In this document: positions 1 through 45,258 of the stretch, piece by piece | Layout of the letters: every line of letters starts with the position of its first letter | Numbering within the stretch: position 1 is the first letter of the stretch | IMG/VR virus record: IMGVR_UViG_3300021138_000048 | Coordinates: 1-45,258 of that record | Source of the DNA: a virus | Strand: one strand, 5' to 3' | DNA length: 45,258 bases | Notes under the pieces: model-generated | Told to the model about the DNA's origin: nothing | Seen by the model: the letters and a program-made list of their open reading frames with translations, nothing else | The model's database searches: none | Program-made: the position numbers and the translations under genes

Positions 1-1
1 T

Positions 2-580
2 GCTAGAATTGTTGCGAGAGAGCATTTGCGTAAGGCAAGAAAAGAAGCCGGAGATAAATTAAATCAATTGTATCCTGTCGTTATGACAAATTCTTTTCAT
101 GATGATCCTAGAATTGCCGATCTTGCACAATATACTGCACAAGCCGGTTGGAATATTTTAGATAGTCAAGGCTATGATATGCAACATTACAATGTATACA
201 TACAAGACTTTTGGGCGCAGGAACATTATAAACATTCACATAATGAAGAACATATACATCCATTTGGGGCCCAATTAACAGGGTTTTATCTATTGGAGTG
301 CCCCGAAAATTGTTCTAATGTAATATTTCATGATCCAAGACCAGGTAAAAAACAAATAAATTTACCTGAAAAAAATATGATGGAATTAACTCCTGGTAGC
401 ATTGCAGTTAATTTTGCCTCAAAATCTGGCACATTCATGTTCTCGAATGCATGGTTACCTCATGCCTTTGGGCGACATGGTTCAGATAGCGCTTTTATTT
501 TTATTCACTTTAATTTAAGTATTATACCGGTGAATCAAGTGCCCAATCAAGTTTGCCGTCCTGTTGCGGAGGTCATATGA
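2..580 (+). CDS. 2OG-Fe(II) oxygenase superfamily protein, 5' end outside window
   Basis: The reading frame is open from base 2, so the gene begins upstream of the window; the TTG at 26 is only an internal codon. The visible part resembles the small phage 2-oxoglutarate/Fe(II) oxygenase group common in T4-like aquatic phages. There is a His-rich stretch (HSHNEEHIHPFG) before a GFYLL strand, then a FHDPRP turn, a LTPGSIAVNF strand and a distal LPHAFGRH segment followed by a FIFIHFNL strand. This is the order of a double-stranded beta-helix (cupin-like) core, with iron-binding histidines at the first and distal positions. The 2OG-binding arginine is not certain. The substrate is unknown; in phages such enzymes are often placed next to tail or structural genes, as here. 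The stop overlaps the next start (ATGA). Confidence 0.72.
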   Translation, partial: ARIVAREHLRKARKEAGDKLNQLYPVVMTNSFHDDPRIADLAQYTAQAGWNILDSQGYDMQHYNVYIQDFWAQEHYKHSHNEEHIHPFGAQLTGFYLLECPENCSNVIFHDPRPGKKQINLPEKNMMELTPGSIAVNFASKSGTFMFSNAWLPHAFGRHGSDSAFIFIHFNLSIIPVNQVPNQVCRPVAEVI

Positions 581-825
581 ATAAATACTATATAAGATTT
601 AATAAAAGTAGAGGAGAACCAGGCCGAGGTTCAATGGACCACGTTTGGCGTATCTTTGAAAATGAACAAAAAGAATATCTTGTCAAACATTTTAGAATAG
701 ATGTTAAATCACATGATGAAACTACTGGCGACGGTCGAGGAAACGATGACTGGAATATCTGTTGTGAGGGGTATATTAAATTTGACAGAGAAACATCCAC
801 AGCGATAATAACAGCAAAGAAATAA
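577..825 (+). CDS. Small conserved T4-like phage protein, function unknown
   Basis: 82 residues from the ATG at 577, preceded by a strong GGAGG at 568-572. An in-frame upstream start at 553 exists but would lie inside the oxygenase gene and ahead of that ribosome site, so the later start is preferred. The ATG overlaps the upstream TGA, which implies translational coupling. The protein starts MNKYYIRFNKS and contains RGSMDHVWRIFEN, KHFRIDV and WNICCEGYIKF, all short beta-like segments with no membrane segment or signal peptide. I recognise the pattern as similar to a small conserved protein of T4-like cyanophages, but no function is known to me. Confidence 0.7.
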   Translation: MNKYYIRFNKSRGEPGRGSMDHVWRIFENEQKEYLVKHFRIDVKSHDETTGDGRGNDDWNICCEGYIKFDRETSTAIITAKK

Positions 826-2067
826 ATGGCAATTATACCAGCATCAAATAATCCAACAGCAATATCTTTAGGTTGCTCTGCTACAAGTGGGAGTTTCAAC
901 GAATCTATTGAGAAAGAATTAGCTCCAACAACGCCTAGTTACAATCCCAGTGGTACTGCTACAATCTCAATGAATGATCCGGCAGTCCGAACATTACTAG
1001 GTGTTCCTAGCGGGCAAATATCTTTTTATTGTGCATACGGAAAATCAAATAGAATATCTGTTACTAAGACATACTCTAGTTCAACAACTCAGACACAATT
1101 GTCAATTCCTACTATCCCCGGATATGTTGCCGGAAAAAGTGATATCACTGTAAACATAAACCCTGGGATATATATTCACTCCACACTTGAAACCGCCACC
1201 GCACTGGTTATATTTGGTGGTGCTTCCGGTGATACAGTACGCATCGTAAACAACGGCTATATTTTAGGAAAAGGAGGGGCGGGAGGATACTATAATGCAC
1301 CCGTTAGTACTTTTATATCTGGTACAAATGGTGGGGGTGCATTACAGTTTGTTTTAACTAGTGGCATACCCATAACAATTAACAATATCAATGGGGTTAT
1401 AGGTGGTGGTGGTGGTGGTGGCGCCGCAATAAAAAATCCAATCCTAAATGCTGGAATTGGCGGTGGTGGTGGTGCGGGCGGCGGAAGAGGAGGATATGGC
1501 TGGGGTCCTTTAGGTTATCTTTGTGGTGGTGCGGGAGGTTGTGTCACTTGTAATGTTGCTTTTCCGGGAGTTGATGGATCTGTTTATCAACCTTATCCAA
1601 CTTCAGGAGGACAATATGCAGGAGTCGGTGGGGGTGGTGGGGGTTTTATTGCTCCAGGAACTAATATATACGGTACAGTACTAAATGCGGTTAGTTCTTC
1701 TATATATCAAGAAGCCGGTGGAAAAGGCGGTCCGGCGGGAGGTGCTGGTGGTGCTCAAGCATTTCAATCCGCACCGGGCAGTTTCACCCAAGGGGGGGCT
1801 GGTATGGCGGTTAACCCAGGAGGTGTTGGTTATTTATCAGTAGGTCCTCCAGGTCCTGGTTCACCAACACCTCAACAATATGCTGCCGGTGGTGGTGGTG
1901 GTTGGGGACACTATGGTGGGGGCGCAACAGGATACGGTCCGAGTGGTCCAGTTTATGGTGGTTATGCCGGTCTTGGCGCACCCGCAGTTTATCGTCCGGC
2001 GTGTAGTTCAAATCCCATTACTTGGGTATGTGGTAATACCTGTAGAGTTTACGGAACAATAGTATGA
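826..2067 (+). CDS. Glycine-rich tail-fibre adhesin (gp38-like, receptor binding)
   Basis: 413 residues. About residues 1-140 form an ordinary beta-rich head. From the segment IVNNGYILGKGGAGG onward the protein is dominated by glycine runs (GGGGGGG, IGGGGGAGGGRGGYG, GVGGGGGG, AAGGGGGWGHYGGG) separated by aromatic, variable stretches. Glycine-rich blocks alternating with variable loops are the hallmark of distal tail-fibre adhesins such as the T2/T6/S16 gp38 type, where they form a polyglycine-II bundle displaying receptor-binding loops. Cysteines lie in CGGAGGCVTC and near the C terminus (CSSNPITWVCGNTC), perhaps stabilising the tip. The start directly abuts the upstream stop. The glycine runs make the DNA GGT/GGC-rich compared with neighbours. 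The role is inferred from composition and context, not from a specific homologue. Confidence 0.72.
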   Translation: MAIIPASNNPTAISLGCSATSGSFNESIEKELAPTTPSYNPSGTATISMNDPAVRTLLGVPSGQISFYCAYGKSNRISVTKTYSSSTTQTQLSIPTIPGYVAGKSDITVNINPGIYIHSTLETATALVIFGGASGDTVRIVNNGYILGKGGAGGYYNAPVSTFISGTNGGGALQFVLTSGIPITINNINGVIGGGGGGGAAIKNPILNAGIGGGGGAGGGRGGYGWGPLGYLCGGAGGCVTCNVAFPGVDGSVYQPYPTSGGQYAGVGGGGGGFIAPGTNIYGTVLNAVSSSIYQEAGGKGGPAGGAGGAQAFQSAPGSFTQGGAGMAVNPGGVGYLSVGPPGPGSPTPQQYAAGGGGGWGHYGGGATGYGPSGPVYGGYAGLGAPAVYRPACSSNPITWVCGNTCRVYGTIV

Positions 2068-2654
2068 TAATCACGAAAGAAATAATTTTAAATATTGGTC
2101 TTTTAAATTTAGATCATGTTCCAGGATTGCTAAAAATTAATTTTCCGGAAGATTATCAAAATGTGGTGTCTCAATTAATATCCAATGAAAATCAAATGGA
2201 AGCCAAGTGGCTGGAAGACGTAAAACCGTTAATTATTAAATCTATTGGGAATTATACATTTGGAAACTATGGTGTTTTAAATTCGGCAAATGCTTATGAA
2301 GAATATGATACTCTAGAGGCGGCTCAGGCTCAAATCGAGACAAATAAACAGTCATATATAACAACAAATATGAAGGATTTATTTTCAGTTCATAAAATCA
2401 CAAAAAATTCGGATAATACTACAACATGGACTAAAATAGATATTTCAGTATTACCCACGTTACCCAATGCCACTTATACGTTTTATAATACTCTCACCGG
2501 TACGCATGATGAATTTAATACAACCAATGATACAGTAAATGCGTTACAAATTTTAGAGAATAATATTAAAAATCAATTAACCAGTATACATTACGCATTG
2601 ATGCGAAAAATAATCAGTTCAGACGGTAAAGAAAGTGGTTGGTTACCGGTTTAA
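2064..2654 (+). CDS. Unknown protein coupled to the adhesin gene; possible fibre assembly factor
   Basis: 196 residues, starting in an ATGA overlap with the adhesin stop, so the two are probably co-translated. The sequence is acidic and Asn/Thr-rich, with no signal peptide, membrane helix or catalytic motif that I recognise. The N-terminal half has short hydrophobic strands (IILNIGLLNLDHVPGLL), the middle a polar segment (TLEAAQAQIETNKQS), and the C-terminal third a helical stretch (ALQILENNIKNQLTSIHYALMRKI). A small gene immediately after a distal fibre adhesin is often a fibre-folding chaperone or fibre-tip partner in T4-like phages. That role is inference from position only. Confidence 0.7.
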   Translation: MIITKEIILNIGLLNLDHVPGLLKINFPEDYQNVVSQLISNENQMEAKWLEDVKPLIIKSIGNYTFGNYGVLNSANAYEEYDTLEAAQAQIETNKQSYITTNMKDLFSVHKITKNSDNTTTWTKIDISVLPTLPNATYTFYNTLTGTHDEFNTTNDTVNALQILENNIKNQLTSIHYALMRKIISSDGKESGWLPV

Positions 2655-2657
2655 TTA

Positions 2658-2686
2658 TTGACAAGTAACTAAAAAAAGAGTATAAT
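2658..2686 (+). promoter_or_regulatory. Consensus sigma70 promoter for the tmRNA gene
   Basis: TTGACA at 2658-2663 and TATAAT at 2681-2686 are separated by exactly 17 bases. Both hexamers match the bacterial housekeeping consensus perfectly. The expected start of transcription is near 2693, about 110 bases upstream of the acceptor half of the tmRNA. This suggests transcription by unmodified host RNA polymerase rather than the phage late system. Confidence 0.75.
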
Positions 2687-2799
2687 GAAAACTGAAAAGT
2701 TAATCTTCAAGCTAAACAAAGCAGAGTTTAAGCATCAAAAAAGAAAAGCTAAAAAACTGTGGCTTAAGATTTTAAGAAAATCATTTAAAAGAAAGCAAA

Positions 2800-3113
2800 C
2801 GCAATCTGTTAGATGATTATGGTTGTATGAAGTAAATCGAAAAGTGTTTTGGACGGGGGTGCGAATCCCCCCAGGTCCACCAAAAGCATACTGTGAGTCG
2901 GCTTGCTGATAAACTTTAAGTAGAGATAGTGTGCTTTTGATGGGCCTGCATAGTTTCGACAGGGCAACAAGTAGAGGCACAGACAACTCGTCAGGAGTAG
3001 ACGTTAAAAGCAAAATTCAATAACTGCAAACGAAGAGTTATACGCATTAGCCGCCTAAACGTGGCTTAGGGTTTCGCCAACTGTCCTAGTAACAGAATCA
3101 GTTGGCATTTTTT
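2800..3113 (+). ncRNA. ssrA: tmRNA, circularly permuted (two-piece) form
   Basis: The acceptor half comes first: T stem GGGGG 2855-2859 with CCCCC 2867-2871, T loop 2860-2866, acceptor strand CAGGTCC 2872-2878 and encoded ACCA 2879-2882. A spacer follows (2883-2940), whose ends pair (AAAGCATACT with AGTGTGCTTT). The coding half starts at 2942 with GGGCCTG, which pairs over all seven positions with CAGGTCC. The third pair is G-U, the alanine identity element. Next come a D-arm-like TTTCGACAGGG, a possible pseudoknot 2986-3002 (ACTC/GAGT, GTC/GAC), and a resume codon GCA at 3026. The tag frame reads ANEELYALAA and stops at TAA 3056-3058. A second pseudoknot follows (CCTAA 3054-3058 with TTAGG 3066-3070; TGGC 3062-3065 with GCCA 3076-3079). 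tmRNA with SmpB rescues stalled ribosomes and tags nascent proteins for proteolysis. The 5' end is approximate, set by a helix TCTGT 2805-2809 with ACAGA 2979-2983. T-loop position 55 is G rather than the usual U. Confidence 0.9.
3076..3113 (+). terminator. Rho-independent terminator of the tmRNA gene
   Basis: GCCAACTG at 3076-3083 pairs perfectly with CAGTTGGC at 3099-3106, followed by ATTTTTT. The left arm also supplies the second stem of the post-tag pseudoknot, so the two folds compete, as expected if the 3' end is trimmed after transcription. The stop codon of the opposite-strand endonuclease (3098-3100) lies in this element. Confidence 0.78.
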
Positions 3114-3562
3114 CTGATATGTTTTGTAAAATTACCAATATTAAATTGTTTATTGCAATGTAAGCAACTCATATATATTTTGTGTTTATTTAATTCAGGT
3201 TTTGTTCCAGGCCTTCTATGACCTTTTGCATGAGTATTACCCAACATAAATTTCCTAATGATTTCTTTATGTTTTTTGGTTCTTTTAGTGCCAGAATTTC
3301 CTTCACCACCATCAGTCATATTTCTTAATATGCCGGTACCTAAATCTTTCCTACCATACCAACGGATAAGACGCCTCTCCAAAGCAAAAGCACCCACTTC
3401 AGAAAGATGTTTTTCGACAATTAGTATGTTTTTGTTGTTTTTTGGTTTTTTTATTTCTTTTTTGCTTTTTTTATAGGCTCTTGTAAAAGATCCTTTTCCG
3501 ATATAGTATGGTGTACCATCTGTTCGTAAATAAGCGTATACATAGAACGAATAAATATTCAT
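3098..3562 (-). CDS. GIY-YIG homing-type endonuclease with C-terminal zinc-finger-like end
   Basis: 154 residues. The N-terminal half is a GIY-YIG nuclease: strand VYAYLRTDG (8-16), PYYIGKG (18-24) in place of the YIG element, Arg28, catalytic-type Glu62 in ALERRLI, and Asn89 in DGGEGN. Residues 93-117 ([13 protein letters not shown], then [12 protein letters not shown]) resemble a NUMOD3-type DNA-binding motif of phage homing endonucleases. The end carries CLHC (133-136) and His148, a possible zinc knuckle. A good AGGAG lies 8 bases before the ATG. It is free-standing, on the opposite strand to everything around it, and its tail overlaps the tmRNA terminator. This fits a selfish element inserted beside a conserved RNA gene. 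It cuts DNA, probably at a tmRNA-flanking or allelic site; the target is inferred. Confidence 0.85.
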
Positions 3563-3627
3563 GCTGGAACTCCTGTTAAGATTTTAGTTCTAGAGATAGC
3601 AGATACGGCAAATATCGTGGCTATCAC

Positions 3628-3656
3628 TTGTATTTATAATAAAAGTATGTTATAAT
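3628..3656 (+). promoter_or_regulatory. Sigma70-type promoter for the outer-membrane protein gene
   Basis: TATAAT at 3651-3656 is a perfect -10 element, with TTGTAT at 3628-3633 as a weaker -35, spaced 17 bases. Transcription would start near 3663, giving a roughly 50-base leader with AGGAG before the ATG at 3712. The -35 and spacer overlap a minus-strand late promoter motif. Confidence 0.6.
3631..3638 (-). promoter_or_regulatory. T4-type late promoter for the GIY-YIG gene
   Basis: The minus strand reads TATAAATA followed by C, a perfect match to the T4 late promoter core. It lies 69 bases upstream of the endonuclease ATG, pointing toward it. It physically overlaps the plus-strand sigma70 promoter spacer. 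Confidence 0.5.
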
Positions 3657-3711
3657 GGTTTTTGTTGATTTCCTTAATAATCAACTATTTTATTAACAAA
3701 AGGAGTTTTAG

Positions 3712-4257
3712 ATGAAGAAAGTTTTAGTTGCCTTAGCGGCAGTATCAGCATTGTCTGCAATTGCAGGTGATTACGTTTCTTTGAGTGTAGAGAATGATAA
3801 AAGTCGTGTAGACCGTTCTAACGCAGTCGTAGAAACAGTTCGTGCCAATAAAGATATCGGTGCTGGTTTCAACATTGCTATTCAAGACCGTACACAAGTT
3901 GAGAACGCTGGCGGTATGTTCAACAGTGTAGAAGGTACAGTTGGTTATCAAGTAGTATCTCCATTGAATGTATACGTAGGTGCTGGACGTGACCAAGGCT
4001 TAAACGGTGGAAAAGACCAAGCATATAACTACGGTTTAGTTGGTTTCACAGCAGGTGTTCCAGTAGGTCCTACATATGCATTTGCAGGTGCTAAGACTCA
4101 CGCAAATTGGGACAAAGATGCACCAAAACAAACAGTTGCATATGCTGGTGTTTCATTACCAGTTACAAAAACATTTGCAGTTGAAGTTGGTGGCTCTGCA
4201 TCTTTCCAAGACATTAAAGACAAAGCATACGGTATTACAGGCCGTGTAAGTTTCTAA
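3712..4257 (+). CDS. Secreted outer-membrane beta-barrel protein
   Basis: 181 residues. Residues 1-18 are a clear Sec signal peptide (MKKVLVALAAVSALSAIA) with an A-I-A cleavage motif before Gly19. The mature part alternates polar and nonpolar residues in about eight candidate strands (for example VEGTVGYQVV, LNVYVGAGRD, YNYGLVGFTAGV, TYAFAGAKT, AYAGVSLPV, FAVEVGGSASF). It ends GRVSF, with the C-terminal Phe typical of substrates of the BAM assembly machinery. The size fits a small 8-strand barrel of the OmpA/OmpX/Lom class. It has its own sigma70-type promoter and a strong AGGAG site. A phage gene of this kind could alter the host surface, for example by masking a receptor against superinfection. 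That is inference; no family-specific motif was identified. Confidence 0.85.
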   Translation: MKKVLVALAAVSALSAIAGDYVSLSVENDKSRVDRSNAVVETVRANKDIGAGFNIAIQDRTQVENAGGMFNSVEGTVGYQVVSPLNVYVGAGRDQGLNGGKDQAYNYGLVGFTAGVPVGPTYAFAGAKTHANWDKDAPKQTVAYAGVSLPVTKTFAVEVGGSASFQDIKDKAYGITGRVSF

Positions 4258-4340
4258 TAGTCTAAATAGATATATGAGTTGAGGACTCTCAATAAAAGTC
4301 CAAACTTTACACACACTCAAAACACATAAAGGAGAAAACT

Positions 4341-4616
4341 ATGAGTATGACACCCTATGAAATCCGCCTAGAATTACTTAAAATGGCGAAAGATATGTTG
4401 ACCGATGATTTTCATTCAAAGCGTCAAACACTATCAGAGGCATGGCACACAGAGATTGAAGCCGCAAAGATTGCAGGCACAGCAGCCCCAGGTGTACCAG
4501 TAATGCCAAACTACCCCACAGAGAACGACATTATCGCCAAGGCCCAAGTCTTGAATGATTTTGTGTCTCAAACACCGTCCCCACACGTAGAAGTAAAAAC
4601 TAAGAAACATAGTTAA
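4341..4616 (+). CDS. Small conserved T4-like phage protein, function unknown
   Basis: 91 residues, with a strong AAGGAG site 7-8 bases before the ATG. The N-terminal part is helical (PYEIRLELLKMAKDMLTDDF), then SEAWHTEIEAAKIAG, a Pro-rich link (AAPGVPVMPNYPTEND) and a second short helix (IIAKAQVLNDFV), with a basic tail. There is no signal peptide or metal motif. It resembles a small, abundant, uncharacterised protein in T4-like cyanophages that begins with an MxPxELR-type motif. It sits between the barrel-protein gene and a terminator, so it is the last gene of that transcript. Confidence 0.75.
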   Translation: MSMTPYEIRLELLKMAKDMLTDDFHSKRQTLSEAWHTEIEAAKIAGTAAPGVPVMPNYPTENDIIAKAQVLNDFVSQTPSPHVEVKTKKHS

Positions 4617-4624
4617 TTGTGGGT

Positions 4625-4646
4625 GAGAGGCTTCGGCCTCTTTCTT
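4625..4646 (+). terminator. Rho-independent terminator with UUCG tetraloop
   Basis: The stem GAGAGGC (4625-4631) pairs with GCCTCTT (4636-4642) around a C(UUCG)G loop, an exceptionally stable tetraloop, followed by TTTCTT. It lies between the small conserved gene and the hydrolase gene. Read-through or processing must supply the downstream gene, since no clear promoter is visible between them. Confidence 0.82.
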
Positions 4647-4660
4647 AACAAGGAGAACTA

Positions 4661-5149
4661 ATGAAGTTTTTTAGAAAAACTATCATTTTTATTTTAGCAT
4701 TGACACTTATTACAACTAATGCTAAACAACCCTCTACTTTAACAGATACAATTAAAGCAGAGTTCAACAAACAAATACTTTGTATGGCAAAAAACTTATA
4801 TTATGAAGCCGCTATGGAACCTTATGAAGGTAAACTAGCAGTAGCCCAAGTGGTGATGAATCGTACACAAAACAAAAACTATCCATCGGATATATGTGGT
4901 GTAGTGTATCAAAAGACTGGTGAAACTTGCCAGTTCACATGGACATGTGAGAAATCTTATCCTGTTCGTAATGAATACGCATGGGAAGAATCAGTTCTGG
5001 TCGCACATAAAGCATTAACTGAATCGATACTACACAGAGATATTGCGAAAGCGAATGTGATGTTCTATCACGCCACATATGTTCATCCTGGTTGGACAAA
5101 TATTCATCCGGTGAAGATAATAGGCAATCATGTGTTTTATGCAAAATAA
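4661..5149 (+). CDS. SleB-family (Hydrolase_2) cell-wall hydrolase, probable secreted endolysin
   Basis: 162 residues. An N-terminal signal or signal-anchor (MKFFRKTIIFILALTLITTNA, possible cleavage after Ala21) precedes a SleB/CwlJ-type domain: ILCMAKNLYYEA with candidate catalytic Glu49, EGKLAVAQVVMNR, YPSDICGVVYQ, TCQFTWTCE, and the closing VMFYHATYVHPGW. This family cleaves peptidoglycan glycan strands (lytic transglycosylase or related activity). Four cysteines (positions 41, 79 and two in TCQFTWTC) could form periplasmic disulfides. A hydrophobic export signal means the enzyme can reach the periplasm through Sec instead of waiting for a large-hole holin, as in SAR or secreted endolysins. 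The start is supported by AAGGAG 7 bases upstream. No holin is visible nearby. Confidence 0.85.
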   Translation: MKFFRKTIIFILALTLITTNAKQPSTLTDTIKAEFNKQILCMAKNLYYEAAMEPYEGKLAVAQVVMNRTQNKNYPSDICGVVYQKTGETCQFTWTCEKSYPVRNEYAWEESVLVAHKALTESILHRDIAKANVMFYHATYVHPGWTNIHPVKIIGNHVFYAK

Positions 5150-5153
5150 TAAC

Positions 5154-5182
5154 TTGACTCATTAACTTAATTGTGATATAAT
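5154..5182 (+). promoter_or_regulatory. Sigma70-type promoter giving a leaderless gp33 mRNA
   Basis: TTGACT at 5154-5159 and TATAAT at 5177-5182 have a 17-base spacer. The normal start position, about 7 bases after the -10, coincides with the A of the ATG at 5189. No ribosome-binding site would be present on such a transcript. Confidence 0.65.
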
Positions 5183-5188
5183 TACACT

Positions 5189-5416
5189 ATGACTACACCA
5201 ACTAAATCTGAAATAAGCGACTTTTCTCTTTTGATTGAAACAATATCAACTGACAAAAGAATATCTAAAATGGAAGCAATTCTTTGGCATTGTGAACAGA
5301 CAGGCCTTGAGGTCGATGTAGCATCAAAGCTACTCACCTCGGCATTGAAAGTAAAGATACGAGATGAGGCACAAGAATTAAATCTTCTTAAGAGAACTTC
5401 TAAACTACCAATATGA
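5189..5416 (+). CDS. gp33: gp33-like late-transcription coactivator
   Basis: 75 residues. The central and C-terminal part (SKMEAILWHCEQTGLEVD, then LKVKIRDEAQELNLL, ending KLPI) follows the pattern of gp33 in T4-like cyanophages and the KIQSEAxxxNLL stretch of T4 gp33. In T4, gp33 binds the RNA polymerase beta flap and the sliding clamp, linking late transcription to replication. The position also fits: in T4, genes 33 and 59 lie just upstream of 32. T4 gp33 ends in a clamp-binding LDFLL. Here that tail is missing, but an N-terminal SDFSLLI (residues 10-16) could serve instead, which is speculative. The gene is coupled to gp59 through an ATGA overlap. There is no Shine-Dalgarno before the ATG. 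Confidence 0.75.
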   Translation: MTTPTKSEISDFSLLIETISTDKRISKMEAILWHCEQTGLEVDVASKLLTSALKVKIRDEAQELNLLKRTSKLPI

Positions 5417-6018
5417 ATGATGAGAATACAGGCTTTGCGGCTTGTTCACTTTATAATGCCATCAAACTCCATTTTACTACTGATTCTTATGACTTTTTTA
5501 AGTATAACGGAAAGTCTAATATTACCAAAGATCAATTCGCAAGACGAAAAGATAAATTTCAATTCTACAAACTTGCAAAAAAGTATTCGTATAATGAATT
5601 GATAGATTTTTTAGTTGCAAATTTCTTGGTAAGAAATGTTAAATGGGCTGGTGATTTACTTGATACTGAATCTGATGAAGTTTATCGCAAATGGCAAAAA
5701 ACAAAACAATCATTGATGTACGAGTTTGAACAAGATATACTGCATTTAAAAGATTTAGTCCAAGATAGCCCATCGGAGTTATTGAAAGTAAATCGTGGCG
5801 ATTACCCGAAATTGCTTTCTGAATGGATGCATGGGAATATCAAACTTGAAACAATATGTATCATGGAAAGTCTATTGAAGTTTACCACAATGTGGTCGGA
5901 AAAGATTTCTGAAACTATAATATGGCCTCAGAAAAAAAATCTTATTTTAAAATATGTCGCATTTTTAAAATTTGATAAGGATCGATGTAGAGATATTATG
6001 AAGGAACATTTATTATGA
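5413..6018 (+). CDS. gp59: gp59-like loader of the replicative helicase
   Basis: 201 residues, against 217 in T4. The N-terminal part matches the T4 gp59 layout: an AxxLYxxIKxHF segment, then FKYNGKSN, QFARRKDKFQFYKLAKKY, and FLVANFLVRNVKWAGDLLD, equivalent to T4 FISNLVANQDAWIGDI. It then continues with WQKTKQSLMYEFEQDI and ends with KYVAFLKFDKDRCRDIMKEHL. The family is all-helical and loads gp41 helicase onto gp32-covered forked DNA during recombination-dependent replication. It overlaps gp33 upstream and the nucleotidase gene downstream by ATGA junctions and sits in the same operon as gp32, its direct partner. Confidence 0.85.
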   Translation: MNDENTGFAACSLYNAIKLHFTTDSYDFFKYNGKSNITKDQFARRKDKFQFYKLAKKYSYNELIDFLVANFLVRNVKWAGDLLDTESDEVYRKWQKTKQSLMYEFEQDILHLKDLVQDSPSELLKVNRGDYPKLLSEWMHGNIKLETICIMESLLKFTTMWSEKISETIIWPQKKNLILKYVAFLKFDKDRCRDIMKEHLL

Positions 6019-6494
6019 TTGAAACAATTTACTTAGACATGGATGGCGTCATCTGTGATTTTCAAAAACGTTATCAAGAACTGTACAATAATCATACCGA
6101 TATGGCTGAACGTAAAGGTACATTCGGTAAGAGTTTTACACATTTCATTGAGACTCGTCAGTTTGAAACACTTGAACCTATGGAAGACATGAAAGAACTC
6201 ATACAGTTCTTAAATGAAGCCTATCCTCCTACTCGCATTCTATCCTCATCTGCAAGAGAAGATTCACATGAAACAATCTCTGAGCAGAAGACTATATGGT
6301 TAAAGAAACACGGTATCGAATACCCAAGACATTTTGTACCTGGTAAGTCTCTCAAGTACAAATTTGCGAATAAGGACTCAATCATTATTGATGACACTAG
6401 AAGTGTTATTGATGATTGGATTGAAGCCGGTGGAATTGCAATTTGGCATAAAAATGCCAAAGAAACAATAGAAGAGTTGCAAAAACTCTTATAA
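6015..6494 (+). CDS. HAD-superfamily 5'(3')-deoxyribonucleotidase-like phosphatase
   Basis: 159 residues. Motif I is YLDMDGVICDF with Asp8 (nucleophile) and Asp10. Motif II is the serine run 77-79 after RIL. Motif III is provided by Lys111 or Lys114, and motif IV by IIIDDT with Asp126/Asp127. The DMDGV form and the short cap between motifs I and II fit the NT5C-type nucleotidases seen in phages, which dephosphorylate (deoxy)nucleoside monophosphates. It sits between the helicase loader and gp32, coupled to the former by ATGA overlap, so it belongs to the replication operon and may adjust nucleotide pools. The substrate is not determinable from sequence. Its last codons overlap a late promoter motif. 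Confidence 0.8.
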   Translation: MIETIYLDMDGVICDFQKRYQELYNNHTDMAERKGTFGKSFTHFIETRQFETLEPMEDMKELIQFLNEAYPPTRILSSSAREDSHETISEQKTIWLKKHGIEYPRHFVPGKSLKYKFANKDSIIIDDTRSVIDDWIEAGGIAIWHKNAKETIEELQKLL

Positions 6495-6497
6495 ATA
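6490..6497 (+). promoter_or_regulatory. T4-type late promoter upstream of gp32
   Basis: TATAAATA matches the T4 late core exactly. It overlaps the stop codon of the nucleotidase gene and lies 64 bases before the gp32 ATG. It would let gp32 be made late, independently of the upstream operon. Confidence 0.62.
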
Positions 6498-6506
6498 GAC
6501 TATATT

Positions 6507-6561
6507 ATGAAAACTGTGAAATCAAACGAAAATACAACGTATACAACGAAAGGAAATACAC
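6507..6561 (+). promoter_or_regulatory. gp32 leader, candidate autoregulatory operator
   Basis: The region before the gp32 start is A-rich and apparently unstructured. It holds a direct repeat ATACAACG at 6532-6539 and 6541-6548, then the ribosome site AAAGGA. T4 gp32 represses its own translation by cooperative binding to an unstructured leader. The repeat and composition fit such an operator, but the T4 pseudoknot is not evident. Confidence 0.3.
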
Positions 6562-7446
6562 ATGGTAGATTTTTCTAAATTAAAGAAAAGAGCGGAAGAA
6601 GGTTCAAATCTAGACCGTCTTGCAAAAGCCGCTGAAGCACTCAACACCTCATTCGATGGTGCATCAAACAAAGAACTATTTTGGAAACCAGAAGTCGATA
6701 AGGCTGGTAATGGTATGGCTGAAATACGTTTCTTACCTACACCACCGCAAGATGGTGAAGATGGTTTACAATGGGTCAAATACTGGCATCACGGCTTTCA
6801 AGGTCCTGGTGGCTGGTTAATTGATAATTGTTTAACAACTCACGGTAAGAATTGTCCTGTTTGTGAGAGTAATAGTTTGTTATGGAATTCTGGCATCGAG
6901 GCAAACAAACAAGTAGCAAGAGATAGAAAACGTAAATTAAATTATGTTTCTAACATCTATGTTGTTTCCGACCCTAAGCATCCGGAGAATGAAGGTAAAG
7001 TATTTTTATTCAAGTACGGTAAGAAAATCTATGAGAAATTGGTAGAAGCATGGAATCCCACATTCCCTGACGAAAAACCTTTTGATCCATTTGATTTGTG
7101 GAAAGGTGCAAACTTCAAATTGAAGATTCGTAAAGTTGATGGTTATCAATCTTATGATAAGTCTGAGTTTTCTACACCAGCACCATTGAGTGAAGATGAT
7201 GCAAAACTTGAAAAGATTTATAACTCAGAACATTCATTACAAGTTCTTGTAGGCGAAAAAGAGTTTAAATCATATGATGACTTGAAGAAACGCCTTGACA
7301 AAGTTCTTGGATTAAGTTCTGACGTACCAAAAACAACAGTTCAAACAATTAAAGAGACTGCACCTAAGGAAAAATTCAAAGAACCTGAATTGGTTGCTGA
7401 GGATGATGACTTGGATTATTTCTCTAGATTAGCAGAGGAAGATTAA
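6562..7446 (+). CDS. gp32: gp32-like single-stranded DNA-binding protein
   Basis: 294 residues, against 301 in T4. A basic N terminus (FSKLKKRAEE) serves cooperativity. The OB-fold core includes NKELFWKPE, AEIRFLPTPP and KYWHHGFQGPGGW. A zinc subdomain has candidate ligands His77, Cys90, Cys98 and Cys101; T4 uses His64, Cys77, Cys87 and Cys90. A conserved VSNIYVVSDP strand follows. The C-terminal tail is strongly acidic (VAEDDDLDYFSRLAEED), as needed for binding replication partners. It coats single-stranded DNA in replication, recombination and repair. The start is fixed by AAAGGA upstream. Transcription can come from the gp33 operon or from the late promoter at 6490. The rubrerythrin gene follows after 1 base. 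Confidence 0.93.
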   Translation: MVDFSKLKKRAEEGSNLDRLAKAAEALNTSFDGASNKELFWKPEVDKAGNGMAEIRFLPTPPQDGEDGLQWVKYWHHGFQGPGGWLIDNCLTTHGKNCPVCESNSLLWNSGIEANKQVARDRKRKLNYVSNIYVVSDPKHPENEGKVFLFKYGKKIYEKLVEAWNPTFPDEKPFDPFDLWKGANFKLKIRKVDGYQSYDKSEFSTPAPLSEDDAKLEKIYNSEHSLQVLVGEKEFKSYDDLKKRLDKVLGLSSDVPKTTVQTIKETAPKEKFKEPELVAEDDDLDYFSRLAEED

Positions 7447-7447
7447 T

Positions 7448-7897
7448 ATGAGTGTCACTCTCAAAAACCTTGAGAGTGCCTTGGCAGGAGAGTCCATGGC
7501 ACATATCAAGTATAGATATTTTGCAAAGATTGCTAGGGAAGAAGGTTTCGAAGAGGTTGCAAAACACTTTGAACATACTGCTGACCAAGAAATCTTACAT
7601 GCATGGAGCCATTTAGAATTGTTAATCGGTAAACCTTCGACTAAAGAATGTTTACAGAAAGCAATCGATGGTGAGACATATGAGTTTACAGAAATGTATC
7701 CTCAGTTTTATTCTATTGCAGTTGCAGAAGGTAAATCTGAAGCCCAAAAAGAGATACAAGAACAAATTGCAGAATCTAAAGAACACGCTGAACAATTCAG
7801 AGAAGTTCTAAAGAAAGCTGAAAAGAAGTTTGCGGCTCTTGCTAAAGTAGAGAAAAGACACGCCGAGGCATACACTAAAGTATTGGAGGCTCTATGA
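7448..7897 (+). CDS. Rubrerythrin (ferritin-like di-iron peroxidase), lacking its rubredoxin domain
   Basis: 149 residues forming one four-helix ferritin-like domain. All the di-iron ligands of classic rubrerythrin are present in order: Glu15 (AGESMAHIKY), Glu48 and His51 (QEILH), Glu76 and Glu79 (GETYEF), Glu109, Glu112 and His113 (ESKEH). The gaps between the first pair and between Glu79 and Glu109 equal those in the Desulfovibrio protein. The family reduces hydrogen peroxide using electrons from a rubredoxin-type Fe(Cys)4 centre, normally fused at the C terminus. Here that part is a separate overlapping gene. Helix C-D continues into a charged KKAEKKFAALAKVEKRHAE tail. It lies 1 base after gp32, so it is cotranscribed with it. 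A phage copy could protect replicating DNA against peroxide; this is inferred. Confidence 0.88.
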   Translation: MSVTLKNLESALAGESMAHIKYRYFAKIAREEGFEEVAKHFEHTADQEILHAWSHLELLIGKPSTKECLQKAIDGETYEFTEMYPQFYSIAVAEGKSEAQKEIQEQIAESKEHAEQFREVLKKAEKKFAALAKVEKRHAEAYTKVLEAL

Positions 7898-8025
7898 AAG
7901 AACACGTATGTTTAGTATGTGGACACATACATGATGATGAGACTGAAGGTAAATGGGAAACATTACCCGATGATTTTGAATGTCCAGAGTGCGGATGTGG
8001 TAAGGAAGACTACGAACTCGTTTAA
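7894..8025 (+). CDS. Rubredoxin-like mini-protein, partner of the rubrerythrin
   Basis: 43 residues, too short for most ORF cut-offs. The start ATG overlaps the rubrerythrin stop (ATGA), with a GGAGG-type site (TTGGAGGC) just upstream. The two knuckles are C6-L-V-C9-G-H and C30-P-E-C33-G, the CxxCG and CPxCG pair that binds one iron in rubredoxins. They are separated by LPDDFECPECG, matching the LPxxFxCPxCG signature. It ends KEDYELV. It is shorter than free rubredoxins (about 52 residues) and close to the C-terminal domain of rubrerythrin, so this looks like a rubrerythrin split in two or assembled from two genes. It should pass electrons to the di-iron site. Confidence 0.9.
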   Translation: MKEHVCLVCGHIHDDETEGKWETLPDDFECPECGCGKEDYELV

Positions 8026-8060
8026 AACTCTTTCTTCTTAAGTGTCTTCTGAAGAGTTTT
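8024..8060 (+). other. Inverted repeat after the rubredoxin gene
   Basis: AAAACTCTT (8024-8032) pairs with AAGAGTTTT (8052-8060) around a 19-base loop and is followed by one further T. It overlaps the rubredoxin stop codon and lies just before the main terminator. It may be a first terminator or an RNA-protecting hairpin. Confidence 0.4.
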
Positions 8061-8062
8061 TG

Positions 8063-8085
8063 ACCCACCGCAAGGTGGGTTTTTT
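8063..8085 (+). terminator. Strong rho-independent terminator ending the gp33-gp32-rubredoxin operon
   Basis: ACCCACC (8063-8069) and GGTGGGT (8074-8080) form a 7-bp stem closed by a GCAA tetraloop, followed by TTTTT. It separates this operon from the convergent minus-strand tail operon, whose last stop codon is at 8087-8089. Confidence 0.86.
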
Positions 8086-8086
8086 G

Positions 8087-9994
8087 TTAGCAGGCTATAG
8101 CGTAATTAGATTGACATTGACGTAAAGAACTTTCTGTAGTTCTTACAAGACCTAAACCATCACCAGTTATATTTTTCATTTCTGGTTCACCGAATGTATT
8201 AGTTACAGTAGGCATTATAAGTGTTGCTCCGTGGTCATCTGCACCAATTAAATCTCTAAACATCTGTTGAGTTTTATTATATTCATCACTTAGACTTCCC
8301 TTTACTAAGTCTATTTTTTTATCAAAGAAACCTTGTACAGGCTCAATTTCACTTTTAATTTTTTCAATAAATTTACCTTTTAAATTTTCTGAAGTTGATT
8401 TTAAATCACGTAAATTTATTCCCGATTCTTTTGTAAGTATGGCCTCAGATAATCTACCGGCTAATTCAACACCTTTAACCGCATCTACGGTTTCTCCCTT
8501 TTTCATATTTGCAACTTCTTCGGCATCAAAAAATACCGGTTTCATTGCGTACCAATCATAGCGTTCTTTACCGCCCATGACTAAACCTTGGGAATACATT
8601 AAAGGTATAAGAGTTTTTGCTTGATAATCGAGAATCATTGGGGCAATTTCATTATCACTTGGTTGTTTACCAGTCGTTTGCATTGCCTCGATTGCGGCAG
8701 GACCATAGTACAAAGCATTTTCTCTTTGTTTTAAGTCATTTGCGGGATCGAAAATGAAAGTTTTAAGAGCCAACAAAGCATTGAACGCTTCACTACCGGC
8801 CTGAGCACCAGCTATTCCTCCAGGTAAAATTGCTTCAGGACCAATTGCAAGACCAGCAATACTACCACCAATTACTGCACCGGTAGTGCCTGCAACAACC
8901 TCACCAGCAATTAAAAGTCCTGTATTTTTTAGAAATTCCATCCAAATACTATCTTTAGATTTTTTCTGCTCTTCTTTTTTTTCACTTTTTATATGCTCGT
9001 AACCTGCAAAAGCGCCTGCACCGACTATTGCCCCTCCCAAAATTGCCCCGTATTTTGTCATTAGAGTTCTTGCAGTTCCAGAAGTTTGAGATTTTTGATT
9101 TGATCCCGCAACTTTTGGTAAACTTGGTGTACTTCCGCCGCTTCCTCCAAAAAGAAGTTTTGCTTCATGTTGAGCTATTATCTTTATGATCTTCATAACT
9201 AATTTTTCAACTGCACTAAATGCTTTTGATAAAATTGGCCCAATAAATTCAACAACTTTTAATGCAACATTCGAAATCGTTTCGAATATAATTTTACCAA
9301 TTTCACCAATAGTTTCAACAACTCTTAGAATTCCCTTACCCATTGTTAAAAATGCCGCACCAACAAATTCCATCACACCCTTAAAAAATAAACCAATTTC
9401 TTTAAATGGTTTCATAACTTCACCGAGTATTGATTCTAATTTTTCTTTAAGTGTTTTATTTTTTTCTTTATCTTCTTTATCTTGTTTAGGTTCTTCAACC
9501 TGACGACCAGCCATTGTAATAGCTTTTAAAAGTTCCTGATGTCTTTTTTCTTCTTCTTCATTTCGCTGTTGACTGTGTTCAGCATCAAGTTCCATTCTTT
9601 TAATGGCATCATCATGTTCTTTTTGCATCAGATTAAACATTTTAGCGAGAATATCCGCAGTAGAATCGCCCACACGTAATCTAGTTGCACGACCAGCAGG
9701 TACTTTTGAATAGTGTGCGGCTTTCTCACGCTTTTGTTTTTCAATATAATAACGTATTGTACTGCCCCTTCTACCAGTTAATCTACCAGCAATTGCGGTA
9801 GTTAATGGTGAGTTAAGCATATTAATCCAGTTTAATGGATCAAACTTTTCAATTTGCCGAGTTGCATAACCCCTAACTTTTGCCCCAATAGCACCTTTAA
9901 AAGAACCAACAATACCTCGACCATTGGTAATATTTCTAATTGTTAGTTCTTTAATACTTCTACGCTTAACACGTTGAGCCGTTTCGTAATCCAT
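8087..9994 (-). CDS. Large tail protein with membrane helices, tape-measure or baseplate-hub candidate
   Basis: 635 residues. The N terminus is basic (KRRSIKELTIRN) and leads to a motif RLRVGDSTADILAKM (105-119) shared with the adjacent gene product. A long charged coiled coil follows (about 125-200, rich in Glu/Lys/Gln). Then come hydrophobic helices (about 205-285: FKGVMEFVGAAFLTMG, VVEFIGPILSKAFS) and glycine/alanine-rich membrane-like segments (YGAILGGAIVGAGAFAGY, LLIAGEVVAGTTGAVIGGSIAGLAIG). Such mixtures are usual in tape-measure or pilot proteins that line the tail tube and enter the host membrane. It is the last gene of the minus-strand operon. T4 gp29 (590 residues) has a comparable length and place. 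No sequence identity to gp29 is claimed. AGGAA lies 8 bases before the ATG. Confidence 0.78.
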   Translation of the reverse strand: MDYETAQRVKRRSIKELTIRNITNGRGIVGSFKGAIGAKVRGYATRQIEKFDPLNWINMLNSPLTTAIAGRLTGRRGSTIRYYIEKQKREKAAHYSKVPAGRATRLRVGDSTADILAKMFNLMQKEHDDAIKRMELDAEHSQQRNEEEEKRHQELLKAITMAGRQVEEPKQDKEDKEKNKTLKEKLESILGEVMKPFKEIGLFFKGVMEFVGAAFLTMGKGILRVVETIGEIGKIIFETISNVALKVVEFIGPILSKAFSAVEKLVMKIIKIIAQHEAKLLFGGSGGSTPSLPKVAGSNQKSQTSGTARTLMTKYGAILGGAIVGAGAFAGYEHIKSEKKEEQKKSKDSIWMEFLKNTGLLIAGEVVAGTTGAVIGGSIAGLAIGPEAILPGGIAGAQAGSEAFNALLALKTFIFDPANDLKQRENALYYGPAAIEAMQTTGKQPSDNEIAPMILDYQAKTLIPLMYSQGLVMGGKERYDWYAMKPVFFDAEEVANMKKGETVDAVKGVELAGRLSEAILTKESGINLRDLKSTSENLKGKFIEKIKSEIEPVQGFFDKKIDLVKGSLSDEYNKTQQMFRDLIGADDHGATLIMPTVTNTFGEPEMKNITGDGLGLVRTTESSLRQCQSNYAIAC

Positions 9995-10004
9995 TTTTTT
10001 ATTC

Positions 10005-11513
10005 CTAATACTGTAACATGTTTAAATTTAAACCTGTCTGTTTTACTACTTGTAAAGGCAATTCTTTATCTGCTTTCCAGTTTCTTTCGTTAACAGTATC
10101 TATCCCTTGTTTGACATCTGATTTTTTATAAATGTTATATGTGTCTTGTTTGAGTATAGTTACTTTTGGATTTTTTGGCATGCCTTTAACATCTTGCATC
10201 TCTTTAACCTTTTCATCTGTTGGGGCTAAGACATAAGGTCTTTCTTCACCCCTTAACATTGCCGATGTTATTGATTTTGATTTTTTAGTTTGTGTTTTTA
10301 TCTGAGGTGCTGGTTCGGAAGTAACTTCCGACGTTTTCATTCCAGATGTTTTCGATTCTTCTTTTTGCATTTTCATATTAGAATTATTTTCTAATTGCAA
10401 ATGATAATGACCTTCAGGATTTACTGTATTTGAACCTGTAGGTTTTTCATAAATAATTTTTGCTTTAATACCAGCATCATCCAATTCTTTCTGAATTTTT
10501 TCGGCTTCTTTTGATGACATATTTTTTAATTTAAAGTCTGCCGCAATACCTTTAGTATGAACATCATCACCAGATGGATGTTTATGTTGATGATACGCAT
10601 CGTTTAAAGCAGTAATAATTATATCCGGGTGCAATTCTTGCACCTTTTCCATTGTTGTTACTAAATCTTCAGAAACTTCACCACCAGCAACAGCTTCTTG
10701 GCTTTTAAGTGAATAAAGAAGTTTTCTAATATCTGTAGTATATTTTGGGCTATGTGGTATAATATTGGCAATTTTATCTCGAATATCATCAAGTGTTCTG
10801 GGTATTTTAAAATCTCCTATCTCATCTTTTAGTTTTTCAAATACTTTATCCATACCAAGCAAACCTAAACCAGTTAATCCGGCAAGTCCTACAAATTTAA
10901 GCCATGACAAATCATGTTTTAATTTCATTTTTGGTTTTTCTTTTTTATGCCCAAAAGCGGCAAGCAATTTTTCATTACGAATTGTTTTTTTCTCATCTTC
11001 AAGTTTCATTAGTTTATCTTGGTCAAGTTGCCTTTTTCTTTTACCTGCATAATTTTCATTCATCATATTCAACATTTTGGCAAGAATGTCGGCTTCAGAA
11101 TCACCTTTCTTTAATCTTAAATGAGTATTAGGTGCAACTTTAGATATACTAGGATCTTTTCTTTTATCGTATTTTTCTTTTTCTTCAGGTTCTTCTTCCA
11201 TTTTGTCATCAGTTTTACCTTTTAACTTAGACATACCTGTCATTGCTTTAGCAACCCGTTGAGGTTCAAACTTATCTTGAAGATTTTCAGTATATTCATT
11301 CATAACATCAGACTCACGTGCGCCTTGTTGTACACGAATACCACGTAAGATATCCGCATTGCGTTGCACTTCTTCTAAAGTCATATTTGCCTGCTCTTTA
11401 GCGGCTTCTTTAACTTTTTGTATCTGTGCTGTAGTAAGATTGACCCCACCACCTTCGAGAATAACTCCTAATTTACCCTCAGAAAGTAGTTGATTGAATA
11501 ACTCGTTTTGCAT
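10005..11513 (-). CDS. Tail protein with M15-type peptidoglycan peptidase domain
   Basis: 502 residues. A helical, charged N-terminal half contains HLRLKKGDSEADILAKM (131-147), a motif also found in the downstream gene. A membrane-like segment lies at about 203-221 (SWLKFVGLAGLTGLGLLG). Residues about 285-376 form an M15 zinc peptidase core: H319-TKG-I-A-A-D326 (the HxxGxAxD motif) and EGH369-Y-H371 near the end of the domain. This family cleaves D-Ala or L-Ala/D-Glu peptide bonds in peptidoglycan. In a tail operon it would open a local hole for DNA entry. The C-terminal quarter is low-complexity and Lys/Thr-rich. It may supply the muralytic activity that T4 places in gp5, since no lysozyme domain is seen in the gp5-like genes. 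Confidence 0.78.
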   Translation of the reverse strand: MQNELFNQLLSEGKLGVILEGGGVNLTTAQIQKVKEAAKEQANMTLEEVQRNADILRGIRVQQGARESDVMNEYTENLQDKFEPQRVAKAMTGMSKLKGKTDDKMEEEPEEKEKYDKRKDPSISKVAPNTHLRLKKGDSEADILAKMLNMMNENYAGKRKRQLDQDKLMKLEDEKKTIRNEKLLAAFGHKKEKPKMKLKHDLSWLKFVGLAGLTGLGLLGMDKVFEKLKDEIGDFKIPRTLDDIRDKIANIIPHSPKYTTDIRKLLYSLKSQEAVAGGEVSEDLVTTMEKVQELHPDIIITALNDAYHQHKHPSGDDVHTKGIAADFKLKNMSSKEAEKIQKELDDAGIKAKIIYEKPTGSNTVNPEGHYHLQLENNSNMKMQKEESKTSGMKTSEVTSEPAPQIKTQTKKSKSITSAMLRGEERPYVLAPTDEKVKEMQDVKGMPKNPKVTILKQDTYNIYKKSDVKQGIDTVNERNWKADKELPLQVVKQTGLNLNMLQY

Positions 11514-11516
11514 TTA

Positions 11517-11699
11517 TTATTTCTTCATCCTTTGTTTTGCTTTCTCGTTTTCTTCTTCAATATATTGCATTAACAAAGTGACATAGATATCTCTCTCCCA
11601 AGGTATCATTGTTTCAAGTTCGGCTAAACTATATTTGTGGTGTTGCATGAGAGAGAAGTTTGTCATATAGTAGTTCTTCAAACTATCATAGCCGAACAT
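11517..11699 (-). CDS. Small tail-assembly protein in the gp51 position
   Basis: 60 residues: YDSLKNYYMTNFSLMQHHKYSLAELETMIPWERDIYVTLLMQYIEEENEKAK. The start overlaps the gp26 stop by one base (TAATG), implying coupling. The IPWERDIYxxLLxxYIEEE stretch is a pattern often seen in the small gene between a tail-assembly-chaperone-type gene and a tape-measure gene in long-tailed phages. T4 gp51, a hub assembly factor, lies after gp26 in the same way. The equivalence to gp51 is inference from position, size aside (T4 gp51 is much longer). Confidence 0.65.
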   Translation of the reverse strand: MFGYDSLKNYYMTNFSLMQHHKYSLAELETMIPWERDIYVTLLMQYIEEENEKAKQRMKK

Positions 11700-12421
11700 T
11701 ATCCGAAAAAATTCTCAAGTCCCTCCACATCCATAGAATGGTCAAAATTACATTTAGAACATTTCATATCAACATGTTTTTTAATTTTTGGTAAATTTTC
11801 AAAAAATGATTCTAGTTTACTGAATTGTTCTTGATTTAAAGATTCAACGAAATCGGTAAGTTCTTCTTTTGTGCTATCTACCGCATAATAATATTGTTGC
11901 CCATCAAAAATGTATTCAATAGATTCAATCATAATATCAAAAGCAACTTCAACGGCAGAATCTTTTTCGGCAAGTTTAGATATAATTGAGAACTTTGGGT
12001 ACGCTAACTTAACCGACAATTTGTCATCAAGTTTAATTACATTAGGCTGTTCTGGTATCTCAACTTCAATTTCAAGCAAATTCAATTTGATTTGCATTTT
12101 ATTACCGCATTGATTTTCACCTATTAGATTTGTACAAATATATTTGTTCTCTACAATTTCACCAACTGACCTAGCACGTAGATTAATAAAGTAATATTCA
12201 ATATCAGTTACCGGTAAATCATCAATATTAATATCTGTAGACAATGTACAGTTTGTTAAAACTTGTTTTACATTTCTCTCAAGTGTATCTTTATCATCAG
12301 ACTCAAGAGCCATCATCAAATTGCGTTGCTCTTTTACTAAAAAAGGTCTAAAGATAACTTGTTTTTTACTTAATGGTAAATCCAACGTGTACGTTGGTGT
12401 ATCAATTTTAGGCAATGCCAT
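11699..12421 (-). CDS. gp26: gp26-like baseplate hub assembly protein
   Basis: 240 residues from the ATG at 12421, which has GGAG 6 bases upstream; a TTG four codons earlier lies inside that ribosome site. The sequence follows the T4 gp26 family: LPKIDTPTYTLDLPLSKKQVxFRPFLVKEQRNLMMALES near the N terminus, then DLPVTDIEYYFINLRARSVGE, a four-Cys set (CTN...CGNK and CSKCNF) and a final LENFFG. The cysteines could hold zinc. In T4, gp26 is needed for building the central hub, and related genes in other phages behave as tail assembly chaperones placed before the tape-measure gene, as here. Confidence 0.82.
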   Translation of the reverse strand: MALPKIDTPTYTLDLPLSKKQVIFRPFLVKEQRNLMMALESDDKDTLERNVKQVLTNCTLSTDINIDDLPVTDIEYYFINLRARSVGEIVENKYICTNLIGENQCGNKMQIKLNLLEIEVEIPEQPNVIKLDDKLSVKLAYPKFSIISKLAEKDSAVEVAFDIMIESIEYIFDGQQYYYAVDSTKEELTDFVESLNQEQFSKLESFFENLPKIKKHVDMKCSKCNFDHSMDVEGLENFFG

Positions 12422-12433
12422 AATAATCTCCAA

Positions 12434-13018
12434 TCAAAATGTTAATAATTCTTGTTTTACTGTTTGTCCTAATGACTTTAAACTCAATGGGTTAATGTTA
12501 TTGTTCAACCAATATGTGTATGTAAACACAACAGTAACTCTATGAATATCTTCAGAATTCCAAGCAAGATCCATTTGATTCACTGTTACCGGATATGCAT
12601 CAATTAATTTGGTTTGATATGTTTTATTACCGGACAAGTCATATTGCGTGATCAATAAATCTACTGCATAAGTTGATTTATAATTAAAATTAAAATTGGT
12701 TGAAGGATTCACATAATCCAACCACCCGTCAAAGAAAACTCTTTCACTCATATCCGCACTAACAATGAAATCTAATGTGACATCGGTATATGTTGAATGG
12801 TACGGAAACTTTTCAATAGGGGCTGATCCAATTTTCTTGTTAGTTAATTCAATATTTCTACCAGGTAATGTGGCAGTATCGCAACGAAATTTTAAGTTTC
12901 TACCGGTACTAGCGTAATTTGATAGTGCAATTGGTACAGGTATCGTTACATCATACATATACTTTCTGGCAGTATCCTGCCCAAAAGTACTAATAAAACT
13001 ACTAATTGATGACGGCAT
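12434..13018 (-). CDS. Tail-tube-family protein, probably baseplate-tube initiator (gp54/gp19-like)
   Basis: 194 residues. RNLKFRCDTATLPG (40-53), KFPYHSTYTDVTLDFIVS and the later FFDGWLDYVNPSTNFNFNY, ITQYDLSGN, IDAYPVTVNQMDLAWNS and VVFTYTYW segments follow the order of the T4 gp19 tail-tube fold. In T4 the comparable stretches are QCKATALP, FVDW, IVRQYA, LWPTNVGELQLDW and LALDYW. gp19 itself normally sits beside the sheath gene, which is not in this window. Because this gene lies in the hub operon, the gp54-type initiator of tube polymerisation is the better guess. A true tube subunit cannot be excluded. Confidence 0.72.
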   Translation of the reverse strand: MPSSISSFISTFGQDTARKYMYDVTIPVPIALSNYASTGRNLKFRCDTATLPGRNIELTNKKIGSAPIEKFPYHSTYTDVTLDFIVSADMSERVFFDGWLDYVNPSTNFNFNYKSTYAVDLLITQYDLSGNKTYQTKLIDAYPVTVNQMDLAWNSEDIHRVTVVFTYTYWLNNNINPLSLKSLGQTVKQELLTF

Positions 13019-13618
13019 CTATGAATTCCTTATCTCGTTTATTGAATCTTCCCAAACCTCTTTTGCTTTGGCACCCTTAAACATTTGAATCGGTAATGAC
13101 AAAGCGGTATCCCATTCGTTTGGTTGAACTGCTAAGATTCTTGATTGCATATGATCATACAAATAACGCTTTAAACAGGGTTTAAACTCTCTCAGATTGC
13201 GTGTTTCTTTGAGTATGTCATAAGTGATGTGTAATCTTGCAACCTCTTCTTGCTTGTTCCTGATAGCTCCATACGGCATTAGCTTTGACATAAATGCCAC
13301 TCGCCATTTAAATGGTAAGTAATGTAAATTTAGCGCCAAAAAACCGTCATTATACTTTTCAAGTATTAATGTAATAGGGAATCTATCATAGTACGGCAAC
13401 TCTTCTTTTAGTTTTGGGTCATAGTAGAAAAAATACATTGCACCTGTCTGAACACTCTTAACATTACGGACATCTTCTTTCTTAATTGCAGATGGTATTA
13501 ATGTAGGATTTCTTAACTCGGTAATCTTTTGACCGAGCCACTTCAAAGAATCCTTGGTCATTACACCATGACCGAGCTTTTCTCTTTGCTGTGATAGTAT
13601 TGTTAGTTTTGATGCCAT
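13019..13618 (-). CDS. Conserved T4-like phage protein beside gp4 (possible gp2-type DNA end protector)
   Basis: 199 residues, basic. Features are KLTILSQQREKLGHG, LKWLGQKITELRNP, then MYFFYYDPKLKEELPYYDRFP, YNDGFLALNLHYLP and FKPCLKRYLYDHMQSRILAVQPNEWDTALSLPIQMFKGAK, with no signal peptide or transmembrane span. The YYDPK...LPYYDxFP and GFLxLNxHYLP pattern recurs in T4-like aquatic phages. In T4 the gene order is 3-2-4, with gp2 protecting DNA ends, so adjacency to gp4 suggests gp2. I could not confirm that by motif, and some annotations leave this family unnamed. The short gaps on both sides (0 and 3 bases) indicate one operon. Confidence 0.65.
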   Translation of the reverse strand: MASKLTILSQQREKLGHGVMTKDSLKWLGQKITELRNPTLIPSAIKKEDVRNVKSVQTGAMYFFYYDPKLKEELPYYDRFPITLILEKYNDGFLALNLHYLPFKWRVAFMSKLMPYGAIRNKQEEVARLHITYDILKETRNLREFKPCLKRYLYDHMQSRILAVQPNEWDTALSLPIQMFKGAKAKEVWEDSINEIRNS

Positions 13619-13621
13619 CTA

Positions 13622-14062
13622 TTATTTAGACAGGCCTAAGTCATCTTCGGTAAATACTTTAAACTCCCAACCTCTGTCTAAAGCATACTCAGTAGCCGCC
13701 TTCCATTTATTTTGATTGACGGCATAATTATATACTTCATTGATATAGCCTTTAGTTTTTCTTGTTTGAACTTTAGGTTCAACAGTTTGTATCTTTGGTT
13801 TAATCTCTATTAAATAAGACTTGATAGTACCATCTTTTGATTTTATTTGGGCATAGAAGTCAACAAAGTAACGCCTAGGTCTGCCATCAGCAGGATCCCT
13901 ATAAGGTATTACAATTTCTTCGCTGGCCCATGATATGACAACCTCAGTTTCATCAAGCCATTTCATATATCGGTATTCCCAAGTTGAACGCCATTGTATA
14001 TTTTTATGATCTCCACGATATTTTTGTGGATTTCTAGGTATAAATTTTCCGCTATAAGCCAT
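13622..14062 (-). CDS. gp4: gp4-like head completion protein
   Basis: 146 residues, against 150 in T4. The match to T4 gp4 (also called gp50/65) is clear throughout: FIPRNPQKYRGD, WRSTWEYRYMKWLDE, ISWASEEIVIPYRDPADGRPRRYFVDFYAQI, YLIEIKPK, TRKTKGYINEVYNYAVNQNKWKAATEYA and a final LGLSK. The core (E in SWEYR, D in FVDF, ExK in IEIKPK) has the layout of a TnsA-like PD-(D/E)XK nuclease. gp4 acts in finishing DNA-filled heads before tail joining. It is the first gene of the minus-strand operon, with a late-promoter-like element 28 bases upstream. Confidence 0.9.
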   Translation of the reverse strand: MAYSGKFIPRNPQKYRGDHKNIQWRSTWEYRYMKWLDETEVVISWASEEIVIPYRDPADGRPRRYFVDFYAQIKSKDGTIKSYLIEIKPKIQTVEPKVQTRKTKGYINEVYNYAVNQNKWKAATEYALDRGWEFKVFTEDDLGLSK

Positions 14063-14089
14063 ATTATTGCCAATTGTTAAATGTCTCGT

Positions 14090-14097
14090 TATTTATG
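14090..14097 (-). promoter_or_regulatory. T4-type late promoter variant for the minus-strand tail operon
   Basis: The minus strand reads CATAAATA, one base from the T4 late core. It lies 28 bases upstream of the gp4 start and almost touches the plus-strand TATAAATA at 14099. Confidence 0.4.
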
Positions 14098-14098
14098 A

Positions 14099-14106
14099 TA
14101 TAAATA
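14099..14106 (+). promoter_or_regulatory. T4-type late promoter for the plus-strand baseplate operon
   Basis: TATAAATA followed by C is a perfect T4 late core. It lies 34 bases before the ATG at 14133, a normal spacing for a leader with the AGG ribosome site at 14126-14128. It shows that the longer reading frame beginning at 14067 starts upstream of the message. Confidence 0.65.
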
Positions 14107-14132
14107 CTCATTACAACTTAAATCCTAGGCAC

Positions 14133-15467
14133 ATGTCATTTATCACAAATCCATCAGTTAACGGAATTCAGCTACCATTTAACCAATTGGCGGGTCCTTT
14201 ATCTAAACTCTTCAATACTGAAAAATCCGGTAATTATGTTTATCCGGCAGATTTGACATCAAATCCTGCGTTAAGTCATGCTATTCAATTCTCTATATAT
14301 GATTGGGATACACCATTTCAACAAGCATATAATAATGCAGGTGCAAATGCCGCACAAATTGCAATAAATGCATATGAAAAATCGGTAACATCTTATAATC
14401 AAGCCAAGGGCGCATATTTAAGTGGAAGTGGGGCTACTCCTTTTAATTTGAAAAACCTTCAAGATGCGGCAGACTCAACCGAACAGGCTCTTGTGCAAGC
14501 TGGTCCCAAATTACTTAGCTTATTTGAGTCTATCTATAGTGCAACAACATATAAGCCAAGACAAAAAACAAATCCGCTTTCGAGAATTTCTTTATATTTG
14601 CCAGATACCCTTCATGCTAGCTGGGATTCATCTTACAACAGCGTGAGTATGACTCAACAACTTGGCACATTAGGATTTTTAGAAAGTGCTTCAGACACAA
14701 TTAAAAATGCAATCAAGGGGGGTTCTAAAAACTTTAGTGCGGCCAATTTATTAAATGACCCTAGTGCAAAAGATGCGGTTACTACATTATTAGGTTCATT
14801 AGGCGGAAAATTAGGGGGTGTGGGTGCTCCGACAAAAGAAACATTACAAAATGCACTTGGTCAATTCGTGAACCCTCAAATGCAGTTGATATATCAAGGA
14901 AAAGATTTTAGAAATTTCACAATGTCGTTTATTTTTACACCAAAAACTTCAGCGGAAGCTCAAACAGTACAAAATATTATTGATTCTTTTGTATTTTATT
15001 CTTCTCCTGGCATCGTAAATACTGGTTCAAATTTACCCGGCAGGTATCTTACCCCACCGCAATTAATCTCAGTAAAAATGGCATTCACAGGGTCAAATGG
15101 ACTTACTGGTGCTGTTATGAATCAATTGCAGGGAGCATTAAACAATGCCGGTTTAGGATTTTTAAATACTTCTCACAGTATTACAGATACAATTACTTCA
15201 GGCCAGCCGGCTAAAATTTTTACAATTAAAGAGTGTGTAATCACTAATGTTTCGGTTGATTATGCGCCTAATGGATGGGCGGCGTTTAGTGATGGATATC
15301 CAGTTCAAACAACAATGACATTGAGTTTAATGGAAACATCAATCTTCACTAAAGAAGATGTTCAAAATTCATCATTACAAAAATCATATTCTCAATATCA
15401 AGGACAGCAAAAACAGTATAACGATTTATCTGAATTGGCATCCAAGTATGCAGATGGATCAATGTGA
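14133..15467 (+). CDS. gp48: gp48-like baseplate tail-tube cap
   Basis: 444 residues from the ATG at 14133, chosen over an in-frame ATG at 14067 because the late promoter lies between them. The N terminus (NGIQLPFNQLAGPL, then YPADLTSNPALSHAIQFSIYDW) and the C-terminal half match the cap/initiator pattern: NPQMQLIYQGKDFRNFTMSFIFTPKTSAEAQ, IIDSFVFY, ECVITNVSVDYAPNGWAAFSDGYPVQTTMTLSLMETSIFTKED. In T4, gp48 sits on the hub and, with gp54, starts tube and sheath assembly. The middle (about 95-240) is a more variable Ala/Gln-rich insertion. It is the first gene of a long collinear baseplate cluster. Confidence 0.8.
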   Translation: MSFITNPSVNGIQLPFNQLAGPLSKLFNTEKSGNYVYPADLTSNPALSHAIQFSIYDWDTPFQQAYNNAGANAAQIAINAYEKSVTSYNQAKGAYLSGSGATPFNLKNLQDAADSTEQALVQAGPKLLSLFESIYSATTYKPRQKTNPLSRISLYLPDTLHASWDSSYNSVSMTQQLGTLGFLESASDTIKNAIKGGSKNFSAANLLNDPSAKDAVTTLLGSLGGKLGGVGAPTKETLQNALGQFVNPQMQLIYQGKDFRNFTMSFIFTPKTSAEAQTVQNIIDSFVFYSSPGIVNTGSNLPGRYLTPPQLISVKMAFTGSNGLTGAVMNQLQGALNNAGLGFLNTSHSITDTITSGQPAKIFTIKECVITNVSVDYAPNGWAAFSDGYPVQTTMTLSLMETSIFTKEDVQNSSLQKSYSQYQGQQKQYNDLSELASKYADGSM

Positions 15468-15481
15468 TAGGAAGCTAATAA

Positions 15482-16111
15482 ATGCAATACTTTAATACAT
15501 TACCAACCGCAGTAACACTAGATCAAAACGGTAACATTGTAACCGGTATTGATTTGACTGCAAGAGCTTCATTGATACCGCAACTATCCCTACAGCCAAT
15601 GTTGTTCTATCAATACACAATACAAGAACAAGATTTACCAGAAAATATTGCTTACAAATATTATGGAGATCAATACAAATATTGGATGATATTTTATGCA
15701 AATAATATTATGGACCCAAAAGGTGATTGGCCTCTTAATAATATAGATTTTAATGTGTATTTGAATGACAAATATTCAGCACTTGCTACAGCAAACAATC
15801 AAAGTGTGAATGCGTATTGTCAATCAACAGTCTATGGATATCAAAAAATAATCACTACATATGATAGTGTTTCGGGTTCAACTTCAGTCAAAACTGTGTA
15901 TATTGATGAAGCTACGTATGCGAATACACCTAATGAAACGGCAACAGCAACATTTCCAACAGGCACGATAACGTACCAACAATCCACAAACGTTTTATCC
16001 ATTTTAGATTACGAGAATGCAACAAACGAATCTAAGAGAAACATTAACATTATTAATACCAATTATGCAAAAGATATTGAGAATCAATTCATATCTCTGA
16101 TGAACCCATAA
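15482..16111 (+). CDS. gp53: gp53-like baseplate wedge protein
   Basis: 209 residues, close to T4 gp53 (196). The signature lies at about 25-90: ARASLIPQLSLQPMLFYQYTIQEQDLPENIAYKYYGDQYKYWMIFYANNIMDPKGDWPL. This follows the family pattern of YxIxxxxxPexiAxkxYGxxxYxWxixxxNnixDPxxdWPL. The rest is Thr/Asn-rich. gp53 joins six wedges around the hub. Gene order after gp48 and ahead of gp5 fits T4-like cyanophages. AGGAAG lies 5-9 bases before the ATG. Confidence 0.88.
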   Translation: MQYFNTLPTAVTLDQNGNIVTGIDLTARASLIPQLSLQPMLFYQYTIQEQDLPENIAYKYYGDQYKYWMIFYANNIMDPKGDWPLNNIDFNVYLNDKYSALATANNQSVNAYCQSTVYGYQKIITTYDSVSGSTSVKTVYIDEATYANTPNETATATFPTGTITYQQSTNVLSILDYENATNESKRNINIINTNYAKDIENQFISLMNP

Positions 16112-16112
16112 A

Positions 16113-17570
16113 ATGACAACTTCCCTGAATTCGTCAGTTAAACAAGTATCGGATTACGAATTAGTTTATATAAATTTGTTAACTGCATCTTTACAAAATC
16201 CAATTCCGTTAAAAGAAAATTTAAAGGAATTGAACTATTATGAAGATATCTATAGTAGTACAATCTATGGTGAAATTGTTATCTATGATGCAACAAATAT
16301 GATCTCGAATTTGCGTTTAAATGGTACTGAGTTCATTGAATTTAAATTGATGAAGACTAGAAATGATAAAGATGCTATTGAACGAACGTTTAGAATTTAT
16401 AAAATAGGTGATAGAAATTTAGACTCGGCTAAAAATCAGGAAGCATTTATCATATATTTTTGTTCGGAAGAGTTGTTACTCTCAGAAAAATATAGAATAT
16501 CAAAGTCATACAAGAGTTATCAAATAAGTGATATCGTGAATGATATATTTACCAGTTATTTGAAATTAACTCCAAAAACAATATCGTTAACTAGGAACAC
16601 CAAGCCACAGACAAAAACATACTATATTGATCCGACGATTGGGGTATATGATTTTATATTACCAAACAAAAAGATATTTGAAACAATACATTGGTTGTCA
16701 ATGTATTCAAGACCGGCAACTATGAATCCTGGAGCAGATTTTCTATTTTTTGAAAATTCTAATGGTTTTAATTTTGTTTCTTTGCAAACTTTATTTGCAC
16801 AAGGAGCATTTAAATCATTCTTTTATAATCCACAAAACATTTCAATAGAAATATCGGATCAAGCAGTTAATGTCAATCATATGGAAGTGGTAAAATTCTT
16901 TGATGTACTTGAAGGAACTTCACAGGGTACTTTTAATAATCGTTTAATTACAATTGATCCTCTGACACGCAATTTATTGATAACCGATTTTCGTTATGAT
17001 GAGTATTTTGCACTAGCTCAAACTTTAAATAAAGCTCCAATAACTACAGGATTACCAAATCGTTGGGGTGATACACTGTATCAGAGTCCTTCAGATATAA
17101 GATTAGAAGTTGGTGCATTAAGAATAGCGGCAGGTAATAATGATGAAAAACAAATCTTTACTGATCCGCTAAAAAACGCAACAGTGGCTCATGATATTCA
17201 TATTGAACAGTATATACCCAATAGAGTTGCACAGTTGGGGTTAACTAATTATATGAAGATTAAGATAATTATCCCAGGTGATAGTCAAATTTATGTGGGT
17301 ATGATTTTAAATTTTAATACCTTTGATCTAACACCGACTCAGTTGACTACACAAGGACAATATGCAAGAACTTCCGATATATTTTATTCCGGTAATTATC
17401 TCGTAACTGCTGTGCGGCATATAGTTAATAATCTAGAATATAAGACAATTATTGAAATGGTGAAGGAAAGTTTTGGTTCTGACAGTGGTGCATACTTACC
17501 GGCACCACCAAATCCTTTATCTCCAGGGTTTCAAAATGCAGTGGATGGGGTGCAAAATGTCAAATCGTAA
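16113..17570 (+). CDS. gp27-like baseplate hub protein
   Basis: 485 residues. The N-terminal domain starts YELVYINLLTASLQNPIPLKENLKELNYYEDIYSSTIYGEIVIYDATNMI, the opening of T4-like hub proteins. A second similar beta domain follows (TKTYYIDPTIGVYDF). The C-terminal part reads NYMKIKIIIPGDSQIYVGMILNF, then SGNYLVTAVRHIVNNLEYKTIIEMVKESFG, which is the closing barrel with the IPGDSxIxVGxxxxF and SGxYLVTxxRHxI signature of gp27/gpD-type hubs. A trimer would cap the gp5 spike. The last 14 bases overlap the start of the OB-fold gene, consistent with 1:1 production of partners. The 'gp27' name is a structural analogy. Confidence 0.75.
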   Translation: MTTSLNSSVKQVSDYELVYINLLTASLQNPIPLKENLKELNYYEDIYSSTIYGEIVIYDATNMISNLRLNGTEFIEFKLMKTRNDKDAIERTFRIYKIGDRNLDSAKNQEAFIIYFCSEELLLSEKYRISKSYKSYQISDIVNDIFTSYLKLTPKTISLTRNTKPQTKTYYIDPTIGVYDFILPNKKIFETIHWLSMYSRPATMNPGADFLFFENSNGFNFVSLQTLFAQGAFKSFFYNPQNISIEISDQAVNVNHMEVVKFFDVLEGTSQGTFNNRLITIDPLTRNLLITDFRYDEYFALAQTLNKAPITTGLPNRWGDTLYQSPSDIRLEVGALRIAAGNNDEKQIFTDPLKNATVAHDIHIEQYIPNRVAQLGLTNYMKIKIIIPGDSQIYVGMILNFNTFDLTPTQLTTQGQYARTSDIFYSGNYLVTAVRHIVNNLEYKTIIEMVKESFGSDSGAYLPAPPNPLSPGFQNAVDGVQNVKS

Positions 17571-17874
17571 TAATTTTTTTGGATATAATGGTTTTGTGTG
17601 GTGGACTGGTAGGATAGTAAACAATTCAGATCCTTTATGCGTTGGTAGATGTCAAGTCAGAATTTTTGGTTGGCATTCACCCGATGTTCAAATGGTTCCA
17701 GATTCAGATTTACCTTGGGCTTATCCATTACTGCCCATAAATAATTCAAGTTCTTTTGAAACACCTGATGTAAATGAATGGGTAGTTGGCTTCTTTATGG
17801 ATGGTGAATCAGGACAATTTCCAATAATGATGGGTGTATTGCCCAAAGCAGATACAGGAGACACTACATTATGA
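17557..17874 (+). CDS. gp5-like OB-fold hub protein (N-terminal domain only)
   Basis: 105 residues from the ATG at 17557, with GGGG at 17547-17550 as ribosome site. The longer in-frame opening at 17473 lies wholly inside the hub gene. The sequence VWWTGRIVNNSDPLCVGRCQVRIFGWHSPD followed by DLPWAYPLLPINNSSS and VVGFFMDGESGQFPIMMGVLPK matches the N-terminal OB fold of T4 gp5 (WFVGVVEDxxDPLxxGRVRVRVVGLHxP, LPWxxVIxPI, VxGxFLD, GxVLGT). In T4 this domain is fused to a lysozyme and a beta-helix. Here the product stops after the OB fold and the next gene starts with an ATGA overlap. Confidence 0.8.
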   Translation: MSNRNNFFGYNGFVWWTGRIVNNSDPLCVGRCQVRIFGWHSPDVQMVPDSDLPWAYPLLPINNSSSFETPDVNEWVVGFFMDGESGQFPIMMGVLPKADTGDTTL

Positions 17875-18623
17875 CAGATTCTACAGTACAAGGTACAACA
17901 GATGCAAAACCAGTTAGTACACTTCAGCAAGCTAGAAGATTTTATCAGGCTCAGCCATTATCAACACTTGATGCGGCAAATGCAGGTACACAACAAGTAG
18001 TTGCCCAAGTACAATCGGACGTACAAACAATACTTAATGATTTGGGTGTGGAAGGTAATCCAACACCAACTACAACAACAAATCCTTCTGTGACTGCGGC
18101 CGTTGTAAATACAAATGCAAATATTACTCAGACTACAAATGCTTCTGGCACAACACCAACAACGGCAACAGGTATTACGGCCGGCTCACCTATTGCAAAT
18201 GCTAATGCCAATACGGTGCATGTCTGCGATATTTGTGGCCCAATCGGTGTCGGTGTAGCGCAAGCAAGAATGGCAATTATGCAAGCATTAAAATCTGCTA
18301 GAGATCAAATTCTTCAAGCATTGGGCCTAAGTGATGCTGAAGCACAAGCAAAAGCAGTTAAAAATGCCATACAAATGGCGCAAAAAACAATTAAAGCAAT
18401 CAAAACATTCATTGAAACAATTCAAAATTATTTACAAGAGCTTGAAAAACTTATACAAGCACTAGAACAGGGTCTAGAAGCGATGATTAAAGCAGGTTTG
18501 GATAATCTTATAAAACAATTTCAGAAATGTCTTTCTGATGCAAAATCATCTTATGCCGCTGGATTGGCACAACAACAATCTGCGAGTTCAAGTACAACCA
18601 CAACACCAACTGCAAAAGCATAG
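17871..18623 (+). CDS. Helical hub-spike linker protein, gp5 middle-region equivalent
   Basis: 250 residues, coupled by ATGA to the OB-fold gene. The N-terminal region (TLQQARRFYQAQPLSTLDAANAG) resembles the ARxFYxxQPxxT segment that follows the OB fold in gp5 of T4-like cyanophages. A Thr/Asn/Ala-rich linker (about 60-110) leads to HVCDICGPIGVGVAQARMAIMQALKSA and then long amphipathic helices (about 125-225). No lysozyme motif (EGxxxxxYxDxxG or similar) is present. I infer that it connects hub and spike. The protein is low in complexity and the assignment rests on order and partial resemblance. Confidence 0.65.
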   Translation: MTDSTVQGTTDAKPVSTLQQARRFYQAQPLSTLDAANAGTQQVVAQVQSDVQTILNDLGVEGNPTPTTTTNPSVTAAVVNTNANITQTTNASGTTPTTATGITAGSPIANANANTVHVCDICGPIGVGVAQARMAIMQALKSARDQILQALGLSDAEAQAKAVKNAIQMAQKTIKAIKTFIETIQNYLQELEKLIQALEQGLEAMIKAGLDNLIKQFQKCLSDAKSSYAAGLAQQQSASSSTTTTPTAKA

Positions 18624-18632
18624 GAATATATA

Positions 18633-19346
18633 ATGGCGACACCCGATAGCTCATGGAGCGAACCGTTTTCTTCAGCAAAACCAGAATATCCATACAACAA
18701 TGTAAAGCAAACTAGGGGAGGTCATCTATTTGAAATGGATGATACCCCGAATTATCAAAGAGTTCGGCTACAGCATGGAACTGCAAATAATTTTATTGAA
18801 TGGCAAGCAGACGGCACGGGAATTACTAAAATTTTTGGTAATGGTTATAATATTACAATGGCAAATAACAATGTGTATATTGGTGGTCAATGTAATATTA
18901 CAGTTGTAGGTCCTTCAGTTTTGCATGTTCAAGGTGATTCATATATACAAGTTGACGGAAATGTTTACCAAAATGTTGGCGGCGACTGCATAACCAACAC
19001 AGCCGGCAATGCAGAGATTATTGCAAATGGTGACGTAGATCTTACCGCTTCAGGAACCATGACACTAACAGCAGATGCTGTAAATATTAATTCAGATTTG
19101 ACTGTAAACGGTAGCGTTTCTACTTTAGGATCTATGTTCTCTACTGGTAGTGTCACGACTCTTGGTGCTGTTGCCGCTGGCGCTCAAGCATTAAATCCTA
19201 CTCTTGTTGCAGGTAATGTATATGATAATTTTGCGTCCTTGAGTGAATTACGAACAGTTTACAATACTCATACGCATGAAGTTATATCTTTAGGTGCTCC
19301 AACAGCACTACCAATACCATTAGATCCAGCTACACCAGGCACATAA
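18633..19346 (+). CDS. Beta-helical cell-puncturing spike (gp5 C-terminal type) with HxH tip
   Basis: 237 residues. The N-terminal PEYPYNNVKQTRGGHLFEMDDTPNYQRVRLQHGTxNxFIEW leads into short repeats rich in Gly, Asn and Val (YNITMANNNVYIGGQCNITVVG, DSYIQVDGNVYQNVGGD, GNAEIIANGDVDLTASGTMTLTADAVNI). This is the repeat pattern of the trimeric beta-helix of T4 gp5 and VgrG/gpV spikes. Near the end lies YNTHTHEV with His213 and His215; an HxH pair near the C terminus binds iron at the tip of gpV-type spikes. The role is piercing the outer membrane. It follows the OB and linker genes, so hub, linker and spike are encoded in order. Confidence 0.8.
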   Translation: MATPDSSWSEPFSSAKPEYPYNNVKQTRGGHLFEMDDTPNYQRVRLQHGTANNFIEWQADGTGITKIFGNGYNITMANNNVYIGGQCNITVVGPSVLHVQGDSYIQVDGNVYQNVGGDCITNTAGNAEIIANGDVDLTASGTMTLTADAVNINSDLTVNGSVSTLGSMFSTGSVTTLGAVAAGAQALNPTLVAGNVYDNFASLSELRTVYNTHTHEVISLGAPTALPIPLDPATPGT

Positions 19347-19349
19347 ATA
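19342..19349 (+). promoter_or_regulatory. Late-promoter-like motif immediately before gp25
   Basis: CATAAATA followed by G is one base from the T4 late core, but it ends only 4 bases before the ATG of gp25. The start of transcription would coincide with the start codon. The same arrangement occurs before gp8 at 26528, so this may be a coincidental translation-start context instead. Confidence 0.25.
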
Positions 19350-19353
19350 GAAA

Positions 19354-19743
19354 ATGGCAAGCACAATTATATACTCAGACCTAGATTTACGGTTCCTTCC
19401 CAATCCGGTGACGGGTGACGTATCTATGAGTTATAATGAACAGGCCGTTATTCGTTCAATTCAAAATCTTTTATATACTAAACCATATGAAAGATTATTT
19501 GACCCTACGGTTGGTAGTGGTTTACCTGGACTATTGTTTGAGCCGCTTTCACCTTTAACCGCTAGTAGCATTGAAGATGAGATTACAAGGCTCATCAATA
19601 ATTATGAACCAAGAGCAACAATTTATCAATTAAATGTATCTGCAAATGCAGGTTCTGATAGTTTTTCAGTCAGTCTTTATGTTTTTATTGGTAATAATAC
19701 CACACCGACTGCTATCAATCTAATACTTCAAAGGAATAGATAA
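19354..19743 (+). CDS. gp25: gp25-like baseplate wedge protein
   Basis: 129 residues, near T4 gp25 (132). The family signature is intact: YSDLDLRFLPNPVTGDVSMSYNEQAVIRSIQNLLYTKPYERLFDPTVGSGLPGLLFEPLSPLTASSIEDEITRLINNYEPRA. It includes the EPR motif near the end of the core. gp25 forms the heart of each wedge with gp6 and anchors the first sheath ring; homologues exist in type VI secretion (TssE). It is followed after 1 base by gp6, its structural partner. Confidence 0.92.
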   Translation: MASTIIYSDLDLRFLPNPVTGDVSMSYNEQAVIRSIQNLLYTKPYERLFDPTVGSGLPGLLFEPLSPLTASSIEDEITRLINNYEPRATIYQLNVSANAGSDSFSVSLYVFIGNNTTPTAINLILQRNR

Positions 19744-19744
19744 A

Positions 19745-21817
19745 ATGGCAGGAGCCAATTCTAACATTCAATTATCTGCACTTGATTTCAATTCAGTCAA
19801 ACAGAATTTTATAACATATCTTCAAAGTCAATCTCAGTTTACTGATTATAATTTTGAAGGTTCTGCTATTGATACATTACTTGATGTATTTGCTTACAAT
19901 ACTCAATATAATGCATTCTATTTAAACATGGTAGCTAATGAATTGTTTTTGGATTCTGCTGTTCAAAGACGTTCTGTTGTTTCACACGCAAAACTACTTG
20001 ACTATACACCACATTCGGCTTTATGTCCCGTCGCATTCATAAACATTACATTTACTGGAGTTACTGAACCAACAGTTATATTACCTGCATTTTCAACGTT
20101 TTTGTGCAACCAATTAAATGGTGTTTCTTACGTTTTTACAAATATTGAACCCTATACAGTATCGACGAACTTGATTACTAATACGGCCGTATTTCCAAAT
20201 GTTCAAATTTATCAAGGTGTTCCTGTTTCATATTCATTTGTAGTAAATTCTTCAACAAATCCAACATATACATTTGAGTTACCTGATAGTACAATTGATA
20301 CAACGACAATAGCAGTCGTAGTTCAAACGTCTTCCTCAAATTCAGCGGTACAGGTTTACAATCCGGCCGCAAATAGTTTATACTTAGACGGTACATCTGC
20401 GGTATATTTTATCAATGAATCATTAAACGGCAATTATAATATTTCATTCGGTGATGGTATTTTAGGAAAAAAATTAGTTGATGGTAATATCATAATTATT
20501 TCATATCTTTCTACTGAAGGTACTTCAGCGGCTGGTGCAAATAGTTTTTCATTAATGTCAACTGTTAACGGTTATAATAGTATTGTGAGTGGTTTTTTAC
20601 CGGCAACTAAAGGTTCAAACAAAGAAACTATATCATCAATTAAGTTTCAAGCACCTAAGTCGTATGCCGCTCAAGGTCGTGCAGTCACTAAAGATGATTA
20701 TATTACTGCAATTAAACAAAACACACTGTTTGGTTTTGATGCGGTTAATGTTTGGGGTGGACAAGAAAATAATCCGCCAGTTTACGGGCAAGTATTTGTT
20801 TGTCTAAAGCCATCTGGTGCATACACGTTAACACAAACTCAGAAAAAAGTTATTATTGATAAAATTTTAAGTCCGATTTCAATGATGACTGTAGTGCCTG
20901 TGATTGTCGATCCGGATTATAATTTTATTAAAATTACCGCAAACGTTCTTTATAATTCAACTCAGACTACATTTACGTCCGCACAACTCGCCACCTCTGT
21001 TTTAACAAGTGTTACAAATTTTGCAAATACTACATTAAATACATTCAATTCAACATTCTCCGGTTCACAATTAACAATTTCAATTCAAAATACAAATCAA
21101 TCTATTATTGCAAATGAACTTGCAATTCAATTACAGAAGAAATTTTATCCGAGTTTGACAGTCGCACAAACCTATGTGTTTAATTTTGGTGTTCCTCTTT
21201 CAAGAGGTGTTCTATTAAGTGGAATTACAACTTATCCGGCAATAAAATACACAGATCCCTCAAACCCGTTGAATATTATTGATGGTGTTTACATTGATGA
21301 ATTACCAGAAACAACTTCCGGTATTCAAAAAATTTCAGTTATTAATCCGGGTTATTCATACACACTAACACCATCAGTCACTATTTACGGTGATGGAACT
21401 GGTGCGACTGCTGAAGCAATTATTATTAATGGTTCATTATCTGCGATAAACGTATTGACTCCTGGTTCAGGTTATACGGCCGCTTTAGTCGTAATCACTC
21501 CTGCACCCAATGACACTACAGGTATGAACGGTGCGGGTGTTGCGACATTAGAAGGACAATTTGGTACACTAAGATTGTATTATTACAATCAAAATAACGT
21601 TAAGACTATTTTAAATTCAAATGCAGGCACAATTGATTACACAAATGGTATCGTTACCCTGAATTCTTTTAACCCTTACGATGTAGATAATCCTCTAGCA
21701 CAATTAACAATTTCTGTTAACCCAGCGACAACAATTTTTTCATCATCATACAATAGAATTATTACAGTTGATCCCAATGATCCTAGTGCAATCACTATCA
21801 ATGTTACAGCAAGATAA
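19745..21817 (+). CDS. gp6: gp6-like baseplate wedge protein (baseplate J family)
   Basis: 690 residues, against 660 in T4. The N terminus reads LSALDFNSVKQNFITYLQSQSQFTDYNFEGSAIDTLLDVFAYNTQYNAFYLNMVANELFLDSAVQRRSVVSHAKLLDYTP, a text-book gp6/gpJ start. The middle has FGDGILGKKL and GRAVTKDDYITAIK, both family landmarks. Near residues 525-585 an inserted Gly-rich beta motif occurs (INPGYSYTLTPSVTIYGDGTGATAEA, then LTPGSGYT) that also appears in gp7, gp8 and a later protein. gp6 makes the closed ring that joins the wedges. The stop overlaps the next ATG by one base. Confidence 0.92.
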   Translation: MAGANSNIQLSALDFNSVKQNFITYLQSQSQFTDYNFEGSAIDTLLDVFAYNTQYNAFYLNMVANELFLDSAVQRRSVVSHAKLLDYTPHSALCPVAFINITFTGVTEPTVILPAFSTFLCNQLNGVSYVFTNIEPYTVSTNLITNTAVFPNVQIYQGVPVSYSFVVNSSTNPTYTFELPDSTIDTTTIAVVVQTSSSNSAVQVYNPAANSLYLDGTSAVYFINESLNGNYNISFGDGILGKKLVDGNIIIISYLSTEGTSAAGANSFSLMSTVNGYNSIVSGFLPATKGSNKETISSIKFQAPKSYAAQGRAVTKDDYITAIKQNTLFGFDAVNVWGGQENNPPVYGQVFVCLKPSGAYTLTQTQKKVIIDKILSPISMMTVVPVIVDPDYNFIKITANVLYNSTQTTFTSAQLATSVLTSVTNFANTTLNTFNSTFSGSQLTISIQNTNQSIIANELAIQLQKKFYPSLTVAQTYVFNFGVPLSRGVLLSGITTYPAIKYTDPSNPLNIIDGVYIDELPETTSGIQKISVINPGYSYTLTPSVTIYGDGTGATAEAIIINGSLSAINVLTPGSGYTAALVVITPAPNDTTGMNGAGVATLEGQFGTLRLYYYNQNNVKTILNSNAGTIDYTNGIVTLNSFNPYDVDNPLAQLTISVNPATTIFSSSYNRIITVDPNDPSAITINVTAR

Positions 21818-24800
21818 TGATACAAAGTAATCAAAAAACTTCCTTATTCATACCATCACAATTACCCGAATATCTATTAGATACAACGGTATATGGTAAT
21901 AATTTCGTATCATTTTTACAGGCGTATTATGAATGGATGGAGCTTGCAAACACTGCAAATGCTCAAACAGCAACCGCCGATACGAATGGTTATCAAGGAC
22001 CTTTATATGCTTCTAAAAGTCTTTGGGATTATTCAGATATTGATAATACACTTGAAGGATTTCAAGAATATTTTATAAATGATTTTTTACAATATTTTCC
22101 AGCAGAATCGCTGATATCACCAGTTACTGCTGTTAAAATTGCAAGACAACTATATCATGCTAAAGGTACGCCAGCATCATATCAGTTTCTGTTTAGAATT
22201 CTTTTTGATTCGGATTTTGATTACTTCTATACAAAAGATGCAGTTCTTGCCACATCGGCGGGCACTTGGTATGTACCAAAAAGTATCAAATTGGCGTCAA
22301 CAGATAAGAACTTTTTAATTTGCGCCAACTATAGAGCATTCGGTTTAACTTCAAAATCATTTGCCACAATCGAAAATGTTATTCTTGCTGAAAATAGAAT
22401 TGAAGTTTTTATTTCCGATATTGAGCGACTGTTTCAATCTGGTGAGCAGATTACAATTGTAGATTCCTTTAATCAACCAGTATATTTTTTAAATGGTAAA
22501 ATTGTTCCTGCAGGAACTTCTGGTTCTGAAACATTGGTTGCAACTATCATTGGTCAAATTAGTCAGATCAATATTAATCCAACAGCAAGAGGACTCGCAT
22601 ATAATGTAGCAGATCCTGTTATTGTATATAATGGATTAAATTTAAACATTGCAAATCCAATTGGTGCAGTTGCAGAAGTTGGTTCAATAACAACAGGATC
22701 AATTCAAGATATCAATGTTATTAATGGTGGTTATGGTTATACGACATTCCCCACTGAAGGTGCTCAATTATTACCTGGAAATGGTTTTTCAGTAATTGAA
22801 TTTACTACAGAAACAAATGGTGCTAACGCAACAATATTTTCAGTAACATCAAACAATACAGTTAATGTTACAATACCAATTGATTCTATCGCATTTTCAA
22901 ATGGATTTCAAATTGGTAATGGAACTCATTATAGTTTCTTTCAAGCAAACACCGGTGCAACTGCAAATGCCACATTAGCAAACACATTTCAATTTACCAC
23001 TTTCGCCACAAACCCCATCGGTTCAGTTTTATTGAATAATGGTGGTGGTAATATCAGTGTAGTACCTAAAGCAATAGCATTGTCGGAATATATTTCAAAT
23101 GATTCAACGAATAATGTAATTGGTAATTTAGCTTCTCTTGGTATTCTTGCACCCATTCAAATTGCAAACCCAGGAACAGGATATACAAATAATGATACTG
23201 TAATATTCACAGGTGGTTATGGTTATGGTGCAAATGCCTCAATTTCAGTTGATGCACACGGAAACGTAGAGAGTGTTATATACAACACTGTAAATGTAAA
23301 TTCTCATATAAGTGTGCAACCAGGTGGTCTAGGATATGTTTCTGGTGTATTACCAAAACTAACAATTAACACCTCGACAGGTTCCAATGCAAACATTTAT
23401 GTTCCTGGTATTTTAGGTACTGGGGCAACATTTTCACTAACCTTAAATAGAATTGGTGCAGTTACTACAATCAATGTGATTGATGGGGGTGTAGATTATA
23501 TTGCAACACCGAATGTTTCATTAGTAGTTCAAGATATTGCAGTTTCTAATTTAAGCTCATTAAGTTTACCTCAAATTGGGCAAACGGTCTATCAAGGGGC
23601 TAATATAAATGTTGCCCCCTATATTGCTACAGTAAATTCAATTACAATGCTCCAACATAATATTGTTGATACAAGTTCAGTTTATAATTTGCGTGTTTTC
23701 AATTATAATTCGCAACCAAATACAAATTTACCTCTATTAATTACCAATTCACCTATTAGTATGACAATGGTTAACACAGCATTTGGTGGAACTACATATG
23801 TTCCCTCTGTGTATAATCAATCTGGCGTAAGAAACTATGGTGATGGTACTGCTGAAGCAACAACAAAATATTTAAACGGTCTTGTGATTGGACAAGGTCA
23901 ATATATAGACTCATCAGGACAATTAAGTTCGTATGATGTATTGCAAAGTAAGAATTATAACAACTTCACATATCAACTTACAGTTGAAAAAGCAATTTCA
24001 GACTATAAAGAAACGCTGTTAAATTTATTACACCCGGCTGGTGTTAATTTGATTGGTAGATATGCATTAAAATCCAATACAAATGTTACTTATTCAACCG
24101 AAAATGTGATGAATCCTCAAGAATATTTGGATAAAATTATTGGAGCAAATAACTCCAATGCGACAATGAATGTGCCAGACGATCAATATGTTGTAAGTTC
24201 AAATACTTATTATCCAGGTTTTAACTATGAAGTTGGTGATGTACTAACAATTTCCAACGACATCAACAGTTCATGTTATTATCCCGCTAAAATTACTGTT
24301 CTAGCAGTAACCCCATTTTCGGTGGGTACTGCACCATTTAAAATTTCCAGCTATGCATTAAGTAATGTTGGTCATTATGTAACGTTTCCGACAAATCCCG
24401 TATCAGTTACCGGTGGACATGGACAGAGCGCACAATTTTGGTTGTATCCGGATTACATTTACTCATCAAGCAATACATTATCAATTTCAAATTTACCATC
24501 GGCGAATTATATAAGTTTTGGAAATTCATTTTCATTGATAACCTCTAACGGGTTTCAAATGTCATCCGAAATTGCCGATGTTGATTTTTCATCAGGCACG
24601 ATATATATGCAGGACAGCGTTTGGGTGAGATACTCAAACGTCGCTTACGCCATTGGTTCTAACACATCAAATGTGATAAATATAGCTAATGTTTATACTA
24701 GTGTGTATAATTTATACAATAATGGGGTTTATTCAAACCCAAAATACCCACTTATAGATATCATTCAAACTGGTGACCATATTAGTCAAAACGGATACCA

Positions 24801-25026
24801 TATTGGTATGGTTAATTACTTAGATTGGGCCAATAATCAAGTATATTTGTATAGCAATTCACAAATTTCGTTTAGTTCAAATGTTGCAGTCAAGAAAGTT
24901 CCGTCAGCACAAGCAAATAAAATTCTATTCTCAGGAACAAATCAAATTCAGTATACACCTTACATTATAGATGAAGCCGGAGAAGAAATCATAACAGAAG
25001 ATGGTAATAATATCATATTAGGATAA
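21817..25026 (+). CDS. gp7: gp7-like large baseplate wedge protein
   Basis: 1069 residues, against 1032 in T4. The opening FIPSQLPEYLLDTTVYGNNFVSFLQAYYEWME, WDYSDIDNTLEGFQEYFINDFLQYFP, KIARQLYHAKGTPASYQFLFRILFDSDFDYFY is typical of gp7-position proteins in T4-like cyanophages. The centre holds at least four copies of a GxGYT beta motif (VINGGYGYTTFPT, ANPGTGYTNNDTV, QPGGLGYVSGVLP, IDGGVDYIATPNVSLV). The C-terminal half returns to structural beta segments (LTVEKAISDYKETLLNLLHPAGVNLIGRYALK) and ends in a short IIDEAGEEIITEDGNNIILG tail. The position after gp6 and the size support gp7, which begins wedge assembly. Confidence 0.8.
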   Translation: MIQSNQKTSLFIPSQLPEYLLDTTVYGNNFVSFLQAYYEWMELANTANAQTATADTNGYQGPLYASKSLWDYSDIDNTLEGFQEYFINDFLQYFPAESLISPVTAVKIARQLYHAKGTPASYQFLFRILFDSDFDYFYTKDAVLATSAGTWYVPKSIKLASTDKNFLICANYRAFGLTSKSFATIENVILAENRIEVFISDIERLFQSGEQITIVDSFNQPVYFLNGKIVPAGTSGSETLVATIIGQISQININPTARGLAYNVADPVIVYNGLNLNIANPIGAVAEVGSITTGSIQDINVINGGYGYTTFPTEGAQLLPGNGFSVIEFTTETNGANATIFSVTSNNTVNVTIPIDSIAFSNGFQIGNGTHYSFFQANTGATANATLANTFQFTTFATNPIGSVLLNNGGGNISVVPKAIALSEYISNDSTNNVIGNLASLGILAPIQIANPGTGYTNNDTVIFTGGYGYGANASISVDAHGNVESVIYNTVNVNSHISVQPGGLGYVSGVLPKLTINTSTGSNANIYVPGILGTGATFSLTLNRIGAVTTINVIDGGVDYIATPNVSLVVQDIAVSNLSSLSLPQIGQTVYQGANINVAPYIATVNSITMLQHNIVDTSSVYNLRVFNYNSQPNTNLPLLITNSPISMTMVNTAFGGTTYVPSVYNQSGVRNYGDGTAEATTKYLNGLVIGQGQYIDSSGQLSSYDVLQSKNYNNFTYQLTVEKAISDYKETLLNLLHPAGVNLIGRYALKSNTNVTYSTENVMNPQEYLDKIIGANNSNATMNVPDDQYVVSSNTYYPGFNYEVGDVLTISNDINSSCYYPAKITVLAVTPFSVGTAPFKISSYALSNVGHYVTFPTNPVSVTGGHGQSAQFWLYPDYIYSSSNTLSISNLPSANYISFGNSFSLITSNGFQMSSEIADVDFSSGTIYMQDSVWVRYSNVAYAIGSNTSNVINIANVYTSVYNLYNNGVYSNPKYPLIDIIQTGDHISQNGYHIGMVNYLDWANNQVYLYSNSQISFSSNVAVKKVPSAQANKILFSGTNQIQYTPYIIDEAGEEIITEDGNNIILG

Positions 25027-25029
25027 TAA

Positions 25030-26526
25030 ATGTCAACAGTAAAAATTTCAGCATTACCAAAAATATCAACATTTGCAGGAGCAAATACTGGGAATATACT
25101 TTTTCTCGGCGTGGATTTATCTGACAATGTAACCGGTCAAATAAATGGAACAGCACTCGCCAACAATCTTTATTTGAATAACAATTTAGTTGTTGGTAAT
25201 AATACTATCGTATTACCTAATACCATTGCACAGTTTTCTGGTAATGTTAATAGCTACATGCAGATTAACTCTCAAAACTTTAATTCTTATGGCACCACAG
25301 ACATAATTTTAACCGCAGATGACGGTACAGATACTTTAGGTTTTGTTGATTTTGGTATCAATAATTCTCAATGGAATCCTGCTACAAATCAACAAACATC
25401 ACAGTATGCACATGATGCATATTTGATTGTTCAGGGAGTTAATGCGACTGCAACAGGAAATCTTGTAATAGGTACTGCAAATCCTGGCGCAAACGTTGTG
25501 TTTGCGGTTGGTGGTTATCAGTCAAACAATATTGTTGCGGTTGTAGCCGCTAACGGTATTGTAATGAACACTAATACGTTTATTACTTTTTCTGATGGTA
25601 CGGTACTCTCAAGTGCAAAGTCTAGTGCGTACACAAATGCCGCATATGCTCAAGCAAATACCGCTGTCGCAGGATTTGTTGCAGTTGCAACTTTTTTAAA
25701 CTCAACTGCAAATACGGCTAATAGTGCCGCAAGTTTCGCTAATGGTGCCTTCACAGCCGCAAATAATGCCACCACATTACAATCAGGTATCAATACAACT
25801 CAAAATACTAATATAAATGCCGCTTTTGCACAAGCAAACTTAGCTAATTCTATTGCAAATACAGCAGTTCAGAATACTGCATCAATCACATTAACTAATT
25901 TAACTTTAGCCGGAAATTTAATACCAGCATCTTCAAACTTGTACAGTTTAGGTTCTCCCACATTGAAATGGGGCAACCTATATTTAGGACCCAATACAAT
26001 CTTTTTAACCGATACTGTTACGGGTAATGTAGCCAACTTAGTGTTACAAAACGGGTTTTTGAATATCAATGGTGCTACAGCATTGGGTGCTGGTAATACA
26101 ACAATTTATGCGAACGGTACAATTGTGTCACCTAACGTAATTGTTACAGGTTCTGAGACCGCAAATACTGTTGTTGCAAACTCATTCATCTATAACTCAC
26201 TAACTACAACGACTGCTGTTCAAACAGGTAGCAGAACAACTTTAGTATACGCAAGCGGAACTTCCGGTGTGATTGTAGCCTATAATGCAAGTACATTCCA
26301 ACATGGCACTTCATATGTCTTTACAGTTAATAATAGCTCAATTTTACATGCCTCAGATATAGTTATCATATCTGTTCAAAGTACAAATTGTCCAGTACTT
26401 CAAGCTACAACGGCAAATACGAGAGTAGGAAGTTTTGACATTCTTGTAACAAATGGTTCTAATGCCGGTAACGATGCGGCATACACAATGAATTTGAATT
26501 TTGGTATCATCAGGGTCGGATCTTAA
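25030..26526 (+). CDS. Fibre-type structural protein with Ala/Asn-rich coiled-coil repeats
   Basis: 498 residues. The N terminus (KISALPKISTFAGANTGNILFLGVDLSDNVTGQ) is an attachment-like domain. A central part (about 195-285) has repeats such as AYAQANTA, FANGAFTAANNA and AAFAQANLANSIANTA, of the same kind as in the two big fibres further downstream. Next comes NLYSLGSPTLKWGNLYLGPNTIFL, a short motif shared with the giant fibre gene (YSLGSPTRRWKDIFVSGTTIDI). The end is a compact beta domain with one Cys. It sits between gp7 and gp8, so it is probably a baseplate-attached fibre or whisker. No specific T4 equivalent is evident. Confidence 0.75.
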   Translation: MSTVKISALPKISTFAGANTGNILFLGVDLSDNVTGQINGTALANNLYLNNNLVVGNNTIVLPNTIAQFSGNVNSYMQINSQNFNSYGTTDIILTADDGTDTLGFVDFGINNSQWNPATNQQTSQYAHDAYLIVQGVNATATGNLVIGTANPGANVVFAVGGYQSNNIVAVVAANGIVMNTNTFITFSDGTVLSSAKSSAYTNAAYAQANTAVAGFVAVATFLNSTANTANSAASFANGAFTAANNATTLQSGINTTQNTNINAAFAQANLANSIANTAVQNTASITLTNLTLAGNLIPASSNLYSLGSPTLKWGNLYLGPNTIFLTDTVTGNVANLVLQNGFLNINGATALGAGNTTIYANGTIVSPNVIVTGSETANTVVANSFIYNSLTTTTAVQTGSRTTLVYASGTSGVIVAYNASTFQHGTSYVFTVNNSSILHASDIVIISVQSTNCPVLQATTANTRVGSFDILVTNGSNAGNDAAYTMNLNFGIIRVGS

Positions 26527-26527
26527 A

Positions 26528-26535
26528 CATAAATA
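26528..26535 (+). promoter_or_regulatory. Late-promoter-like motif immediately before gp8
   Basis: CATAAATA followed by G, ending 4 bases before the gp8 ATG, identical in sequence and spacing to the element before gp25 (19342). No other ribosome-binding sequence is visible here. Confidence 0.25.
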
Positions 26536-26539
26536 GAAT

Positions 26540-27928
26540 ATGGCAAATCAATCTTTACTCACATACAACGCAGGGATTGCATCAGTAACACAGGATTATT
26601 ATAGTCCTGTTGCGGTTCTTCCTCCCACAAAGCAAATATTATTTCAGACAACTTATTGTTTTTTAGCTAGTGTCGACCCATGGCCGGACAATGCAAATCC
26701 ACCAGTACCGCAACAAGATCAGCAATCAATTAAACAAGTTTTTAAGAATATATTTGCAGTTAAGCGAATAACTTCGGGTGATATTTGTCCGGTAGTTCGT
26801 CGTGTTGATTGGTCTGCCAATACGGTATATAACTACTATCAAGATACGGTGGATATGTTTGCAAAAGATTCAAATGGATTTTTTCTGCAAAATTTTTATG
26901 TTAGAAATCAATATGATCAAGTTTTTAAGTGTTTAAGTAATGGAGCAATAGGAACAGCGACAACTGCTCAACCATATTTTCAACCAGGACAATACAATAC
27001 ATTCAATGTTTACGAGGGTGTTGATGGTTATAAATGGAAATACTTGTACACGATTGACAAAGGGTTAAAAACAACCTTTATGGATAAAAATTGGATGCCT
27101 GTACCGCTAGGATATAATGTACCAAATCCATTACCTACACAAAACTCTTATGGTTCTGGTGGTATTGATGCCCTTGTTATCACTAATCCAGGCTTTAACT
27201 ATAATCCAGGATCAATACCAGTTATTGTAAAAATAAATGGTGATGGTGTCGGTGCAACAGCGACTGTAAATGCATCGCAAGTTGATAATGTGGGTAGAAT
27301 TACAGATATCACAATTACTAATCCGGGTTCAAATTATACCTATGCAACGGTTTCGATTACATCAGCTCAGGGAACATCCGCAGGTGCAATAGCACCGGTT
27401 TCTCCTGTTGGTGGACATGGTTTTGATCCTGTTGCAGATTTGGGGTGTAGCAATGTCATGTACTCAATTCAATTTAATTCTGATGAAAATGGACTTATAC
27501 CGACTACAATTGCTTATCATCAGATTGGACTTTTAGTTAATCCGACAGCTCAAACTGTGGCGCCTAATCCGGCCAATTCTGATATATATAACACAACAAC
27601 ATCAATTATTGTTGCGCCAGGGCCCGGTAGCTTTGTAACAGACGAAACCATACAGCAAGTAGATACAAATGGAAATGTCTTATTTTCGGCTAAAGTTGTT
27701 TACTTTAATATTGAAAACAACACTATTAGTGTAATAAATACAGTAGGAGAATACGTTTTAAATCAACTCTTGGCTGGGCTAACTTCAAGAGCAACCAGAG
27801 TTTTGTTAGCAATTTCGCCCCCAAATTTTGTAACATTTTCGGGCTATTTAACGTATATAGAAAACAGAAGTGCAGTACAACGTAGTGCTGATGGTATAGA
27901 ACAATTTAAATTTGTACTTGGGTACTAA
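26540..27928 (+). CDS. gp8: gp8-like baseplate wedge protein
   Basis: 462 residues, longer than T4 gp8 (334). The C terminus FSGYLTYIENRSAVQRSADGIEQFKFVLGY is the conserved gp8 ending (xYIxNRxAVxRSxxQxExFKxVxxF). The N-terminal part (YYSPVAVLPPTKQILFQTTYCFLASVDPWPDNANPPVPQQDQQSIKQVFKNIFAVKRI) and DGYKWKYLYTI also fit. The extra length is largely an insertion at about 205-290 that holds two GxxYT beta motifs (VITNPGFNYNPGSIPVIVKINGDGVGATATV and ITNPGSNYTYATVSI), absent from T4. gp8 forms a dimer in the outer wedge. Confidence 0.88.
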   Translation: MANQSLLTYNAGIASVTQDYYSPVAVLPPTKQILFQTTYCFLASVDPWPDNANPPVPQQDQQSIKQVFKNIFAVKRITSGDICPVVRRVDWSANTVYNYYQDTVDMFAKDSNGFFLQNFYVRNQYDQVFKCLSNGAIGTATTAQPYFQPGQYNTFNVYEGVDGYKWKYLYTIDKGLKTTFMDKNWMPVPLGYNVPNPLPTQNSYGSGGIDALVITNPGFNYNPGSIPVIVKINGDGVGATATVNASQVDNVGRITDITITNPGSNYTYATVSITSAQGTSAGAIAPVSPVGGHGFDPVADLGCSNVMYSIQFNSDENGLIPTTIAYHQIGLLVNPTAQTVAPNPANSDIYNTTTSIIVAPGPGSFVTDETIQQVDTNGNVLFSAKVVYFNIENNTISVINTVGEYVLNQLLAGLTSRATRVLLAISPPNFVTFSGYLTYIENRSAVQRSADGIEQFKFVLGY

Positions 27929-27937
27929 AGGAAAAAA

Positions 27938-30900
27938 ATGCTGAATTTTAATGTTTCACCTTACTATGATGATTTTGATCCTTCTAAGAATTATCACCGA
28001 ATTTTATTTAAACCTGGTTATGCCGTTCAAGCCAGAGAAGTAACACAAGCACAAACTATCCTACAAAATCAAATTTCTGATTTTGCTTCTGCTATCTACT
28101 CACAAAATACACCAGTTTCCGGTGGACAAGTTACAACAAATTTAAATTGTTTCTATATCAAGTTGAACCCAACATATGGTACAACTAATATTAAAGCATC
28201 CGCATTCTTAAATCAAGTTATTGTTGGGTCAGTAAATTCCGATCAAATTCAAGCAAGAGTTATTGCAACATCAGAAGCTACTGGTACAAGTGGTTCAATT
28301 GGCGATCCCCCAACATTAGTTATTGCCTATTTAACTGGTCCACATTTTACATCAGGACAAACAATAACAACTCTTGGACCCTCAAATTTATTTGCAACTA
28401 TTCAAACCACAACCGCAACATCAATTGCTGTAGGTAACTCTTCTACTGCATCTATTTCTAATGGTATTTTTTATATCGTCAATGGTTATTCACAAGCCGC
28501 AGATGGTACCAATTACTCTATTGGTAATTTTGTAAATGTTTCTCCCCAAACCATTATCTTGGATAAGTATGATAGTGCGCCATCTTACCGTGTCGGTCTT
28601 CAAATTACTGAACAAATTATAGATTATATTGATGATCCTGCATTACTAGACCCTGCGGTCGGAGCCTCAAATTATCAAGCACCGGGTGCAGATAGATATC
28701 AAATCACATTGACACTTACTGCTATTCAACTTGGTATCGGTAATGACGATCAGTTTATTGAGTTAATGAGAATTGAGAACGGCAATATTATAAAGCAAAC
28801 CGATTCGACTGTATATTCTGCTATTGATGATTACTTTGCAAAACGTGACTATGAAACAAATGGTGATTACATTGTAGAAGATTTTAAATTAACTCCTGTA
28901 GCCAATACAATCAATACTTCTCAATATGATATGGGCATCAGCAAAGGTATTGCGTATGTTAAAGGTTATCGTGTAGAGAATCAATCTCAGTTGACACTTA
29001 CAAGTGATAGAGCATTAACAACATCAACCATTACAAATAGCGAAACATTTGTTGATTACGGCAATTATTTAAATGTTTCTGGTCTTAGTGGTGATTTTAA
29101 TGTAACGACATTACCAATAATCAATTTACATTGTGTTAATACTAATAACGTTGCACAAGGACAAGGGTCGAGTCAGTATACATCAACGTTAGTTGGTACT
29201 GCTTTCCTGAGAAATTTACAATTTCAACAAAGTACGAGTAGTTCAAATCTAGCCTCTTATGTTTTCAATGCTTGCATATCAGACATTCAAACAAATACAT
29301 TAAGCGCTTTTGCAAATGTTCAATTGAGCACTGCCAATACAATCGGTTGTTTAGATTCTTCCGGTGAATTTTCTACAGTTGCTAACGCATATTATGGTAT
29401 TACTTTGACAATTACCAATGGTACAAGTGCTGGTGATGTGCGAACGGTTACCAGTTATACAACGAGCGGTGTTAATAAATTATTTACCGTTAATCAACCG
29501 TTTACACTAACACCAGATTATACTTCAAAATTTACTTTGAATTTTAAAATTGGTGATTGTGATGCCATCACTATTGCAAATAGTAGTTACTATTTTACAG
29601 CAAGTGCTAATGTTGATGTGGTTACAGGTAAAACAAATGGTGTTTGGACTGGAGAGGCAATACTTCAAAATCCTGGCTCTACAGAACTCATTATTCCTGT
29701 TGGGGCTCCATGGGTTCAAAACGTACATAACACATCATATACAACAACAAAAAATTTCAGAGGAGGAGTTCTTTCTGGTAGTTCCGGTGTTCTACAATTA
29801 AATCTTTCCGGTTCTCCTTACAGTTTTGTTCAAGGCTCTGGTTCAAATTACGTTGAAAGTATATACACGGTTATTAATTCCGGGACAGGTAAAATATTAG
29901 ATTTCACCTCATCAGGAAATACAATTTCAATCGGTGGTAGCGGAACAACAGCAACATTAACTTCATCGTTTTATGCAGGAAATACAGTTGATGTAATTGC
30001 CACCGTTAATGTTTATAACGCTGATAGCACATCAATAGCAAAAATTAAAACAACAGTACAAGGTAATAATCAATCAACAAATTACTCTACTGGTGGTGTA
30101 TATGGTTCTCAAATAGGTTCATACACTTATCAAGATTTGACAAACGGTCAAGTTTTTGTGCTTAATGCTGGTGTTTCACAATCAACTTCTTTGTATGTTT
30201 CGGATGTTAGAAATATTGTTGCAATTTACGACACAAAAAATAAAAATTTAATTAGTCCTTCCGAAATTAATATTGCCAATATAATTGGTAATCCGTTATT
30301 TGATGTTACTAATTATTTTACCCTAGATAATGGCCAACGAGATACTTACTATGATTTTGCTAATGTGAATGTAATACCCGGTGCACCAGCAATTATTGGT
30401 AACTTAATTGTGGTGTTTGATTATTATTCTCATAGCGGTGGTGATGGCTACTTTACAAGTTCATCTTACCCATCAGAAGACTATACAATTATACCATCAT
30501 ATACTGCAAAATCTAGTGGTATTACATATCAACTAAGAGATTGTATTGATTTTAGGCCCACAAGATTAAATGGACAAACTTCATTCATATGGAACTATAC
30601 ATCATCACCATCACAGAGTCAGAGTTCTGCTGGTATAGCAATACCTAGAAATGGTACATTTTTCAACAGTTCATATGATTTCTATCTTGGACGAAAAGAC
30701 TTATTAGTTCTCACAAAAGATAATAGTTTTAAAATTATTGAAGGAGTTCCTTCATTAAGTCCGAGATTGCCGACTGAACCTAATGGATCTCTTGTGGTTG
30801 CAAACTTAACCCTTGATCCATATACTGCGGTTGTTGGTGCGGAAACTAATAATGGTCAATCAAATTTATCTGTTCAGAAAATCATTCATAAACGTTGGGC

Positions 30901-32899
30901 TAAAAGCGATATAACTGATTTGGAGACTCGTGTAAATAATATTGAGTACTACACATCATTAAGTCTATTAGAGGCTTCTGCATCATCTACGCAAATTCAA
31001 GACAATAATGGATTAACAAGACCAAACTATGGTATTCTTGTTGATGCATTTAATTCCTATTCTACTGCTGACACATACAATCCAGATTTCAACGCAAATA
31101 TCAACATTCGAACAAATAGATTGATGCCGGCGCAACTGGTTGAAAACTTTCAGTTACAAAATCCAGTAATAATGGCATCAGTTGGTACACTAGCGAATAC
31201 AAATGAATTTGCAGTTTCGAGCATAAGTGGTATTGGTACTAATTTGTTTACTTTACCATATACAACGGCAAATATAGTTGTTCAAGCACTTGCAAGTTCT
31301 GCGGTATCTGCAAATCCGTTTAACGTTGTTGTTGAAAAGGGTGTTGCATCATTAACTCCTCCTATGGATAATTGGATTGATAATCAACAAGTTGTCCCAG
31401 TGCTAACACAAACTCCAACAACACAGATCCATCAAAGAACATTTGGTATCAATTTATCAAATGCTGGTGATTATTCATCTATTCCAGGAACTTCAACGAC
31501 TACAATCACAACAGTTTCTGGTTCTGGTAATACATATGCGAGTCAATTGGCAACAACACAAGTACAGACAAGTACAACATCATCACTGTCTTCAATCAAT
31601 GGATACTTGACAAATGATACAATTCAACCATATATCAGACCACAACAAGTTATTGTTGAAGCAAAAGGTTTATTAGCAAATCAAAATGTAAATTGTTGGT
31701 TTGATGGCGTTAATGTAAATCAATATATGATGACACCAAACACGATTGAATTACAAAATGTGACAGGTAAAGGATTCCAGACCGGTGATATTATTGGTTA
31801 TTTTGTTGTCAGTTCACAAACATTTTATCCAATTGGGCGTGTAATGAATGTGTACAATTATCCAGGAACAACAAATTCGAGACTTTATATTTCTGACTTC
31901 TTACATGTTGCGGGTAATTTAGCTCAATCAACTATTGTAAACGGTTCATTTAATGCTAATGGTGATTATATTTCGGGTAGCGGAACTGCATCAGGAATAC
32001 CAGTTAATTCAAGTGTAATATCATTTCAAACAAGCGGAACAATTTCCGGTGTTGGTGGACAATACACACCTTCTGTTTCTGGCACTTCAGTTGGCAATCT
32101 TTATCATATGAATTACAATGCGACAAACTTCTCACCATTCTTAAATACGTATGGTGTTTGGGATCCATCAACATCTAATACATCGTATAGCGCATCATTC
32201 CCTGTTTTGTTTAATTATACGGGACAGTATACCATGTCCGCACAATGTGATGGAACTGCAACAATTAAAATAAATGGGAACACGATTATTTCATTGAGTT
32301 CCAACAATTATGGGCCATCACAGCAAACTACATCAACATTTACCGCAACAGGTAATTCAATTGGTAATGTTAGCTGGACTGCAACAAATTCAGATAATTT
32401 CCCATCAATTGCAGTCGTAATTACAGATAATTCAAATAATATGATTTTCAGCACAACAAATCCTATTGCAGTAACTTATAATTATGGTGGTTCTGAAACA
32501 GTAATGCCATGGGGTGGTTCATATTTTACCGGTGCAACTCAAGTTAAACTTGATCCAGGAACACCGAATAATTTAGACTATACCGGTTCAACAATAAATT
32601 TCGCATCGAAATATGTTAGCCAGACAACCACATTAGCAACATATACACCGCCAGCACCAACAGTATCGGGGGGTGCTGGTGCGGGAACAACATCAATAAC
32701 TGCAGGATCTGCTCCAGGACCTGGTGGACCTGGCAGTGTATTGATTCAACTTGCATCGAATCCTGGTGTGCCGGGTGTTGTAACGACTTTGGTAACGGCT
32801 GCGACTCATATTGGAACTGCCGCAGTAAATGCAGTAGTAAATGCAGTAAGTGCAGTAACGTCACCAGTTACAAATTTTATAAATTCAATTCATTTTTAA
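27938..32899 (+). CDS. Very large baseplate/fibre structural protein (DUF4815-type N terminus)
   Basis: 1653 residues. The N-terminal domain (MLNFNVSPYYDDFDPSKNYHRILFKPGYAVQAREVTQAQTILQNQISDFASAIYSQNTPVSGGQVTTN) is the DUF4815-type start of large tail proteins in T4-like cyanophages. Later landmarks are DRYQITLTLTAIQLG, RDYETNGDYIVEDF, KGIAYVKGYRVE, YQLRDCIDFRPTRLNG, FYLGRKDLLVLTKDNSFKIIEGVPSLSPRLPTEPNGSLVVANLTLDPYTA and LETRVNNIEYYTSLSLLE. It then reaches PYIRPQQVIVEAKGLLANQNVNCWFDGVNV, after which the cyanophage proteins usually continue into a DPIAQTF segment. Here that segment is in the next gene. The C-terminal 120 residues are Gly/Pro/Val low complexity. The function is a structural part of the baseplate periphery. 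Confidence 0.82.
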   Translation: MLNFNVSPYYDDFDPSKNYHRILFKPGYAVQAREVTQAQTILQNQISDFASAIYSQNTPVSGGQVTTNLNCFYIKLNPTYGTTNIKASAFLNQVIVGSVNSDQIQARVIATSEATGTSGSIGDPPTLVIAYLTGPHFTSGQTITTLGPSNLFATIQTTTATSIAVGNSSTASISNGIFYIVNGYSQAADGTNYSIGNFVNVSPQTIILDKYDSAPSYRVGLQITEQIIDYIDDPALLDPAVGASNYQAPGADRYQITLTLTAIQLGIGNDDQFIELMRIENGNIIKQTDSTVYSAIDDYFAKRDYETNGDYIVEDFKLTPVANTINTSQYDMGISKGIAYVKGYRVENQSQLTLTSDRALTTSTITNSETFVDYGNYLNVSGLSGDFNVTTLPIINLHCVNTNNVAQGQGSSQYTSTLVGTAFLRNLQFQQSTSSSNLASYVFNACISDIQTNTLSAFANVQLSTANTIGCLDSSGEFSTVANAYYGITLTITNGTSAGDVRTVTSYTTSGVNKLFTVNQPFTLTPDYTSKFTLNFKIGDCDAITIANSSYYFTASANVDVVTGKTNGVWTGEAILQNPGSTELIIPVGAPWVQNVHNTSYTTTKNFRGGVLSGSSGVLQLNLSGSPYSFVQGSGSNYVESIYTVINSGTGKILDFTSSGNTISIGGSGTTATLTSSFYAGNTVDVIATVNVYNADSTSIAKIKTTVQGNNQSTNYSTGGVYGSQIGSYTYQDLTNGQVFVLNAGVSQSTSLYVSDVRNIVAIYDTKNKNLISPSEINIANIIGNPLFDVTNYFTLDNGQRDTYYDFANVNVIPGAPAIIGNLIVVFDYYSHSGGDGYFTSSSYPSEDYTIIPSYTAKSSGITYQLRDCIDFRPTRLNGQTSFIWNYTSSPSQSQSSAGIAIPRNGTFFNSSYDFYLGRKDLLVLTKDNSFKIIEGVPSLSPRLPTEPNGSLVVANLTLDPYTAVVGAETNNGQSNLSVQKIIHKRWAKSDITDLETRVNNIEYYTSLSLLEASASSTQIQDNNGLTRPNYGILVDAFNSYSTADTYNPDFNANINIRTNRLMPAQLVENFQLQNPVIMASVGTLANTNEFAVSSISGIGTNLFTLPYTTANIVVQALASSAVSANPFNVVVEKGVASLTPPMDNWIDNQQVVPVLTQTPTTQIHQRTFGINLSNAGDYSSIPGTSTTTITTVSGSGNTYASQLATTQVQTSTTSSLSSINGYLTNDTIQPYIRPQQVIVEAKGLLANQNVNCWFDGVNVNQYMMTPNTIELQNVTGKGFQTGDIIGYFVVSSQTFYPIGRVMNVYNYPGTTNSRLYISDFLHVAGNLAQSTIVNGSFNANGDYISGSGTASGIPVNSSVISFQTSGTISGVGGQYTPSVSGTSVGNLYHMNYNATNFSPFLNTYGVWDPSTSNTSYSASFPVLFNYTGQYTMSAQCDGTATIKINGNTIISLSSNNYGPSQQTTSTFTATGNSIGNVSWTATNSDNFPSIAVVITDNSNNMIFSTTNPIAVTYNYGGSETVMPWGGSYFTGATQVKLDPGTPNNLDYTGSTINFASKYVSQTTTLATYTPPAPTVSGGAGAGTTSITAGSAPGPGGPGSVLIQLASNPGVPGVVTTLVTAATHIGTAAVNAVVNAVSAVTSPVTNFINSIHF

Positions 32900-32952
32900 T
32901 ATGCAAACGATTAAAGATTATAAAAAAATAACCGTATAACTTGGAAGAATAA

Positions 32953-35136
32953 ATGGGAACACAAACAAACGCAACAACAATACCAGTACAATCGTCTGTT
33001 ATTACTGCATATGATAAAACAACTAAAATTGCAACATTAGCAGAGCCTGTTAATTTATCTTTAGGTTATAATGGTGTTGTTGGAGATGTTACTTCGACAT
33101 ATAATATTATTGGTACAGACTATAATATGTCTCAATCAGTTGCAAAAGGCACATCTATACCAAATTTATCTACGGATGAACAAGGTAATTTTTCTGCTAT
33201 TTTTAATTTACCAGGAAGCCAATTCCAAACAGGTTCAAGAATCTTTAGAATTGATAATAGAGTAGTCTCATCAGACCCAACAACTGCAACTACATATGCA
33301 GAAGCAACATTTACCGCATCAGGTTTGCAAGTAAATGCATCCGGAGCAGATTTTGGTCCTTCAGTTGACTCAAGTGCATCATCATTTACTGCGACTACAA
33401 CAATTAGTAATCAATCTATTACTACAAATTCAACCGCAAAATACACACCATTTGATCCTATTGCACAAACTTTTATCATTTCAAAAGATCAATATCCTAA
33501 TGGAGCGTTTTTAAATTCAATTAAATTGTTTTTTGCTTCAAAACCTGGATCAACAGTACCGATCACAATATCACTTGTTAACACGTTGAATGGTGTGCCA
33601 AATGGTTCTACACTGGATTATTCTACAGTTACATTATATCCAAACCAAGTTAATGTAAGCGCAAATCCTCAATTTTTGGATACAACAGCATCAACAAACT
33701 TTGAATTCAATGCTCCAGTTTATGTTCAAGCTGGCGTTTTATATGCCATATTAATTAATACAAAATCGGCAGATTATACTCTATGGTATGCACAACAAAA
33801 TTCTACGGCGATACAATCAACCGCAAAAGCAAATCCAACAGATGTAAATCCTGCAAATCCCACAAAAATTGGTCAAGCCCCATATGTTGGTGGTTTATTT
33901 GAATCTCAGAACTCTATTACGTGGTCTGTAGATCAAACTAAAGATTTAATGTTTGTTATTGATCAGTGTGTATTCAACACGAATGTTCAAGCAATTATAC
34001 CTTTTGTCGTGCCTCTTGGTGCACCATTCAGAAAACTTGGAACAAATGATATCAAACATAAACTTATACCTTATGCAGTGTCACAAATTGTTGGTAACTA
34101 TTCAACCCCCTCTGAAATTGATGCCTTTAATGTGACCGCTACTCAATTTGTACCAACAGACACATCTGCAACATATCAATATCAAGCTACGGTTCTTAAT
34201 GGATTATCTACAACTACAGCACAAAATATTATTCCTGGTCATTATGGAACTCCAACATACAACGATGTTAAATTAAATGATGGTCAAGGACCGAGAGTTA
34301 TTAATCCTAGTTCTAATAGTTCATTTGTCTTAACAACTACCTTAGCATCAAATGATAAGAATGTAAGTCCAGTTATTTCTGATGATGGTATGTCTTTGTA
34401 TACAATACAATATGCAATAAATAATATGGGGCTTACAAATACTGCAATTCAGCTTATAAGTTCGGGAAACAATTATTCGACAAGTACTTATGCGAATGTT
34501 TCTGCTCCAACACTATCAGGTGGGGTACAATGCGCTGTGGGTCTTAATCTAGATGCAAATGGAAATATTATTTCCGTTTATACTCAGACTACTGGCAGTG
34601 GCTATATTACAACACCAACTATAACTATTACAGATCCAAATCCAACACGTACTTCAAGTAATGCAAACGCATCAGTAATAATTTCTGGAGAAACATCTGC
34701 AACCGGTGGAAATGCATCTTCTAAGTATTTTACTAAACCGGTTGTTTTACAGCCAGGAAATGATTCTGGTGATTTAAGAGTTTACTATACGGCATATCAA
34801 CCAGTTGGAACTGCCGTGTATGTTTACTATAAGATTTTAAGTTCACAAGACAGTTCAACATTCACATCTCAGAACTGGCAATTAATGACACCCACAACGA
34901 ATGTGAACACATATTCACAAAGACCCGATCAATTAATTGAGTATGAGTGTGCTCCAGGTATTTGGGGTTCCGGACAAGCGAATAATAGAATTTCTTATTT
35001 AAGTTCAAATGGTACTTTGTACAATAATTTTATTCAATTTGCAATTAAGGTTGTAATGGCAACAAACGACAACACAAATGTACCGTATTTAACTGATATT
35101 CGTGCTATTGCGTTACCATCTGGAACGGGAATTTAA
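32953..35136 (+). CDS. Large baseplate/fibre protein, C-terminal companion of the preceding gene
   Basis: 727 residues, in a different reading phase from the preceding gene, with GGAAG 5 bases before its ATG. It begins abruptly in a domain-like stretch (VQSSVITAYDKTTKIATLAEPVNLS), then NLSTDEQGNFSAIFNLPGSQFQTGSRIFRIDN and FDPIAQTFIISKDQYPNGAFLNSIKLFFASKPGSTVPITISL. Next come NFEFNAPVYVQAGVLYAILI and GGLFESQNSITWSVDQTKDLMFVIDQCVF. These follow the C-terminal region of the single large protein known from T4-like cyanophages. A GxxYS/GxGYIT beta motif lies at about 495-560. It probably assembles with the upstream protein as one complex. Confidence 0.8.
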   Translation: MGTQTNATTIPVQSSVITAYDKTTKIATLAEPVNLSLGYNGVVGDVTSTYNIIGTDYNMSQSVAKGTSIPNLSTDEQGNFSAIFNLPGSQFQTGSRIFRIDNRVVSSDPTTATTYAEATFTASGLQVNASGADFGPSVDSSASSFTATTTISNQSITTNSTAKYTPFDPIAQTFIISKDQYPNGAFLNSIKLFFASKPGSTVPITISLVNTLNGVPNGSTLDYSTVTLYPNQVNVSANPQFLDTTASTNFEFNAPVYVQAGVLYAILINTKSADYTLWYAQQNSTAIQSTAKANPTDVNPANPTKIGQAPYVGGLFESQNSITWSVDQTKDLMFVIDQCVFNTNVQAIIPFVVPLGAPFRKLGTNDIKHKLIPYAVSQIVGNYSTPSEIDAFNVTATQFVPTDTSATYQYQATVLNGLSTTTAQNIIPGHYGTPTYNDVKLNDGQGPRVINPSSNSSFVLTTTLASNDKNVSPVISDDGMSLYTIQYAINNMGLTNTAIQLISSGNNYSTSTYANVSAPTLSGGVQCAVGLNLDANGNIISVYTQTTGSGYITTPTITITDPNPTRTSSNANASVIISGETSATGGNASSKYFTKPVVLQPGNDSGDLRVYYTAYQPVGTAVYVYYKILSSQDSSTFTSQNWQLMTPTTNVNTYSQRPDQLIEYECAPGIWGSGQANNRISYLSSNGTLYNNFIQFAIKVVMATNDNTNVPYLTDIRAIALPSGTGI

Positions 35137-35137
35137 T

Positions 35138-35356
35138 ATGTTGGTCAAAGTTGAGGGAACTACTTTTGTTAGAGATACAGATAGTATGGCTCTAATAAAC
35201 ACGAATTCCGCAGAAAAAAATGAATATAAAACTAAAGTAAGAATGATAAACACTCAAAGAGATGAAATAAATAATGTCAAGAAAGAAATTGATTCGATCA
35301 AGGATGACATGAAGGTGATTAAAGAATTACTTTTTGCGATGAATAATAACAAATAA
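35138..35356 (+). CDS. Small coiled-coil virion protein
   Basis: 72 residues from the ATG at 35138, one base after the upstream stop. The N-terminal VKVEGTTFVRDTDSMALINTNSAEKNEYKTKVRM is followed by a heptad-like coil (NTQRDEINNVKKEIDSIKDDMKVIKELLFAM). I recognise this pattern (VEGtxFVRDtxSMALIN...) from small conserved proteins in the tail cluster of T4-like cyanophages. Its function is unknown, but placement among fibre genes and the coil suggest a structural or assembly role. Confidence 0.75.
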   Translation: MLVKVEGTTFVRDTDSMALINTNSAEKNEYKTKVRMINTQRDEINNVKKEIDSIKDDMKVIKELLFAMNNNK

Positions 35357-35364
35357 AGGTTCAG

Positions 35365-38300
35365 ATGTCAACGATTTATACCGCACCACTTGTACCAGTA
35401 ATGACGTATGCTAATACGTTTGTGGACTGGTTTACGACAACAAACACAATGGTTGTCGATTTCAACAACTTTACCGCAAACGCATATGCAAAAAATACTG
35501 GTACATTATACCTCAATGAACCTTCAACTGCTTTAGTTGTCGGTAATGGTGTTGCACAATTTGGCGCTCAACTACAATCTTCAGGTCCAGGTTCTTATGT
35601 TACAGTTGATAATGATTTGACAATTAATTATGGTCAATTATTAATTTCAAATGCTAATATCATATCAGTTATTGTCAATGGTGCCTCTCAGTGGGGTAAC
35701 ACAATTTATGCCAATGGTTCTGGTGAAGGCCTTTATGTTGCAAACTCTGCGCGGATTATAGGAACTGCTAATATTATAGGTAACACATATTTTGCATCTT
35801 CAATTTTTGTAACTGGCCCTGTTACACTAAATGTATTGACCGTTCTAGGTAATACCGCAATCGATAATACTGTATTCATCACCGGCACGACAAATGTATA
35901 TAACACAATTAATTCTACAGCTAACGTTAATGCGATATGGGTAAATGCGCTTGACGGTTTCACTGGAACACTATCAACAATTAGTGGTTATGCAAACGCA
36001 GGACGTATCTCTGTTACAAATGACGGTCAAATTGGTACTCAATTAATAGTCGGCGATTCTATTTTTACTGCAAACGGTAATTATGCAAATACCTTGCAAG
36101 CAAACAATGTATTATTTGCAAATGTGAGTTATGCAAATACATTACAAGCAAACGTAAGTACTAATACTGCTACCGCAAATGCGATTGTTGGTAATATTGT
36201 GACCGTCAATTCTTCGGTCACTCTTGCAAATTCAATTTATGCAAATAACATCACATCTAATACAAATATAAAAGCTAATATTATTACTGCCAATTCAACA
36301 AATTCCGCAGTAATCAATGTTAATTCTATATCATCTAATTTACAATTCGGAAATACATCAATTATTTCTATTGCTAATGTAACAAACACCTTAAATGTTA
36401 ACACCGGTATTGCTTATATCAATACTGCTTTTGCAAATACTATCACTAGTGGTAATGTTATAGCCACGACAGCTAATATTGCAACCGCCAATATCTCTAA
36501 TGCAATTATTAATAACTCTACAGTTAATACTGAAAGTGTAAATATTGCAACAATAACTTTAGCTAATGTAACAAACACCTTAAATGTTAACACCGGTATT
36601 GCTTATATCAATACTGAGTATGTAAATTCATCTACAATTTTAACGAATCTTAATGCGAATAATGAGTGGGCTAATGTTATTACTGCGAATAATTCAATTG
36701 TAACTCCGCTTTTAAATGTTACTCAATATTTAATTGCAAACGTCGCCAATTCATATCTTGGTAATGTATATGCTGGAAATTTAACTGTTTCTGGTAATTT
36801 ATTTCTACAATTACCGACAGTTTATACTTCAAACAATTTTATATTATATCAATTAGAACCAGGACCACCACAATTTGCAGATTTCTCTATTAATCGTGGT
36901 ACTAGTGCAACACCTGCACAGCTACAATGGTATGAAATTAATAAGCAATGGCAAATTAATAATGTTACAACGAATTATTTTTGGCCTATTTTAACTGGTG
37001 AAGTTTTAAATGACAGCATCACGAATCATAGTTCAGGAAACGTTGCAACATCAACGGCGGTATATAGTGCAAATTTATATACGCAATCAGCCTATAATTT
37101 TGCCAACAGCGTAAATACTTATGCATATGCCGCCTATGCTTCCCAAAACATTACCGCATCATTTGCTAATAGTGCATTTACATTCGCAAATAACGTAAAC
37201 ACTTATGCGTATGCCGCTTATGCTTCCCAAAACATTACCGCATCATTTGCAAACTCGGCATATGCTCAATCAAATTCAGCGGTAGCCAATACAATTCAAA
37301 CTCAAATATTTGCCAACAGCGTAAATACTTATGCATATGCCGCATATGGTTTTGCAAACACTGTTAGCGTATATTCTTCTGCCTCATACGCATCGCAAAA
37401 TATAACCGCTTCTTTTGCTAATTCAGCATATACCGCACAAAATACAACTGCTTCCTTTGCTAATGGTGCATTTAGTAGGGCAAACAATTCTGTAAATTCA
37501 TTTACAGGTACAACTGGATCAATAACACCTACTTCGGGTGCTGTGACTTTTTCTAGTGCAAATGGTGTGACAATCACGGGTTCTGGAAGTACGTTCACGT
37601 TTTCAACACCGCAGGATATAAGAACAACTGCATCACCCACATTTAGTGCATTAACACTTTCAAACGCATTGTCAATTACTAATGGGGGTACAGGCAGTAC
37701 AAGTGCGGCGACTGCATTACAAAATTTAACAAATCCAACATCACAACAAATAGGATACATTTTCTATACAAGTGGGCCAGGTGGTTTTGGATGGATGGCA
37801 AACAATGCGGCCAACGTCGGTGTAACGACTTTAACTGGAGCTACATCGAGTATAGTTAATGCTCAATTGGCATTACAAGATTTGTATACTATAAAAGCTA
37901 CTCTTGCATCTCCAGCATTTACAGGTAATCCGACTGCAACAACACAAGCAACTACTGATACCTCAACCAAATTAGCGACAACGGCGTTTGTAACCGCATT
38001 TGCAAATGCTGGATATATATTGACACATAGTATCACAGGGAAATCTGGCTCTGCAACAAATCTTGCGGGTGGTACAACACCAGGACAAATACCATATCAA
38101 ACTGCCGCAGGTGCAACTTCATTTACTGCCGCAGGTACAAATTCTCAAGTGTTGATTGGTGGCTCTGCACCATCATGGGCGAGTACTGGAGTAGGAATTA
38201 GTATTACGGGTTCTTCGGGGTCTGCGGGTTACTTGACTGGTGGTTCAAGTGGAAGTATACCCTATCAACAATCAACAGGTCAATCTGGATGGTTAGGTAT

Positions 38301-39156
38301 AGGAACTCAAAATCAAATATTGTCGGTCAGTGGTTCTGGATTACCGGCATGGATTAACCCAAGTTCAATTTCTGGTGTTAGTAGTGCAACAAATCTTGCG
38401 GGTGGCTCAACATCAGTAATACCATATCAAACTGCCGCAGGTGCAACTTCATTTATTGGAGCCCCCTCTACTGCATCAACATACTTGCAATGGAATGGTA
38501 CCGGTTTTACTTGGGCCGCTATTAGTGGTACAGCATCTCAGGCAACAAATATAGCTAATGGTGGAGTGGGGCAAATACCATATCAAACCGGCGCCGGTTC
38601 AACTTCATTTATATCACAAGGCGCCTCAAATCAAGTACTGATTGGTAACGGTGCTTCTGCTCCATCATGGACAAGTACCCCAACTTTCACTGGGCTAACT
38701 GTGAGTGGTGCATTAAGTGGTATGACATCATTAGCTATGACTGGTGGTGGTGGTAGTATAACTAATGTGACATCATTAAGCATGAATGGTACATTAAGTG
38801 GTGCTTCATCAATTTCATCAACCGGTAATATTACTGCATATTCTGGTTCAGACAAAAAATGGAAAGAAAATATTAGAGATATTGTTGGTGCTCTAGATAT
38901 TGTTGATACTGTTGGTGGTAAACTATTCGATTGGACTGATGAATATATTCAACAAAATGGCGGTGCAGATAACTACCTAATGCAAAAATCTGATTTTGGT
39001 GTTATCGCTCAAGATTTATTGACAATATTTCCAGTTGCGACACGAACTAGATTTGATGGTTCTCTTGCAGTTGACTACCAAAAATTAGTTGCAGTCGCAT
39101 TTGCCGCTATTAATGAATTACGTGCAGAAGTTAAAGAATTAAAGAAATCCAAGTAA
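35365..39156 (+). CDS. Long tail fibre with C-terminal S74 self-cleaving chaperone domain
   Basis: 1263 residues. After an N-terminal attachment region (1-110) comes a long beta/Asn-rich shaft with a 63-residue duplication (ANVTNTLNVNTGIAYINT twice). At about 570-710 there are 28-residue repeats of the form ASQNITASFANSA and FANSVNTYAYAAY. Next are GGTGSTSAATALQNL and several GxIPYQTAAGATSF...QVLIGGSAPSW modules. The last about 105 residues are an S74 intramolecular chaperone (GSDKKWKENIRDI, KLFDWTD, SDFGVIAQDLLTIFP, LAVDYQKLVAVAFAAINELRAEVKEL). It has the catalytic Ser1162, Asp1163 and a Lys five residues later, predicting release of a roughly 102-residue C-terminal piece after trimer folding. 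It is a host-binding fibre by context. Confidence 0.88.
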   Translation: MSTIYTAPLVPVMTYANTFVDWFTTTNTMVVDFNNFTANAYAKNTGTLYLNEPSTALVVGNGVAQFGAQLQSSGPGSYVTVDNDLTINYGQLLISNANIISVIVNGASQWGNTIYANGSGEGLYVANSARIIGTANIIGNTYFASSIFVTGPVTLNVLTVLGNTAIDNTVFITGTTNVYNTINSTANVNAIWVNALDGFTGTLSTISGYANAGRISVTNDGQIGTQLIVGDSIFTANGNYANTLQANNVLFANVSYANTLQANVSTNTATANAIVGNIVTVNSSVTLANSIYANNITSNTNIKANIITANSTNSAVINVNSISSNLQFGNTSIISIANVTNTLNVNTGIAYINTAFANTITSGNVIATTANIATANISNAIINNSTVNTESVNIATITLANVTNTLNVNTGIAYINTEYVNSSTILTNLNANNEWANVITANNSIVTPLLNVTQYLIANVANSYLGNVYAGNLTVSGNLFLQLPTVYTSNNFILYQLEPGPPQFADFSINRGTSATPAQLQWYEINKQWQINNVTTNYFWPILTGEVLNDSITNHSSGNVATSTAVYSANLYTQSAYNFANSVNTYAYAAYASQNITASFANSAFTFANNVNTYAYAAYASQNITASFANSAYAQSNSAVANTIQTQIFANSVNTYAYAAYGFANTVSVYSSASYASQNITASFANSAYTAQNTTASFANGAFSRANNSVNSFTGTTGSITPTSGAVTFSSANGVTITGSGSTFTFSTPQDIRTTASPTFSALTLSNALSITNGGTGSTSAATALQNLTNPTSQQIGYIFYTSGPGGFGWMANNAANVGVTTLTGATSSIVNAQLALQDLYTIKATLASPAFTGNPTATTQATTDTSTKLATTAFVTAFANAGYILTHSITGKSGSATNLAGGTTPGQIPYQTAAGATSFTAAGTNSQVLIGGSAPSWASTGVGISITGSSGSAGYLTGGSSGSIPYQQSTGQSGWLGIGTQNQILSVSGSGLPAWINPSSISGVSSATNLAGGSTSVIPYQTAAGATSFIGAPSTASTYLQWNGTGFTWAAISGTASQATNIANGGVGQIPYQTGAGSTSFISQGASNQVLIGNGASAPSWTSTPTFTGLTVSGALSGMTSLAMTGGGGSITNVTSLSMNGTLSGASSISSTGNITAYSGSDKKWKENIRDIVGALDIVDTVGGKLFDWTDEYIQQNGGADNYLMQKSDFGVIAQDLLTIFPVATRTRFDGSLAVDYQKLVAVAFAAINELRAEVKELKKSK
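36373..36616 (+). repeat. 55-bp exact direct repeat pair within the S74 fibre gene
   Basis: Bases 36373-36427 and 36562-36616 are identical over 55 bp, starting GCTAATGTAACAAACACC and ending ATCAATACTG. The offset is 189 bp (63 codons, or nine heptads), so the repeat is in frame and could expand or contract by recombination without breaking the gene. Confidence 0.85.
37099..37343 (+). repeat. Tandem coiled-coil repeat units in the S74 fibre gene
   Basis: A 32-bp unit (TATGCTTCCCAAAACATTAC onward) is identical at 37135-37166 and 37219-37250, 84 bp apart (28 codons, four heptads). A 35-bp unit starting TTTGCCAACAGCGTAAATAC is identical at 37099-37133 and 37309-37343. The encoded protein alternates ASQNITASFANSA and FANxVNTYAYAAY. 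Confidence 0.8.
38088..38455 (+). repeat. 38-bp exact repeat of the PYQTAAGATSF module
   Basis: Bases 38088-38125 and 38418-38455 are identical, encoding the core of the GxIPYQTAAGATSF module. They belong to a set of diverged modules in the distal part of the S74 fibre. Confidence 0.75.
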
Positions 39157-39162
39157 TCCTCT

Positions 39163-39180
39163 CTTACTAAATATAGTAAG
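39163..39180. other. Perfect hairpin between fibre gene and next gene
   Basis: CTTACTA (39163-39169) and TAGTAAG (39174-39180) are inverted repeats around AATA. No T-run follows, so it is not a typical terminator. It could be an RNA-processing site, a weak transcription attenuator or a protein-binding palindrome. Confidence 0.4.
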
Positions 39181-39200
39181 ACTACACATAATAAGAAAAA

Positions 39201-39554
39201 ATGGCCGCAGGATATCAAGACTTATATATTGAACAAGGTTCGACCTTTACGTTTACAATCACACTGGATGATGTTTATGGTGATGTATATGCATTATCTG
39301 GTGCGAATGTTTATAGTAGCATGAAATACTCTTACTATACATCCAATGTAGCCGCTTCATTTTCAACTCAAGTTTCCGCTAATACAGGTGAAGTAACCTT
39401 TACATTAGATTCCGCCAATACGGCAAATATTTCTCCAGGACGATATGTTTATGATGCTGTTCTTTCATATTATGTAGGTGCTGGACAAGCAAATACAGTT
39501 ATCAGAATTCTTGAAGGAATTGCTCAAGTTGTTCCTGGCGTAACACCGGGGTAA
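39201..39554 (+). CDS. Conserved small virion protein, beta-rich
   Basis: 117 residues. The N terminus GYQDLYIEQGSTFTFTITLDD, the middle VSANTGEVTFTLDSANTANISPGRYVYDAVLSYY and the end VIRILEGIAQVVPGVTPG follow a small protein family found in tail clusters of T4-like cyanophages, where the pattern QGxTF...TxxIxxGRYxYDxxV...EGxxxVxPxVT recurs. It resembles an immunoglobulin-like or fibre-base domain, with no catalytic motif. Only a weak ribosome site (AAGAAAA) precedes the ATG. Confidence 0.75.
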   Translation: MAAGYQDLYIEQGSTFTFTITLDDVYGDVYALSGANVYSSMKYSYYTSNVAASFSTQVSANTGEVTFTLDSANTANISPGRYVYDAVLSYYVGAGQANTVIRILEGIAQVVPGVTPG

Positions 39555-39557
39555 CAA

Positions 39558-39782
39558 ATGGCAACAAATCCACCATCAACAGTCAAAGTAACTATAGGGC
39601 AAAATACACCAAAAGTATCTGCTTTATCTTATGGCGGTCTTCGCACTCTTGCAGGCTCAACAGACTTGAATCTTTCGGGTGCTCAAGACGGTGATGTCGT
39701 TGTTTATTCACTGACGAATAAACTTTTTTATGTTCAAAATTTTCAAAATGCCATCACAACTATAGATAACGGATACTTTTAA
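39558..39782 (+). CDS. Conserved small virion protein
   Basis: 74 residues, 3 bases after the previous gene and overlapping the next start by one base (TAATG). It contains VKVTIGQNTPKVSALSYGGLRTLAGSTDLNLSGAQDGDVVVYSLTNKLFYVQ. The GAxDGDVxVYxxxxxxxxV strand pair is typical of small fibre-attachment or decoration domains in tail clusters of T4-like phages. Its tight coupling to the giant fibre gene suggests that it helps assemble or anchor that fibre. No function is established from sequence. Confidence 0.72.
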   Translation: MATNPPSTVKVTIGQNTPKVSALSYGGLRTLAGSTDLNLSGAQDGDVVVYSLTNKLFYVQNFQNAITTIDNGYF

Positions 39783-42700
39783 TGGCAAATATAGCTAATG
39801 TACAGATACTAAGATCGTATGGAACTTCTCAACCATCACATTTACTTGATGGACAATTAGCATATTCTTTTGTATCAAACACACTTTTTATTGGAACAAA
39901 TAGTAATAATATTGTTCCTATTGGTGGAGTTACCCCATTAAGTGTTATTGGTGTGGCTTTTAATCAAGCCAATTCTTCTTTTTCACAAGCAAATTCCGCA
40001 TTTAATCAAGCAAACGTTGCGTATGCTACTGCGGTTGCCGCTGGTTCATCTACAACTGTCAATGCGGCTTTCTTAACAGCGAATTCAGCATATAGTCAAG
40101 CTAATCAAGCCTTTGCGGCAGCCAATGCCGCTGGTTCATCTGCTACGGTCAACTCAGCATTTTCAACTGCTAATGCGGTATATGCGGCACAAAATACAAC
40201 AGCATCATTCGCTAATAGTGCTTTTGCCAATGCAAATTCTGCTTTTATTCAAGCAAGCAATGCATATAATCAAGCAAATGCCGCATATAATTCTGCCAAT
40301 AATGTAGCGCCTCAAATACAACCGGCTTTTAATCAGGCCAACACTGCGTTTAATCAAGCAAATTCAGCCTTTGCGGCAGCCAATGCCGCTGGTACAAGTG
40401 CCTATGCTAATGCCGCATTTGCAACGGCAAATTCCGCTGGTGTGTTTGCGAATGGTGCTTTTGTAGTTGCTAATTCTGCCGGTTCTTTTGCAAATAGTTC
40501 TTTCACAGTCGCAAATTCCGCAAGTTCAAATACGATAACACTACAAGGTATTGATAACGCACAGAATAGTAATATTACTTCTGCATTTGCTACGGCTAAC
40601 GTAGGTAATACATTTGTAAGAACTGGTGGTACCATTTCAGGACCAGTAACAATAGCGGCCAACTTAACTATATCTGGTAACTTATACGTACTTGGTAACT
40701 TGACTGCTATCAATACAACACAAGATGAAACCAATGCACCTTTATTATTTTTAGCAAATAATAATATTGTTTCTGATATTGTAGATATTGGTTTTGTTGG
40801 TAATTATAATTCCACTGGTAATGCGTTCACTGGATTGTTTAGAAACCCAACTCTTAAAGAGTTTATATTCTTTCAGAATTATCAATCACCAATTGGCTCA
40901 AACAATTTAATTAATATTAGTGATCCAAGTTTTGCTTACGCTAACGTGTATGCAAATACATTTAAAGGTAATGTACTTAGTCATGGTGTTGATTTATTTA
41001 CTTACTCAAATTCTGCGTTTGGTAATGCAAATTCTGCAGGTATATTTGCTAATGGTGCGTTTACATTTGCAAATAGCGTAAACACATTTAGTTATGCTTC
41101 TTATGCATCACAAAACATTACTGCATCATTCGCTAATTCTGCATATACATTTGCAAATAGTATCAACACTTATGCGTATGCATCATATACGGCACAAAAT
41201 ATAACAGCATCATTGGCGAATAGTGCTTTTGCCAATGCAAATTCTGCTGGTATATTTGCTAATGGTGCGTTTACATTTGCCAATAGTATCAATACTTATG
41301 CATATGCGGCTTATGCTCAATCAAATACAAATACACTCAATATTACCGCACTACAAGGTATTGAAACTGCACAAAATACAAACATTGCGTCCTCATTTGC
41401 ACAAGCAAATATATCCTACAATCAAGCAAACACTGCATACAATCAAGCAAATGCCGCATTTGCCGCCGCTAACGCCGCAGGAACATCATCGACGGTCAAT
41501 ATTGCTTGGTCAACCGCTAACACTGCATATAATGTTGCCAATTACGCATCATCAACAGTAAATTCTGCGTATAATTTTGCAAACACGATTAATGTGTATG
41601 CATATTCTAGTTATTCCCAAGCCAATTTAGCTTGGGATTATGCAAATTCTGCTTATGCTCAAGCAAATATTGCGTATTTGGGAGACACCGCCGCTTTTGC
41701 TCAAGCAAATGCTTCTTATGTTCAAGCGAATTCCTCTTATGCACAAGGTAATGTAATATTTACCTATGCGAATTCTGCGTATGCGTATTCAAATGCGGCT
41801 TTTTCTCAAGCAAATGCATCTTATAGTAACTCAAATACTTTTATTAGTTATCAAACTGGTGTAAGTTTATCTCAAAATTCAAGTATTTCTTCTGCGTTTG
41901 CTCAAGCAAATGCTTCATATACATCAGAAAACATTACTGCATCATTTGCCAATTCAGCTTTCACCAAAGCAAATTTAGCATTGCCGTTAGCTGGCGGTAC
42001 AATGACAGGCAATTTAGTTATTGCCGGTGCAAATTTAATTGTAGGAACGGCACTATCTGCGTTTTCAAATGGTAATGTCACTCTTTCATACCCAAATGGT
42101 CAAGTTTTAATTTCAGGTAATACATATGCTGGAAATATACTTCCAGCGGCTAATCTTGTTTATAGTTTAGGTTCACCAACAAGACGTTGGAAAGATATTT
42201 TTGTTTCAGGAACAACAATTGATATTAATGGTGCTGTAATTCAATCCGTTGCGGGTTCGGTTTCAATTTCAAGTGATCAGGGAGCAACATTTTCGGTATC
42301 AGGAAATCCAACAAGTTCAGTTGGAACGTTTCAAAATTTAAGTGTTAATGCGGACGCATTTGTAACAGGAAACTTAATTGTATCTCAAAATACTTCTGTC
42401 AATACACTAACTTTTAATGATGGTTCGCAACAATTTGTATCTGCCGCACCTTATGTATATTCAAACTCTAGTTATCAAAAAGCAAATTTAGCAAATATAC
42501 TAGCACAATCTGCATATACTCAAGCAAATGCTTCTTATTCTCAAGGTAATGTAATATTCATCTATGCAAATTCTGCATATGCTTATTCAAATGCTTCCTA
42601 TGCATCCCAAAACATTACCGCATCATTTACTAATAGTGTATACACATTTGCTAATAGTATTAATGCATATGCATATTCAACTTATGCATCTCAAAATATA

Positions 42701-45258
42701 ACTGCTGGATTTACCAATAGTGCATATACATTAGCCAATACTGTTAACACATATTCTTATGCCTCTTATGCGGCACAAAATATAACTGCCGGATTTGCCA
42801 ATAGTGCTTTCACAACTGCTAATGCCTCGTATAACTCACAAAATATAACCGCTTCTTTTGCGAATTCTGCATATACTCAAGCAAACTCTGCATATTCCGC
42901 CCAAAATATAACCGCATCGTTTGCGAATTCGGCATTCGCAATTGCAAATTCCGGGCAAAGTATATACGCAATAGCGGCATATGCCGCACAAAACATTACA
43001 GCAGGTTTTGCTAATGCGGCTTATACGCAAGCAAATTCCGCTTATGCTCAAGGTAATGTAATATTCATCTATGCAAATTCTGCATATGCGTATTCAAATG
43101 CCGCATATGCCGCACAGAATATTACTGCAAGTTTTGCGAACTCGGCTTTTGCTAATGCAAATGCTACCGGTATTTTTGCTAATACTGTAAACACTTATGC
43201 ATATGCCGCTTATGCCTCTCAAAACATAACAGCAACATTCGCTAATACTGTCAACACATATTCTTATGCCGCATATGCCGCACAGAATATTACTGCAAGT
43301 TTTGCTAATGCATCATATACGGCACAAAATACAACTGCTTCTTTTGCAAATAGTGCATACATATTTGCTAATAGTGTTAATACTTATGCTTATGCCGCAT
43401 TTGCTTATGCTAACACATTAAACTCAATTAATGTTGCTCAAGCATGGAATACATCAAATTATGCGGCTCTACAAGCAAATTCTGCTTATGCATCTCAGAA
43501 CATTACAGCAGGTTTTGCCAATGGTGCCTATGCTAATGCTAATGCCGCTTACTCATCTCAAAATATAACTGCCGGATTTGCTAATTCCGTTTACACTTTT
43601 GCAAACTCGATTAATACTTATGCATATTCTGCATATGCGGCCGCTAATGTCGGAAATACATTTGTTTCTTCTGGTGGTACAGTTGCAGGTTCTGTTGTTA
43701 TTAGTACTGACTTACATATTACTGGTAATTTATATATTGCCGGTAATTCAACTTTCGTTAATGCAAACAACATATCGACGAATGATTCAATTATTTTAAT
43801 TGGCACCAACAATACATCTAATGCTATTGATTTAGGTATTGTTGGACACTTCACTAACAACGGTTATCAAAGAACTGGTTTTGTTCGTAATCATAATACT
43901 GGCATTTGGGGATTATTCAGTAATCTTACATCTGAACCATCAACAACAATTAACTGGTCTGATGCTAACTTAATTTACGATAAAATTCAAACTGGTAATA
44001 TTACAACTCCTGCGATATATGTTTCTGGTGTTGAACTTGGTATTTTTGCTAATACTATTAATACGTATTCCTATGCATCATATGCGGCACAAAATATAAC
44101 TGCCGGATTTGCCAATGGTGCCTATGCCAATGCTAATGCTACCGGTATTTTTGCTAATACTGTAAACACTTATGCATATGCCGCTTATGCATTTGCGAAT
44201 AGCATCAACACATACGCCTATGCCGCTTATGCTCAAGCAAATATTGGTGGCTCTGGTGCTACAACCGCAAATGCCGCTTATGCTTCCCAAAACATTACCG
44301 CAAGTTTTGCCAATAGTGCTTTCGCTAACGCAAATGCCGCTTATGCCCAATCTAATGCAGTTTTTGTGACCGCTAATGCCTCATATGCGGCACAAAATAT
44401 AACTGCCGGATTTGCCAATGGTGCCTATGCTCAATCCAATTCCGCAGTAGCTAATACAATCACACTACAAGGTATTGATAACGCACAGAATAGTAATATA
44501 GCATTAATTTGGTTAGAAGCAAATGCGGCCTACGCACAAGCTAATTCGGCCTTTGCTTCATCAGCCGGTATCGGTACATCTACAATTACAAGCGTGACTT
44601 TTACTGGTGATGGCACAGCAACCACATTCGCATTGGGTATAACTCCAACAAGCATAAACGCAACATCAGTTAACTATAATGGTATAACATTGTTGAGAAG
44701 TAGTTATAGTATTAGTGGTTCTAATATTGTATTTTCTTCACCTCCGTCCAGTGGAGCCTTACTTGAAGTTACAATTTCATATGCCGCAACAAGTAATACG
44801 TATTTTGCAAAAGCAAATTCCGGTAATGTGATGTTTGCAAATTCAACTGGCTTGATGACAAATGATGGATATTTTTTATATAATAATGCGAATACAACAC
44901 TCTATGTTCCTAACATTACAACAACTGGAAATTTAAATGTTCAGGGTAATCTATTTGTTAATGGCTCAGTAACAACATTTAATAATGTAACGGTTAATAG
45001 TGTCGAAACAATTACGACAACATTAACTTTAAGTGGTATAAATGTATACCCATATATTACTTCAAGTTATGGATTCGCAAATACTGTCAATACGTATTCC
45101 TATGCATCTTATGCGGCACAAAATATAACTGCTGGATTTGCTAATGCCGCCTATACATCTCAAAACATTACAGCAGGTTTTGCCAATGGTGCTTATACGT
45201 TCGCCAATACTATTAATACGTATTCTTATGCATCTTATGCGGCACAAAATATAACTGC
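39782..45258 (+). CDS. Giant repetitive tail-fibre protein, 3' end outside window
   Basis: The frame opens at ATG 39782 and has no stop before the window ends: at least 1825 codons, the largest gene here. The N terminus (VQILRSYGTSQPSHLLDGQLAYSFVSNTLFIGT) is a fibre attachment domain. Most of the rest is Ala/Asn-rich 7-residue repeats (AFNQANS, AYAQANS; and AAQNITA SFANSAY TFANSVN TYAYAAY), expected to form a long trimeric coiled coil. Globular modules interrupt it at about 40600-40980 and 43640-44030 (homologous: GNTFVxxGGTxxGxVxI, then DIGxVGxxxxxG). Another lies at about 41980-42380 (AGGTMTGNL, YSLGSPTRRWKDIFVSG) and one at about 44570-45050 (FTGDGTATTFALG). It is a long fibre probably reaching host receptors. 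Codon use and AT content resemble neighbouring fibre genes. Confidence 0.9.
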   Translation, partial: MANIANVQILRSYGTSQPSHLLDGQLAYSFVSNTLFIGTNSNNIVPIGGVTPLSVIGVAFNQANSSFSQANSAFNQANVAYATAVAAGSSTTVNAAFLTANSAYSQANQAFAAANAAGSSATVNSAFSTANAVYAAQNTTASFANSAFANANSAFIQASNAYNQANAAYNSANNVAPQIQPAFNQANTAFNQANSAFAAANAAGTSAYANAAFATANSAGVFANGAFVVANSAGSFANSSFTVANSASSNTITLQGIDNAQNSNITSAFATANVGNTFVRTGGTISGPVTIAANLTISGNLYVLGNLTAINTTQDETNAPLLFLANNNIVSDIVDIGFVGNYNSTGNAFTGLFRNPTLKEFIFFQNYQSPIGSNNLINISDPSFAYANVYANTFKGNVLSHGVDLFTYSNSAFGNANSAGIFANGAFTFANSVNTFSYASYASQNITASFANSAYTFANSINTYAYASYTAQNITASLANSAFANANSAGIFANGAFTFANSINTYAYAAYAQSNTNTLNITALQGIETAQNTNIASSFAQANISYNQANTAYNQANAAFAAANAAGTSSTVNIAWSTANTAYNVANYASSTVNSAYNFANTINVYAYSSYSQANLAWDYANSAYAQANIAYLGDTAAFAQANASYVQANSSYAQGNVIFTYANSAYAYSNAAFSQANASYSNSNTFISYQTGVSLSQNSSISSAFAQANASYTSENITASFANSAFTKANLALPLAGGTMTGNLVIAGANLIVGTALSAFSNGNVTLSYPNGQVLISGNTYAGNILPAANLVYSLGSPTRRWKDIFVSGTTIDINGAVIQSVAGSVSISSDQGATFSVSGNPTSSVGTFQNLSVNADAFVTGNLIVSQNTSVNTLTFNDGSQQFVSAAPYVYSNSSYQKANLANILAQSAYTQANASYSQGNVIFIYANSAYAYSNASYASQNITASFTNSVYTFANSINAYAYSTYASQNITAGFTNSAYTLANTVNTYSYASYAAQNITAGFANSAFTTANASYNSQNITASFANSAYTQANSAYSAQNITASFANSAFAIANSGQSIYAIAAYAAQNITAGFANAAYTQANSAYAQGNVIFIYANSAYAYSNAAYAAQNITASFANSAFANANATGIFANTVNTYAYAAYASQNITATFANTVNTYSYAAYAAQNITASFANASYTAQNTTASFANSAYIFANSVNTYAYAAFAYANTLNSINVAQAWNTSNYAALQANSAYASQNITAGFANGAYANANAAYSSQNITAGFANSVYTFANSINTYAYSAYAAANVGNTFVSSGGTVAGSVVISTDLHITGNLYIAGNSTFVNANNISTNDSIILIGTNNTSNAIDLGIVGHFTNNGYQRTGFVRNHNTGIWGLFSNLTSEPSTTINWSDANLIYDKIQTGNITTPAIYVSGVELGIFANTINTYSYASYAAQNITAGFANGAYANANATGIFANTVNTYAYAAYAFANSINTYAYAAYAQANIGGSGATTANAAYASQNITASFANSAFANANAAYAQSNAVFVTANASYAAQNITAGFANGAYAQSNSAVANTITLQGIDNAQNSNIALIWLEANAAYAQANSAFASSAGIGTSTITSVTFTGDGTATTFALGITPTSINATSVNYNGITLLRSSYSISGSNIVFSSPPSSGALLEVTISYAATSNTYFAKANSGNVMFANSTGLMTNDGYFLYNNANTTLYVPNITTTGNLNVQGNLFVNGSVTTFNNVTVNSVETITTTLTLSGINVYPYITSSYGFANTVNTYSYASYAAQNITAGFANAAYTSQNITAGFANGAYTFANTINTYSYASYAAQNIT
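43160..44190 (+). repeat. 56-bp exact repeat in the giant fibre gene
   Basis: Bases 43160-43215 and 44135-44190 are identical over 56 bp (starting AATGCTACCGGTATTTTTGC, ending CCGCTTATGC), 975 bp apart and in frame. They flank one of the globular modules (about 43640-44030), so recombination between them would delete or duplicate that module. Confidence 0.82.
44078..44429 (+). repeat. 50-bp exact repeat in the giant fibre gene
   Basis: Bases 44078-44127 and 44380-44429 are identical over 50 bp (TCATATGCGGCACAAAATAT onward). Near copies of the AAQNITAGFAN unit recur at many places from 42600 to the end of the window, including the last bases. Confidence 0.82.

Follow-up and report, generated by a model that had tools for sequence, protein, structure and literature searches.

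A complete two-piece tmRNA gene of betaproteobacterial type in a T4-like phage fragment and its relatives

The locus described here raises the question of whether a phage can own a ribosome rescue RNA, or whether such a gene is a borrowed one that gives away the host. It lies in a 45-kb viral genome fragment (IMG/VR record IMGVR_UViG_3300021138_000048, positions 1 to 45,258), called the window below. The original prediction, made from the nucleotide sequence, proposed a complete, circularly permuted tmRNA encoded by a T4-like phage at positions 2800 to 3113 and took it as a pointer to the host lineage. The assignment to the T4-like phages agrees with the gp32, gp59, and baseplate wedge proteins encoded in the window.

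Anatomy of the tmRNA gene

A complete circularly permuted (two-piece) tmRNA gene with the tag ANEELYALAA occupies positions 2821 to 3115 of the plus strand. ARAGORN and the Rfam covariance models, two of the checks put forward with the original prediction, both match a permuted tmRNA here and thereby bear out a complete, phage-encoded gene. ARAGORN places it at 2790 to 3149 (+) and reads the same tag. Rfam model RF04321 (tmRNA_permuted) matches positions 2821 to 3058 over model positions 1 to 213 of 213 (135.9 bits; cutoff, 47; E value, 1.2e-26). RF01850 (beta_tmRNA), the top scorer among the competing tmRNA clan models, matches positions 2772 to 3115 (122.7 bits; cutoff, 84; E value, 5e-37). 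Between positions 2600 and 3200, no RNA family or riboswitch other than tmRNA exceeds its Rfam cutoff. The predicted 3' end at 3113 fits these results, but the predicted 5' end at 2800 is approximately 15 to 20 nt early: the first modelled tmRNA pair is found at 2821, and a small conserved open reading frame (ORF) occupies positions 2685 to 2816.

All parts of the gene lie on the plus strand. The acceptor piece (2821 to 2882; RF04321, RF01850, and the pair counts below) comprises the 5' strand of the long helix, the T-arm (2855 to 2871), the acceptor 3' strand CAGGUCC (2872 to 2878, read on the sequence), the discriminator A73 (2879), and a CCA end encoded in the gene (2880 to 2882). It is followed by an intervening spacer (2883 to 2941) that is predicted to be excised and whose ends, as originally proposed, pair with each other (10 pairs, 2883 to 2892 with 2928 to 2937). 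The coding piece (2942 to 3113; Rfam, ARAGORN, and pair counts) starts with the acceptor 5' strand GGGCCUG (2942 to 2948) and contains the D-loop region, the 3' strand of the long helix (2960 to 2966 and 2984 to 2988), the tag frame with its stop codon (GCA..UAA, 3026 to 3058), and the 3' pseudoknot region. GGGCCUG and CAGGUCC form 7 of 7 acceptor pairs, including the anticipated G3-U70 (2944/2876). The tag frame, called by ARAGORN, ends in the ALAA degron that had been predicted and whose codons vary only silently in relatives. A final hairpin with a run of six T residues (3076 to 3113; eight pairs, 3076 to 3083 with 3099 to 3106) is the last pseudoknot stem and a probable terminator. Relatives have a hairpin resembling it, and the T run is present in some of them only.

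Selection on RNA structure and tag

The window and 23 phage relatives were aligned, 12 of the 24 sequences having been found via the covariance model and not by pattern. A 38-pair structure written from the window was then counted against 500 shuffles and against partners slid by one to three columns. Paired cells amount to 93.1%, versus 77.8% in the shuffles, and 27 of the 38 pairs change on both sides, versus 15.2 in the shuffles, none of which (0/500) reaches 27. The covariation score equals 0.484, versus 0.199 for the shuffles and 0.078 to 0.110 for the slid partners, although the slide control leans toward the structure because the latter was taken from one of the aligned sequences, the window. 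The double-sided changes are not accounted for by this bias. Across the 24 sequences, every cell of the acceptor stem is paired (100%), three of its pairs covary, and G3-U70 and CCA are present throughout. In the spacer stem, 95% of the cells are paired and 10 of 10 pairs covary, so the part that is predicted to be excised is under selection as well. Support is weak for one helix, the four pairs that follow the long helix, in which 60% of the cells pair.

The tag was compared across 118 distinct phage tmRNAs, which were extracted with a sequence pattern. In 97 of these it ends in ALAA, and in the codons of these 97 tags alanine varies at the third position only and leucine silently only. The extraction pattern forces GGG, TCC, and an AA-like tag end; as the invariance of GGG and TCC and the AA ending are thus partly imposed, they are not used as evidence, and such invariance is claimed only for the relatives found via the covariance model. 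Judged by these patterns of change, the comparison shows selection in the phages on both the RNA structure and the degron.

Promoter and neighboring genes

A perfect sigma-70 promoter (TTGACA-17-TATAAT, 12/12 match) is located at positions 2658 to 2686 (+), 135 nt upstream of the tmRNA, with a predicted transcript start at approximately 2693. It is the only one in the whole window, for which 0.12 would be expected. Sites matching at 11 to 12 of 12 positions lie upstream of 61 of 130 phage tmRNAs, compared to 19 of 527 control stretches. A -35 box at a fixed position, 95 to 103 nt before the end of the acceptor piece, is found in 28/111 phage and 3/404 control sequences. The window promoter lies approximately 125 nt farther upstream than this position, as does that of the near relative L116.

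The small ORF upstream of the tmRNA (2685 to 2816, +) encodes a very basic protein of 43 amino acids (MKTEKLIFKLNKAEFKHQKRKAKKLWLKILRKSFKRKQTQSVR) and stops 4 nt before the tmRNA. Using tblastn, it was also found directly upstream of the tmRNA in L116, L133, L151, L007, L216, and L152; its relatives in L134 and L171 are placed away from the tmRNA. The protein has no Pfam or PHROG family match. Since its ATG overlaps the -10 box of the promoter, a dedicated tmRNA transcript would not contain the ORF. A role as tmRNA leader peptide was therefore rejected, and the ORF is probably a separate small gene that is not part of the tmRNA unit.

On the other side, an ORF on the minus strand (3098 to 3562) is oriented tail-to-tail with the tmRNA and looks GIY-YIG-like by eye. 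A similar-looking ORF follows the tmRNA in L279 (10418 to 11203, -); both match only PHROGs of unknown function and no Pfam family. Farther downstream, a gene for a rubrerythrin/ferritin-like protein (7448 to 7897, +) adjoins the phage gp32 gene.

Distribution in related phages and absence of SmpB

Relatives were gathered with the gene-6-type baseplate protein of the window (19745 to 21817), yielding 80 related viral contigs. All 12 records that extend 20 kb or more upstream of gene 6 carry a permuted tmRNA, located 13.8 to 19.5 kb upstream of gene 6 and in the same orientation. In this T4-like clade, the gene thus looks fixed and not sporadic. The tags of related records have diverged, e.g., ANDELFALAA, ANDEKFALAA, and ANDSRFALAA. 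Independent pattern scans returned many further permuted tmRNAs in viral contigs. A search for SmpB found none in 11 related phage records, seven of which exceed 150 kb, the same search being positive in 10 of 14 control genomes. Host SmpB would therefore be needed.

Proposed role during infection

The locus very likely specifies a working betaproteobacterial-type two-piece tmRNA of a T4-like phage, transcribed by the host RNA polymerase and processed and charged by host enzymes, which together with host SmpB frees ribosomes and tags proteins during infection. We infer transcription, processing, charging, and tagging, along with the gain for the phage, as follows. The host RNA polymerase would read the gene from its own strong promoter, and the precursor would fold with the spacer ends paired beside the acceptor stem. 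Host tRNA-processing enzymes would remove the spacer, and the acceptor and coding pieces would stay together by base pairing. Host AlaRS would charge the molecule via G3-U70, host SmpB would load it onto stalled ribosomes, and the added ANEELYALAA would lead to destruction of the product by host ClpXP-type proteases. As a guess at the likely benefit, ribosomes would be kept free while host mRNA is degraded, with host tmRNA perhaps limiting. It is plausible that the phage tmRNA replaces or biases host rescue, as had been suggested.

Alternatively, the RNA could serve mainly as a decoy: by occupying host SmpB, AlaRS, or stalled ribosomes, it would block trans-translation by the host instead of adding to it. 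This would be consistent with the phages of the 11 related records bringing no SmpB themselves, and with mycobacteriophage DS6A, whose tmRNA is reduced to the tRNA-like domain, a kind of molecule that inhibits endogenous tmRNA (PMC11915505, PMC4131195). However, a decoy needs no tag, whereas here a tag is retained, its ALAA end changing only silently, and the resume region and final pseudoknot hairpin are retained as well. We consider a decoy unlikely and a working tmRNA the better reading.

Origin of the phage tmRNA lineage

A different explanation is that the ssrA gene of the current host was captured recently and thus marks the host lineage. Host-like phage ssrA is known in other lineages (phage Melnitz paper, PMC9004378), and the betaproteobacterial model is the best of its clan on the window. 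The tag was compared with cellular genomes, as proposed originally for host-lineage tags. ANEELYALAA, searched with all codons and TAA as the only stop, occurs in 0 of 84,980 GTDB species genomes. Its single match among viral contigs, L005, equals the window over the stretch read, and the tag was discarded as a host marker. At least 120 viral contigs contain a D-region signature that the majority of these phage tmRNAs share; in cellular assemblies (GTDB, 257 Gb) it occurs in two contigs, both viral-looking, which speaks against close cellular kin but not against any kin at all, because the signature is derived from phages.

Neither of these two was accepted as a cellular copy. L128 is a 3-kb metagenome-assembled genome (MAG) contig that is packed with tRNAs and phage-like. 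L127 (equal to L279, a contig of a UBP17 MAG) joins phage-like DNA to a bacterial contig carrying a one-piece tmRNA: positions 1803 to 2456 hold a one-piece bacterial tmRNA (tag ADEDYALAA) up to the T-arm/CCA, followed by a phage-type spacer and a permuted coding half with the tag ANDDTYLLAANA. As the join lies exactly at the shared T-arm/CCA, this contig is either an assembly chimera or a phage element integrated at ssrA.

For comparison with bacteria, few permuted genes came from samples drawn at class and order level around G080 and G105, and 12 useful bacterial beta-type tmRNAs were taken from the order of G782. An unrooted tree of 135 tmRNAs was built from 168 alignment columns, which leaves the deeper branching unsure. 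The window lies deep among the phage tmRNAs in a three-row group with 99 to 100% support, its nearest rows are all phage, and L133 and L152 share 88% identity with it over the core. A clade of 112 rows (SH-aLRT, 95) consists of 111 phage contigs, including L128, and phage BUCT-ZZ01. Three bacterial beta rows adjoin this clade but lie outside it, a proximity that would suit a recent capture. Forcing all 120 phage rows into one clade gave a tree that was not rejected (p-AU, 0.916) and that outscored the free tree. Taken with the missing tag, the near absence of the signature from cellular genomes, and the shared place in the 12 long records despite diverged tags, the all-phage neighborhood of the window makes a recent capture very improbable.

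Relation to the host

The suggestion that the tmRNA marks the host lineage is not supported. The signature is spread over the viral contigs counted above and confined to two viral-looking contigs on the cellular side, and the nearest rows are phage. BUCT-ZZ01, the sole isolate inside the 112-row clade, infects Synechococcus elongatus, a control genome of which gave no permuted tmRNA match at an E value of 1e-12. Isolates with a permuted tmRNA infect Stenotrophomonas, Xanthomonas, Pseudomonas, and S. elongatus. Stenotrophomonas, Xanthomonas, and Pseudomonas themselves have a one-piece tmRNA. Because of these hosts, the form of the phage tmRNA is no guide to the host.

On balance, we lean toward the view that phages own and maintain a separate two-piece tmRNA lineage, split from the betaproteobacterial type, inherited within T4-like phages, and usable in hosts with another tmRNA form. 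The last property would make this phage-controlled ribosome rescue and not a gene captured from a host. Two questions become testable: do phages take over ribosome rescue, and is a two-piece tmRNA able to function with SmpB from a host that has the one-piece form?

Coupled changes in the tmRNA elbow

The T-loop of the window (2860 to 2866, UGCGAAU) lacks the usual U55, and its D-loop partner near 2953 is an A. Across the set, G55 co-occurs with A at the equivalent of D-loop position 18 (AGUUUCGAC) and U55 with G (GGUUUCGAC). Among 118 phage tmRNAs, 37 have G55/A18 and 80 have U55/G18, with one exception; among 13 bacterial permuted tmRNAs, the counts are 3 and 10, without exception. On a tree built without those columns, positions 55 and 18 each change 21 times, and in most draws agreement is found in 12 of 12 independent pairs taken from well-supported branches (median p, 0.0005). 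A G at the equivalent of position 55 has been described for Caulobacter tmRNA (PMC1168896). The literature searched yielded no mention of the coupled change, which is no proof of newness. The coupled switch constrains the structure of the tmRNA elbow, and Rfam models make no use of this constraint, as they score no such tertiary pair.

As the switch is concerted and the window has the matching A18, its elbow is compensated, not defective. That the gene is a decaying or nonfunctional copy, to which the deviation of the T-loop from UUCGANU might point, is hardly credible given this match and the intact acceptor stem, T-stem, long helix, and spacer stem.

Comparison with known tmRNAs

One of the closest known systems is the betaproteobacterial permuted tmRNA (RF01850; merged RF04321), which shares the acceptor-spacer-coding order, the full-length model match, an ALAA-type tag, and the paired spacer ends. 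The pairing of the spacer ends, present in the bacterial genes too, was rejected as a phage peculiarity. The two differ in spacer length (phages, median of 77.5 nt, range of 21 to 212 nt, and 59 nt in the window; sampled bacteria, 25 to 44 nt) and in the D-region signature that cellular genomes practically lack.

Phage-borne ssrA is also found in mycobacteriophages and Bacillus phage G, with little beyond the tRNA-like domain in DS6A. The tmRNAs of mycobacteriophages and Bacillus phage G have long been reported and are known as one-piece molecules. Permuted tmRNAs were identified with Rfam and ARAGORN in Stenotrophomonas phages (Menderavirus), Xanthomonas phages X1 and Rb1, Pseudomonas phage FBPa45, and Synechococcus phage BUCT-ZZ01. 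Their tags differ from that of the window (e.g., ANDETFSMALAA and ANDTSFDVRLAA), and unlike BUCT-ZZ01, the others fall outside the 112-row clade on long branches. In FBPa45 (L309, 807 to 1106), Rb1 (L310, 804 to 1109), and BUCT-ZZ01 (L003, 2830 to 3126), the gene has no GenBank annotation.

Phage two-piece tmRNAs as such are already published (2022), namely, in Methylophilales phage Melnitz and Pelagibacter phage Mosig (PMC9004378). Both are likewise T4-like and encode a complete permuted tmRNA downstream of a predicted early promoter, and the Melnitz gene-6 protein is among the closest from isolates (38.7% identity to that of the window). However, the Melnitz tmRNA is reported to be of the alphaproteobacterial type and under glutamine riboswitch control (PMC9004378), whereas the window gene is of the beta type without a riboswitch match. 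In the Melnitz group, the gene is common but not defining (17 of 47 contigs; PMC9004378), compared to all long records in the clade of the window. The same study lists 53 two-piece candidates among 133 unique phage tmRNA structures, mostly aquatic (PMC9004378), and a 2025 tmRNA database holds 79 phage sequences (PMC11915505). More than 100 phage two-piece tmRNAs from public viral contigs are added here, with evidence for selection on RNA and tag.

In a further bacterial order, 5 of 85 genomes carry a permuted tmRNA with almost no spacer (L246, 1501 to 1691; L275; and L276 to L278). The spacer of L246 measures approximately 4 nt, and L246 and L275 share the tag ANDDNFEVALAA.
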